Below are positions 1 through 64,000 of a DNA stretch of 64,000 nucleotides, in pieces. Under the pieces are notes generated by a model that saw only the letters and a program-made list of their open reading frames with translations, made no database searches and was not told the origin of the DNA. Both the position numbers and the translations under genes were made by a program. The stretch lies in the NCBI RefSeq assembly GCF_020382885.2, contig NC_058511.1, positions 4,619,501 through 4,683,500 of the forward strand, written 5' to 3'. Numbering within the stretch: position 1 is the stretch's first letter; each line of letters starts with the position of its first letter. Source of the DNA: Scatophagus argus (Eukaryota > Chordata > Actinopteri > Scatophagidae).

Positions 1-1
1 G

Positions 2-190
<189 letters not shown>

Positions 191-291
191 ATCTCCGACC
201 ATCACCAAAAAACCCCACACCAACTGCACCAGCTCTCCTTCCATATCTGTATTTCTACTGTGCCTTTTGCTGTATATACATGTGCTGTTGT

Positions 292-297
292 AATAAA
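292..297 (+). promoter_or_regulatory. Poly(A) signal of the actin gene
   Basis: AATAAA lies about 100 bp after the actin stop codon, followed by T- and GT-containing sequence (GTAACAGTGTGCAGTGCTGG). A 3'UTR of about 120 bp is implied. Position and context are as expected; cleavage probably falls near 310-325. Confidence 0.7.
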
Positions 298-325
298 AAT
301 AGTTGCTTTTAACAGTAACAGTGTG

Positions 326-994
326 CAGTGCTGGAGTCTCATTATGCAGGCAGTGAGCATTTCCATGAGCATATTATAAGATGTCTGTTGATGCAACGCA
401 CGTCCTTTGGTGGCAGTTTGATAACCATGAGTTCCTTTAATCGTTGATAGATTTAGAATATCATGAGTTCAAGTGCAGAAATTAAAATGGTTTAAAGACT
501 CATTTGTAGTATCAACATCAATTTCATTCTATGAGTTTTGACCCTGTAAGAATTCTTTCTCTTTTCCATTAACCTTCAAGAAAAATGCACCAGAAATCCT
601 CACTCTACTGTAATTAAATAATACAGTAAATCATGGGAATTGGAGGCCTTAAGATTTAGCTACTTTTCTACCTTTAGACCACATTAGACATCCTTTAATT
701 TCCCAACTAACAAAGGTATATATGAAAAATAAAGTGACTTTCTGTAGTTGCTGAAGGTTGTGAAGAGAAAGTTATTTTCAAATTAAAAGCTCATATCTAC
801 CACGTTCACCATGTGCCCTGAACACAGCACTTTTCCTTCACTTCCTTGTCACCTGTGGCACAGGTGATATGGATGAGCGTGATAAAGCCAGCCTCCTTCG
901 TTCACCAGTGAGTGACATGGTGAGGTTACGGTGTCGCACAGTTAGAGGCTGTTGAGCTGTGTAGTTTCTCACATTTCTCACTGATATTTAAATC
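326..994. other. Intergenic region and likely arhgap11a 5' flank
   Basis: AT-rich single-copy-looking sequence between the actin 3' end and the arhgap11a start codon. No protein-like frame, TATA box or recognisable repeat was seen. The proximal promoter and 5'UTR of arhgap11a must lie in the right-hand part, but I cannot place the transcription start. Confidence 0.5.
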
Positions 995-3085
995 ATGAAG
1001 GTTACAGACAGTAACGTCATCCGGTTTCACCTTCAAGTTCTTCATGGGATAACTGTGAGGAGCCTTGAGAAGAAGAAGGACAGACTGTTCATCGGGCCTG
1101 CAAAGATCTTCGGTGTTCCTCTGGAGAATTTACCCAGGCGATACATACCTGAGTTTGGACTGGTGCCCTGGTGAGTGGGAGTTTGTGATATTTGCCCAGA
1201 GCAACAGCTCAGTGATTAATCCTGTTCTTTCAACATGTTGTGTCTCAGCTTTTTGGTGGACACTTGTTCAAATCTTCTGGAGCGTGTTGGGACTGTAGGC
1301 CTGTTCAGAAAGCCAGGCTCTCTTCCTCGCATTAAGACCCTCAGGGTAGGACCTTGACCTTTGTGGATTTCATTAACGCAATTTCCACTTTGAGTAATGG
1401 CACCACCTGATGGTTTGAGCAAACAGCAGTTCAGCTTCTGTGCATGAACAAGTTCTGTGATGCTGCACGCAACCAGTAGTGCGTGTGATGTGAATTTTTA
1501 TTTTAATTTTTTCTCATTTTGCGCTTGCTGTGTCTGATTCAGACCAAACTGAATCGTGAAGAGGGCTGTCTATCCACAGCCCTCCCCTACGACGTGGCAA
1601 CTCTCATCAAGCAGTTCTGCAGGGAGCTTCCAGAGCCTTTGTTTCCCTCCGAGCTGCATGCAGCTCTGCTCAAAGCCCAGGCGCTGTCCAACCTGGAGGA
1701 CAGGACTTCAGCCCTCCAGCTGCTGTCCTGCTTGCTACCGGCCAGAAACTCCTCCTGTCTACATTATCTGTTCAGCTTCCTCTCCAAAGTCTCCCAGAGG
1801 TTTGATACTAATGTGGGGAAATTTAAAATGTAGTGTAACAAGCTATTTACTTTGTTTATTTTGCTCTTTTTACATTTTAACTATGTTTTTCAGACAGGAT
1901 TTCACACAGTTTCAAGTGACACATTAATGATTTTATTGCATGTGTTTTTCCTTTTTATTCTATGTGATGGCGTCAGATGCAGCGAAAACCTGATGACCAG
2001 CTCTAATCTCGCCACCGTCTTTGTTCCATGTCTTTTACCACCACCCAACAAGACAGAGATGTCCGAAGGACGACTTGAACTCAGAGTTCTTGTCCTTCGC
2101 ACCTTCATTGAAAATCCTCACTTATTCGGTAATCAACCAATCCCCTTGTCTCGACTTGATCATTTTAATTAAGTGCATTATGTCTGCAACGTTCAGAACT
2201 TCATCATATTTGTTAGGTGTGATTCCAAAAGCTGTCATGGACAGCATGGAATTTCTGATGAATTTCCATCTTCTGAAAGACTCAAAGAGAGGACATAAAC
2301 GAAGACACAGTTTCAAAGGTAAGAAAATACATCTGAAAAATATTGGTCTTGCTTAAAAAAAACTGGCAGTGTGTCAAAGTCTCCTGTGTGCTCCTAAATT
2401 TCATTTTCTTAAATGCCTGAAGTGAGGCAGTCTGTGAAGACGGTGCCCTTCATTCAAGGGAGATCAAAGGTCGAGCCCACAGTCCTGGAGCCGGAGCAAG
2501 GGTCCACCTCAGGGGACAGAAAAACACTCAGGAGAAGCATCGGGCTTGAGACTTTCCCCAGCGTCCAGCTGTTCAGGACTTGCATGCCCTGTGCAGGTAA
2601 ACACAATGAGAAAGGAGCAGGCTGGAATTGAGGCAAATTTGTACAGAATGTGATGATGTTTAAATTGTTTGCAGACCAAAGTTTCAGACCTGCAGCCGCT
2701 TTATTGGACAGTCTGAGACCTGCTGGCAATGAGACATGCAGGACTCCACGTGAGGGACTAAAAAGGTAAATCATAAAAGCATAATCTGTTTCAGATGATA
2801 ACCATAGAGTGTAGAACCAGCTAATCTAGCTCTGCTTCCTGTGAGAACCGGCAGTAACGTGGCATCATACCAAAGCTCTCTGAACAATCATGGAGTCACT
2901 TAAAAAAGTCTAATACACGTAATCTGACCTTTCCTTCCTTTCCTTCGTTTATCCCTTTCCTTGTCTTAAGAGATCTGCGACTGGGTCATTTCCCGAGACT
3001 CGCCGGGGATGAAGGCAGCTCTCCTGTGCTCACAGGTGTTGGGAAACTGCAGTTCACACCTTGGAGAAGACGCACTTCACTATGA
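995..3085 (+). CDS. arhgap11a: Rho GTPase-activating protein 11A-like, short form
   Basis: Eight exons join in frame: 995-1170, 1249-1345, 1543-1799, 1977-2128, 2217-2318, 2423-2596, 2675-2765, 2971-3085 (TGA), giving 387 residues. All introns are GT/AG; the acceptor at 2421-2422 is weak. The start aligns with mammalian ARHGAP11A, and the family motif KIFGVP (38-43) precedes the RhoGAP domain (about 44-250). The catalytic arginine finger is R79 in GLFRKPG; the usual serine three residues after it is proline here. KQFCRELPEP and SSNLATVF are further RhoGAP hallmarks. The family speeds GTP hydrolysis on RhoA and acts in the nucleus and at the cytokinetic cortex. Human ARHGAP11A has about 1020 residues; here only about 130 basic residues follow the GAP domain before the stop, and a poly(A) signal follows, so the long tail is missing. 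It could be the orthologue or a truncated paralogue; position favours the orthologue. Confidence 0.88.
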
Positions 3086-3318
3086 AGTGTTTAATATTAA
3101 GGAACTGTCATGTGGGTTGCCTCATGTTGTTGCAACATATTTTAGTTTATAATCTCTGATGGACCTTGTTGTATTTAGAGCAGTTTAGTTTTATTTTAAA
3201 TCGGGTAACTTAAATTGCATCTTGATGCTATGTTTTAGTGAATTTATGTATTTGTCTATTTATTTCATAGCGCGATTGTTGTATGTGTTAAGTAGTCACC
3301 ATGTTTTTATATTAAGTG

Positions 3319-3324
3319 AATAAA
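3319..3324 (+). promoter_or_regulatory. Poly(A) signal of arhgap11a
   Basis: AATAAA about 235 bp after the arhgap11a stop, followed by a T-rich stretch (CTCTTTTTTTCACTGC). It supports the gene ending here rather than continuing into the long C-terminal exon present in mammals. Confidence 0.7.
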
Positions 3325-3478
3325 TCTCTTTTTTTCACTGCTTTTCCTTGTGTATCTTTTACCTGCACTTGTTACACAAACTTCTAAAAGTTAAGTAGTT
3401 GTGAGAAGGTGAGGCTCTTTCAGAGCATAGGAGAAGTGGCTTGTGATCGGAGGGTTGGATGTGGTGGAGTGATTGATG

Positions 3479-3712
3479 TGAAAAATGCCCCCCCCCCACC
3501 TCCCCATTAGCTGGCTGATGTGCCCTTGAGCAAGGCACTTATGCTCCCCGGGCGCTTGATGCTGCCCACTGCTCCTGTGTGTTTCACTGCATGCAATTTG
3601 CTGGGTGTTGCATGTGTGTGTTCAACTAAGGATGGGTCAAATGCAGAAGACAAATTCAATGTGTATATGTAAAATATATATACTGTCAATAAAGTGATTC
3701 TTAATTCTTATG
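3479..3712 (+). repeat. Teleost interspersed repeat with retroposon 3'-tail character
   Basis: The segment contains CTTGAGCAAGGCACTTA, CTCCCCGGGCGCTTGATG, GGTCAAATGCAGAAGACAAA and ends TGTCAATAAAGTGATTCTT. I know this as a very common fish dispersed repeat, with the core GAGCAAGGCACTTAACCC and the tail TGACAATAAAGT. It is diverged and lacks an internal polymerase III promoter that I can see, so it is probably a LINE- or SINE-type 3' tail. The class is recalled from memory. Confidence 0.6.
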
Positions 3713-4252
3713 AGCAAAATACATTTATTTTATTTTAGTTTTGAACATTTTGTTTGAAAGTGTTGAGTAGTAACACATGACGATGCCCTGACCAGCTCAT
3801 TACGCCTGTCTCGTGCAGTGCTGTCGTGGGCCAACAGCGCAACAGCCAATGAGAAGGGAGGATACTGGTATCTTAGCAACTGCATCTGAACAGTGAAGTG
3901 GGGCGGATCGGATCCTGCGAGGTTGCATAATGGACAGTTCGGATGAGAAAGGAAATTAAGTGTTTTTCCCTTCAAAATAAAGCAGGAGAAAAAAACTATA
4001 CGTTTATAGCATTTTTTAGGATAACAACGAAGCACTAAAATCTGAGTTTATGCTAGACTAACTTAAATCAGAGTGAATTGCGGCGAAATTGTACGAGGAA
4101 CTGATTCTGAAACGTCTTTGTATCGTATTTGGAGGGATTGGAAGGCTTCTTTTAAATTTTACTTTGAAAACCGGAAATACATTTTTTTATTATTGTGACG
4201 AATTTAACAGGGGTCTCGCGCAGCAGGCAGGTGCCACCATCAGCGCGACACG
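3713..4252 (+). promoter_or_regulatory. scg5: scg5 5' flank and non-coding first exon
   Basis: GC content rises to the right. The sequence GCGCGACACG is followed by a consensus donor GTAAGA at 4253, which I read as the end of a non-coding first exon (about 4205-4252). The next exon starts exactly at the scg5 start codon (4701), so the whole 5'UTR would lie upstream of this 448-bp intron. The TSS is not identifiable; no clear TATA box is present. Confidence 0.5.
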
Positions 4253-4552
4253 GTAAGAAAAACACAGCGAAAACCCGTTTATAGGAAGGTTTGTGATGGT
4301 TTTTAGCGATAAAATCATTTGTTAATCAAGTAAATTAAGCTGAACAGATTTTAATACAAATGATGGCGCTTTTTCTGTGTCTGTGGCGTATCATTGAGTC
4401 TATTTATAGACTGTTTACGTTGGCCTTGTGTGTGTTTACAGAGTGAGTGGCACACGAAGGCTTTGCTCCATTTACAGACAATGTAGGCCTGTGTTATTGT
4501 TTCTATGACATAAGAACATCCTTTGAAATCGCTACTTTCATATTATGGACGC

Positions 4553-4555
<3 letters not shown>

Positions 4556-4587
<32 letters not shown>

Positions 4588-4590
4588 TAT
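4556..4590. repeat. (TTA)n microsatellite
   Basis: About eleven consecutive ATT/TTA units in the first scg5 intron, about 110 bp before the coding exon. It contributes a T-rich tract but has no other visible role. Confidence 0.9.
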
Positions 4591-4700
4591 TTATTTTACC
4601 CAGTTAGCCTGCCGTGTGTCTAACAGGAACACGCAGCTGTGTTTGCACATGATTACACGCCTGTTCATCTTTAAGTCTGTTGTGTTTATTCTCCCTGCAG

Positions 4701-6955
4701 ATGGCAGAAATGGGCCCGGCTGTGCGGTTATCGTTGCTCGGCCTCCTCCTGTGCCTGCAGCTCGGCCGGGCTCCGGCCCGCAGCCCGCGCACGGCGGACC
4801 AGGTGTCTGAGGCCGACATCCAGCGGCTCCTGCACGGCGTCATGGAGCAGCTGGGCATTGCGCGTCCCAGGGTGGAGTATCCCGCACATCAGGCCACCAA
4901 CATTGTCGGACCTCAGAGCATTCAGGGTGTGTTGGGTGCATTTCTCAGTGCTTTAAAGTCTTACATGTTAAGAGATGAAACGGGTGAAACCAAGAAGAAG
5001 AAGAAATCCTCTGCAAAGTGCATGTTATCATATGTTATGTTAAATCTACACCCAATGTGATCCTGGCACAGTTCAGGTCAGGTTTTTGATATTTTATATG
5101 TCTTTATCAGTTAATCAGCATTTATTTCTCGGCCCATACATAGTTTTGTCTGAATGTCAGGAAAAATAGTGAACAATACACATTGCAGTTACACTGAGCC
5201 AAAGCTGACATCTTCAAAGTGCTTGTTTAATCCGACTGACAGTCCAAAAGTCAGAGCTATTCGATTTACTGCCATACTTGACAAAGAAAAACATCCGATC
5301 CTCAAGTTTGACACCTGAAACCACAAAATTGTTCGCTAAAGACAAACAGTTAATTGGCTATCAATTTTGGTTAAACAATTCTGTTGTCAGATGGAGAATA
5401 TTCAGATTTGACGTTAAATGTAAATAAATACTTCACCTGTGCCTGTGCTTGTATGGTGAAGACTGTAGTTGACTGTAGTTCTTATTTTCATCCACAAGGT
5501 GGTGCTCACGAAGGCCTGCAGCACCTCGGCCCCTTTGGCAACATCCCCAACATTGTGGCCGAGCTGACAGGCGACAACGTCCCCAAAGACTTCAGTGATG
5601 ACCACGGGTACCCAGACCCTCCAAACCCCTGTCCGCTGGGAAAGACCGGTAGAAACTGGTTCTAAGCACATTATTTATTAACATGCTAATGTCTCAGTAT
5701 GAAAATCAAGGCAGATGTTATTTATCGGATCAGCCACTTTTTGCTGAATTCAATGGGTCGGTCTTTAAGGCGGTGCATTGTGCTCTTCCTCCTCTCTGTG
5801 TGCCTCTCACCACGTTCACAGCAGCAGACGGCTGTTTGGAAAACGCTCCAGACACAGCCGAGTTCAGCAGAGAGTTTCAGAAACACCAGCACCTATTTGA
5901 CCCGGAGCATGACTACCCAGCCCTGGCGAAGTGGGTGAGTGCACAGTAGGGCTGGAACTCATTATTTGTTTTATCACACATCAATCAAATGGTAAAAATT
6001 GCCCATGTTCGTCCAAGTTCACAGAGCTTCGAGTAGATTGTTTTGTCAGAACGACAGTCCAAAACCCAAACATGTTCCCATTACTTTGTCACAAAACAGA
6101 GAAAAGCAGCAAATCTTCACCCTTTAACCACCAGCCGTTTAAATGATCAATTATCAGAATATTAATATCAATAGCAACTGGTGCTGAGGTGTAGCACTAT
6201 GATAAGAATTTGTTCCAGTTCTAGAAGAGAAATCCTCATCTTTTCCTCTCTGCATGTCGGGAACAAGCAGCCTGGCATATGACAGATATGGTTTCCCATG
6301 CTGGCGACAGCACAAATACAAAATGAAGACAAGACTTTTGCAATTTTAAAAATCAAACAAAACTTTGTAGTTGGCCTGGCCGGGAGAAATCACCCCTTTG
6401 GCTGTTTTTATTCCCTGGAAAGGCATTCAGGCAATTTGTTGGCTGTAATTTAAGGCCAAAGAGGGCCAGCAGTAACGCAATGGGTACGTGATATAAAACT
6501 GTTTTTTTTTTCTGCTTTTCCCTTCAGAACAAGGAGCTTTTGTACCAGAAACTGAAGGGAGGACCAAAAAGAAGAAAGAGGGTATAGTGTTTGTTGTCTT
6601 TTTCCTCCTCCTTTGTAGCATTATGTCTGAAAAACCACATCACCAGCACTGAAATGTACCCCCGAGGGGAGTGATAAATGTACTCTCAAACTCACTGATT
6701 TAGATGGGAAGAAGAAAAGTCACTTTGGATTATTTGGGGGGGACAAACTCGCCTCATATTTTTCATTCAGATATGAAGTCTTTGACTGTACTTCTGGTAA
6801 TATTTTTGTCTGCCCCCCTGCAGGGTGTCAACCCGTATTTAATGGGCCAGAGGCTCGACAATGTGGTCGCCAAAAAATCTGTTCCTCGCTTCTCCTCTGA
6901 GGAAGACGAGGAAGAGGCACCGACAGTCCCTGCTGCCAGCAAATCCACAACCTAA
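4701..6955 (+). CDS. scg5: Neuroendocrine protein 7B2 (secretogranin V), PC2 chaperone
   Basis: Coding exons 4701-4926, 5499-5648, 5825-5934, 6528-6581 and 6824-6955 join in frame to 223 residues (human 212). The protein is a secretory-granule chaperone that helps pro-PC2 (Pcsk2) mature and then inhibits it. A signal peptide covers residues 1-26 (hydrophobic [11 protein letters not shown], cut after APA, as in human). [18 protein letters not shown] and the PPNPCP motif (116-121), needed for proPC2 binding, are intact. The furin site RRKR (177-180) sits at an exon end, so the PC2-inhibitory C-terminal peptide starts G181 V N P Y L and keeps the critical VVAKK (194-198). The tail after VVAKK is longer and more acidic than in mammals (EEDEEE, then a Ser/Thr-rich end). 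The start ATG is the first codon after a CTGCAG acceptor. Exon 4 has a tandem CAG acceptor. Confidence 0.96.
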
Positions 6956-6985
6956 ACTCCTGCACCCACATGTTTAAGCATTTTG

Positions 6986-6991
6986 ATTAAA
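6986..6991 (+). promoter_or_regulatory. Probable scg5 poly(A) signal (ATTAAA)
   Basis: ATTAAA lies 31 bp after the scg5 stop and is immediately followed by AATAAG. It is a variant signal and the implied 3'UTR is very short. Longer transcripts into 7000-7400 cannot be excluded, though no AATAAA was noticed there. Confidence 0.4.
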
Positions 6992-7771
6992 ATAAGAAAC
7001 CGTATGTAGAGAGAAGATGAAAATCATTCATGCTTTTTCAAAACTTTTATTGCAAACATATTAATTGGCCCAGATGTTATTCACTAATTAAGCATGTCTT
7101 ACACCTGGTGCTCTTATTTTTACGTATGGACTTGTAGACTGGTCCAGTTATAGGGGGAAAAAGTGATTCACAGTTACAGCAACAGTTTTAAAGCATGTAG
7201 AACAGTAACAACACCTGAGATTTAACCATTTAAAATTTAAAAACCTGGCTGGCATTGTGAGGTTTATCTACAACTGTATTATAATGACAGGTTGTATAAA
7301 GATATGTTGATTTGGAGGAATGTTCACTCAGACAGTTAATATTATTATTATCATTATTCATGTACAGTTTTACTCACTCTGAAGTTTCTGAAGTATAATT
7401 TTTTAATGTCTCGATATAATCACGTCTGTATCTTGAAGCATAGATTGAATACAGATCATGTTAATCATAACTTGTTGTAGCTTTGTCATGTAAAGAAAAG
7501 AAATCTTATTCTGATTAGTGTCTACTCACATCACCATACCGCAGTAACGTTAGTCTCTACAGGCAGCTTCATCTCGACAAAAATGCTTGTGTTATGCTTT
7601 TCTTCTGTTAAACCAAATAAACGTTTTATCTGCATTGACAGAGTTTGGACTTGGATAGTTATTTTCCCTTTCAAACAGATAAAATGAGGATCAGGGTTCT
7701 GGCAGGGGTGGGCGTGTTCTGCTGAAGCTCTGAAGCTCAAGACCGTTTAGAAAAGCCCTCAGTATGTCATT
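6992..7771. other. Intergenic region scg5-grem1
   Basis: AT-rich sequence with no protein-like frame and no repeat I recognise. It holds any scg5 3'UTR extension and the grem1 upstream promoter. Confidence 0.5.
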
Positions 7772-7777
7772 TATAAA
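7772..7777 (+). promoter_or_regulatory. grem1: TATA box, grem1 core promoter
   Basis: TATAAA within ATTTATAAAGCC, about 100 bp before a consensus donor and 270 bp before the grem1 start codon. A start site about 30 bp downstream (near 7800) would give a 5'UTR exon of about 70 bp. The distances fit; the function is inferred. Confidence 0.55.
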
Positions 7778-7799
7778 GCCACTACAGAGGAGGAAGGGC

Positions 7800-7873
7800 C
7801 TGGAGGAGAAACGCATGCTGTAAACTGTCTGACTGGATCGAGTTTTCTTGTGAGGAGCTTGAATAAACAACAG
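7800..7873 (+). other. grem1: Probable grem1 non-coding first exon
   Basis: The exon would end in CAACAG before GTAACT (7874) and splice over a 164-bp intron to the acceptor TCTCTTTCAG ending at 8037, eight bases before the start codon. Vertebrate grem1 genes also have a non-coding first exon and put the whole protein in exon 2. The 5' edge is estimated from the TATA box. Confidence 0.5.
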
Positions 7874-8045
7874 GTAACTCTACCTAGTAATTGCTGATTT
7901 TGTTTGTTAAAATGATCCCCTAAACTATCGCGCGTTTGTCGCGTAGAGCGCGCGTAAAAGCTGCGCGTAAAAACCAAAGGAAAACTGCGCAAACTTCTCT
8001 CCATTCAAAATCGACTTTGTGTCTTTTTCTCTTTCAGCTTCAGCG

Positions 8046-8585
8046 ATGAAGACACCATCAGTGCTGATCTCTGCTCTGGTTCTAACTATGCTGCTCAACC
8101 CGCTGTGGAGTACAGATGCCGACACCTTTCAGGGCGCTTTCCCGCACCCAAACAAGTACAACCCAAACGAGTCGGAAAGATGCCTACAACCACCCATCGG
8201 TGGACTCATTTCTCGGGGTGCTGGATCTGTAATGTCAACCGACGAAGTGCTGGAGTCCAGTCAGGAGGCGCTGCACGTCACGGAGCGTCGGTACCTGCGG
8301 CTGGACTGGTGCAAGACGCAGCCGCTCAAGCAGACCATCCACGAGGAGGGCTGCCTGAGCCGCATCATCATTAACCGGTTTTGCTACGGACAGTGCAACT
8401 CCTTCTACATCCCGAGGCATAATTACCAGGACGGAGACGTCTTTCAGTCCTGCTCCGCCTGCAAACCCAAAACCTTCAGCACCGTAACTTACACCCTCTT
8501 CTGTCCGGGTCAAACACCCAGCACCAGGAAGAAACGGATCCAGCGCGTAAAGCAGTGCCGCTGTACAACAATTGGTACGGATTAG
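8046..8585 (+). CDS. grem1: Gremlin-1, secreted BMP antagonist
   Basis: A single-exon frame of 179 residues (human 184). Gremlin-1 binds BMP2/4/7 outside the cell and limits signalling in limb or fin bud, kidney and gut. An N-terminal signal peptide (about 1-25, LISALVLTMLL) is followed by an N-glycosylation site (NES, 41-43). The helical SSQEALHVTERRYL leads into the DAN-type cystine knot with the nine expected cysteines: C89, C103, C113, C117, C136, C139, C153, C171, C173. DWCKTQPLKQTIHEEGC and RFCYGQCNSFYIPRH are nearly unchanged from mammals; the finger-2 loop NYQDGDV differs from the human IRKEEGS at equal length. A basic heparin-binding stretch RKKRIQRVK (161-169) is kept. An in-frame ATG at 8019 lies in the upstream intron, so I chose 8046. 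Co-orthologue a or b cannot be decided here. Confidence 0.95.
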   Translation: MKTPSVLISALVLTMLLNPLWSTDADTFQGAFPHPNKYNPNESERCLQPPIGGLISRGAGSVMSTDEVLESSQEALHVTERRYLRLDWCKTQPLKQTIHEEGCLSRIIINRFCYGQCNSFYIPRHNYQDGDVFQSCSACKPKTFSTVTYTLFCPGQTPSTRKKRIQRVKQCRCTTIGTD

Positions 8586-9275
8586 ACGCAAACTAATACA
8601 TCCGGGACGATTATATCCTCCATAGCTGGGGGGAAGGTGCAGCTTTGCAAAAATATATATTTAAAAAAAAAAACCCGGGAAACTTATTTTACTTAAAGGA
8701 CACATCTAAAAGCGGGAAAATGAGGAACTTAACTGAGCCTTTTTTGTCATTGTGATGGAGGGAATTTGACACTAATTTCGTTTGACTGACAATATACATG
8801 AGTGATTGAGTCAGGTGCCAAGTTCCCTCGGTTAACCTGCATTTAGTGATGTATCACACTGTCCCGCTTTCATGTAAATTATCAGTCACTGCTTCCACAA
8901 AGGCAGTTTTTATGAGCGTCCACAGATTTGGAGGATTTGTTTAGTTCAGGGTTTAGTTGAGTGAACTGACCATAGGAGCCATTGAGGACATGTTTAAGCT
9001 TAAGGCAGGCTGGTTTGTTAACAATTTATAATGTCATATTTGTTGCAGACATACAGGCTAATGGATATGCAGCTGGAGAAAGTGCTAAAGGACTCAGAAA
9101 CTTGGATGGTTGTATTATTTCCACTGTGTGGGATGTAAAGCTGATGACTTTCATGATTTAGAGAATTTTTCAGAACCTGCACTGCTAAATGCCACTTCAT
9201 TTTATGATGGTGTATAATATGTATATCATGTATTGTAAAGTTGCTTGTAAATAAAACAGTTTCCAAGCAATGAGA
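8586..9275 (+). other. grem1: grem1 3'UTR with poly(A) signal
   Basis: A stretch of about 690 bp follows the grem1 stop. It is AT-rich, with several ATTTA-like motifs toward the end, and finishes with AATAAA at 9250-9255 in GTAAATAAAACAG. No frame of note. The 3' end meets that of fmn1 coming from the other side. Confidence 0.65.
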
Positions 9276-9292
9276 TTTTATGATCAGAGATT

Positions 9293-9298
9293 TTTATT
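9293..9298 (-). promoter_or_regulatory. fmn1: Probable fmn1 poly(A) signal
   Basis: TTTATT on the plus strand reads AATAAA on the minus strand, 325 bp after the fmn1 stop codon (9623-9625). Cleavage 15-30 bp further would fall near 9265-9280, inside the end of the grem1 transcript. Confidence 0.55.
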
Positions 9299-9622
9299 TG
9301 TGGGAACATACTGAAAAGATTAGACTTAACATGTCAGAATTAATGCAAAAAATGTAATGGCGATATGAGAATTTCTACAGTTTAAGCTATCTCTGATGTC
9401 CACATATTGCACATAAGATTTCTTTAGTCTTTTAAATTTAAATACATTTACAGGAAGCAAAATTATTTCATAAAGTAGTTAGTTGATGAATGCAAGTACT
9501 CCATGAACATGTCAGAACAACAGACAAAAAAAGCAAAAATCAAGAAATCCTGGCTTTATACCACATCCAGTCTGATCCGGCTTAGTTAGGATGGTTGTGT
9601 ATTTTTATACCTCCTGAGTTTC

Positions 9623-12600
9623 TTAAGGTGAAGACATGTTGGCTTCTTTCTGGCGCAGTCGCTCTTTCTGTTAGGGGCACAATAAAAACAGAGCTGACAA
9701 CACTGCAGAAAACTACTTCAATCAAAGCAGAAAACTTGCATATTTTTGTGTGTTTTGAATTTGCATGTATTCATCTGCATTGCATGTCCAGGATCTGGTT
9801 CAGGAAATGTCTGCTGGTGTGTTTTACCCACACAGGAAAATCTCTTTGCCTCTAAAGTACTGCAGCTGTACTACACTAAATCACACCATACCAGGCTGTT
9901 GGGGTTGATCTTTCTGGTCTCCACTTTCTTCTCTCCTGTGATCCTCTTAACTGACAGCTGAGCCTCTTTCAATCTGCAAAAACAAAGTGTCAAGTTCATG
10001 GGCTCAGAGGTCTGATATTATATTAAGTCCTGATATTTTTTTCTGTCAACCTTTCTAGAATTTCACATGAATCAATAAAATAAGTTTAGTTTAATGAAAA
10101 CAGAAAATAACATGAGTTCGGGTGTGTGTCCCTGTCTGTCACTACTGACTGAACTTTGGTTACTGTTGAATATTTAAAACCACATTTGTTGAGAGAACCT
10201 GGCCGGATCAATCTGCACATTTCTGGCAACTAATCACTTGTGACATGTTGATTGCTGGAATTCTGAATCTGAATCCTTTTTATCTGGACTTAATGAAATG
10301 TTTACATTTTGCCAACAGTGGTGGTGGTTTTAGAGATGCAGATGAACTGGGCTCTCTGATACCTCTCTTTGGAGATGTTCTTGTTCTCCCTCTTCCACCT
10401 GACCTTGAAGTCGGCACAAAACTCAAACCAGAGCATGAAGAAGTAGCCAGTAGTCACTTCCTGCTCCCCTGCTTTGGGCTTTAGCCCAAAGTACAGAGCC
10501 AGGGCCTGAAAACTGAGCAGCAAATATTTTAAAAAAGAAAGGATTAATAAACAAACAAACAAACAAACAAACAAACAAGCTTGACAGTATATTTTATGTA
10601 TGTCCCAAATGTTGGACAGTAATCATTGGGTATTTATTTTACTACAGCTAGCACTTACGCTCGCTATCAGAGGCTAATGCTAACACAACAATCTAACTGT
10701 CATCTGACTGACTGTTATCTCATGTTCTTTTATTATTTTAGAGTTAGCTTATGTATTCACTGGATTAATATAATGTGACATACTTTCTATGAGGGACAAT
10801 GTCACTAATTTGACAGCCAGTCCATTAGAGTTAGTTTGCTACTACTGTGCTACGTTTAACTCTTGTTTATCTCATCTTTTTCTGATTGGTAATGTCTATT
10901 AGTGGATTATATAATTTTTATCCAATATTGTTGTCACAGTTTCACACTTTCTTTCAGTAAAAACCATGCAGGCTCTTGTATTTGATGTGCCATTTTCATG
11001 TGACAAAGTGTGATAAAAATATGCAGGACATATATAAAAATATCAATACAACACCCCTCTCCATCCCAACATTAAAATGAATGTTGAAACTGACAGCCAT
11101 ACTCATTCACAGATGCCACCTGCTTTTGCTTGTCAAATCAAAATCAAGTGTGATGCACACAAAATGATGGCATGACTTAATTGCCCAACCTTTTTTGTAC
11201 AGTCATCAATTGATAGGAAGCCTCTGCGTGTTCTTTTCGTGCTGAAAAGAAACCAACAAAGGAAAGAGTTCAGCTGTATGCAGACTTTCCAAAAAACAGA
11301 TTATATATTAAACAGTCACAGCAAAAGTAACAATATTAATTAATATTATAGTACAATGTTTCCTGGTTGTAGCACACTCAAACATTTAGCTATTTGATGG
11401 TGCATCTATGCCATTTAAATACCAGGGATGGATGCTCTTCTCTAATGCAGCAGCTCTTATCTTGACGTGGGTTAATATAAAAATCTTACAACACTGAATG
11501 CCTCAGTTGGCTGGATGAATAATTCCCAGTGCCTGTGTGTCTCTGTGTCTCAGGTAGGAGTCCCCCAGTCACTGCCAAATCTGTCTGATCCCTATCTGAG
11601 TGTCTAGCCTTTACTCTGAATTCATCCTATCTCCCTCAAACACACACAAACACACACCCAGTTACCAAAGACACTCTGTGAAATAAAAATAGGGACAAAG
11701 ATACAAAGATATTCAGGCCAGTCACAGGAAGAAGCCAATGAAGACAATAGCAACGTTTAGATGGAGCAGACTCAGACAGAAAGTCGCACAGTTCGGGGAA
11801 GTAGACTGGGCTATTACATGATCATTCCTGAGGAGTTTGAACTGCATTTAAACTCAGTCATCCCAACTTGAAACTTGTACTACCAAGTGCTGCCTCGGAG
11901 AGAAATTCACTGTTTTGGATCACAGCAAACAAAATTGTGCTACTTTAAAGTCATGAAAGTCTGAAAGCCTTCAACCAATAGTCATGTGTCATTGTTGACA
12001 TACTGTATTTGTACAGGCTTGCCAAAAGTAACTCTCAGGTTTGCAGCTGCACAGCATATGACTAAAACCACTCACCACTGAGAACAAAAGCCTCCATTTT
12101 GTCCTTAAACGGCTGCAGGTGTTCTTCAGGCGAATCAGAGCAGACCTTCTGTACATCTTTCTCACATCCTGTGGAGAAAAACAAAATAATTATAAAGAAT
12201 AGTTAATCCTTTCTTCTCATGTCTCATAAATTTGTCAAGGAAACTTGGTAATAAACGGTATACAAAGCACTGGGAGAATTTTGAACAAAGTTTTTAAAAT
12301 TCACAGTTAAATATTTGTACCACAGTGTCATAGTGGAGCGAGAGGAAAGGTCAGTGAAACACAAAGGCAAGTAAGAATCATCTTCTGGGGATCAAGAATG
12401 CCTGTGTAAAACTTCATTGCAATCCATCCAGTGGCTGTTCAGACATTTTAGCGTGGACTAAAGTGGTGTCCTGACTGACCAAAAGACCAACATCCCCATC
12501 CACAGAGCCACTAACATGGCTACAGACACTGGATGCTACATTTCCCATAATGCATCTCATTAGTGTCTGGTGCCCGGTGAGCACCCGCTTCTCTACACTC

Positions 12601-15600
12601 CACAGTTTCAGTTTGCAACATGGGCTTTCCATAGTAAATTTATGGTCTCCCCAGCCTGAGCTGATAACCCTGATGACATCACTATGACATCATTGGGGTT
12701 GCTGTTCCTCCCCTCCAGAGCCACTGAAGACATAACACAGCTGTTTAGTCCTCCTCATGACTGAACGTGATGTGTAAAATCAGCGGAGTGACCCTTTAAA
12801 CTGCACACTCCTCGAGCCATCATGTTCTTTGAGCCCTGGGTTAAACTAACTCCACCTGTGCCCGAGCAGGAGGTTATCGGCGCCGCTTCCTCTTTAGATA
12901 TCACTTGCTGAGATTCACCCAGAGATGGCGACTGCAAACTCCCTCTCTCTCTTCCTCCGCCAGCCTGTGTCTCCACGTTGCTCTGTGTCCAATCAGTGGA
13001 TCAGAGGAGCCAGTCTGCAGAGCCAGTCATAATAGAGGCTGCAGAAGGAGCCGAGCCCCTGCCCCCCCGCCCGACGCTCGATCAACATCTCCCAGATAAG
13101 ATTACAAAAGAATACTGTTTTCATTCGGGATTTGTGTAAACTGTGGAGGCGGGTATCTCTCTCTCTGCATTGTGTGTCGAGCCTTTCTTTCTTTTGTCCT
13201 GGCTTTTTGTGTTCGACAGAGGTTTGCTTATTTATTTCAGTCAGGAGAGGGTTAGGGGACCTTCACATAAACAGAGCCAGCTGATGAAGAGCGTAGGGAT
13301 TTCAGACGTGAGAGTGAAATCACACTAACTGAACTGAGGCAGTGACTTGGTTTCATGGTCAGGGTTAAATGCTTTCTCACAGAGACTTTAACGTTTAGAT
13401 AATAAGTCGACCCACCTTTCAGAAAGAAACACTTAATCAATCTGTGATCATGAAAAGAAGATTATAGATTCAATTGAAGATTACAGAGTCAATAAAGTCT
13501 GCAAAGCAGTTTCTAAAAGGTTGATTCACTCAAAGCACAAACAAGAGAAGCAGCCTACAGCCATTCTTACAAGCTAAAGTCAACAAGCTTGCAATGACAA
13601 GGCGAATTTCATGATGTTACGCAGGTAAAATGTTTAAAATGGTTTGTTCACCATCTCATTTTAGCATGTTAGCATGCTAACCTTTTCAAATTATTATCAA
13701 TAAAGTAAAGAAAAAAATAAATAAGAGGAAAAAAACGTTGACCAGATGTTGGCACTAGAAGTTAAGTTAAGAGAGGACCAAATTTATTTCAAATTCTTGG
13801 CATAGAATAACCCCTAAAACATTCCATTAAATCCATTTAAATTCCTGAAAATCCTTCCCTTCTGTGCTAGGAGATGCATTTCATTAAGGCAGAGAAAATC
13901 ATCACACAAGTGGATAAGGAGTGTGTTGGAGTTCATGACTCCTAAAGTTCTCAGCTTTTATTTGAAAACAGGACCTTTTCATAAAGTTTGGAGTCCTTTT
14001 ACGTCTTTACCTCAGGAGCAGATTGTTTACAAATGATACCAGCGAGGCTTTGCGGTCTGGCATGAGCACAGCACATGTGTGTTATTTTCAGTGCATTCAG
14101 TTTAGTATTGTCATTAGCTTTTACAGCTTTTTCTCTCAAATGTGTCATGAACGGTAAGGCGGTTATCTGCATCAGAAATCCTTCATTAGTCCTGTTACAA
14201 ATATTTTTAGCGAGGTCTCTCAATTATAGAGAGCCTGTTGGTTATCGGCAGAGCTTCAGAAAAAATACACTGCTGGTGAACTTTTAAATGTATTTTCTAA
14301 CGCTGAGCGAGAGCAGAACAAACAGAAAGTGTGTTTTCTAACTTATTACAGTAAATACACCAATATAACAAAATCTTTGGATCCCATTTCCCACAACAGT
14401 CAGCATGGATGACTTAAGAGAAACTAATCACCCTTTAACTGTGTTGGGAAACATTTCATACCAACCATACAGAAAACACAGGGATGAGGGCGGTTCAAAC
14501 GGGGAGAACAAAAAGAACCTGCGACAGGCGATCCAGATTGCACGGCGGTTTGGGTAGACGGGCTGATAAGACAAAGCTGTGTTGAGAGGTAAAGAAAGCT
14601 ATCTGTGGCACACATCTGGGGGCCACACTGGAGCCCAGGTGATACAGCCGAGCAGTTTAAGGATCCGTGCATCTCTGCAGAAGCCCGTGCAGATACACTA
14701 CAGATACTGGAGGTCTGGAGATTACATAAGTGGAAAGCTATGGTCTCCCTGCACTGGCGACAGGGGTACAAAGGCACAACGATGGGAGATCTGATGGGCG
14801 GGAGGATTAGAAGCTGCATCTGAAAGGCGCCAGGCCAGTATCAGCAGCAAGACTCCCACTAGTCTCTGAACACACGCACACACAGTGCAGGCAAAAACAC
14901 ATGTGTACATAGGGATACAACAATGCACTGACTCAAAATCGTACACATGTAAGAGTAAGCGTTGTCCTCAGCACGGCTTGTCTGGTTCAACTGGCTGGCA
15001 TCCAGTACGGCGTCATATGGGCACACTTAGAAAGACAAGGGAACAGGCTAGAAGGATAAGAAAGACGAGAGGAAATCTTTTGTTCTGGGGCTTTAGCTAA
15101 CTGGTCAAAGAAGCAGGCCTTTAGCCCTAAGTATAAACAGTTACTCAGTGGCTGGGGCCAGTGATGGGAAACCAGGGCGGTGAGATGTGGGGATGGGGAG
15201 GGCTGTGTGAGAAAAATGATGCCAGACATGGGCTGAGGTTTGGTCTGTGAACCTCTAAAAATCAGAGTGATAGAGTTACATAGGCTGCCTGAGGTTTTCA
15301 AACAAAAACATAAAACAACAAAATGACCACAAGGAGACTAATCCAGTCTCCCTAGTCAACATGGATGCTAAAGCTCACTGCCTGACTGCCCAGAGTGCGG
15401 CTAATGTTTTTGGAAAACATGTGCAATCAAGAGGGGGAGAAGAGTTTGTAAGCATTTAGATAGAAGGTGTTGGAACGGATAACGGTCGCAATAATGATAT
15501 CACATACTTGTAAGATCTCGTCCAAGCTGTCTCAGGTCTCTGTTGAGGTCATCGAACTTGACCTGCGATGCCAAGAACACGTCCTGGGGTTCAGGAAGGG

Positions 15601-18600
15601 GGAACACGCTCTTGTCTGTGCCAGCGTTCTGGTGGAATTCAATCAAAACAAAACATCACTGCTAAATCAGGGACTGAGAAATATATTGAAAGAAGTATTA
15701 CTTTCAGCAGCACTGTGTCTTCATCAGACTCCAAATGGACTAAACCATATGTCACATACATACACAGTCAAAAGAAGAACAGGTGTACAATTGTCAGGGA
15801 ATAATTGATTTCTAAGTTGAACAGGATTTCACATCTATTGGATAATGGATCCAACAGCGGGAGCTGCCATTTCCCAAGTGCTGATGAAAACAGATATGTC
15901 TTAAAGAGCACAAGTACGGCATCCATCAAGTGCAATCAATTGGATGAGACAGGACAAATTCGGTTTTTAAGTGAGACCAAAAGGCTCCACTCTGCAGAGC
16001 TCACTGTCTGACTATGACTCCCCATTATCCAGTAGATATGAAATCTGTTCAAATCCTGCTCAGTCATGCACTACACATACTGTATGACTTTATACTGTAT
16101 GTTTGCCTTATGTCCGTCCATTTCAACTCTGGTGAAGACACAGCAGTGCGGAAACATTGGTCTCATTTGAACAAATCAGTAAATGTGCTCCAGCCCTGTG
16201 GTTTTTAAAAGAATGTTTTTCCTGCGTGAATTGAGAAATACCAACCATGCTCAGATACTCACAGGAAAATAATACAAACACATCAGCAAACAAATACATG
16301 TGGGTTAAATGTGAGATACTCGTACCTTATCCACATTGTGCAGGTAGTATGACACCACGAAGTCAACCAGACTGATACGATTGTCCTGAGAAGAAATGGA
16401 GGCAACACATCAAAAAAGTGAAAAGTGAAAAGTGAAAAAGACCAGTCAGTGATCGATGGAGGCTGTAACGTATTATTGAAAGTGGTGCTGGTGCATTGTT
16501 AAATAGTGTATTTCAAAGTCTTTCCAATACTCCATCCCTAAGAAATCTGCGTGTACCGTATGGAAGTTCTGAAGGTTTGAGGGATGAAGCTGCCTCTGAG
16601 GGAGCCACTACAGTCTTCCTACAAGCATCAAGGTCTTACCCTGCTCTTCACGTCCTTCAGTTTAGGCAGAATCTCCAGGCCGAAGCCGTCGGCCTGACCT
16701 CTGACCCTGCTGCCTCCGTTCATGTGGTTCCCCAGAGCCAGCACCAGTCCCACCACTCTCCTCACACCATCGCTCTCCAGCAGAGCCTTGAACCAGAACA
16801 AGGTAAACATCACTCATATCCAAATGGGAACTGTAAAGAACATGTGCTGAAGTATAATCACTGTAATGAAAAGAAAGTGCATTTTAAAAAATCTGACACA
16901 TTTGATCCAATATAAAACATCTCAATTAACATTTTTTTAGTACCTCACAGACACGGGAGACTGTGCTGAGCTTGCGTTGGATGGACGCGATCCCGTCGAT
17001 GAAGGCCGACCGGAAGATGATGCAGCGAGCTCTGTCTGCAAAGTCTGGGATCTGAGACAGCTCATACAGGAACCTGGATCAGAGCCACATTGACAGCAAG
17101 AGGACAAAACATGATGATGTTGTCCATACCTGTTAGAACAACTGACAGAGGTTAAACACAGCACTTAAAAGCAGCCACACACACACACACACACACACAC
17201 AAACAATCATTTACTGTTCGGGTTTGTCCAGCAGTTTGACTTCCTCTTCCTCTGACGTCTCGTAGTGTTTCTTGATTCTCTCCAGTTCCTCCGGCTGTGC
17301 TCTCTGACAATAAAATATAAATCAGGGGCTCATAATTGTACAGTTGCACTTGTATTTAAACAGCTGTAAGGTGTGCTGTAATACCTACATTTTCATACAG
17401 TGCTTCAATGGTCTCCATGTCCACCACAGAGTGGTCCACTGTCAGTACGGCTAGAAAATATACATTATAAAACAATAAACTATAAAACATTAACTGGGGG
17501 CGCTATGGTGAAAAGTTGGTATTAATTCCTTTTCAGATTCATGTGACTGCTGCACGTGCAAGTTATTTTTAATTCTGACCAAATCCTACATAAATACAAC
17601 ACGAATACAACCGACCACACATTCAAAGCAACTTCTCGTCATGGTTAGGAAGCTGTTTCTTAGCAACACAACTGAATGAATGACACACTCCATCACTCAC
17701 CTTGTTGTATATCTTTCATCTCCAGGTGGAGGCTCGATATGAGGATGCCCACAGCCTGAGAGCGCTTCCCGTCCAGCAGCTTAATGAGCTGACACACACA
17801 CACACACACACACACACATGCATGCAGTTACCATGACCACCTTACCAGGACAAACCATTACTGTGACAAGATGGAGAAAAAAAGGCCTTGTGATCATGCT
17901 ACACTGCAATGCATAGTCCTTACATTTGTGACCAGAGTTGTCAGGAGCTGATTAAATGGAAGCTTTACTGATCAGTCACAGTAAGCTTTGTTTGGACAAA
18001 TACCTTCTTTTTGCCTAAATGCATTTTATGTCATTTTCCTTCTCATGGTCTGTGCCTTTGAGTGCAAGGTGCTCTGCAGTGTAACTAACACAGAGAATCC
18101 TAACTGCTTGCTAATGCAGCAAACACAAGTGACCTCCAGGAGAGGAATTGGAGCCCATCAGAATTTCAGGACTCAGGAGTAAAAAACAACTGAACAGACG
18201 CAAAACATTGGAGAAATTCACTTTTTTTTAAAAGAGAGGAAATAAATCACACCTGTGAGTTAAATTTCAAATTTGTCAGGTGAATTTACAATCTTTGGTC
18301 TCTCTGTCTTTCAAAAAGCTTTTCATTTTTTAACAAATTTTTACACAATAATGAGTTGGATTTATTTATGGAGTGTTGTATAAATTAATCTGGATTTATA
18401 TGTCACTCTTCTGACAAGTTTATAGAATAATATGGCATTTGCAAATCCAATGGTATCGACCCCCTCTAGTGGACAAAAGACACATTGCAAAAACTGAAGC
18501 ATGTCTTCCATGATGTTCCAGTTAATTTTGCGTGATACCTTCCTGGCTTTGGCTTTCTTCTCGTATGCCTCAGACAGCGGCTTCCTCTTGGTCTGTGTGG

Positions 18601-21292
18601 TGGTTTTGGCAAAGAGATCCTCAAACACACTGGCATTAATTAGTTTGGGTTCCTCTAAAACGTTCCATAGCGTGCTGTTACTGAGGGAGAGAGAAACATG
18701 ATATTTTAATTTATTCCACTCCAAGAGCAATTAAACAAAAGCGTCAATCTGGGCTGAAATAGGCATCAAGCCAGTAAAGGCAGTTTAACAAAACTACACC
18801 CATTATTATCCCTCTTAATCTGCATTTCATCATTCATATTTTCATAGAAATAAAATTTTGTTGGGGTTCATTTTAATTTAATTGAGGTAATTTCTATATT
18901 TTATGTTATGTATCATATCATAACGTGCTTTTAATCTGAAATTTATTCTTTCGTATAAAATCAAATGACATGAAAGCAAGTGTTTGATTTTGGTTCTGTT
19001 GTGTTATAATAAATGATGGTTCTCGGCTGTGAACTTACTTGTTGTCCTGGATCTGGATTCTGGTCCAGTAAAGAGGCTTCATGGGTTGTGATGGCTCCAC
19101 TGCCGGTTTCCTGGGAGGTTTATCAACCATGAAAACTCCACCTGGAGGAGGCGGAGGCGGAAGGGGAGCTAAACCTGGTGCGGATGGAGGAGGAGGAGGT
19201 GGAGGCGGAGGAGGTGGTGGAGGGCCATTTGAAGGCTTCATGTGGTTTTGAGTTGCTGACAAACTTGGCGGAGGTGGAGGGGGAGGAGGCAGGTTGTCTG
19301 TTTTGGTTGGTAATGTTGTCTGAGAAGGATCGTCTGGTTGTCCTGAGTGAGGCAGCGTGGCTCCAGGAGGAGGACGGTCATGTGATGAAGAGGAAGACGA
19401 AGTATCATCCCTCTGACCGGCCAGGCTGAGGCTGATAGAGGCCAGGTCGAGCTTTTTGGGGGTCACCTTCTGCTGCTGAAGGCATGTGTAGCCCTTCCCC
19501 GTATCTTCTCCATCCTCTGGAGTCTTAACAAAAGTCTCTCGGTCTGTCTGGATGCAGACTGTGCGGAAGGATTTGCGTACAAAGTCGTCCCCTGTTGATA
19601 CGGCGACATCTTTGACTTCCCCAGGGCGGTGGCTTCCAAACTGGGAGAGTTTGGCCTCCAGCTCGGCCAGAGCGACTTCCAGACAGGTGACATTGTCCTT
19701 GTTTTCCACCCTCAGTCTGGACAGTTCCTGACCATAGTCCTCCTGAAAGTGACATCAGTTAGACAAACAACACCTTGTGCTTGTTGTGTCTTAATATAGC
19801 AGACAAGTTAAATAACAAAGCATCTGTTTTTGTTAAACAAACTGCAAATCTTGAGTGATATTTCATAAAAGGAGTTAGACTTTACTTCCATGGCAATGAC
19901 AGTAGTGCTCCAAGAGTACAGCATTTTAAGAAATACATGGATTTATTTTCTTGTAGTGAGCTGGATGAGAAGATTGATCCTGCTAACATGAAGCTACGTC
20001 ATCTTATGTTAGCTAAGCATAAAGTGAGTGGAGAGGCTTGCCTTAACCTATCAGCACCTTTGAAGCTCACTAATTAAATTGTTATATCTAATGTGTTTAA
20101 TTTGCACATAAACTGAGGTGTGAAACATCACATTTTGGTTCGGTGGACTCTGGACAGACCAGGCTCGCTGTCCCCCCCGTTTTCACACTTTACGCTAAGC
20201 TAAGCTAAGCTAAGCTAAGCAAGTTACAGGCACATAGACTTGGCACACCGGGCTGCACACCACAGCTGAACGCCTTTCACGCTGACCTGTAACTTCTCCA
20301 GCTCCTCTTTGCATTCCCTCTTCAGCTGCAGGAGAGCAGCCTGGTGCTCTGAGAGGAAACAGAGCAGAAAAACAATGAGAAGGGGCATTTTTACAGCTCA
20401 TTGTTCTTTCTTGTACCACGGAAAATGTTCATCATTACAGCTGCGGTGCCTGAGAGCACTTTTATTTCCATGTATATTAATGATGTGGCTGAGTACGAGC
20501 TGAAGACTTACAACAACCACAGGAATTTGTGATTAATGTCGCATAACAAATCAAATTCTTGTTTCACCACTGTGGGATTCTGAAGGGTATTTGAAAATAT
20601 AATGTATTTGTTGAGGACAAGATTTGATCAGAAAAAATATAAAAAAATTGCCAGATGACGGCAGTAGAGCCTCAAATGAACTTATCGAATGGTCAGCGTG
20701 TTTACAGTCACCTTCCTGACAGTATTTACAGGAGGTGTATTTTCAGGAAAGAGGGTGTGTACACCAGGATCACAGCTTAATCCCTGATCAAACAACCTTT
20801 AAAAGTCTCACTGATAAACAGATGTAGATTATTTTCATCCACAGAAATACCAAAGGAAGCAGGAGGAATTTTGTATCTTTAAAAAAAGCTTTGTTCAATG
20901 TCCACATCTAGCTATGTGTTTGTAAGACTTTGTTACATATGTACATATATATTTGTTACATGTAAGACTGACTGACTTATGACAAATTTGCTAGCACCAC
21001 ATATGGCTTGATACAAGTTAAAATAAAAGCACAGTTCACAGTTCAGACACAACAAGAGGAAAACATGGCTCACAATTAGTGGTTTGTGTTGTGGAGCAAG
21101 TGATGAGAGGGGAAGGGGTTTTTAGAGACCTCGTTTGGAAGCTCGTCTGGAGCCTGACTGGTGCTCTGTTGAGTTTTTTTGTACCTTCTAAGGCCTGAAC
21201 TCTTCCATAAGACAAATGTTTTTCTGATGGAGCAATCTTATAAATCCTTTCACACACTGAAGGTGCTGGAGTCTCACAGTCTAGTTTTCTGT

Positions 21293-21329
<37 letters not shown>

Positions 21330-21853
21330 CACACAGGGTGGAGCTGTGTTTACCGAAGCAGTGGAGCTTGATATTACATCCACCATATGACAACACAGAG
21401 AAAACACTCACTCTCTCTCTCTCTGCTGCTTCATCATGAATATCCAGCACATAGTGTTTAACATAATGACTTGGTGTGGATTTTTATTTTCATCTGGAGA
21501 TAATCGAGTCCCTGAGCACAATTTCCATTTTAGTTTTCTTTAACTGCCACACTCTTTGTTTAATCAGGCTGACACTACATCACTTTTCACACTTTTTGTG
21601 AAATGGAGTTTGGACTCCGGCTGTAAAACAGGGAGGAATACAGTGGATTTTCATATGTCATGACTGATGTTGACACTCTCTGTATATCTGAGGTCTAATT
21701 AACCCCAAACAAGAGTAATATCACTACATAAGGTAACATATTCTGCCTGTCTGAGTCTGTGAATGACATTTTTGACAAAAAGGGAACATATCATTGTTCA
21801 TAGATATCATATATAATCTATAAAAGATGAAGCATTTCCTTGCTCTGAGTTAA

Positions 21854-21893
<40 letters not shown>

Positions 21894-24800
21894 GTACTTC
21901 GGCACCTTCATATGTGCAAGCTCACTTTGTATTAAATCGAAGAGTTGTCACTTAAATACTTTCCTACATATTATACTTCATTAAGGTTAAAAGAAAAGAG
22001 ACAACATAAGTTTTTCAGTTATTATTATTATTATTAGCATTTCTATACATATAGAAGATGGGTCTGTGGAAAAACAGTGAGGGTGGAAAAAACGTCACAA
22101 GGGTTAATATAACTGAGACAAAACATGAATGTGTGTAAATGTGTCAGTACCAGCTTCTGTATACTTCAGTCCAAGTTTCTCCTCCTTGAGCGGTGGCCAG
22201 ACGGCTTGTAGACGACCAGGAGTTTTTTCTTCTCCCTCTCCTGGGATGGACGCTTCTGACTAAAAGGACAAGAAACAGAGTTTGACAACAGATTTGAAAC
22301 AGAATCAGTCCTCAACAGGACTCGTACATCTTTACAGACAGGTCAGTATTGATATAACGGCTCTGCTACAACTTGTTTTCCACAAAGAACAAGTCATGAC
22401 GTTATGTTTGATGCTCGATGTTGAATCACGTGGTTCCTACTTGGCCATCTGGTGAGTCTTTCTTCTCTGGCGTCTTATTGGAGGATTTCTCAAAAAGTGC
22501 CCTCAGTGCATCTTTATCTGCCCTGATCTTCTTCCTCACTGCCTCCAGGTCCACCTTCTCTGCTGGGTCCTTCTTCAAAGGCTTTGGGGTGAAAAAAGCT
22601 TTGAAGGCATCGAATGCTGCCTCTGCACTGGACACAGAAGGTTTCGTGGACTCCAACGAAACCTCTGCATCCCCCTCTGTTTCTAGTTCCCTCTGCTCGC
22701 CCTCCTCACTTTCTTCACGCTCGTTCTTCTCTCTGGTGACATCCTGGTCTCCTCCAGCCTCCATTTCCTCCTTCTCCTCTTTCTCATCCCCTCTCTTTTC
22801 CCGGCTCAGGAACTGAGAGATCTGCTCCAGGAAGCTGCCCTGGACCTTAGCATCCTCTTGCTTCTCAGGGAAAATGTCCCGTCTTGCTCCTTGAGATGAA
22901 GGTCTGATCTGGGCCACGGTGTCGTGTTCGGGACCAACCACCCCTTTCCTCAGGACCCTCAGGCCGCTGAACAGGGCCGGGAGCTGGATCAGCTTGTCCG
23001 TGGGGGAGCTTGGGGAGAAGGTGGCTCTGGTGAAGGTGGATCCAGCTGGAGGGTTATTGGCTATGGTTGCAGATGTTATGATAATATTTGGTGATGTGTC
23101 TTTATGGCTGGAAGGACGATGAGTTTGGGTAGAAAGGTCCGGACATATATCTCTTTCATCTTCTTTGCCAGGCTCCTCTGCATCCGTCCTCTCCTCTTCG
23201 TTGTCATTTTTAAAGAAGGGAGGTCCACCGGTTTGCTCCAGTGTTCGTGCTACTATTGGTTCAAGCTTCTCCTCAACTCCAGGTCCAATCTGAGCCACTT
23301 TCATAGGTTCCTCAGGGTCAAAACCCACATCCGAATAGTGAGTACTGACGACATCTGCCTGCTGGTGAGCACTCTTGTAATCTTCTCTGATTCTCTGGTT
23401 GGCTTCACCGGTGTCATCCTGCTTGACACAATTGCAGTCTGTATTCGTGCAGTCAGCTGAAATGTGTTGACATCCTGCTTCCGTCAAGACACAAGCGTCG
23501 AGTGACGTTTGACAGCCCTCGTTACTGCATCCGTTAACTTTACCACAATGCTCATCTGGCGACTTATTCTGCTCTTGATTTGTTGCAAAGTCCGCCGAGC
23601 CATCTTCGGCATTTACAGCGTTTTTGTGCTGCTTTGTTAGGTTGATATTATTCCTCTCCTCCTCTGTCATGTCTGAGTCATTTCCTGCTTCTGTCCTTAT
23701 ACATGAGTTAGAGGTGATCTTCTCTGCTTCGCGAGGCAATATAACATATGATAAGGAGTCTCTACTGTTCTCTTCAAAAGTCATATCTCTGTTTTTCTTT
23801 AGATTAAAGCTCAGCTCGCTGTCTCCTGCAGTTGGGTCTTCATTGTGCTCCTCTGAGAGGGTCCTGAAAAATTTTAGGATGGCTTTTTGCTCCTCCATTT
23901 GCTGGGAGTGTGTGTTGCTCAGAAAGAAAGTGGTGAAGTTTTCCAGGATAGAGGGAGCTAGAAGTTCTTGAAAAACTTTTCCCACAGTGTCAGCATTGTG
24001 GTTACCATTTAAACTGTTTGTATCTGAGACTTAAGCGCAACATCGCGCTGTCTTACAGCAGAAAAACGCAGTCTAAGAAGGTGTAATTGGTGTTCAGGCA
24101 TTTGTATGGCATGCAGAATCCAGGACCATGCAACTTCCACTTACTGTCATTAAATAAATGTAAGAAATGTTTAAAGTCAATAAAGTCATATCACCACTTG
24201 TGGAAATCCGACCTGTTTTTGCTCCAGTTTGTTGAAAAGAAATAGATTAATCCTTTTTCTGCTAGAACAGTTCCTTCATGTCTTACCAGGAAACTAAACT
24301 TTCCGGCCCAAAACTGAAAGCGGCTGTTAGTCACTCAGACAAATGAATAACAGGAGGAAAATCCACAGAGTAATGGAAAAGCAAAGGCCGGCTCCACGGC
24401 TCTGCCGGCTACAGTGACTCAGCTCAACCACAGTTAAAATCAGATCCCAGTCCTGGCTTTAGCTTCCAAGTTCTGCCTCGTTTTCCCTCTGGCTCCTCTG
24501 TACTCGCTGCAGTAGTTTACCGAGCTGCATCTTGGACGCCGTCCTACAGATGGTCATAGTGTAATTGGAAGCAGATGGTGACTTTAGCCACCGTTTCTGA
24601 CAACACACCCTGACAGATCCGTGAGCCGTAAGGCAAAGGAAGCCACCCACAACAGATGGAGGGACACCACACCCAGAGCTGAAGGAGGGCAATGGGACTG
24701 CCAGGGATCACTTGTTAAACGTTTGGCCTGTAAATCCACCGTGACAGGGAGGTCTCTCAGCTCCCCTGCAGGTACTGAACAACAGCAGGCTGGTCTGAGC

Positions 24801-25580
24801 AGATTAGTGGGTCTAACCCCACCTACACTGTACTGTTAATCAGCTCACATTAAATCTTACATGCACTATGAGAGAAGTTTTCTCAGATCAGTTTTATTTA
24901 TTTTATTTATTTTATTTTCACTTTTATTTATACACAAAACACTGTTTTGTGTATAAATAAATAAATAAACAAGAATACAAATTTTGTCACAGCCAGGCTG
25001 ATGACACACACAGTATCAATACAAAAGAATGAAATATTAGGCAATAAAATAAATAAAATTAAAGACAGAGACTTCTCATCCAATGACATCAAAAATATAA
25101 ATTATCACAAAGCAAAAGGGTGGCAAGAGGGAAGTCACTGAAGGCAGAAAAGATCACTTAATACACTAAAAACGTCCACAGTCGGAAACTTAATGGGCAA
25201 AGAGAGAAAGTGAGACTTTTAATAAATAGAGTTTAAATAAATAAGAAAGAGTGAAGGAGGTTCTTCGTGCTTGAGTTATTCTTCGTTCTCACGTTCCACC
25301 CTTGTTTGCCTTTAAGTTAAGTTATCACAGCCAGCAGCAGGTAAGCAGCAGATCACATCAGAGATAACACTTTTACTGCGTGACTTTCTCTGACAGTTTA
25401 GGTATTCAGAGACATGCCCTGCACTGTTAGAGGCACCTTAATCATATGAATGCTTATAAAGTGCTTTTGCATTCTCAGGGAGGAACACTGTGGCCTTTAT
25501 GTGAGTTGTGTTTATGTAATAGGAATGGATCCAGATAATCCTATAAAACAGCGTTAGAATCAGAGCATTGCACGCTTGCA

Positions 25581-25633
<53 letters not shown>

Positions 25634-28600
25634 GCACACACACACACACACTAACATTTACAGTTAAATAGACAAATAACCTCCAAACTTAAGATCTGGT
25701 GAGGTCAGTTTTATTCTTCTTCTGCTCCTTTTAAAACACTTAAATCCTTATAAACCGGATTTTATATTTCTCAAGCACCATGTTCACTTAATGGAAATAC
25801 AAAACTCTTAAAAATGGTCAAATATATAATTCATCTAAACTTTAGATTCTAAAGTTTGAGTCCAGGACAACACCTCCCCATGTAAACAGAGGGGGAGAGG
25901 CAGAGCTTAAGAGCTTTAAACTATAGTTTCATGCTAATGCAGATACCTTTGCTTAAACAATGCACTTACAGAGCTGCTTTAAATCCCTTCTGTTATGTCA
26001 TCACAACGAGCTCTTTGTCACATATGTGAGGCTGGTTGTTGGACCTGTGAGCCATCAGAACCAGAGAGGCCAAACTCCAGCGGAGTGTGAACTTGTATGT
26101 CAGTATCATGATGATGCAGCATTATTCAGTTTTAGAGAGTGAATATTTGTGCTCATTACAAAGCTTTTAAGAGACATTTTCATTGACATTAGCCTGAAAG
26201 CACAATGCAAAGGAGTTGCTGAGAACGATCTTGTGTCCCTGCAGCAGGTTAGGAATTGTAAACAGGAATTGGCACACCATCCTGAACCAATAATCTGCAA
26301 CTTGTCACTGAGATCAGCACTAATACTACAGCAGCTAATTTCAGTGATTATGTCCTTATTGCAGGCTAAAAGTCTATTGATCAGCTGAACTTTACTCCAA
26401 TGAAAAACAATGCACATATTTATGTCACGGCACTTCAATACTCCAAGTCAAAGCAGTATGAAACACTGTCACCCTGTCAAGAAACTGACCCGAAACTCTG
26501 GTGGGAGGGGTGTGGTCGTCGGCGTATCAGCGATGTCATCTTCAGGAGCTGTGATGCGCAGGAAGTCAATGTGTTTCGGTCTGGAGGGATGAGACAGCTT
26601 CATGCAGAAGGAAAGCGACTCCTCCACCTCCTGCTGCCAGATCTTCTCCTGCCTCTGCAGAGCTTCTTCTGAAGAGAAGAAAGTCACATCATAGTTAGAG
26701 CAGAATCATTTTCAATTTTCTTCTCACACAGATCTTTAATGACAGCATCAGGAGATAAAAAAAGCACATGCAAAGTTCTGATTTGGGCAACTTTACATTA
26801 AGCATGTCAGATATTAAACAGGAACACATACTGAAAAAGACACATAAACTAAATATGAACACTGCAGTGCCAGCCTCTGCGGAAAAGTCTTACTACGGTT
26901 AGATATCAGTCTGCTACCCTGATACACACATAATACTGAAAGCATCCCCCCTTAAACAAACTGCCTGCCAAATTAACCCATGCAGAGATCTTTAAAAGAC
27001 AGAAGTGAACAGTAAACCCTGTGAGCTACAGTGTCCCCATGAGGACACAAGGCAGAACTTCAGAGAAAAATGAATTGCAGAACCTTTCTCTCTTAAGTTT
27101 TGCATTTTAAAAATAAGACAAAGCACCTTATTGGGTGCCATTCTTCTAGTTTATTCAGCCGTTCGTTAAACTGCTTTACTTTCCACTTGTTGTCACTTGT
27201 GGCTGACGATTACTTTATTGTCCTCTGCAGTAAAAACAAGCCCACAGCCTTGTGTCATAATCAGTGGACACCTGCTGTCGTCCCTTTGAAATGTGTGTGT
27301 GTGTTTGTGTGTGTTTTGTGATGCTTTGTGCACAAAAGTGATCTCTGACTGAACAAAGCAATGCATAACAGAATTACTGAGAGCAAAAAAAACCTGATGA
27401 GTTTCTTTTTGGATGAGTCTGCTGCATCTCTCCCCACTTTACAGCAGATGTTTTACAGTGATTGGTATAAATGGTTCTCAAATTTCTCAAGCAGTCTATT
27501 TATTATGCTTTACTATACAGTACTATATTGTATTCCAACTGTATATTACATGAGCGGCAGATGATTGATGGTTGTTGCTGTGAAGCTGATAGCTGCTGAC
27601 CCCTGACCAACTGAGCTAAATTGAAAAACTATTAAAGTACAGACTGGAGATGTTTGACGATTGTGTTTTTGTGGCAACTTTGTTAAGTTAATTATTAACC
27701 CATTTGGATTCATATGTACGTAGGCATGTATCTGTTTACCCTATTAGGATGTGGGATTTGAGAGTGGCTCCAGCACTGTTGGAATTAGGGGTTCAATTCC
27801 CACTGCCCTCACGCTAAAAATGTACTGCATGCACGAACGGTCCTGTAAGGCAGTTTGGATAAAAACATCAGTCTAATGCCAGATGTGGGCAAAGGCAGCT
27901 CGACCTTGAAAAAAGGACTGTGGTTTCTTTAACTTGCTGCAGCCAGATTTTCCCTGTTCATTTCCCAGATGGTCACACACTCCTCACTCTATGCTTTGGT
28001 AAAGAGATCAAGCTATTTTACAGTAAATCTCCTCAGTATCATTTCAGATAAGAGCGCCAACAATGATTCCAGCTGTGCAACTTTCAGCGGACACACAAGC
28101 GTTCTCAAAGCCAGATCAAACAGCTTATGGAAATGTGTTATCGGCCCTCAGTTTGACCCTCAGAAGGCTGTGCATTGTCTATCGTCCTCTCACCCTAATC
28201 ATCATCCTCCAAAGATGTTCTGTGTTTCACAAAGCTCAGACCATTAATCCAATTTCGACAGCCAGGCGTCCTGCTGCACAGCCTGGTGGGGACTTCATTT
28301 TTCTGAAAAGACTTCACACTATACAGATCAGACTGCCTAACAGACTCAAGTAATAATTTCAATACATAACTGAGTTGCATTTCCATAACATGTGGTCTCC
28401 TCTTTCTATTTCCCTTCTTTAAGTCTAATACAGTCTTGTTCTTTCTTACACTGTCTGTATATATTCACTATATTGATATCATCTCCCAACTCTTCACTGT
28501 AGCTACATGTTTAAATTAGCTATTCCAATACAAAACTGCACCATTTTATCTAAAAGAAATAATACAATGTGCATCATTTTGTACAATTTTCCTCAAATTC

Positions 28601-29225
28601 CAAGCCTGTCATATTTGGTACCTTTGTAAATAGTGGGATGCCCCTGAGAAATTTAAAGTTCACATTAATAGGGGAAACCTGCTTTGCATCCGCATTCCTC
28701 GTGAATTATTGAATTTGTGCAGTGTTTATATACAAAGACAGACACACAGATATCGCCATGGCAACTAAATTTCCATATGTTGAGCCATAAGTGGCATAAA
28801 ATAAGTGGAATGGCAAGATATGTGCAACTGCAGTACACACAGACACATAGCGTGCAACCTGTTATTTCCATTTAACTGATTAAATGTTCTCATCACAAGC
28901 CTCCATCTGATTCTGTAGCCTCCACTCCCCACACACTCACACACACACACACACAGACACACACACACACACATACAGACACACACACACAGACATACAG
29001 ACACTGTTCTGTAAAGAGAAACTCAGGCTGCCTCAGATCAGTGCTAATGCAGCACTATGAGGTGGATGAGAGTATCCACATCAGGTGCTCAGTCATACTT
29101 CATGCCTGAGCGATCACAGACGCACACACAGAGACACGGTGGTATGTCAAACCAGCAAGTGGTCATTATTTCCAGACTACCACACGTCCTTCAAGCCTGT
29201 TCCAGCAGCCATGATGAGAGAGAAA

Positions 29226-29277
<52 letters not shown>

Positions 29278-32185
29278 ATGCGGATGAGACCAGACATCAC
29301 CAACTTAATCAATGTGTAAATCTGACAGTCAGGACTCAGCATGTGCCACCTTTAAAACCGTCTGTTCTTCCTCTTCTGTTCACTTCACTAACCAACCACG
29401 AACCCTCAATGTCATGCCGTTATGCACACACATCCCTCCTCACCCTGAACCACAGCTGAAAGTCCTCCTTAATCCACTGGGAAGCACATAATGAAACACG
29501 TACGACAAAAGATGGAGCTACAGGATGCAGCTATGTTATAAAACCTTTGAAATACATCATAATATTCTCCATACTAGTAAAAACTGTTCAGTCCTACACA
29601 GTATTTTTAACTCACTACAGCTGAAAATCTGTAACACCAAACGTTCTTTATATTTTTGCTGTAGAGTCCTTCAAGAAAAGAATCTGCTTTCAAGTAGGAC
29701 TGTGTATTGACATCTTTTGGCTACTGAGCAAAATTCATCCAAAGAATCAAAAACCTCCAAGTACCAAAAACTACTGCAGATTCACTCATTCCTTCTTGGT
29801 TCACAAAACTCTCTAAATGATATCATTATTTTGCACTGTATTTTATTTATTTTGTTTGAGTTCTTGTTTAGTTTGTGTCCATGCAACATTTACCATCTAA
29901 GAAAAAGGGAGGAGGGTTGTATGAAAGCAGGTTTATGTTCTTCAGAGTGAAGTACTGTCAGTGTATTGGTTTTGTATCAGTATCAACACTCAGGTATGGT
30001 ATCTACTCTGGCATTTAAAAGGTTTCAGGAGACAAAATTGATTTGTTTGATTCAGGTCAGTGTGGCTGGACTGTATGGTTGAACGCAATGTCACAATATT
30101 GATATATAAAGATCATACTCCGGAAAATGTGTACAAAATTTACCACAAGGACCATTTAGTGGGTGCTCTGGAGCTGTCAGTCACATTGCATAATCTTCAT
30201 CCGCAAACAGACTTTTCCCAGTTGTCATAAAGTTTTTGATGACTTTTAAGGACCTTCTCGTCCATGTTGGTTTAAAAGCTGAGGTTCAAAGTTTAGTCTT
30301 GACTTTGGAAACAGCAGTTAAAAAAAACTTGAAAAAGCTTTTGTCAGGCTTAAGTACTCTGAACTGCATACATATTATTTGCTGTTGTAACATAGTTAGC
30401 ATTATTACCTGAAGACAGTAGATAATCTTGACTGCCCTCTGTTTCACTGGTGCATCTTGGTGTCTGCATCTGATTCTGTTCATTCAGCTGGAGGTTCACC
30501 TGAGCCAAAGTCTTCAGGTCATTCCCTGCCCGTCCCAAGACTGTGTTGGCACTTCCACAGCCTCCAGCCTGTCGAGGGAATAAATTATCTTCAGCTGAGC
30601 TTACCCACCCTGCGTGGTTCTCATAGGTGTCGTTTTCATGCTGGTCAGTGAGGCTAAGAGGCAGAGAGTGCTGGCTGGAGGTGAATAGAGGCGACAAGAT
30701 GGGAGACATGCCTTCAAAGCTGCTGGATGTTCTCTGAGAAACATCCAGGATTGCAGATAGAGACAGCGAGGGCACAGGGGAGATTTCTCCACCTGTTGAC
30801 AGAGAGGGTGATGAAGAGTCATTTGGCATATCAGAGGTGAAGTAGTAAGAAGAATGTGATGAGAGATTCAGAGGCCTTCTTGTTGGTCCTACGAGGTTTG
30901 GCTTATCAGACGTCTTCCCGGCCTCTGCGAAGGGTTCCCACTGTGTTTTCGCTGTCTCCATCTTGAGGACCTGACGCAAGCTCTGGCTCAGGGCTTCACC
31001 CAGAGCGTGAAACTCCTCAATGAGCAGAGGCTTGTCTTCATTGCACTCCTTGTTCTGGGTCTTCAACTGGAAACCCATTTCAGTTCGGCACCTGTGTTCC
31101 TCCTCACCAGCACAGCGATCCAAGACAAACTGACCTTCATCCCTTCCGTCGCTGCCTTCTCCGATCCAGTCCGAACTGGTGAGACTCACCCGATGTATGA
31201 TGCCTTCCACCTCCTCGATCTTGCCCATCACTCGCTGTGCTGCAGCCTTCTTTCCCGTTTCCTTGTACATCCATAGAGCAGACTTCTCCTCTGCCTTCTT
31301 CTCCTGATCTATATCTCTCTCTTCTTGGGTGATCTGGGCTTTTTCTGTGTTCCTGTTTTTTTCTTCTGTCTTCCTAATCACCTCCAGGCTAGTAGGGGAG
31401 GTACACACAGAGTACATATCATTGTCATATTCAGAGAGATCTGTGTCTGAGTCAGTGAGAGCACATTCTTCCTTTAAAGATAAATCATTTCTCGAAGAGG
31501 AAATGCCCTTTTTGCTCAAAAGAAAATTTGCAGAAGAAGCATCAGGCAGCTTCATTCTCAATGATGACTTTGGCTCCTGTGGACTTCCCAAAACTCTCGT
31601 TCTCCTGGCTGCAGGAGTGCAGGCGATGGACCTCACTTCCTCCAAGTCCCATTCCCCAAAGGTAGGGGAGCTTGTTTTCTGGCACTTTGTAAGCCTTTTC
31701 CCCTTCAAAGGCCTCTGTTGAGTCCCGGGTGTCATCTTGAGGTTTTGTTGAAAGGCGTCTTCCAATCTTCTCCTTTTCTTCCGAGGGATCTGAAATCTTG
31801 GGGATTTCGGTAAAGTATCTCGACGCTCAGCATGATCATGACGGTTCGACTTAATCACCATGCTCTGTTGGTTGCCCATGTTCATGAAAGCCTGGCACTC
31901 CAAACACAACGGTAACAACTCTGTCAGCCAGTGTATCTCAAAAACATCATCCAATGCTTTGAGGGTTGCTTTGAGGTCTCCAAGGCCGAATTTGTCTCCT
32001 TGACCCTGCTTCACTGTTCCAGCTGTACCTTCCTTCTGCTTACAGTAAGAAGTTAATCCTCGTTGTGTCTTCAGAGGGGCTTTAAAGGGGGAAGCTGGCC
32101 CCCTGTAGTGGGAGAGGGATGGGCTCACACAGCCCCTCTCACTGATGGGGATGTAGAGGCGAAAGGTTTTGTGAGTGTTCTCCAT
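9623..32185 (-). CDS. fmn1: Formin-1, FH1/FH2 actin nucleator
   Basis: Nineteen exons, in transcript order: 32185-30409, 26668-26486, 24023-22441, 22259-22151, 20348-20287, 19742-19039, 18680-18539, 17788-17701, 17450-17389, 17303-17215, 17073-16944, 16786-16640, 16385-16326, 15628-15508, 12168-12076, 11241-11190, 10512-10363, 9973-9892, 9667-9623; 1892 residues in frame. Formin-1 nucleates and elongates unbranched actin at adherens junctions and in limb mesenchyme. The N terminus (MENTH, YIPISE) and MGNQ motif match mammalian long formin-1. [11 protein letters not shown] and CIQTDRETF precede FH1, which has proline runs of 8, 13 and 6 (about 1389-1440, profilin binding). FH2 runs from [10 protein letters not shown] (about 1459) through [28 protein letters not shown] and [10 protein letters not shown] to [17 protein letters not shown] at the C terminus. 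The least certain junction is 26486/24023: the better donor at 26489 would be out of phase with that acceptor but in phase with an acceptor at CCCAG before QMEEQK. Confidence 0.93.
9668..15507 (-). other. fmn1: fmn1 introns in the FH2 3' half
   Basis: Apart from five short exons, this is intron. It carries an (AAAC)n run near 10549-10577, a repeat-like block near 12440-12790 (with TTTCCCATAATGCATC and a right end GTGTAAAATCAGCGGAGTGACCC typical of fish miniature elements) and TTAGCATGTTAGCATGCTAAC near 13660-13680, a motif of another common fish repeat. The 3.3-kb intron 12169-15507 is the largest and contains the repeat-poor stretch 13985-14280. In mouse, Grem1 limb enhancers lie in this part of Fmn1. 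Confidence 0.5.
17176..17200. repeat. (CA)n microsatellite beside an fmn1 donor
   Basis: Twelve CA units. On the fmn1 strand this is a UG repeat beginning about 14 nt downstream of the donor of exon 17303-17215. Confidence 0.9.
17791..17818. repeat. (CA)n microsatellite forming an fmn1 acceptor tract
   Basis: About thirteen CA units directly abutting the acceptor of fmn1 exon 17788-17701. On the transcribed strand the acceptor reads (UG)n then CAG, with the repeat in the place of a polypyrimidine tract. Confidence 0.9.
19955..20227. repeat. Percomorph dispersed repeat ending in (GCTAA)n
   Basis: In the fmn1 intron between exons 20348-20287 and 19742-19039. It contains GGATGAGAAGATTGATCC, ATGAAGCTAC, TTAGCTAAGCATAAAGTG, AAGCTCACTAATTAAA, then CAGACCAGGCTCGCTGTCCC and five GCTAA units (20193-20219). 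These blocks, in this order, are what I recall of a very abundant repeat in spiny-rayed fish genomes. The class is not clear to me; boundaries are approximate. Confidence 0.55.
21295..21327. repeat. (CA)n microsatellite
   Basis: About sixteen CA units in the fmn1 intron between exons 22259-22151 and 20348-20287, next to an exon-like segment that I rejected. Confidence 0.9.
21855..21893. repeat. (TAA)n microsatellite
   Basis: About thirteen AAT units in an fmn1 intron. A shorter ATT run lies at 22020-22035. No coding or regulatory role is visible. Confidence 0.9.
24521..24530 (-). CDS. fmn1: Candidate alternative fmn1 first coding exon (short isoform)
   Basis: On the minus strand ATGCAGCTCG is followed by a GTAAAC donor. 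It ends one base into a codon, which fits the acceptor of exon 24023-22441 (that exon begins with two bases), giving M-Q-L-D-T-N-S-L-N-G. Mammalian formin-1 has an isoform driven by an internal promoter whose N terminus, as I recall it, contains DNSLDG at the same place, and the fish exon continues with related sequence (APSILENF). The region is GC-richer than its surroundings. It is a prediction from phase and family knowledge, with no independent support for the promoter. Confidence 0.4.
24923..24961. repeat. Perfect 19-bp inverted repeat with one-base centre
   Basis: Left arm 24923-24941 (TTTATTTATACACAAAACA) and right arm 24943-24961 are exact reverse complements around C24942. Flanks are TTTA/TAAA-rich. 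It lies in the fmn1 intron upstream of exon 24023-22441. Confidence 0.9.
25584..25651. repeat. Compound (TC)n(CA)n microsatellite
   Basis: About 13 TC units followed by about 20 CA units with one CG interruption, in the fmn1 intron 24024-26485. Confidence 0.9.
27755..27880 (+). mobile_element. Degenerate tRNA-derived SINE
   Basis: A polymerase III B-box-like GGTTCAATTCC at 27790-27800 is followed, 50-80 bp on, by GTAAGGCAGTTTGGATAAAAACATCAGTCTAATG. The latter resembles the conserved fish SINE tail in which a GTAAGTCGCTTTGGATAAAA-like block precedes TCTGCTAAATG. An A-box-like GAGTGGCTCCAGC lies about 30 bp before the B box. It is diverged and surely inactive. Confidence 0.6.
28930..29003. repeat. 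Imperfect (CA)n tract
   Basis: CA-rich tract broken by CAGACA and CATACA units, in an fmn1 intron. Confidence 0.85.
29229..29276. repeat. (TG)24 microsatellite
   Basis: Twenty-four uninterrupted TG units, the longest pure dinucleotide run in the window, inside the fmn1 intron 26669-30408. Likely polymorphic. Confidence 0.95.
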
Positions 32186-32737
32186 GATATTATTTGACTA
32201 CCACAGATAATTTTTTACAGGGTGAATGGATACTTTGGAGAGGTTAGATGCTGACTTCTCGGTCTCATCTGGACAACCGCATGAATCCTGACATAGAAAG
32301 ATAAAAAGTTTAATTCACCCTTGTTTTTATGTGTAAACTTGAAGTTTAAATTTAATTGTAATTCCAACCATATCTATAAAAAAAACATACAAGAAAAGAA
32401 GAATGAGACTTCAGGGTGTAAGGATGGACCAAACATCATTTCATCATTGTGTCAGTGACTGTGCAGTGACAATAAAGACTATCTTGTCTTATAAAAACAA
32501 TATGGGTACATAACAGTAAAATCCTGAAGGGTGACTACAAAAAAGACACAAACGATGACACATGCTGACATAGTCAACTATTTGCATTTTAAACAAAAAT
32601 GCCAAAGACTTGTTTTAGCTTCAACGATGGTCAAAACAAGTGATGTAAATCTTGGGGTTTGGGAAATTGCAATACACTTTTTTCTTATTTCATTCACGAC
32701 ATGATGATAGAGAAAATCGTGAGTTGCTGTCCGACCC

Positions 32738-33100
32738 CAGTGGTGGAACGAATCTCACTACATTTTCTCAAAAACTATACTTAAATAAACATTTGAGGTA
32801 TTTAACCTGAGTATTTCCATTTTATGCTACTTTATGCTTCTATTCTACAATTTGGAGTCATATATTGTACTTTTCACTGCATTACATTTATTTCAAATTA
32901 ACAATTTTAATAATACAACATATAACTAACTAATACATCATAATGTTTTATAATAGATTAAGCCTGAGTGTAAAGTTGCTGGAAGTAGCATCACTTTTAC
33001 CAACTGCAGCATTAGTGAGCTGTGAATACATGAGTTTAAATTATAACCAAGTATTTCTACAGTGTAGTATTGCTACTTCAGGGTACTTCTTCCACCACGG
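32738..33100 (-). mobile_element. Miniature hAT-like element (CAGTGGTGGAA ends)
   Basis: Begins CAGTGGTGGAA and ends TTCCACCACGG, a terminal inverted repeat with one mismatch. The interior carries GAGTATTTCCATTTTATGCT, matching the common fish element whose other strand reads AGCATAAAATGGAAATACTC. It has no coding capacity and lies between the fmn1 start-codon exon and its 5'UTR exon. I saw no clear 8-bp target duplication. A second copy in the opposite orientation is at 35640. Confidence 0.75.
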
Positions 33101-33420
33101 CCCTCCACTCAGGCATCACAAACACATGAACCCTACAGGTTGGTGCAAAAATAACTTGCAAGCAAAACAAATTCTTTGACACTGATTTCTAGTTATGTAA
33201 CTTAAAGGTAATTTTACAGAAAAATCAATTCAGTGAAAACACGATAAACTGTTTCTGACCCTCCTGACCCTTAAACTCCATGCATAAAAGATCAAACTCA
33301 ACAAACTTGTATTTTTAACTTTTGCAATTTTAATTTCATATGATTATCTTAGCTATCTGTCGACACATGCTAATTTCTATTTACAATAAACAGCAGTAAC
33401 AGTGACACATATTTACTTAC

Positions 33421-33600
33421 ACGTTACCGTCTCCCTGCTCCATGTAGCAGCAGGTTGCTCCTCTGACTGGCTGAAGGGTCACTCACGCGGCAGATGACAA
33501 CGGCCCGCCCACTGCAGTGAGACGCACAAGTTTCACCCAATCAGCGTAGCTCCGGAGAATTCGAATGAATCCTATTGGCTAGCCAGTTTAGCGACTGTGC
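33421..33600 (-). promoter_or_regulatory. fmn1: fmn1 upstream 5'UTR exon and CCAAT-containing promoter
   Basis: On the minus strand a GC-richer stretch ends at a strong donor ACGT|GTAAGT (exon edge 33421). It would splice to the acceptor TATGTCAG before 32287, 102 bp upstream of the start codon. That second exon contains a tiny upstream reading frame (ATG CGG TTG TCC AGA TGA). CCAATCAG at 33538 and ATTGG near 33573 are CCAAT boxes facing opposite ways. No TATA box is visible. The start site is inferred, not seen. Confidence 0.45.
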
Positions 33601-35639
33601 TGCGGACTGTCAGGTTTAGGGTGGACAACATAAACAGACGGTATAGGCTCAGCGAGGATTTCCCGCTAATTAATCCAATCCTCTTGACATCGACGTGTAC
33701 CTGAATAAACACAAAATGTTTTTGTCTTATGTTTTTTTTGTTTTTGTTTTTTTTTAGTCTTCGGTTTCTTAAGAAATAGATTTTATGTGTTCGGTTAAAA
33801 TGTGGCTGTAAAGCAGTATTATTTGTGAGGATTTTTCTTCTTGCATTTCTGTGTGTCTTTTGTCAAGTATTATGACAGACACAAGTGTAAAATTACTCAG
33901 TTCTGTATTCGAAATACACAAGCATTAACAGCAAGGCGTAATAACAGTATCAAAAGTAAAAGTGATTACACAACAGAAAATCCCCTCTCAACTCTATATT
34001 GAAGTTATTCTAATATAATCTTATTAGTTTAATAGCATATTTTAATTAATTAAGATTGTTGTTGGGTGATTATAATTCAAAAAGTGATCGCCCGTTTGGT
34101 TTGAGGTAAACCTGGAGCAACAATGCTGATCCTTGTGAGTTTAAGGTCATGGGTTCATGCATAATCTCTGTTTTAACCTGAAACACGCAAGTCACATCTG
34201 CCCTCCTGCCGTTTACTGACCATGGACTCTATTTAGGTCAGCTGTATGCCATGCTGAGCTGCACACTGGTCAGAGCGGGCAACCAGCTAATCTGACTCTC
34301 TGCCCAGCTGCCTTCGATGGATTACAGAAGTTTAAGGAAAACAAACAGCTGTTTAAGTCACTGAAACCACAGCAGCGGCGTCTTTATAGTGTCAAAAAAG
34401 AAGATGGAGGGTTGCAGTATGCATGGGTTACTCAAAAATTCCTGATTCTTGATTTTACAAAAAGGACAGCCCAAATGAAAGGCACTTAAGTGAACAGCAA
34501 ATTTGATTTATTGAAAAGTTAATGTTACAAAACAGAGGAACAACAACGATTTGTTCTCTGTCTAATAGATCTTTGTAAATGCAGAAACACCACATCTTAA
34601 GGTTTCATTGGTTTCTTAGAGTTTTTAAAAACTGTCGAGGCACTCATAAAATAAATACTGCAACGGCCTTCAGAATGTAAATTAAATACAGTTTGACTGG
34701 AAGTTCACCAGATGACCACTAGATGTCAGTGATGGTTTGACAGGAAACATGAGCCGGAGCAGGTTTTTCAGCGAATGAGACCATATGAAGTGGACATATG
34801 GAGACCGGACCAATGTGTAATTAGGCTTTGCACTGTATAGAAAATGACTTCAACAGTATAAAAATTAAACGTGATTATCTAGATGATGTAGGACAACATC
34901 TGCAGTCATAAGAGACTAATTTTCATCATTCAAAGATTATTAATTGGATTTTTTTTTGTCTGTAATCTGCACTGATAAGTTTCAGTGAATTAAATATTTC
35001 ATTCCTAGAACTTTTTGAACTCTAAAAAAGGAAACTCACCTAAAATGTGCTTATAATTCAGTCAAAGGAGGAAAAAAAATGTATACCTTACCAATAAAAT
35101 TTTTAAATCAAGCTAAAATAATCAGTCAGAGTGGGCAGGAGATGTATGCGTTTCTCAGCAACGAGACAAATTTAATTCCACTGATGAATTTAAGGGCATC
35201 ACTGCAGTTGTTCTTCTGTTTTACTGCAGATTTTTCTATTTCATGTTGTGTGTGATGCATTTTAATATGTTGTGGTTTTGTATGGATGCCACCTTGACCA
35301 GGTCTCCTTTTTAAAAAAAAGGATTCTTAATCGGCAGTGCTTGTTGCTTACACAAAACAACCTGCAGAAATTTGGAATAACCGAGAACCATCAAAATCAA
35401 CTTAAACCTAAAAAATATCTCTAAAAAAATGCAGGAATCTAAGCTCATGTTATTCTGCTTTCTGTGAAATGAATAAACAAAGCAAGCATGTCAGTAAATA
35501 AGCAAGATGGGAAACAAGTAAGGATAAAAGCAGCATGTGGGCAAATATGGATCAGGAAATATGCACTTAAGCAAGACAGTAAGTAGGTATGTGCTTAATA
35601 AGCAGCAAACAATCAACAAACCAAACTCTGCCTCTGCAT
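33601..35639. other. Intergenic region fmn1-ryr3, left part
   Basis: The intergenic region between two divergently transcribed genes. AT-rich; no protein-like frame, RNA gene or well-defined repeat was recognised. A weak B-box-like GGGTTCATGC near 34150 is too isolated to call a SINE. Confidence 0.5.
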
Positions 35640-36492
35640 CAGGGGTGGAAGAAGTATTGGGATCCTTGACCTCAGTAAAACTAAAAATACTGCTCTGTAA
35701 AAATTCTCCATTACAAGTAAAAAGTTTACTTGTGTTTTACTGGTGGATTATCACCACTGATGCAATCATGCTTAATCAGTATTTTGCTGTTGTACTTTGT
35801 TGAAGAGGAGCTAAATTGAAATACTTTATGTGTTTTGGGGTAGTTTAACATATAGACACAAAAGTATTGGGACACAACTCTTTATTATTGAATCCAGGTG
35901 TGGTATACAGGGCTGTTTATCAGGGCTTGGGCTCGGTCCCTGACTTCCAGTGAAGGGAAATCTCAATGCTTCAGCATACCAAGACATTTTGGACAATGCT
36001 ATGCTTCCAACTTTGTGGCAACAGTTTGTTGAAGGCCCTTTTCTATTCCAGCATGACTGTGCCCCAGTGCACAAAGCAAAGCTCCATAAAGACATGGTTG
36101 GATGCGTTTGGTGTGGAAGAACTTGACTGGCCCACACAGAGCCCTGACCTCAACCCCATCCAACACCTTTGGGATGAACTGGAACGGAGATTGTGAGCCA
36201 GGCCTTTTGGTCCAACATCAGTGTCTGACCTCACAGATGATCTACTGCAGAAACCCCCAGAAGAAGCAAAACTGTTACAGCTGCATAGCTGTCTGTGTAT
36301 TTAGAATGTGATCTTATTAAAATCTCTGTTGCTATAATGTTCAGGTGTCCCCATACTTTTGTCCATACAGTAAGTTAAATCCTAGCCTACAAAGTGGATG
36401 TAAAATGGAACTAGTAAAATAAAATATGTAAAGTACAAGTACAAGGCTATCTCAAATTTGTACTTGTTGCTTGAGTAAATGTACTTAAACCT
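35640..36492 (+). mobile_element. Second hAT-like miniature element, split by a Tc1-like insertion
   Basis: Begins CAGGGGTGGAAGAAGTA; the left part includes CTCCATTACAAGTAAAAAG and GGGGTAGTTTAA. After an inserted element (35851-36372) it resumes and contains AAATGGAACTAGTAAAAT, GTAAAGTACAAGTACAAGG and CTTGAGTAAATGTACTT, the right-hand half of the same family. The right terminus is eroded, so 36492 is approximate. Confidence 0.65.
35851..36372 (+). mobile_element. Deleted Tc1/mariner-like element with transposase remnant
   Basis: Ends are inverted copies of about 20 bp: left GACACAAAAGTATTGGGACA, right (reverse complement) GACAAAAGTATGGGGACACC, flanked by TA. The interior (36076-36196) encodes a transposase C-terminal fragment including WPTQSPDLNPIQHLWDELE. 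In Tc1 transposases the motif is NPIEHLW or NPIENLW and its glutamate is the third catalytic residue; glutamine here would be inactivating. The preceding FQHDCAPVH block is in another frame, so there is also a frameshift. About 520 bp remain of a full element of about 1.2-1.6 kb. Confidence 0.8.
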
Positions 36493-36903
36493 TCTAAGAC
36501 TTAAAAACAAAGCTAAGCTAAAATTATATTGCAAGTGTGAAGTGTCAGAGTGTGAGAATGGGGGAGAGAGGGTGAGGGGAGAGTGAGGTGTGGTGGCAAA
36601 CAGACAGACATATCCATTCATAACTTTGCTATTCAGGTCTGCCCTCTGACCGCCATGCGTCAATGTCTGGGAGACAGGGAGACTTACTGACTCAGGTGGG
36701 AAAAGACATTTTAAAAGTATTGTAGCCTCTGAGCATCATCATCATCATCATCATCATCATCAGCGGAGCGACAGCTGCCAGCAGCAGCATCTGCACCGCC
36801 GGGAGCTCGCCCTCTGATGGCCCGTCTCCGTTGTCTGCTGGTCCGCACTGCTGCTGCTGCTGGTGGCGTCGGGGCGCAGGGAAGGAGGGGGGGAAGCAGG
36901 GGT
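36493..36903. other. ryr3: ryr3 distal 5' flank
   Basis: Passes from AT-rich sequence to GC-rich sequence. It contains a (CAT)n run at 36737-36762 followed by CAG/CTG-rich sequence (CAGCAGCAGCATCTGCACC, GCTGCTGCTGCTGGTGG). No TATA box or reading frame of interest. Confidence 0.5.
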
Positions 36904-36987
36904 GAGGAGGAGGAGGAGGATGGGTGGATGAGGGGGTAGGTAGGTGGGAGAGGAGGAGGAGGAGGAGGAGGAGAAGGGGGGGGGGGC
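36904..36987. promoter_or_regulatory. ryr3: Polypurine GGA/G-rich tract upstream of the ryr3 start
   Basis: About 84 bp, almost only G and A apart from a few T, with GAGGAGGAGGAGGA blocks and a terminal run of eleven or more G. It lies 120-200 bp before the ryr3 start codon, where the core promoter or 5'UTR is expected. The composition could form triplex or G-quadruplex structures. Confidence 0.6.
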
Positions 36988-36993
36988 TCGGCT

Positions 36994-37026
36994 CCCTATA
37001 TGGCTGTGGATGAGCTCTATGCTAAT
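36994..37026 (+). promoter_or_regulatory. ryr3: CArG-like and octamer-like sites before ryr3
   Basis: CCCTATATGG (36994-37003) differs by one base from an SRF-binding CArG box. ATGCTAAT (37019-37026) is one base from the POU octamer ATGCAAAT. They lie just upstream of the ryr3 start codon and would suit a muscle- and brain-expressed gene. Sites this short also occur by chance. Confidence 0.3.
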
Positions 37027-37107
37027 ATCGGCTTGAGAGGCACAGCATCGCGTTTCTGCCGGCAGTCAGTGGTGGCTTCCAGAGTCTGAGCAGGCTCCTT
37101 CACAGCC

Positions 37108-40100
37108 ATGGCTGAGGGCGGAGAAGGGGAAGATGAGATCCAGTTCTTGAGAACTGTAAGTAACGATAATTTCATGGGTGCGATGCGAGCTGAGCCGATC
37201 CGTAGCGTGCACCTCAGTTTCCTGTCGCCAATTAACGCTTTCGCAGGCAAGCAGACAGCGCGTCAATTACGGATCCAAGTTGGATTATTGTGGAAGTTTG
37301 ATGGCGGGGAGGTGGAGGGGGGCTGTTGCTGCTGCTGCTGCTGATTAATTTTGCCTTTGCTTGTGCATGAGTGATGATTTTTGGAAGTTGCCGCAGGTTG
37401 CACGCTGCACCTCGCGGCCACGGCGCACCTGTCGGCAGGACTCTTGATGTGGGGAATCTCAATGAGACTCCCGTCTGCTGGTGCAAGGGCAAAAACGACT
37501 TCACGCTGTCTTTCATAGCACATCGCCCCCTCTCGTTTCCCCCCTTTCGTCGCTCTCTTGATCGGGATCGCCTTGTGCCCGAAGCATTAAACCTGTCATC
37601 TCAAACCAGTTTTAAATAATGAGCCCCTGCTGTTTGCTTCACTTCTCCTCCTCGGGGATAAGAGTTTCAGTGAAGTTGTGCTCACACGCAAGCCACCCTC
37701 TGCAATGACTATTTTAGTTGTTTGACGCAGATTGCGCTCCGCGTCCCTGCTCCGTGTGGTTGTGCACAACACTTCGCCTTGTAAATGATATGACAGCTTG
37801 TATGTTGGTGTGGTGGGAATATCTTTGGCGCACGTATTCTTCTCTGGCCTCATGAAGCTTTGTGACCCAGGTGTTGAATGAAAAGCACGGCAACGACGTG
37901 CTCAACAGAGGATGTCTACCTGGTTTCATGGCACCTGTTTCTCACTAAGAATTTTATCTATTTATTTATTTTTTTAACGTGAAAGGTTTTAGTCTAGTGA
38001 TTATTTTTGCTGGCTTCTACTCTGCACATAATTCTGCGCATGGAGAGGTGCATCTGTGGAAACACCCTTTGGTTTGACTGCTCAGATATCCTGTAGCTGA
38101 TGCAGTTTCTGCTGTAATTGAAAGCTTGAACATTGCCTATGACCCCTGCAATTCTCTGGGGACCAACTTTCACTCACTGTGGGTTTATAAAAACAACTTT
38201 CTTGTCGTAGAGTTTGCCTAGACTTTGTACAAATAGAAAATTTAGTTTACCAGGAATGTACAAGTGGTTTTGCATGTAGTAACCCATTTACTACTAATCG
38301 CTTATTCCCTTACAAATCACTACAGATTTGAAGTATTTTACTCAGGCATCTACTCATTTCTGTACAATATATGAAAAAGAAGCCTTAATAGTTCACACTT
38401 GGACCTTGTTGTTTACTTCGGTTGTGTACTTCATCACAGTTTATATGAAGCTGCGTTGCTGCAGTGGGGACATGGACTGCAGACTTATGCTGTTGACCAA
38501 AAATGTCAACAAACACCTGTTACCTGTGATGGATTACAGGTTACACAGTGTGCTACGAGATTTTTAGGTGGCACAGAAATAAATGCAAACCAGTGGCTGC
38601 CTGAAAGTTGACAAAAAGCCATACTGGTACTCCAGTAATTTAAACTATCTCTTCTACAAAGCTGGGCAGCGTTTGATCAGCATAGGATAAGGCATCCCTA
38701 CTTTTGACTGAGTCACACCCCTAAAGCCCTGGATCCTTCATTTCCCATAATGCAACTTCATAGCTGCCCTCATTAGATGGCCTTGCCTGGAAAACGGCCA
38801 CAGTTTTCACTCCACACACACCTGTCTTGTAATGAAGGTATTGTCTTAAAGAATTTAAAATAACCCAGATGATATCATCAAGGTTATTTTGTCAGGCCAT
38901 TTACTACTTACTAAGTAAAACTAAGGCGTTATGGTCCTTTTAATTAACATTCAGTTAAGTGTCATAGTTTGGGTTTTCAACTGATATCCATTTGGCATGT
39001 CTGAAGCCCTATGAGATGTTGATATACAGTATTGTTAATCTATACATAATCCCCTGAAGGCTTGGTTTGTTTTTAGGGGCAGGCGGGACCCCGTACTTAA
39101 CAGTTCCAGTGATATGCTGAACCATGCTTCTCAGATTCTACTGTCACAATGGCATCCTGGTTATCTGATGACAACAGCGATTTGAGAGGAGGGGGCTTCC
39201 CCTCAGCTCCACAGACCCTTGTTATCAAACCTCGCTGGTGGGAGAAACGTACACTCACAGGAAGCCCTAAAAATAAGAAATGAAATTTGAACATTATGTT
39301 ACAGTCCATGGAATATCATGTTATAAACCCATGTACAACTGGTATGTCTTTTGTCTGGGTGGGGGATTCAGTTTTGTCAGGATCTGTTGGCTTGTTTTCA
39401 TTTTGGTTCGGGAACAAAGTATGGTTGAATTTGTGGGATTCCTCTCTTTTTTTCCAAGTCAAGACTTTCATTAAAAGTATAAAATTAAATGGTCAAAGGT
39501 GTACCCCGTTGCTGCACACGACTGTCAGGTGGTGACAGAGGCCCAGACATTGTGATCCAGTTTCAGCTTGGAACCAGTCTCACCTTGCTGTTGATGTGTA
39601 ACGTTGGGAAAGCTGGCAGCGAGCAGAGCTTCTCTGTCAAATGAAACGCCAATGAAAAGTGACCGAGAGGAGGAAGATGTTACGCCTCCCCCTGCAGGTT
39701 GAAGGCAGCGATCCCTTATAATTTTATAGAGCTACACAGAAGCTTTCCTTCAGTCCTGATAGGGGCAAACAAAACTTTAAATTACTGGTAAAAAGCCTAT
39801 TGGAATTCTCAGCTCAGTGATTAGAACAGCTCATTAACCCCAGATATTAAATTCTGAATTAAAGTGACAGGAATGTTGTTGTTGTCATTGTTCAGTGCCT
39901 GCGTGCAAAGGATAACAAAACAGTATTTATCTCTGAGTTTATCTTCAGAAAATGATCCTGTGGCTTGTGCTGCACAGGATGCTGGAGATTCAAACAGCAT
40001 TGTTTCAGGTTTAAGTTATGCAAGATCTGCAAATTATTTGCTCTGTGTGCTAACTGCAAGAACACTTTGTGATAATTGCTGTGTCATCAGATAATGATGT

Positions 40101-43100
40101 GCAGTCACCCGTTTTATTTGCTGTAACGTTGCTTATTGATTGTGCTGCTATGTGAGGCAATACTGAAAGAAGAAATATTTACTTGCTTCTGCATTGTGAT
40201 GACACTCGAGTACACTGTCAGGGGAATACCTGTCAACCAGGTGACTGTCATGTTTCAATGGAAACTGTCATTTTTCTATATGCTAAAAATGACTGCTCCA
40301 ATCATAGCTTGGCAACCAGGCATTCGAGGTCTGTAAGGCTTTGGATTTCATTTTTGAAAGTCTTGATTAACTCGGCTGAGTGAGTAATGGTGCTACACGC
40401 TACTACACAGATGCTACTTTCATTTAATATAGCTTTATTTGTTTTTTGTAATTTGAGAAGTAGTCAGGTTTTCCATATGGTGATGACATTTATTTCTATA
40501 TAAAGAGTAGGATTAAGCCTTTCCTTATGTTGTTTGTTTGTATCATATAAGCTTAAGTTAGCTTATGTAGCTAGCTAGCTTGCAGCTGATAAAATGAACC
40601 AGAGAGAGCTGAGAGATAGAAACAAGATGGCTTTTGTTTACCTCCGTCTGAAAGTAAGTCTCATTATTTATAAAATTACTGAGAATTTCTTCAAGTAAAA
40701 TTTCCAGTCTATCATTGTCAACTGTGTACGTGTGCTGTGCGAGAAGATTAGCTACAGCTGCTAAATGGGGTTTAGCTAAAGGTCAACTGAGGTATATTTT
40801 TCGTTTTTGAGGTTAGATGTCAATAGAGTATAAGCTTGAATTAAACTTAGCTGTCCAGGTGAGCTACTGCGTTACACCTTTAAAACCAGGTTATCGAGGC
40901 TTGCAGTCTACGAGCAGCTCCTCTGGGCTTATTTGGAGTTTATGTTGGTCTAGAAGCCTACTGCATACCAAGGCAAGGACTCTGGGGGTTTAAATTTAGC
41001 CTTTTTAAAGATGATGCTTCCACAGCACATACAGCTCTGCTCCCCTGGCATGAAACTACACCAGGGACAGTGCTTGAGTCAGGGCGGCACAAAACCAGTG
41101 ACACTTTAACACCATTTTTTATAGGGATAAAGTAGCATTTAGATATTAAATGCTTGATACCACACAGCCATAAAGCTTACTATGTCAAAGTAAGAGCCAG
41201 AGTCCCCGAACCTACAAATGTACAAATTAATGTGCTCAACTTGGAAGATTTCTGGTGCGTTTCTGGTTACTGGTTTATTACTTCAAGTTTTAACAGAAGA
41301 CATCATTGTTAATCACATACATTACCTCCACTAATTAATGCACAGAGATGTCCAGGGAAGATTGGGGTTGCATTTTGGGGGTAATCTGTCATTGAATGGT
41401 TGAGAATTAGTGTTCAGACAGTTCAATGAAAACATATTATAGATCTTGGAAACCAGTGCCAAAGGATGAAGAGTGTAAGCTTATGTAATCTGCTGAAGAG
41501 TTGTCAAGATGTGACAGGAGTGGAGTGTCAGTGTCCACTGTCAGTGAAAATAAATAGGATTGCCAGATCTGTCTTAATATTAACTGCTGCGGCTAAAAAA
41601 TCTTCAAATAAGTTGAAATAGTTTCTAATGCAACGTGTTTGTTTAGAAATTACTTCAGTTTCTTCCCGCAAATGTTAGGTTATTTTTTGCAACCAGTGTT
41701 TGTTTAATGAAGTATGTCACCAAGTTGGAAAAACCCGGACAAGTCATGCACATGTACGTGAAACCTGTTACTGTTTTTCACATTGTATGATGTTGAGCTG
41801 AACAGTCTCACCTTTAGGTCTATTTCATTGGTCTGGTTGTTCCTGGGCTTTTGATCATATCACAGTATATGGAGACAGAGTCTGGCATAACTGATGTCAA
41901 GGATCATTAAGGAAACATGATTTCTTTTTGGAAAAAGAAAAAAAAAATCCATACCATCTGTAAGCCATGAAGTGACTCCAGTACAGCAGCATTTACTACA
42001 CTACACTAGTAGGTGCCCTTGCAAAGTTTGCCTCTTGTTGAAAGAGGGCATGAGAGACAGGCAGATTTGTCCCTCGGCCTCATGCGAACCTCCCTCAGCT
42101 TGATCTAAACTGAATGAGAAGGATTTCCTTTGTAATGATTGAGCAGGATGCAGTGGCAAAGCAGCAGTGTGTTCTTTGGCAGCTCCGACTCTCTCCAGTC
42201 ATCAGGACTGAAGGACAGCGAGCCTGCTGCCATCCCCCATCATTTACACAACCTGGATGTGAAGGTGGCAGGACCTTATGTCACTAACTCGCCTTCATAC
42301 TTTGATTTTGTAAATGAGATGAGATTGGTATGAGTGAAGTGGCCATGTTTAGTTAAACAGCAGACTAATTGATAATTAACTGATACTTGTTTTAAGATAT
42401 TTTGCGTGGGTTCAGCTTCTTTTGGAGTTGCATCAAAATATATGAACTGTATGAAGATTAAGAATTTCTGAATACATACTGAGGAATTTATATTAGCCTA
42501 ATATAAGTTCAAAATGAATTAGAAGAGGGAAGCTTTAATTCAGCTGCCAGGGAGAAAAGGTCATTCCTTTGTTTTCCAAAAAGAGGGCATTATTCTGTCT
42601 TCAACCTTGAACTGATGTTGTAAAGCTAACTCAACAGCCATAAATTATGAAAGTGGTGAGACAAGGCTCTTGTGGTCTCAGGTTTGTCTTCACCTGCAGA
42701 CCTTATGTAAGTCTTCATTCCTAAAATACTCAAATCGGTGTGTTAAAAATCTCTTTGAAATAATCTCTCAGCTGGAAATTTTAACAATATTCCATATTTT
42801 TCTTTTTGGCCCTGGGAATTATTTTGCCGGTTAACAGTTAAAATCAATCCCTTGAATCACTGACTCTAAATGCAATCTTTTCAGGCTGTGCACGTCAAGT
42901 TTATACCAGAATCCAAAATACAAATGAATTTAACTTGGTATTGACATTTGAGTTTCATAGGGAGCAATTGTGCAGTTTGTTTCTGTGGACGTCCAAGCAG
43001 CGTCAGCAGTGAATCCCAGTAGGAGCAGCAGCAGCAGCAGCAGCGTGAGTGGACTTTCAACCCAAATAATTACCTTCATTAATCAACCAAGGACAGAAAA

Positions 43101-44647
43101 AGGTGCAGACAGTGAGCCTCTTAACGTTTTGAGTCTCCCTTGGGTCTCTCAATTCATTTTCATTTAATGCCAGCACGGTTCAGTTTGCTGTCAGCTCTGC
43201 TCTCTTAATGGTTTTCTTCTGAAGACCATTTAGTATTGGTTGTAGCTTTTAATAATTCACCAGAGTTTACATGTGTGTGTGAAACCAAGTGCACGTCACC
43301 AATATTTTCCTGTACCTGACCAGGTAGATTTTTGTGTCTAAAACTGACCGAAATGGTGTTTCACGATAACCACATAAGCTTTGCGGCAGGAAGCCTTAGC
43401 ACGTTGACCACAATTAGCAGTATGTTGGCAGTGTGCATTCATGTGGTTTGGGTTTTGGAGGGACCTGAAAGGATGGGCTTGGATTTTTTTCAGTTGTTTA
43501 CTTTCAAAATCTAGCTTACTCTTGCTGATTTCTTTGAAGTTACCAACCCCAGCTTTAATAAATTCTAACAGTTAAACATTTAATCATGAATGTTTAATTT
43601 ATGTGTTGAACTTCTTAGCAAACAGTTTCTTATTTACACATCCAGAAATTAACAAACAACATTATCTTTCAATTTGAGTTGGGTTTCCTCTCACTGGCAA
43701 AATGAAAGTCCAATATTTGCTCTCTTTTACATCTGTTTTTGGTCTCCGCCAGCTTTTGAGGGTAATACATGGCTCGTAATATGTGGTTTGAGAGTTGATG
43801 GACCCCTTTCATATTGTCCCATTGTTTTCATTGCGTAGCCAGTTACAGTTAAGATTTGAAGCCAAGTTCTTTCAGAGGCTTTGAGTTTGCTGAGCACTAA
43901 AGCTTTTATTCAGGAAACCTTATAGTATAGTCACTGAAGAGCCCTGCTGCATTCATTCACTTCCAAATCCAATTTTTAATGATTGTCACTAACAAATAAT
44001 CCATTGTTTGAATTGCTGATCCTATTTCAATTATTATCTGACAAGACAGAACTGAAAGGATATTTCACCTCAGGAAAATATGACTTGTATTTGTCATTTT
44101 GCTAATAAGTCACTGGTGTTTAGTTTTCCAATAAGCCCACCAAAATCCCAGAAACGCCATTTTCTGTTTGCAGTGTGCATCCAGCCATGTCAGCTGCAGT
44201 CTAGAGAGGACATCTTATAGCTTGATGGATTTGGAAACCATTTCCAGCTTGCTTGTACAGAGAGAGATTTACCTTGTCACAGACAGCTTCTGATGTATTG
44301 TGAAACACTTAAATGCTCACTGAATTTATCTTGTGTCACATACTCTATTGACCCATCGTCTGTCTGAGGAAAGAAAATCTGACCTTTGTGAAATCTATTT
44401 CGATGAGAGGATGCTTGCCTTATCACGTTGCTGTATTCTGGGGCTTTTGCCGGATTACAACTGAAATCATCTTATGTTTGCATCAGGTTTTGCACACAAG
44501 GAACTGACAGGATGCAGGACAGAACGACTGTCGGCCTGGGTCAGGGAGCTGAGAGATTAGAGGGAGGAAAGAAAGTTGGCTTCAGGGGGATGTCCTCACT
44601 TCACCTGTTTTATTCACTTCTGTTTCAGTCTGTTTTTCACCTCACAG

Positions 44648-44683
<36 letters not shown>

Positions 44684-45342
44684 GCCTCTGTCCGCTCTGT
44701 CTCATCAGATAGGATGACGGACTTAAGAGAGGGTCCAGCTTCGTCCCTGACCAGAGGCTCCCCAGTTCTCAGTGCTTTTGCTTGGGTTGGACACTTTGGC
44801 CTTGCCCACATGGGGGGGCTCTATTATTCGAAGCTGCTCTAAAGCAATATGCACACAAACTAAGCCAAGAAAATCCAATCTGTTATAAGAACACCATATA
44901 AATCTTGAAATCTGTGATCCATGGCAGTGCGCTATGGGGCACAACTTGCTTGACTGCAGAATTTTATATCATTTTGTTAGAGCCCAGATAGGCGGAGCAT
45001 AATTCATTTTGACTCATGATGTTGTCTCAGACATGCACACACACACTTGCACCTACACACCTTCACGCATGTGCATGTGTTTAGTGATGGCATAATGTTT
45101 AAATTCATCTTCAGGGACAAATGACTGTGTGTACCTCCTGAGGTCACAGAGAAGAGTACTGAAGATAGAAGATACTGAAGGTATAATGTTTTGTGAGTGT
45201 TGTCAACTACAATTAACAACTTGTTTCTAGCTAGGAACTGAATGACTGTCTGGATAAAAGATGAGAGAGAAAATGACTGGAAACTAACACTGGGGTGCTG
45301 TGGGCTCATGTGGAAGTCTGAACTTTGAGGTGAGGGGACATA

Positions 45343-45379
<37 letters not shown>

Positions 45380-48300
45380 TTTGCATGACAATACAGTTCC
45401 TACATTTATTCAGAGTCCAGGATGGTAACAGGGGAGGAGAGGAGGATTTCCAGCTTGCCAACACTGATTTTAATTACTGTAGGCTTTTATTTTTTTTAGA
45501 TATTGAATGCCTTTTATTCCACGGCCCGCACATATACAGATGGTTATTACTTTTTGTGCCCAGAAATGTGCATTTTATAAGGTCTACAGGACATTTATTC
45601 ATTTACGATATTTACTGAAGCCTGCTTTACTAAACAACAATTGAGACAACTAGAATAAATACTAATTATGACACTGACAAAGGCTTGCACTTGCCCCAGA
45701 CTTTAGTTATTTAGTTATTTGTTTAACCTCAGAGAGAGAGAGATAGATAGAGAGATTTTTTTTTCTTTTTGGCTATGACAGCTGAAGATATGACAGGAAA
45801 TGGGGGGGCAGAGAGAGGGGAAGACTCGCAGCAAAGTAGGCACAGGCGGGAGTCGAACCTGATTGCTGTAGTCGAACCTGAGTCGAATACATTGCTATAT
45901 AACCAGAGATCTGATTCATCACTGTTTCTGTTTGGGTTGTCTGAACTGTATAGCTGACAGTGATGAATTGGGGTCAAACCAGCTTGGACATGAACAACAA
46001 ATACTCTGGCCGGAGATATTGTGACTGTAGAGCTAAAATGTGAGTCTTCCTTTCCATCTTTCTGCCTTTTCTCTTGTTTACACACTCGTCTGTTTCTGAT
46101 CTATTTTTCACTGCCACTGCACCTTGTCAGATTCGACACTGTTTTTAATCATTTTTTCACCCTGTCACTATTCTCCCATTTCCTATGACTCTATGAGGTT
46201 TTAAAAATTGAACAGAAGGTTGGAACATTGTGAATAATAACTTAATTATTTATAGTCAGGTGCTTGTGGTTGACTGATCACTTGCGAGTGCAGAGATTCT
46301 GTAGATCTGTGTTAGCTGTGATGCTTTCACAGCCTGGCATCGAAAAGTTCATTTCATAGTTTGTGAAAGTTCATGTATGTTAAAATTAGCAGCTAAGATT
46401 TCTGGAGAAAAGTGCTCAGAGAGGCACCAACGTCAGCCCTTATCTGGCTTATCAGGTTGTAGTTCTCACACATCTACACTGTATCCACTATGGTCTCATG
46501 TTGATAGCTAAGCTACACTGAAACACGTAGCTCAACCTGTACTTAGCACCCTGTCTGACATTTATGAGAAACACGACGCCGGAGCGGCCAGAGCAATTTA
46601 GAGTGACTACACGCTGAGACAGTGTGAACAAGGAGGCGAACGTGCTGGAAGTTTCTTAATTCCCTTCAGTTTTCAATCCTTCATCCGCCTTTTTTTTTTT
46701 TTTTAACCTACTCAAAGTCTGCCTGTTGAGCCCCACTGAGCATGTGCAAAGCATGTGTGTCAAAATAGCAGCGCTGAGGGATCGAACAGATTCACCTTTT
46801 CTCAAGTTCACATTGGTGGCAGCGCCGGGCAAGCTGTGTGAGTTTATTTGGCACACTGGAGCATCTGTAGCTCTCAAGTTTCTGTTGGTGGATGCATTGG
46901 GCCGCACACTGCACACACACTGCACACACACACACACACACACACACCTGTCGCTGTCTTTTAAGGCACGCAGAAGCTGGCTGCTTAGTGAACCAAGTGA
47001 AGGAAGGAAAAAGAGAAAGCAAGAGAAGAGCAGGAAACTCCGAGGGTCTGTTGAAGAGTGTAGACACATTCAGCAGTGTCGGTGGTCATTCAACTGAAAC
47101 TCTAACCAGAGCGACAAACACTCTTTTGTTTGCTAAAGGGGGGAAGTGTCGGACCTGCAGGATCCAGAGGGATATCGAGGGGCAGTGTAGACGGGTGGGG
47201 TGAGGGCAGGGTCAAGTTCCCACTCTCCACCCAACCCCTCAGTTGCCTCCTCCTGCTGCAGGCCAGAGCCCTATACATAGTACTGATGCTGCTCTTTAGC
47301 TGTCTAGCAGATGGTCACACTGCTGCTACAAGGATCACTTTGCCTCGGATTCACTAGATTCTCTGGCTTGGGATCAAGTCAAGGGTGCAGTAAGAGACAA
47401 AATGTCTTGGCTGTGGGAAGATCTAGCTTTTTCCTTAGTTCCTGAGATCAGATCATAGTGATTGTTTTCTTTTTACAAAAGAATGCCACTATATATCAAT
47501 TCTTGACATCAAACCGTCTCATACGCTGAGTCTCTTGAGGTTGTATTTATTTATAACGATGTTTGTTGGCATTATCATCCATTCTGCGCTTCCTCCCATT
47601 GCCTCACACTGCTCAGATGACTGGATGGCATCCAGTCTATGTAGAGTTTTGATCCCAGTGCAACCTCTGACCACTTTTGGTTCTGAAGCTGCACTGTTAG
47701 GGTGAGCAAAAATCAATTTTAGTGCATCTGAGCCTTTTCCGTGTGGTTGTCAAATTCAAGTATGGATGAATATGTATCACTGCCTGGCTTTCAGCTGAGC
47801 ATTTTAGTGCTGGAGCTAATTGCTGCTCTCAAGGATTTTCCACACTTTTCCACAATTTGGCACTAAAACTCACCGGTTGGCACTTTCACAATCCTTAAAA
47901 AAGACATGCTACATACACACACATAGATGCAGTAATAGTGCCAGGCCCTGCTGGTTTCATCAGGCCACCAGAATTTCAAACAGTTGAAAAAATAGAGGCG
48001 CATTTACTCGGTTTTAAAGAGGTGAAAAGTCTTTGGTCATCCCGTGGCCATATTGAATTTCCCCGTCTGTGGCTTGAAACAACAAGCTGCGTTTCCTCCA
48101 TCACACAACTACTCGGAAAGCTATAGCAGCGAGCCAACACTGATGCTTTCTGCTATCAGTAATCATCTCCCTGAGGCCCAAAGTCAAGTTGAGGGGGTTT
48201 TTAAAATGTTGCTGGTGTGGGCTTCTGTGCCAGCTCGGGCCCTCATTCACTTCACCGTGACATTTAAGTCTACTGTGCTTGAAGATACATTTTTATTGCC

Positions 48301-51300
48301 CTGCAATATAAATGATCAAAGTATATCTTCAATATGGCTGTTGGTCAATCCCAAAGAGTCCGATGCTTTGCCTTTCTGTTGGATCTGCTCTAATTAGCTT
48401 CTGTGTTAATTACCTGCTGTTTAAATCACTACATGGCTTTTGACCACAATTAGTTTATTTATCAATTTCAGTCACGTTTTTCTCTTTAGACTATGTTTCT
48501 GTGCATGGGATAATATTTATCACATCTCTGAAACAAAAATGACTTCATCTTTAATCTGAGTTGGTTGAATTTATCATATTTTACCCTTAGTGATTTGTTC
48601 TAGAAGAAGATTTCACAACAGCTCTTCCACTGTGTTACCGTTAAGGGAGAAAACAGTCCAGTCAGTACCTTTTCTTTTTTTTTTGATTGTGAACACCTCC
48701 CACATATATAAACCAGAAAGCCAGAGGAGCTAATTTGTGGTGAAACGCCAACACATGATGAAACAGCTCACGCTAAATATGAAACAAAGAGATTAACTTC
48801 AGGCCTCCTGTGATGTCTCTGAAAACTTTTACATCTGCTTCAAGAGCAAACAAACCTGATCTGATTCCCAGAAAACTGGATTTGGCTTGACACCTTGTTG
48901 TCCCATTCACATTTCATTTCCATCTGTACAGCAGTGTGAAATTACAAATTACAAATACGATTTTCTTATTTTTGTTGCATACAGGAGATAGCAGTGAAGG
49001 CTTTCTGATGCAGAAAAACATCTAATGGTGTAATAAAATGGGGCGCATAGAAAAACTACAACACCTTCTGAAATGATTTTCATTACACAGGAACCACTTT
49101 TACTTTGTCATCGCGCTATGTTTTCCAGTTTTGGGTCCAGAGTGCCATTGTTTGAAATATTGTCAGGGTCTGCTATCTTGCCTCCTGAGTCTGTGGTTGC
49201 TGTGCAGCCTGTATCTAAATCTATTGAATTAATACTGCTGTGAAGGAGGTGGGAGCCAGAACCATGGCAACCATCAGCTCAGATTAGTGTGGGACGTGAG
49301 CTGGCAGGAGACACGCATGCACGCGCACATACACGCGTGCGCGCACACACACACATGCAGTACACAAACAAATCAATATCTGTGTGTGTTGCCAAACAGA
49401 GCCCGACCTTCTCGACCCTCACAGATACAGATGTTCATTTATTGGTGGACCTGATTGAATCGAGGTTTTCCTTTCTCCTACAGAGATACCAAAGGCTGTG
49501 TAAAATGTTTAGAAATGATATTGCTCAAAGCTGCTTTGCTGTTGCCACTAATTTTTTGTTATTTTCTTCTCTGCTCCTGAAATGCTTGTTTGTTGTAATT
49601 TGATCAGGTATTTCCCTTTGTTACCTTTAAAACTGGTGTCCTTAACGTCTGGTGTCATTTCTGTATGGTTATGTTGTAACTTTGTGTCTTGCTTTACTTT
49701 ACCCAAACATTACAAATATAAATGGAAAATATTTTTTTTGTATTGTTAAAACTAAGTTAATTAATACTAGGTTTCACTGGCAGCCGTGAAAGTTGCGTGT
49801 CAGTTTAAAAACCTCAAACAGAGGATATTTTGATTCCAAGTGGCACGAGAGGTGACAAAACTGCGCCATTATAATATTATTCTCTTCTTGTCTGGTCTTG
49901 TTTATTCTGGATAGGTCACTCTCACACATTTTTGGCTTAACGCTCCTCTCTCCTCTGGCAGGATGATGAGGTGGTGCTCCAATGTGTGGCCACCATCCAG
50001 AAGGAGCATCGCAAGTTCTGCCTGGCCGCCGAGGGACTCGGAAACCGTCTGTGTTACCTGGAGCCCACATCTGAAGCTAAGGTGAGGATGGCACACAGCT
50101 TTGTTTGAATTTAAAATCTAAGGCAGGTCGGGATATTATGAAGAAATGGCAGAAAGTCATTGGGAGGTCATGCAGTGATTCCCAACATATTTTCTCACCT
50201 CCAGGGTTATTCCTTCTTTGACGCCACTCAACATGCATGTGTTCATTTGCACTTATTTTAATATGGATGTTATTTAGCACTTTTTAAATCTAAGGTTACT
50301 ACTGCAGTTAAGTTACGTACGTAAGTAGGTGATACCAGAGTTATTTCAACCAATTCAGTTTATTTATATAGTGTCAAATTGTACCGGGCATTTTTGTAGA
50401 ACCTTGTAGTATACAAGTCTATACAGTACTCCTTTTATCTGTTACTTTTAGCTAACTATTATGACTATTATTACTATTTGCATGTGCCTAATTAGCTCAA
50501 CCATTTATCTTTACATTCACCTTATTCACCTTAAACTGGCCCAGATATGAATATTCATGCCCTGACGGATAAGCGGTGAATATATATTATGAATATTTAG
50601 ACATTTAATTTTATGAAAGCTCGACACATTCTCGTTCATTGTTTAATCTAAATAATCAGTACATGTGCATTCTTAATCTGGAGGACGATGTTAATTCTGA
50701 TGAACTGTGACAAGAGAAAACGTTGGTGCTGTATTAGTATTTCTTTTTTGTTTTCTTGTCATGTTTGCTTTCCCTCTCAAAAAATTAATTACATCTTCCA
50801 CTAACCGGATCCGTTAACAATTAAAACCTTCCTTTGAAAAAATGCCTCTCCTGCATAGTTAAATAGATGCAGAAAATAATGTTGCATCCAAAAATAGTCT
50901 GCAGTCCAGTTTCATATCCTTGGCCATTTCTTTTGCTGAAGTGTAAATAAAGAAACACTTGAGATTTCTTTCCCTGAATCCTGACTGCTCCCATTGAGAT
51001 GAGCTTTTCATGTCAAATAACAGGGATGGATTAGAAAAGACACATTCTGCTCAGGCCCTGAGCAGAGATACTGAGATAAAACAATCTCAGAATGGGTGAA
51101 TGGGTGGCTTGGAGGAAAAACATCCCCTCTCCTCTGCACTGGTGCATCGCAGTGGTTTGCCATGGGGCCTGGCTGCAAACAACAACAGCAACAACAAATA
51201 GAGGATAGTTTTGACTTCTTCTGTTTTTTGGAGTGAAGTTTCGCATTGTGACTCTGTACTGAAAATTTGCATTTTGCTGCCTGTGGTGTTGTAGCAACAA

Positions 51301-54300
51301 CACAGAGCTGTCAGTACTCTGTTACCCGTCTCATTATTCTTTTTGACAAGCTGTTCTGTGTGGACTTCAAAAAGACTTGTTGAAATGAAGCAGATCATGT
51401 TGGCTCTGGAGAATACGCTTCTTAATGGGAATATAATTGCTGTATATCATTCTGTGCATCATTTGTCACAACATGGAAACGACATGAACAATGGAGAGAG
51501 CAAGTCGGCCAGTAATGCAGACATGCTGTATGTGGAATAGACAATGCAGCTAATATACACTATGTAGATAAAAGTACTGGGACACAGCTCTTTATTATTG
51601 AATCCAGGTGTGATATGGGGCTGTTTTTCAGGGTTTGGGCTCGGCCCCTGACTTCCAGTGGGAAATCTCAATGCTTCAGCATACCAAGACATTTTGGACA
51701 ATGCTATGCTTCCAACTTTGTGGCAACAGTTTGTTGAAGGCCCTTTTCTATTCCAGCTTGACTGTGCCCCAGTGCATGAATTGACAAAAATTCCCGCAGA
51801 AACACAATAAAATCTTGTGAAAAGCCTTCCTAGAAGAGTGGACGCTGTTATAGCTGCAAAGCTGTCTGTGTATCAAAGTCACAGTTGGTGTAATTGTGAA
51901 GTGTCCCAATTCTTTTGTCCACATAGTGTATCTATACTGATGATGTTACACAATTTTATTTCTGGCTTAGCACTTTATGTGTCAGAGTGATAATCACATG
52001 ATGACAAATGTAAAACAAAAAATCTCTTCACTGCCAGCTATGTAAGTATATTTTTATGAGCTGTGCAAATCAAGTAAAGCCTGATTTAAATGGATCTCTG
52101 AGCAGTAAAAGAATAAAAATCGGGGACGTGAGGGCTTGTTTCTGTTCCTATGCAGAGCTCTAAGCAGCCTATCACAAACACCTCTCTCCTCTCACCTTCG
52201 TACTGGTGACAATGCTTCAGGCCTCCCTGGGTGTGAAAAGTGGCTGAGTGTCGAGGGTGACGGCTGTGGTTGGGCACGAGGGGAGGGGCTGTCTGCTTCT
52301 GGCTGATCTCAGGTGTTGACACTTCATTTCCTTGACTCTAATGAAGCCTGGCAGCCTGCTGCTGGCAGACATAAATAAGAAAGGTAGAATAAATGAGTTC
52401 TGTGGCAGTCTTTTAATATGATGCGGTTCCACGTATGTACTACCATGATGTAGTACCATGTCTTCATTCGTTAATAAATTAGACTTTTCAGAAGGAAAAA
52501 CACCATGGTATAATTAAATTCTCTTCCTTTAAGTTCATTTCAAAGCCACTCATGTTTATATAAAAACAAATAACTTGATACACATATACAGTACATACAG
52601 AAGTATTTGCTAATGCCCTTGTTATCATATCAATCATATCATATCATAATTGTTTTGTTTTGATTGTACTTCAAAAAGTGTTTGAAAATTAAAAAGTTTA
52701 TTTTCTCAATACTTTCTAACTTCCCCGAGCTGCTGAAGAAGACCTTTTAATCCTTCAGAGATCTTCTTTAAAAAAACAGCCATAATCCCCTAAAATGGCT
52801 GGGCACTGTACTTCTGACTGTTCATGATGGTAGTGATGGTGAATTTGTTGGGGAGTGTTTTTCAGTGATGGATTGATACACATTTATTGCACCAGCAGAG
52901 AGCATTTTCAGGATGGTGAATGTGGGACTTACAATAGACGACCTTGAGAAGAAGGAATAATTTTATTTCACTCTACGTGATCTCTTCAGAATAACTTACA
53001 TATGATGTAATACTCTATATGCTGTCAAATAATACTGTTAGATCTTCTGAAGGATCATTTTACTAATTTAAATGTCTTATGTTACTGTGTTGAAGCAAGC
53101 TCCCTGTAGAGTATGGAAAAGACTTTCCAAAGGTCATTGTGACCTGTAATAGTCTTTTTCTATTTCCAGACAGGGGAGAACATTCAGTATGTCTGCCCAA
53201 CCCTTGAAGAAGTATGATAATTGGAAAATTGATGGTGAATAATTCATAAGAAGTGTAAGGTCTGCAGCAGGTCGAGAATTATCACCGAAGGAGGTCGTAT
53301 GACACCACAGGTGTAGCTGCATCATGTCATGTTGTGTCCTCTCTTAGGCAAAGTAAGTATTCAGCTGACCCTCTCTGGAAGTTTTTGGCGAGATATCAAA
53401 ATCTGGGGACTTTTGTGAATCTCTTTATCCATGGTATCTCTTGGATCATTTGTCACTGAAAACGTCTTAACTGAGCGTGAAAGCAATTAAATGGTGAATA
53501 TTGGACAACATTTGTGTTTAGGCTATTGGTTGCAGATTTGTGGTGAGTTACTGAGCAGCACGGTTCTCATTATCACCCAGCAGCCCTCCCCTCTGCTCAC
53601 ATTTCTCACTTCACTGCAGAGGTCAAGGGTCCGCTGATTGTGTTACTGAGTCAGGGCAGGCTACCAACACCTTAAATTATTCCATGTCCTCATCTGTGTC
53701 GAGGAGAGATGGGTGGTGCATGTTATGTGAAGCTGTGTTCACAGTGTTATGAAATAGATAATATAAAAATATTGGGATCATTCAAAGATATCAATTCAGG
53801 CGCACATCCTGATATGGGGGTGTGGGAGTCATTGGGCTATGGCTAATTTGTATATATACGTATTGTTGTTTACACATCAGGCCAGCAGTGTAATGTTAAT
53901 CAACACTGCCATCTAGCACATAACAAAGTAAATTAATTTTTCATAATATGACAAGCAGATGTGAACGGGTCCACAGCTCTGCCTGTGAAGTGCTTTTGAG
54001 ATGGCAGTAATTTACCAGCATTTTGTAATGCTTCAGTGTTCTCTCTTCGCAATGGCTCTTTGAAAGAACTTCAACTGTCTTTTTTTTGCCCCCCATCTCA
54101 GTAACACACACCCCATTGCTGTTTACAGTCTCTGATCAGTGACTTATTTATGATCATCATGTTACTGAATTTGTTGACTCCTGTCAGCCACGCACTGAAA
54201 GTTTAAAGACAAACTGAGATTAAACTGAGTTTACTGAGAGTGAAAATCAGATCAGAAGTCTGTTACTGAAGAGAGCCAAACCACCATATGTGCTGTGGAA

Positions 54301-57300
54301 TAAAGCCTAGCCAGACTAATTATTGGTCATTGCAGCTGTGGGGTTCATACCTTTTGACAGCCCCCCTCCATGTGATCCCCAGCGACTCGTTAACAACACA
54401 CCCGGATGGCAGAAAAAGAAGTTACAAGTCATCAGAATTATTTATGAGCACCAATCCCTTCAGCTGGTCTCTTGTCTCAGACGAGGACCCGCAAGTCATT
54501 TAGCCAGCAGTTACTGCTGTTTTCATAATATATTTAGGAAAGTATCCTCCTTACCACACCATTTCTTTAAGGCACATCAATGAATGGAAGGAATTTGTAG
54601 CATTACTGTCACCAGAATTAAATTGAGATGACAGATTCCAGCAAATGTACTATAGAGTAAAGACCAAATTTGAGGCAATGTTTAATTGTCCACACTTTCA
54701 GCTCGTGTGTTGATTGACTTGGTGAATCAGAAAAATCTGCCTGATTTCAGTTCAAGTTTGTTGCTCTATCCAAAAATGTCTAAATATATATTTACTGCGG
54801 CAAAAATGGGCCCCAGCTGGGACCTGCCTCTAAAATTGTGGGATTGTCTCACTGTCTGTCACTGTCATGTCAAAAAACAGAGCTCAGATCAGGAAGGTTG
54901 AGTGGAGAAGGTCTTCCAGGAAATATTAAAGAGCCATAAACACACTCAACAAATAAACTCCTGGCACACAGTTTTTGTAGTCAGGAGAGGAGCTCAAAAA
55001 ACACCTTGTCATCACCTCTTTCTTTCTCCTCTCCTTTCTAATCTCTTTCCCTCCTTACCTCCTTGTTTTTCTCTCCTTCCGTCCTGCAGTATGTTCCTCC
55101 AGACCTATGCATTTGTAACTTTGTGCTGGAGCAGTCCCTGTCAGTGCGGGCCCTGCAGGAGATGCTGGCTAACACTGGGCAGAACAGCGAAGGGGTGAGT
55201 ACTTCCCTCCTCCTTCACACGCATGCACACAAATCAATCTGCGATCTAGCAGCACAAAATGCCCTTTAATGTTTTCTTTACATGATAGGTTTCGATTAGA
55301 TGTCCCATACTCCATTTTCATCATATCGCTTTTCATATCTACTGAAGCCTGAGACAGATTCTGCCTGTGACAGATTAATGTTAACTGTTTTCGATGTCAC
55401 ATAATTTTTTAGCTAAAGGGATATTAGTGAACTTGAAAAGAATTACTAGTAGTAGTAGTCACACTATTGGAAATAGAAATGGACTGAATTTAGTGGAGGC
55501 CTCTCAGTTCAAATACTTGAAAATGGCCTGATTGGAAACGCTTCAGGCATTTTTTAAGGCCAACCAATCAAGGCCAAGTCCAGCCAGGATGCTTTTGCTG
55601 TTGTTTCCAAAATGATGCATTCAAACGTTTTATAGAAATAGAACCTTTTACAGAATAAATGTCAGATTGGGAACCAAATATAGCACCACTTTGTGGAGGT
55701 GCGTGCCCAAAATATCGACTTGCCACATTACAAAGATACTCTTTACTAAAAGTGATTTTTGGGTACTTTAATGTTACAAACCAAATAAACATAACTAGAA
55801 AAGAGTGTATAATATCAGCACACAAAGAAACCTGAACAACAAAAAGATTTTTTTTTTCTCTGTGAGAAAAAAACTAATAAAATGCTTTGCACCATCAGTT
55901 GATTCTCCTCTGTGTGTTTTCTGTTTTGAAAGGTATGGTCTTTCGCAGTTGAATGTAGGTTTTTGTCCCACTACTGAGCATTTTTAAGTCTTGGAAAGTC
56001 CATTAAAAGTTCAAATATTTTAAAAAAGTAACAAAAGTAACTGATCAACCTTTACCCATAACAATGCCTGTGAATCTAAGAACTGACTAACCAGAAACAG
56101 GCTCCATTTAGGCACAATATTGAATAAGGACACCAGATCTAATGCATCATTTCATCTGTAAATTTTGACTTTGATAAGTGAATGTTAAAAATCAATGAGT
56201 AGGTTGGATCAAATCCCAACAGCAAGCAGACAGCATACCTAGTGATACTCTAAACTACTTTAACGGCAAGAACGGATGATTTCTGAATAGAAGCTGTCTC
56301 TTTTCATCATCTGTTACACACTCCACGTTTTGCAAAAAGAGATCAGAAGGCTCTGATAACGAAAGGCTGTCGGGGGTCAAAGAAAGGAGGGAAATTATCT
56401 GTGAGTTCTCTGCTGCATCCACAGCCTCCTTTCACCTCAAACTCCACTCTCTTGATTTACGCTAAACAGTGAGCTCCCTTCCTCCCCAGCTCAGCTCCAG
56501 CTCACTTGGCATGGTTATTAGAGCAGGTAAGTAAGCCTTGATTGGGCAGACCCTGTGTAGTGCCACAGGAGGGTGTCATCGACAGCAACGAAGCCACTCC
56601 AGTGGGCTGCGCGTGGTCTGTGAACCCCTGTCGGATGCTCATATTCACTCATGGTGTTGTGCTCTAATGGAGTCATTACATGTGTCATTTAATCTCATCA
56701 CCCAGCAGTAGATCCAGAGAGGGCAGTCAAGAGAAGGAAAGGGAGGGCATCACCCCTGTTTGGACAAAATGTTGAGCCCATATCTCTTAATATGTTCTGG
56801 GGAAAAACTGAGAGAAAACAGCGCTGAATTCTCAAATAGATCCTGGCATTAAATGTACACACATAAGCCACTACATACAAGAAATTGTTAGTGGTGGTGT
56901 TTCCCCCCCCATCACTGCTTCCATTAGATGCATGTGGTCTGTGTTGATTTTTGAAAGCACTCTTGATGGGTCCGAGTATGATCATTAATATTAGTCAGTA
57001 GTTAATAGACCACTGGTATCTAGGAGCAGAGATGACACAGTAGCATGAATCATTGTGTTGCTGCAGCAACTAGAGAAACCTGACGACTTCACACAGTATT
57101 ACGCTGCTATTTGCAAGGTGAATCGAGTACAAAATGCCACAATACTAATGCAAGATAGCCCAGACTGTGTTGTGCTGGATGTCTCCGGCTACCAGCGTAC
57201 TTCCATGCACAACATAGCCTTCCTGCACAGACTGGTGTCTTATTTATTTATTTATTTATTTATTTTATACAGCTTGGGTCCTCTCCACTGGTGATTCAAG

Positions 57301-60300
57301 CCTGCATTGTTATTAGCCTGGGTAGCAGATTTGTTTTGTGCTCAACAGTGCAACATTGTTGGCTGGCCTTGTTTGGCAAGACAGACAACATGATGCTGGC
57401 CAGAATACAAACTCTCTGATAGCAAGGCTAATAAATCACTCTCGTCTTCCTTTTCACTGCAAGGCCCCAATTTCTCTCTATTGCTGCTCTCAGATTTGTA
57501 TAATTAACTGCCATACACCCCAGTGACAAATTCTTTTTATTTGTATTTGTGTGTTACTAGAGTGCTGACCATGAAAAATGGGTAGGTCCATCGGTTCTTT
57601 CATCCATCATGTTGTCAGTGTGCATGACGGACTAACAAACAAAAAGGCTGAACTTTCGGCACTTTCACTTGAAGTGACGTCCATTTCTTGATTGCCATAA
57701 AAGCGGCCTTTATAGAGTGTACAACATTTAGTTTAAAAGTCCATGGCAGGTGCTGCAGTGTAAGGGGGAGCTAAATGCAACACATTCCAGTTTTTCCACC
57801 TCACCACATATTGTGCAAATAGACATTAAAAAACACATTTACTTCTGTGTAAACTCTCGCTGGACAGTAAATTAAGCTTTCATTTCAACATAACATTCCC
57901 ATTTTAACACATAACACTCTTTCCCAGACAGTCTGAAAACAATCAATGAACTTGTCACAGATGCATCTGAGCTTTAAACTATGGCAATCTTGAAATAGAC
58001 ATCTACTGGTGCCGTCACCTTGTGCATATGAGTCAAATGTTTAACCTCGCCTCTGAAGACTACTTGTGCACCCACTTTCAAGTGAGCATCTCGTTCTCGT
58101 TATCCTTTTTTGGGGTTTTAATGCAATAGGATTCAAGCTTTAATGTACAGCTTAAAATGTTTGTGCTCTTATCATTAAATGTTGCTCGTCAAATGTATTT
58201 TAAGGATCTGAAAACCCATATGATGGCAGAAAACTCACTTTGTGGTTTCGGGTGTGTTGCTCTGTTTTCTCTTGGTTTGGTCTCTCTAACATCGATTAAT
58301 TTTGAGGGTATTGACACGAGGAAATGTCCTGAAATCAGTTTTGGTTTCAGAGTGTCCACATGCACTACTGTTGAGCAAAGCTGTCGCAGATGACTCAAGG
58401 GTTATTTATCTTTTCTTCATATACCACAAAAGCACTACACTTTTTATTTTTACATCATCCACCTTTGGATGGTGTTTCTGTTTTTATTCCTCTCAAATGT
58501 CATATATATGTATTACACATCATGGTGTACATATTTATGAAGTAAATGGAAAGCATTGGGTGTTATGTTGAAGATAAGCTACTGATATGAGGTGAACATT
58601 TAGCTATTACTTGATCATAGTTTGGTGTAATGGCTCGGTTGGGCTTTAGCAAAGAAAAGGCGGCCACTATTTAATTCTTATGCTTCTCTTTGCTAAAGCC
58701 CTATTTAATTCCATCTGTTTTAATCAGTTTGCATTTTGCACTGGGCCATTAAGCTGCTTCTAAAGTAATCAACAGAAAATAAATCAGTTACATAGATAAT
58801 GAATTAAAATTTTATCTTTATCTCTTTTCTTTATCTTTTTCATGATAGTCACCAGTCACAAATTAGCAGACACACACACTTTACAGGAATTAAAATAATA
58901 ACAAATTTAATTGGTAATGCAAATAATTATTAATAATTATATTAACACAGCAGCATTATTTCCTGTACGTTTACTTTTGATGCCAATGTATATTGATGTT
59001 AAAACTTCTATACTTATAGGTTTCTTAAGTAAGATCTCTCGGGTTTTACTTGTAGCAGCGTATAAATATGCTGTTGCTATTTTCGCTTAGACCTGAGTAA
59101 AACATACAAGTAGCCCTCTTCTTCCGGCTGGTAGTGCGGAGGGAAAGTGAGTCACACCTGATGAGGTTACTTTGACATGGCACAGTTAGTGGAAATACTC
59201 GGATAGCCTACAAACGAACAGCGACTGAAGATGTATTCTTACGATTATAAAGCAGGCAGGCTAAAAAAAATCCTATAACTGGTGACAGGGATCAGTACAG
59301 ATGACCAAAGCACGTATGGCGTAATGAGGTCACACATGCATGTTGCTAAAAATGAGCTAATGCTGCTAGTACTTAACCTGAACGAGAATTATGTTAGCAT
59401 TAAATGTTCGATGCTAACATCCGTTGAAGATTCTCTTCTCTGTACTTAACGAAGGGCAGCGAGTTCAGGTGCGTACAAGATAAACGTGACTTTTTCCAGT
59501 TAAACTTCAACCCATAAAAAGAAAAAATAAATAAATAAATAAAAATGGCTGTCGCATAATTAACGTCGTAGCTCATCTAACGTCAACTACTGGAGCGGAA
59601 GTTAGCTTTGTTGCATCAGTTATTAAGCTAATTTAAATATCCCCGAAATATAGCCCAGATTTATTATAATGCCTTTTCTTGTGGAAAGATGGTTGTTTCA
59701 ACTCTATGATGATTTTTGAGGCTGTTCGTGGGGCTGTTGAATTACACTGCATATTGTAGAGAGGTAATTTTAATTTCATCGTCTAACGTTAGCTTTCCTC
59801 AATGATGCCAATGGGACAGTGAATACAAAGTTTATCAGGCAGCGTTGCACCCATTTTAAAGTAACTGTAGCGGTAGCTTACATAAACTGGCAAGAGAGTT
59901 GGGTTCAGCCATCACTGAATTCTCATTACTTGTTGCTGAGAGGTTTACAATAACCTACTTGTTATGGTTTTGTTTTCTCAATTTTTTGCTCCACATGCCT
60001 AAAAGCAAAGCGATTCAGAAACATGCCATGCGTTCATAAGGGTTAAATGGTGTATCTTATTGACTTGCTGTTATGTAAATATTAGTTGAGTATCTGCTAA
60101 GTGTTTTCTGGCTGTGACCTGCCATGCCATCTACCACGATATAAAGAATTATTGTTCCTAACTAGCTCTGACCTGGTGCAAGATGTTGACCTGGGAGCCA
60201 GTTAAACTTAGGAAAAAAACTTGCAATATTCATTTTAAACACAACTTGGTATACAGGCATCCAGGCATCCATGCATGCACACACACAAATGTCCCTGTCT

Positions 60301-62653
60301 TTGTTTCTAACTCAGCTGCACTCACAGTAGAACACTGTTTAGGATACACTAGGTTACAACTTAAGGGGGTGACACCAAAGCAAAGGTCACAGTTCCTGGC
60401 AGTGATGTGTCAGCATGACAGCAGGCCTGAAATACTGGCTGGCTCCCTCTACCCCTCTCTCTGTACCCCTCCCTTACTCCCAGCTGTTGCTGGATACTCT
60501 TCCCATTTTTCTTCTGATCGAACTCTTTCCTTTTTCGTCCGTCTTATACAAGCCACCTGGGAGAAACTTGTTAGCCAAAAGAGAATTAGTTTGAGGTTGT
60601 ATTCAGGGGAGCATTGGGAGGTCCTTTTAGGTCAGTTTAAATGTGACCCCACAGGCAAACACGCAAATTAACGCTGACAACTGGACAAGAAAGAGGATAG
60701 CCTCCTTATATTGCCTGTTGGGTAAACACCGCAATGTGCGTCACACCGGTTAACACAGTCCCAGTCCTGTTTCTATAAAGAGTTTAAATATTGTTTGTCC
60801 CCATAAAAGATAGCCAAACCCGGTAGACTGGAAACTCTAAATTAACTGCAAGTGAGAATAGTGTGTCTGTTCATAGCCCTAATAATAGAAACTTCCATTG
60901 CGACAATGAGAATTGGGCACCAGAAATAAGTATCTGACCACTGGGCTAAATTGTCCCTTAATGTTAACTATTTGTAACAATTTGTAAATTTGTTAGAATC
61001 CTCTAATGAAAAATCATTTCATAAAAATCAATTGATTTGAAAGTGAACTGACTCATTGCGGCTGTAGACCTGTTCTGGATTCGTAGTTTTTAATCCAACT
61101 CATAATGCTAAAACCACATCAAAACTGTTCAGACATCATTTAGATATTAGCTCTTATGGTCCCTTTTCTTTTTCTCTTCTGCCGCTAGAGGTTGATTAAA
61201 AGGGTAAGTAAGAATCTTTTTCATTCATTTCAGTGGTGGTGAAGAAATCATATCTGTTCTTTTTTTGCTCAACTATTTTTTTTTTTCACATTTCCTCAGC
61301 CATCGTGCTACTGTGTATCATAATTATTCTTGTTTGTCACAAGAATGGGCAAGCTGTCAAATGAGTGTGGACATGGTTATGTTTGTGGGTTTGTTTGATT
61401 GTGTGTGTAGTTTTGTGTGTTTCCCTTTCTCTGTTTTGGACTGTTTCCTGCTTGCATTTGGAATGGGCGTCCGAAGTTGAAGTTACCATTTCAATCCCCT
61501 GCAGTTTACCCACTCAGGGTCGAAAGCAGAGGAAAATCTCAACTTGATATCTGAGCTAGAGGTTACTAACTTAGGCTATATGGATGCGATATGTCAAGCT
61601 TGACAGGGTCCAGAAGGGTGCTGTATAATGACATGATGATTATTTATTACCTTTGTATTTTCTGGCAGGCCGGTCAAGGGGGTGGACACCGGACCCTGCT
61701 CTACGGTCACGCCATTCTCCTTCGTCACTCCTTCAGTAATATGGTGAGTACCAACAATGGAATTTGATGAATAAATAAAAGCTGAACATCTTTACATTTA
61801 AGAGTCTGAATATTTGGTATTTTTTAACTCAAACAATAACTTAACAACCAGATTGTTGCCAATTGATTATATTCTTAGTTATCTAAACAAATAATGGACT
61901 CATCATTTTAGCATTAAATATACAGCATATAAATAAATAATTTGTCATATTTTTATTGAACATTTGAGCCAAGAGCTGATTTCCACTATCGGTTTTTCTT
62001 AGTATTTCCTGCTGCTTCCTTAACTAATTTTTCACTCACCAGTACCTGACCTGTTTGAAGACATCAAGATCTCTGACAGACAAGCTGTCGTTTGATGTTG
62101 GACTACAAGAAGATTCAATAGGTACAGTATGACTAACAGGCGCTTTGATCGTTCATGTGGCTTTTTACTGGTTTTAATTGAGTCCAGTCCTCCCGAGAAG
62201 CCATTTCAGGTCAACCTAACCTTGACATCTTGAATCAGTAACCATGGCAGAAGTAGTAGTAACTGTGGTCTACGCTACATTTGACATATGAGCTACTGAA
62301 ATTTGTTAAGGCCTTTTATCAAGTGTAAATGATTCTTCAGCTGCTGTTACAGTCCTCCTTAGATCACATCCTTTTTTATGCTTTTAGCGCACCCAGTCTT
62401 TTTTTCAACAGAGAGGAATCAGGATTGTCTGAAATGACACATGTATGACTGTGCTGGACAATAGCCCAACCTTAATACATGTGTGTATTTTACTTTATCA
62501 TCAATATATTAATGGTGTTTTTGTGTATTTCTGTCAATAGGAGAGTCCTGTTGGTGGACCATCCACCCTGCATCCAAGCAGAGATCTGAGGGAGAGAAAG
62601 TCCGCATCGGAGACGACCTGATCCTTGTCAGTGTGTCGACAGAGAGATACCTG
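37108..62653 (+). CDS. ryr3: Ryanodine receptor 3, first exons (partial, runs off the right edge)
   Basis: Coding exons 37108-37155, 49962-50081, 55090-55194, 61669-61743, 62043-62121 and 62541-62653 are in phase and give 180 residues, or 185 with the candidate microexon 61189-61203. RyR3 is a tetrameric calcium-release channel of the sarcoplasmic and endoplasmic reticulum, about 4,870 residues, so only the cytosolic N-terminal domain A is here. [16 protein letters not shown] matches human RYR3 except for one missing glycine; the extra Gly-Glu-rich start separates it from RYR1 and RYR2. Family-wide blocks follow: [85 protein letters not shown]. The last visible residues are STERYL at a GTAGGT donor. 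All junctions have consensus GT/AG. Intron 1 is 12.8 kb. Confidence 0.95.
38680..38830. repeat. Possible dispersed repeat sharing TTTCCCATAATGCA
   Basis: ATCCTTCATTTCCCATAATGCAACTTCATAG resembles the block near 12530-12560 (TACATTTCCCATAATGCATCTC). The shared core and its context suggest two diverged copies of one fish repeat. Boundaries cannot be set by eye. Confidence 0.3.
44649..44680. repeat. (CA)n microsatellite
   Basis: About sixteen CA units in ryr3 intron 1. Confidence 0.9.
45343..45379. repeat. (TGTC)n microsatellite
   Basis: About nine TGTC units in ryr3 intron 1, the clearest tetranucleotide array in the window. Confidence 0.9.
45760..45935 (-). mobile_element. tRNA-derived SINE, minus strand
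   Basis: GGAGTCGAACC (45849-45859) is the reverse complement of a polymerase III B box. The preceding AGATATGACAGGAAATGGGGG and GAGAGAGGGGAAGACTCGCAGCAAAG are the known body of a percomorph SINE read backward (usual form: GACAGGAAA..GGGGGAGAGAG..GACATGCAGCAAAGG). The A-box side is disrupted: AGTCGAACCTGA occurs twice close together, a local duplication. Confidence 0.65.
46911..46947. repeat. (CA)n microsatellite
   Basis: CA-rich run interrupted by two TG steps, in ryr3 intron 1. Confidence 0.85.
49311..49358. repeat. Alternating purine-pyrimidine (CG/CA/TG) tract
   Basis: About 48 bp of nearly uninterrupted alternation with CGCG steps (ACACGCATGCACGCGCACAT and so on), about 600 bp before ryr3 exon 2. 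The sequence is of the type that adopts left-handed DNA. Confidence 0.8.
50082..55089 (+). other. ryr3: ryr3 intron 2
   Basis: Five kilobases of AT-rich intron with one deleted Tc1-like element (51556-51930). No other gene was recognised; the acceptor is preceded by a long T/C-rich tract (55015-55088). Confidence 0.6.
51556..51930 (+). mobile_element. Second deleted Tc1/mariner-like element
   Basis: Inverted ends: left TACACTATGTAGATAAAAGT, right (reverse complement) TACACTATGTGGACAAAAGA, bounded by TA. The first half is nearly the same as the copy at 35851 (shared GCATACCAAGACATTTTGGA and CCAACTTTGTGGCAACAGTT), but the transposase C-terminal block is missing through an internal deletion. 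Non-autonomous. Confidence 0.8.
57238..57265. repeat. (TTTA)n microsatellite
   Basis: Seven TTTA units in a ryr3 intron. Confidence 0.9.
58641..58701. repeat. Inverted repeat / hairpin, 15-bp perfect arms
   Basis: GGGCTTTAGCAAAGA (58641-58655) and its exact reverse complement (58687-58701) with a 31-bp spacer. Past one mismatch, pairing continues three more bases, giving an 18 of 19-bp stem and a 23-base loop. Confidence 0.85.
61189..61203 (+). CDS. ryr3: Candidate 15-nt microexon of ryr3
   Basis: AGGTTGATTAAAAGG (R-L-I-K-R) is framed by a strong T/C-rich acceptor (CTTTTTCTCTTCTGCCGCTAG) and a consensus donor GTAAGTA. It is exactly five codons and sits between phase-0 exons encoding NTGQNSEG and AGQGGGHRT. 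As I recall it, human RYR2 has extra residues (ending FMMK) at this place from very small exons, while human RYR3 does not. Inclusion may be optional, since skipping keeps frame. Confidence 0.6.
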
Positions 62654-64000
62654 GTAGGTCCAGCATCTCCTCTTTGCAATAGATTCTTTCAAACTGACGT
62701 GTAACAGAGAGGAAAATGAGTTCTTTGTTGGTGCCACTGGAAAACAAGATGTGTGGATTTAGAACAAAGGCTGTGATACATGTTGTTGGAAAATATATGT
62801 ACAATTTTTTTTAATAGAATAAAGCCCAATTGGTTAAGGAAAACTTGATTTACTCCTGCAATTGTAGCAGTGATTTGCTACCCAGGTTAACAAATACACC
62901 AAGCAGGAGAGGAGAAAAGCCCTATTGTTAATCATAAAGCTAAATAAATCATGTATACAAACTGCACTGCACACACTACTATCTTTGATCTCTAGCTTGC
63001 TATTCCAATGTGTGATTTATCAGCTTGCTGTACACAGTTCAGATTAAGATGTTATGGTCAGTTAGCACTTTGACTTATAAGCCATTAACAAAAGAGTTCT
63101 TTTTTTCAAAAAGTAGGAGACTGTGTTTTGTCAACAGAGAAACATCTTAAACACACCATCACACAGTAGAAAGACGATGCAGTTTTTAAAGATGATGGGC
63201 TAATTGCAGCTCAAACTGTTCTCAGTAAATCAGCAGGCATCCACTCCATTTCTCTTTTGCAGTTAAGAGACTTTTCTCTTGTGAATATTTAGCATTTTTC
63301 AGGCAGTCTGGATACATCAGATACAGTTTCCTGTTTCTGATGCCTCCCGTATCAGCTCTTATTTTACTTTGTCTGACTTGCTTGTCAGATCTCACTTCAT
63401 TCAGATTTTCTTTGCTATTGTTTTTCTTATTTCTCTGCCAAGTGTTTTCATGTCAGAACAGACTTGTCTGACTCTAAACTTGTACGAGTTTAGAGGTATT
63501 ATGCGCCCCACATAGCTGGAGTTATCTGCTTTGGTTCACTGGCTTTCTCAGAAAGGCACTTCGGAAAGTTTCATAGCTGCCGGATAGCTCTGATACCTGT
63601 CTCACTCCAGCCAACTTCAGAGTGACAAGGCACTTCAAGGGGAAACCTTTAAAACTTTACACTGCTATCTGTAATGGAAATCTGATTACTTGTAAAGCCC
63701 TCCTGTACAGATTCTTTTTAAAAAATATTTTTTGGGAAGGCATCCATCTAACTTATGAGCTTAGAGTGTCTCTCCTGTGCATAGAAAAACACCCGACCTC
63801 AATTAACTTACAAGGTAAAGAGAGACAAGTGGGATAGGGAGAGATAGAGGCAGAGAAAGAAGTGGAAAAATAGGAGGGATAGGGACGTGCCACGCATGGG
63901 AGAGTGAGCATTGCTGGCTTCTAGTGGCTACTCTGGCCCTTCGGGAAGGAATATGTGCAATTAAAGCAGAACTGGCGAAGAGCCAGACTTGTCTCTTCCA
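62654..64000 (+). other. ryr3: ryr3 intron, incomplete at the window edge
   Basis: Begins with the GTAGGT donor after STERYL. The next exon (expected to continue with HLS and the following conserved block) is not in the window. No gene or repeat was recognised in this stretch. Confidence 0.6.

Follow-up and report, generated by a model that had tools for sequence, protein, structure and literature searches.

A putative pair of microexons in intron 3 of ryr3 from Scatophagus argus at the position of RYR2 exons 4 and 5

Intron 3 of the ryanodine receptor gene ryr3 from Scatophagus argus, which encodes a calcium channel, spans about 6.5 kb and contains a 15-nt stretch that has the appearance of an exon. 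This raises the question of whether the stretch is a coding exon of the channel or a chance combination of splice-like signals and, if it is an exon, whether its inclusion is regulated. The locus was studied in a stretch of 64 kb, which is called the window in the following. An original prediction had placed in this intron a microexon that inserts the pentapeptide RLIKR between the protein sequences SEG and AGQGGGHRT. Its coordinates, sequence, length and phase are all as claimed (Table 1): the five codons AGG TTG ATT AAA AGG are free of stops and in phase 0. Exon 3 ends at position 55194 with a complete codon, followed by gtgagt, and the exon at 61669 begins with the codons GCC GGT CAA. Both flanking boundaries thus fall between codons, so that RLIKR is added without a change of frame, precisely where the insertion had been expected.

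Table 1. Positions of ryr3 exons, splice sites and sequence motifs within the 64-kb window
Feature	Position	Strand	Remark
ryr3 exon 3 (105 nt, phase 0), last residues NSEG	55090..55194	+	aligned to residues 57-91 of RYR2
21-nt microexon SADHEKW, homologue of RYR2 QVDVEKW	57561..57581	+	homologues on C21, C14 and C5, weaker on C15
TGCATG (RBFOX motif)	57621..57626	+	starts at +40 after the 21-nt exon
ACTAAC	57631..57636	+	presumably a QKI/branch-point-like motif
Acceptor of the 15-nt exon	61159..61188	+	pyrimidine-rich tract, UGC at 61180-61182 (starts at -9), CTAG
15-nt microexon, AGGTTGATTAAAAGG = RLIKR	61189..61203	+	site of RYR2 KFMMK; homologue RLIRK on C15
Donor of the 15-nt exon, GTAAGTAAG	61204..61212	+	
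ryr3 exon after the 15-nt exon, 75 nt, AGQGGGHRT..., phase 0	61669..61743	+	

Strong splice sites at both ends had been predicted as well, and the pyrimidine-rich acceptor (GTCCCTTTTCTTTTTCTCTTCTGCCGCTAG, immediately 5' of 61189-61203) and the donor GTAAGTA bear this out. Scoring was based on frequency matrices of vertebrate splice sites; the acceptor and the donor of the 15-nt exon reached 9.7 and 10.5 bits, respectively, compared to 9.9-12.8 and 9.8-11.3 bits for exons 2, 3 and 4. The assignment to ryr3 was correct too: the N-terminal chain has its best match in PDB in a chain with the name Ryanodine receptor 3, and the gene groups with RYR3 in the tree described below.

How often do such sites arise by chance? 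Among the in-frame, stop-free pairs of 3-30 nt on both strands of the 64 kb, the 15-nt exon alone reaches both of its own scores, and none of 400 introns simulated with a first-order Markov model contains an in-frame, stop-free pair of this strength; the use of the exon's own scores as the threshold flatters it in this strict test. When each threshold was lowered by 2.5 bits, the window yielded a second pair, and 5.25% of the simulated introns contained at least one. A relaxed scan of the 64 kb (length 3-51 nt; minimum scores of 7 bits for the acceptor, 9 bits for the donor and 18 bits in total) yielded nine pairs, the 15-nt exon included, with six on the plus and three on the minus strand. 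Three of the eight other pairs use one common donor in ryr3 intron 3; they are 26-37 nt long and stronger than the 15-nt exon, the strongest of them being located at 56490-56526 (37 nt). One other pair ends at the genuine donor of the exon that follows. Among the eight, no pair combines a length divisible by three with the absence of stops. Since nine pairs of up to 51 nt reach 18 bits within the 64 kb, splice-site strength is ruled out as sufficient proof, and the support that the original prediction drew from it does not suffice alone.

A similar restriction applies to the peptide. RLIKR occupies the site of KFMMK in RYR2, and the two score 4 in similarity; an equally similar AG-15-GT frame is present in 64.4% of simulated introns, which rules out this similarity as proof. 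In ryr3 intron 3 itself, the frame KLLVV at position 56882 scores above RLIKR in likeness to KFMMK. Peptide similarity and splice scores combined were matched in one of 1500 simulated introns. The homology of the 15-nt exon to KFMMK rests on position, length and the copy RLIRK on contig C15 (see below).

RYR2, the ryanodine receptor of the heart, carries the 12 residues QVDVEKW-KFMMK between SEG and TAQGGG. We take QVDVEKW to be encoded by the 21-nt exon 4 and KFMMK by the 15-nt exon 5. These exon sizes are supported solely by the 21-nt frame HVDVEIW in the ryr2 of this genome. Exon 3 of RYR2 encodes residues 57-91 (PMC7570887), which places the start of the following exon at the Q of QVDVEKW. 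The predicted position is therefore equal to that of the extra segment in RYR2, which follows SEG (residue 91) and precedes TAQGGG. The original prediction had described this as a short extra segment; the segment is indeed present, but it comprises 12 residues, and the ryr3 intron has a counterpart of both tiny exons.

The counterpart of the 21-nt exon lies in the same intron, upstream of the 15-nt exon, and had no place in the original prediction. A scan of ryr3 intron 3 for in-frame, stop-free small exons of 3-87 nt, with cut-offs of 3 bits for the acceptor and 4 bits for the donor, gave eight candidates, among which RLIKR ranks first and SADHEKW sixth. The splice sites of SADHEKW are modest (3.8 and 6.7 bits). 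Among the 28 AG-21-GT frames of the intron, it has a similarity score of 24 to QVDVEKW, the next best frame scoring 4. A frame of this kind as similar to QVDVEKW as SADHEKW was found in one of 1500 simulated introns, a frame with at least four identities in two of 1500, and the same similarity together with equal splice scores in none of 1500. Intron 3 of ryr3 thus contains two in-frame, phase-0 exons, 21 nt and then 15 nt in length. The site between the exons encoding SEG and AQGGGHRT, the phase, and the order and size of the two exons are common to ryr3 and RYR2. The 21-nt exons match in four of seven residues as well as in length and phase, and both KFMMK and RLIKR follow the pattern basic-hydrophobic-hydrophobic-x-basic. 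In contrast to RYR2 exons 4 and 5, the ryr3 pair belongs to another paralogue, has a diverged 15-nt peptide and weaker sites at the 21-nt exon, and is predicted from the DNA sequence.

Homologous loci were then collected from the same assembly (570.7 Mb); all homologue comparisons are thus comparisons of paralogues within one genome. The search gave 29 matches on six contigs, namely C19 (which holds the window), C15, C21, C14, C5 and C10. In a tree calculated from about 150 residues together with human sequences, C19 and C15 group with RYR3 with support values of 99/98, and this is the only one of six branches that satisfies both support limits. C14 and C5 group with RYR1 (93/90). C21 is nearly identical to the RYR2 sequence in the tree, yet no supported fork joins them; C10 is divergent. 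According to summed tblastn bits, C21 is nearest to RYR2, C5 and C10 are nearest to RYR1, and C19 and C15 are nearest to RYR3. C14 scores higher with RYR2 (350) than with RYR1 (330), contrary to its place in the tree. On C19, gremlin lies upstream of ryr3; on C15, a gremlin paralogue lies about 75 kb from the ryr3 exons, on the same contig and strand. Because gremlin and ryr3 are neighbors on both contigs, C15 most likely represents a duplicate ryr3. Two ryr3 copies have been reported for most teleosts (PMC3262159).

That the 15-nt piece codes for protein and is under selection as an exon is supported above all by the duplicate. In the shared exons of C19 and C15 (164 codons), 148 residues are kept, and 36 of 74 four-fold sites differ. 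The third introns of the two copies gave no significant alignment (best E value 0.61). In intron 3 of C15, the top-ranking of 23 small-exon pairs (3-51 nt) is 15 nt long; its sequence AGGCTCATAAGGAAG encodes RLIRK, and its sites score 7.1 and 11.9 bits. Compared to RLIKR, the residues L and I are kept by means of synonymous changes, and the final two residues, K and R, are swapped. It is this homologous exon in the second ryr3 copy that lifts the 15-nt exon above chance. In C21 (ryr2), C14, C5 and C10, no 15-nt exon was detected under the criteria used, which were an AG-15-GT or GC frame with a basic-hydrophobic-hydrophobic-x-basic peptide and, for each intron, the nine best-scoring small pairs plus the two AG-15-GT frames most similar to KFMMK.

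The 21-nt exon is more widespread and is kept in four, perhaps five, of the six RyR loci. In C21, it encodes HVDVEIW and is second by splice score in its intron. The ryr1-like loci C14 and C5 both encode AVDLDKW, which is the first of three by splice score in C14 and only the third in C5. The candidate in C15, TRGPDRW, is weak; its peptide has drifted far and it is fifth by splice score. Another C15 frame, RICVFVW, resembles QVDVEKW more closely than TRGPDRW and has a poor acceptor. The combination of splice scores and peptide similarity seen for TRGPDRW was matched in none of 600 simulated introns. In the divergent copy C10, a 21-nt exon was not found. When a ryr1-like chain that includes AVDLDKW is aligned to solved RyR2, the alignment runs straight across VDVEKW (the three best of 63 matches, all of them RyR2). 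The matched stretches of the solved RyR1 and RyR3 chains are shorter than RyR2 at this segment. The original prediction had assumed that mammalian RYR3 has no such segment; the solved RyR3 chain, for which the match names no species, does lack the insert.

The introns were also inspected for motifs of splicing factors. The hexamer TGCATG, which is bound by RBFOX factors (PMC4317164), occurs at the identical offset of +40 after the 21-nt exon of C19 and after the C15 candidate. The C15 intron is rich in this motif (7 in 4238 bases), which puts the probability of a hit at one given offset at about 0.0017; this value takes no account of the six motifs inspected, and the offset was picked after seeing the data. 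C21 contains just a GCATG, at +75 of its 21-nt exon; in C14 and C5, neither TGCATG nor GCATG is present within 200 nt downstream of the 21-nt exon. Neither motif is present within 200 nt downstream of the 15-nt exon, and RBFOX control of the latter was rejected on this ground. The 200 nt that follow the C15 candidate contain no ACTAAC. At positions -15 to -6 of the acceptor, TGC occurs in five of seven microexons compared to one of 24 other exons (Fisher p 0.0007; the 24 exons are from five of the six RyR loci, with C10 and exon 2 of C21 left out) and compared to 44 of 231 pyrimidine-rich AGs (p 0.005; for this background, the interval was wider by one base); again, the interval was picked after seeing the data, and the paralogous rows are non-independent. 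The 21-nt exons of C19 and C21 have no UGC in this interval. In the acceptor of the 15-nt exon, TTTTCTTTTTCTCTTCTGCCGCTAG, UGC starts at -9, between the pyrimidine tract and the AG. YGCY, which is the motif of MBNL, occurs at -9 and -6 of this exon. As judged from its sequence, the UGC upstream of the 15-nt exon fits both this MBNL motif and the layout of Srrm4-dependent exons. In zebrafish microexons, the Srrm4 layout is described as a UGC between the pyrimidine tract and the AG (PMC12626420).

Taken together, we estimate a probability of roughly four in five that intron 3 of fish ryr3 contains an ancestral pair of cassette microexons that tune the N-terminal domain of the RyR. That both microexons are real exons is very likely, and we consider it likely that they are alternative rather than constitutive. 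In line with this, the role of a regulated switch is plausible from the motifs and from exons 4 and 5 of mouse Ryr2, which we take to be the 21- and 15-nt exons. An increased inclusion of exon 5 only was reported for Mbnl1-deleted and E18 mouse hearts (PMC4356957), skipping of exons 4 and 5 for CUG-repeat mouse hearts (PMC8021116), and mis-splicing of both exons in a later study of the same model (PMC13232024). The ryr3 pair also resembles the regulated vertebrate microexons that depend on Srrm3/4, RBFOX or PTBP1: its members are likewise at most 21 nt long and in frame, with a UGC after a pyrimidine-rich tract at the 15-nt exon and a UGCAUG downstream of the 21-nt exon.

Three other explanations have to be weighed. 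The 15-nt piece might be a chance splice-like pair in a 6.5-kb intron that is never used, as could be argued from the eight strong pairs that accompany it in the relaxed scan (up to 51 nt), with one stronger set in the very same intron, and from the fact that the candidate exon is known at the level of DNA. Yet C15 keeps the length, the frame and the pattern RLI[KR][KR] within an intron without significant alignment, the upstream 21-nt companion is homologous to QVDVEKW of RYR2, and the eight other pairs include none that is a multiple of three and stop-free, which together make a chance pair highly improbable. Alternatively, the exons could be decaying relics that were once used and are now rarely spliced in ryr3. 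The missing insert in the solved RyR3 chain, the drift of the C15 21-nt peptide to TRGPDRW and the failure to find such an exon in the divergent C10 agree with decay. However, both 15-nt frames have strong sites and encode the same class of peptide in spite of 36 differences at 74 four-fold sites between the two copies, and we consider relics improbable.

The exons might finally be real but constitutive and form the normal loop of fish RyR3, without any switch. For this possibility speak the splice scores of the 15-nt exon, which are like those of its neighbors, and the presence of the 21-nt exon in at least four of the six RyR loci. Very short exons, however, often need helper factors. Two elements known from regulated microexons, UGC and UGCAUG, occur here, and exons 4 and 5 of mouse Ryr2 are alternatively spliced, so that a purely constitutive pair appears unlikely.

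If the pair of cassette microexons is accepted as the best explanation, the following mechanism can be proposed. The pair would have been inherited from before the split of the vertebrate RYR genes, because the 21-nt exon is also present in the ryr1-like and ryr2 loci. We infer that both microexons are transcribed and follow a tissue pattern, and their inclusion singly, together or not at all would lengthen the loop of domain A by 5, 7, 12 or 0 residues. RBFOX proteins bound to the UGCAUG at +40 may favor inclusion of the 21-nt exon, whose 15-nt neighbor may be controlled by a factor reading UGC (MBNL in muscle or heart, or Srrm3/4 in neurons) just upstream of it; we give this choice of regulators an even chance. 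The length of the loop would then alter the contacts of domain A with its neighbors and, as a consequence, the opening of the channel.

With respect to structure, domain A of RyR2 contains the dynamic helix alpha-2, which comprises residues 95-104 (PMC7570887) and goes back to Amador et al. 2013, as cited in PMC7570887 and PMC9168041. The helix is reported to be absent from RyR1 and RyR3, where the loop is shorter, and upon deletion of exon 3 of RYR2 a helix of this region turns into a beta-strand that replaces the lost one (PMC7570887). Judged by its position in the sequence, the ryr3 insert would overlap helix alpha-2, and the inserts fall in the same loop. The inserts may supply a segment that overlaps the dynamic helix of RyR2. 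A helix-like role of the ryr3 segment is a tentative proposal, to which we assign somewhat less than even odds.

The ryr3 pair is a counterpart of the known RYR2 exon 4/5 microexon pair. The words 'ryr' and 'ryanodine' do not occur in the main text of the zebrafish microexon papers PMC12626424 and PMC12626420, and among the literature matches listed, which cover few subscription journals, we recognized no description of N-terminal microexons of ryr3 or ryr1. The ryr3 microexons may already be present in automatic gene models. The segment that has been described as specific for RyR2 is probably an old module that is shared by vertebrate RyRs and controlled by splicing. In a more far-reaching version, which in our view is equally likely to be right or wrong, all vertebrate RyRs inherited the 'RyR2-unique' helix alpha-2 as a module that can be switched by splicing. 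Fish ryr1 and ryr3 would keep its microexons, retention and loss would differ from paralogue to paralogue, and in mammals RYR1 and RYR3 would have lost them or hold overlooked copies. Should fish ryr1 and ryr3 splice this module, the removal of a single tiny exon in a fish would allow its effect to be studied. Helix alpha-2 would then no longer be a feature of RyR2 alone but one that is included in RyR2 and optional in the others.

The ryr3 intron of the window that holds the 15-nt microexon also contains a pair of very strong splice sites, which score 11.2 and 12.7 bits and enclose 37 nt. Because this length is no multiple of three, the pair may represent a poison exon or a pseudoexon. In C15, the second ryr3 copy of the genome, the nine top-ranked candidates given for the corresponding intron include no 37-nt pair.

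Positions of the features in the window and in the other RyR copies
Feature	Sequence	Position
Apparent gene order	Window	1553-37155
37-nt splice-site pair	Window	56490-56526
Second TGCATG of 21-nt candidate	L022 (C15), reverse complement	5176
RLIKK frame	L022 (C15), reverse complement	5364
Divergent RyR copy	L026 (C10)	7557100-7558750

The C15 intron contains AGACTGATTAAAAAA immediately 3' of an AG, approximately 160 nt downstream of the 21-nt candidate. Its translation, RLIKK, resembles the peptide of the 15-nt exon, but the scoring donor yields a length of 16 nt. This frame may be a decayed duplicate or a chance match. The second TGCATG of the 21-nt candidate lies within the acceptor at -10; RBFOX bound at such a position would be expected to act as a repressor.

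The apparent gene order in the window, with names assigned by ORF reading alone, is ARHGAP11A, SCG5, GREM1, FMN1 (minus strand) and RYR3, which resembles that of human 15q13-q14.

No microexon was detected in L026, the divergent sixth RyR copy. A gremlin-like gene is located on the opposite strand at a distance of about 0.2 Mb from this copy. Given the RYR2-GREM2 gene neighbourhood, this suggests that the C10 copy is a second ryr2.
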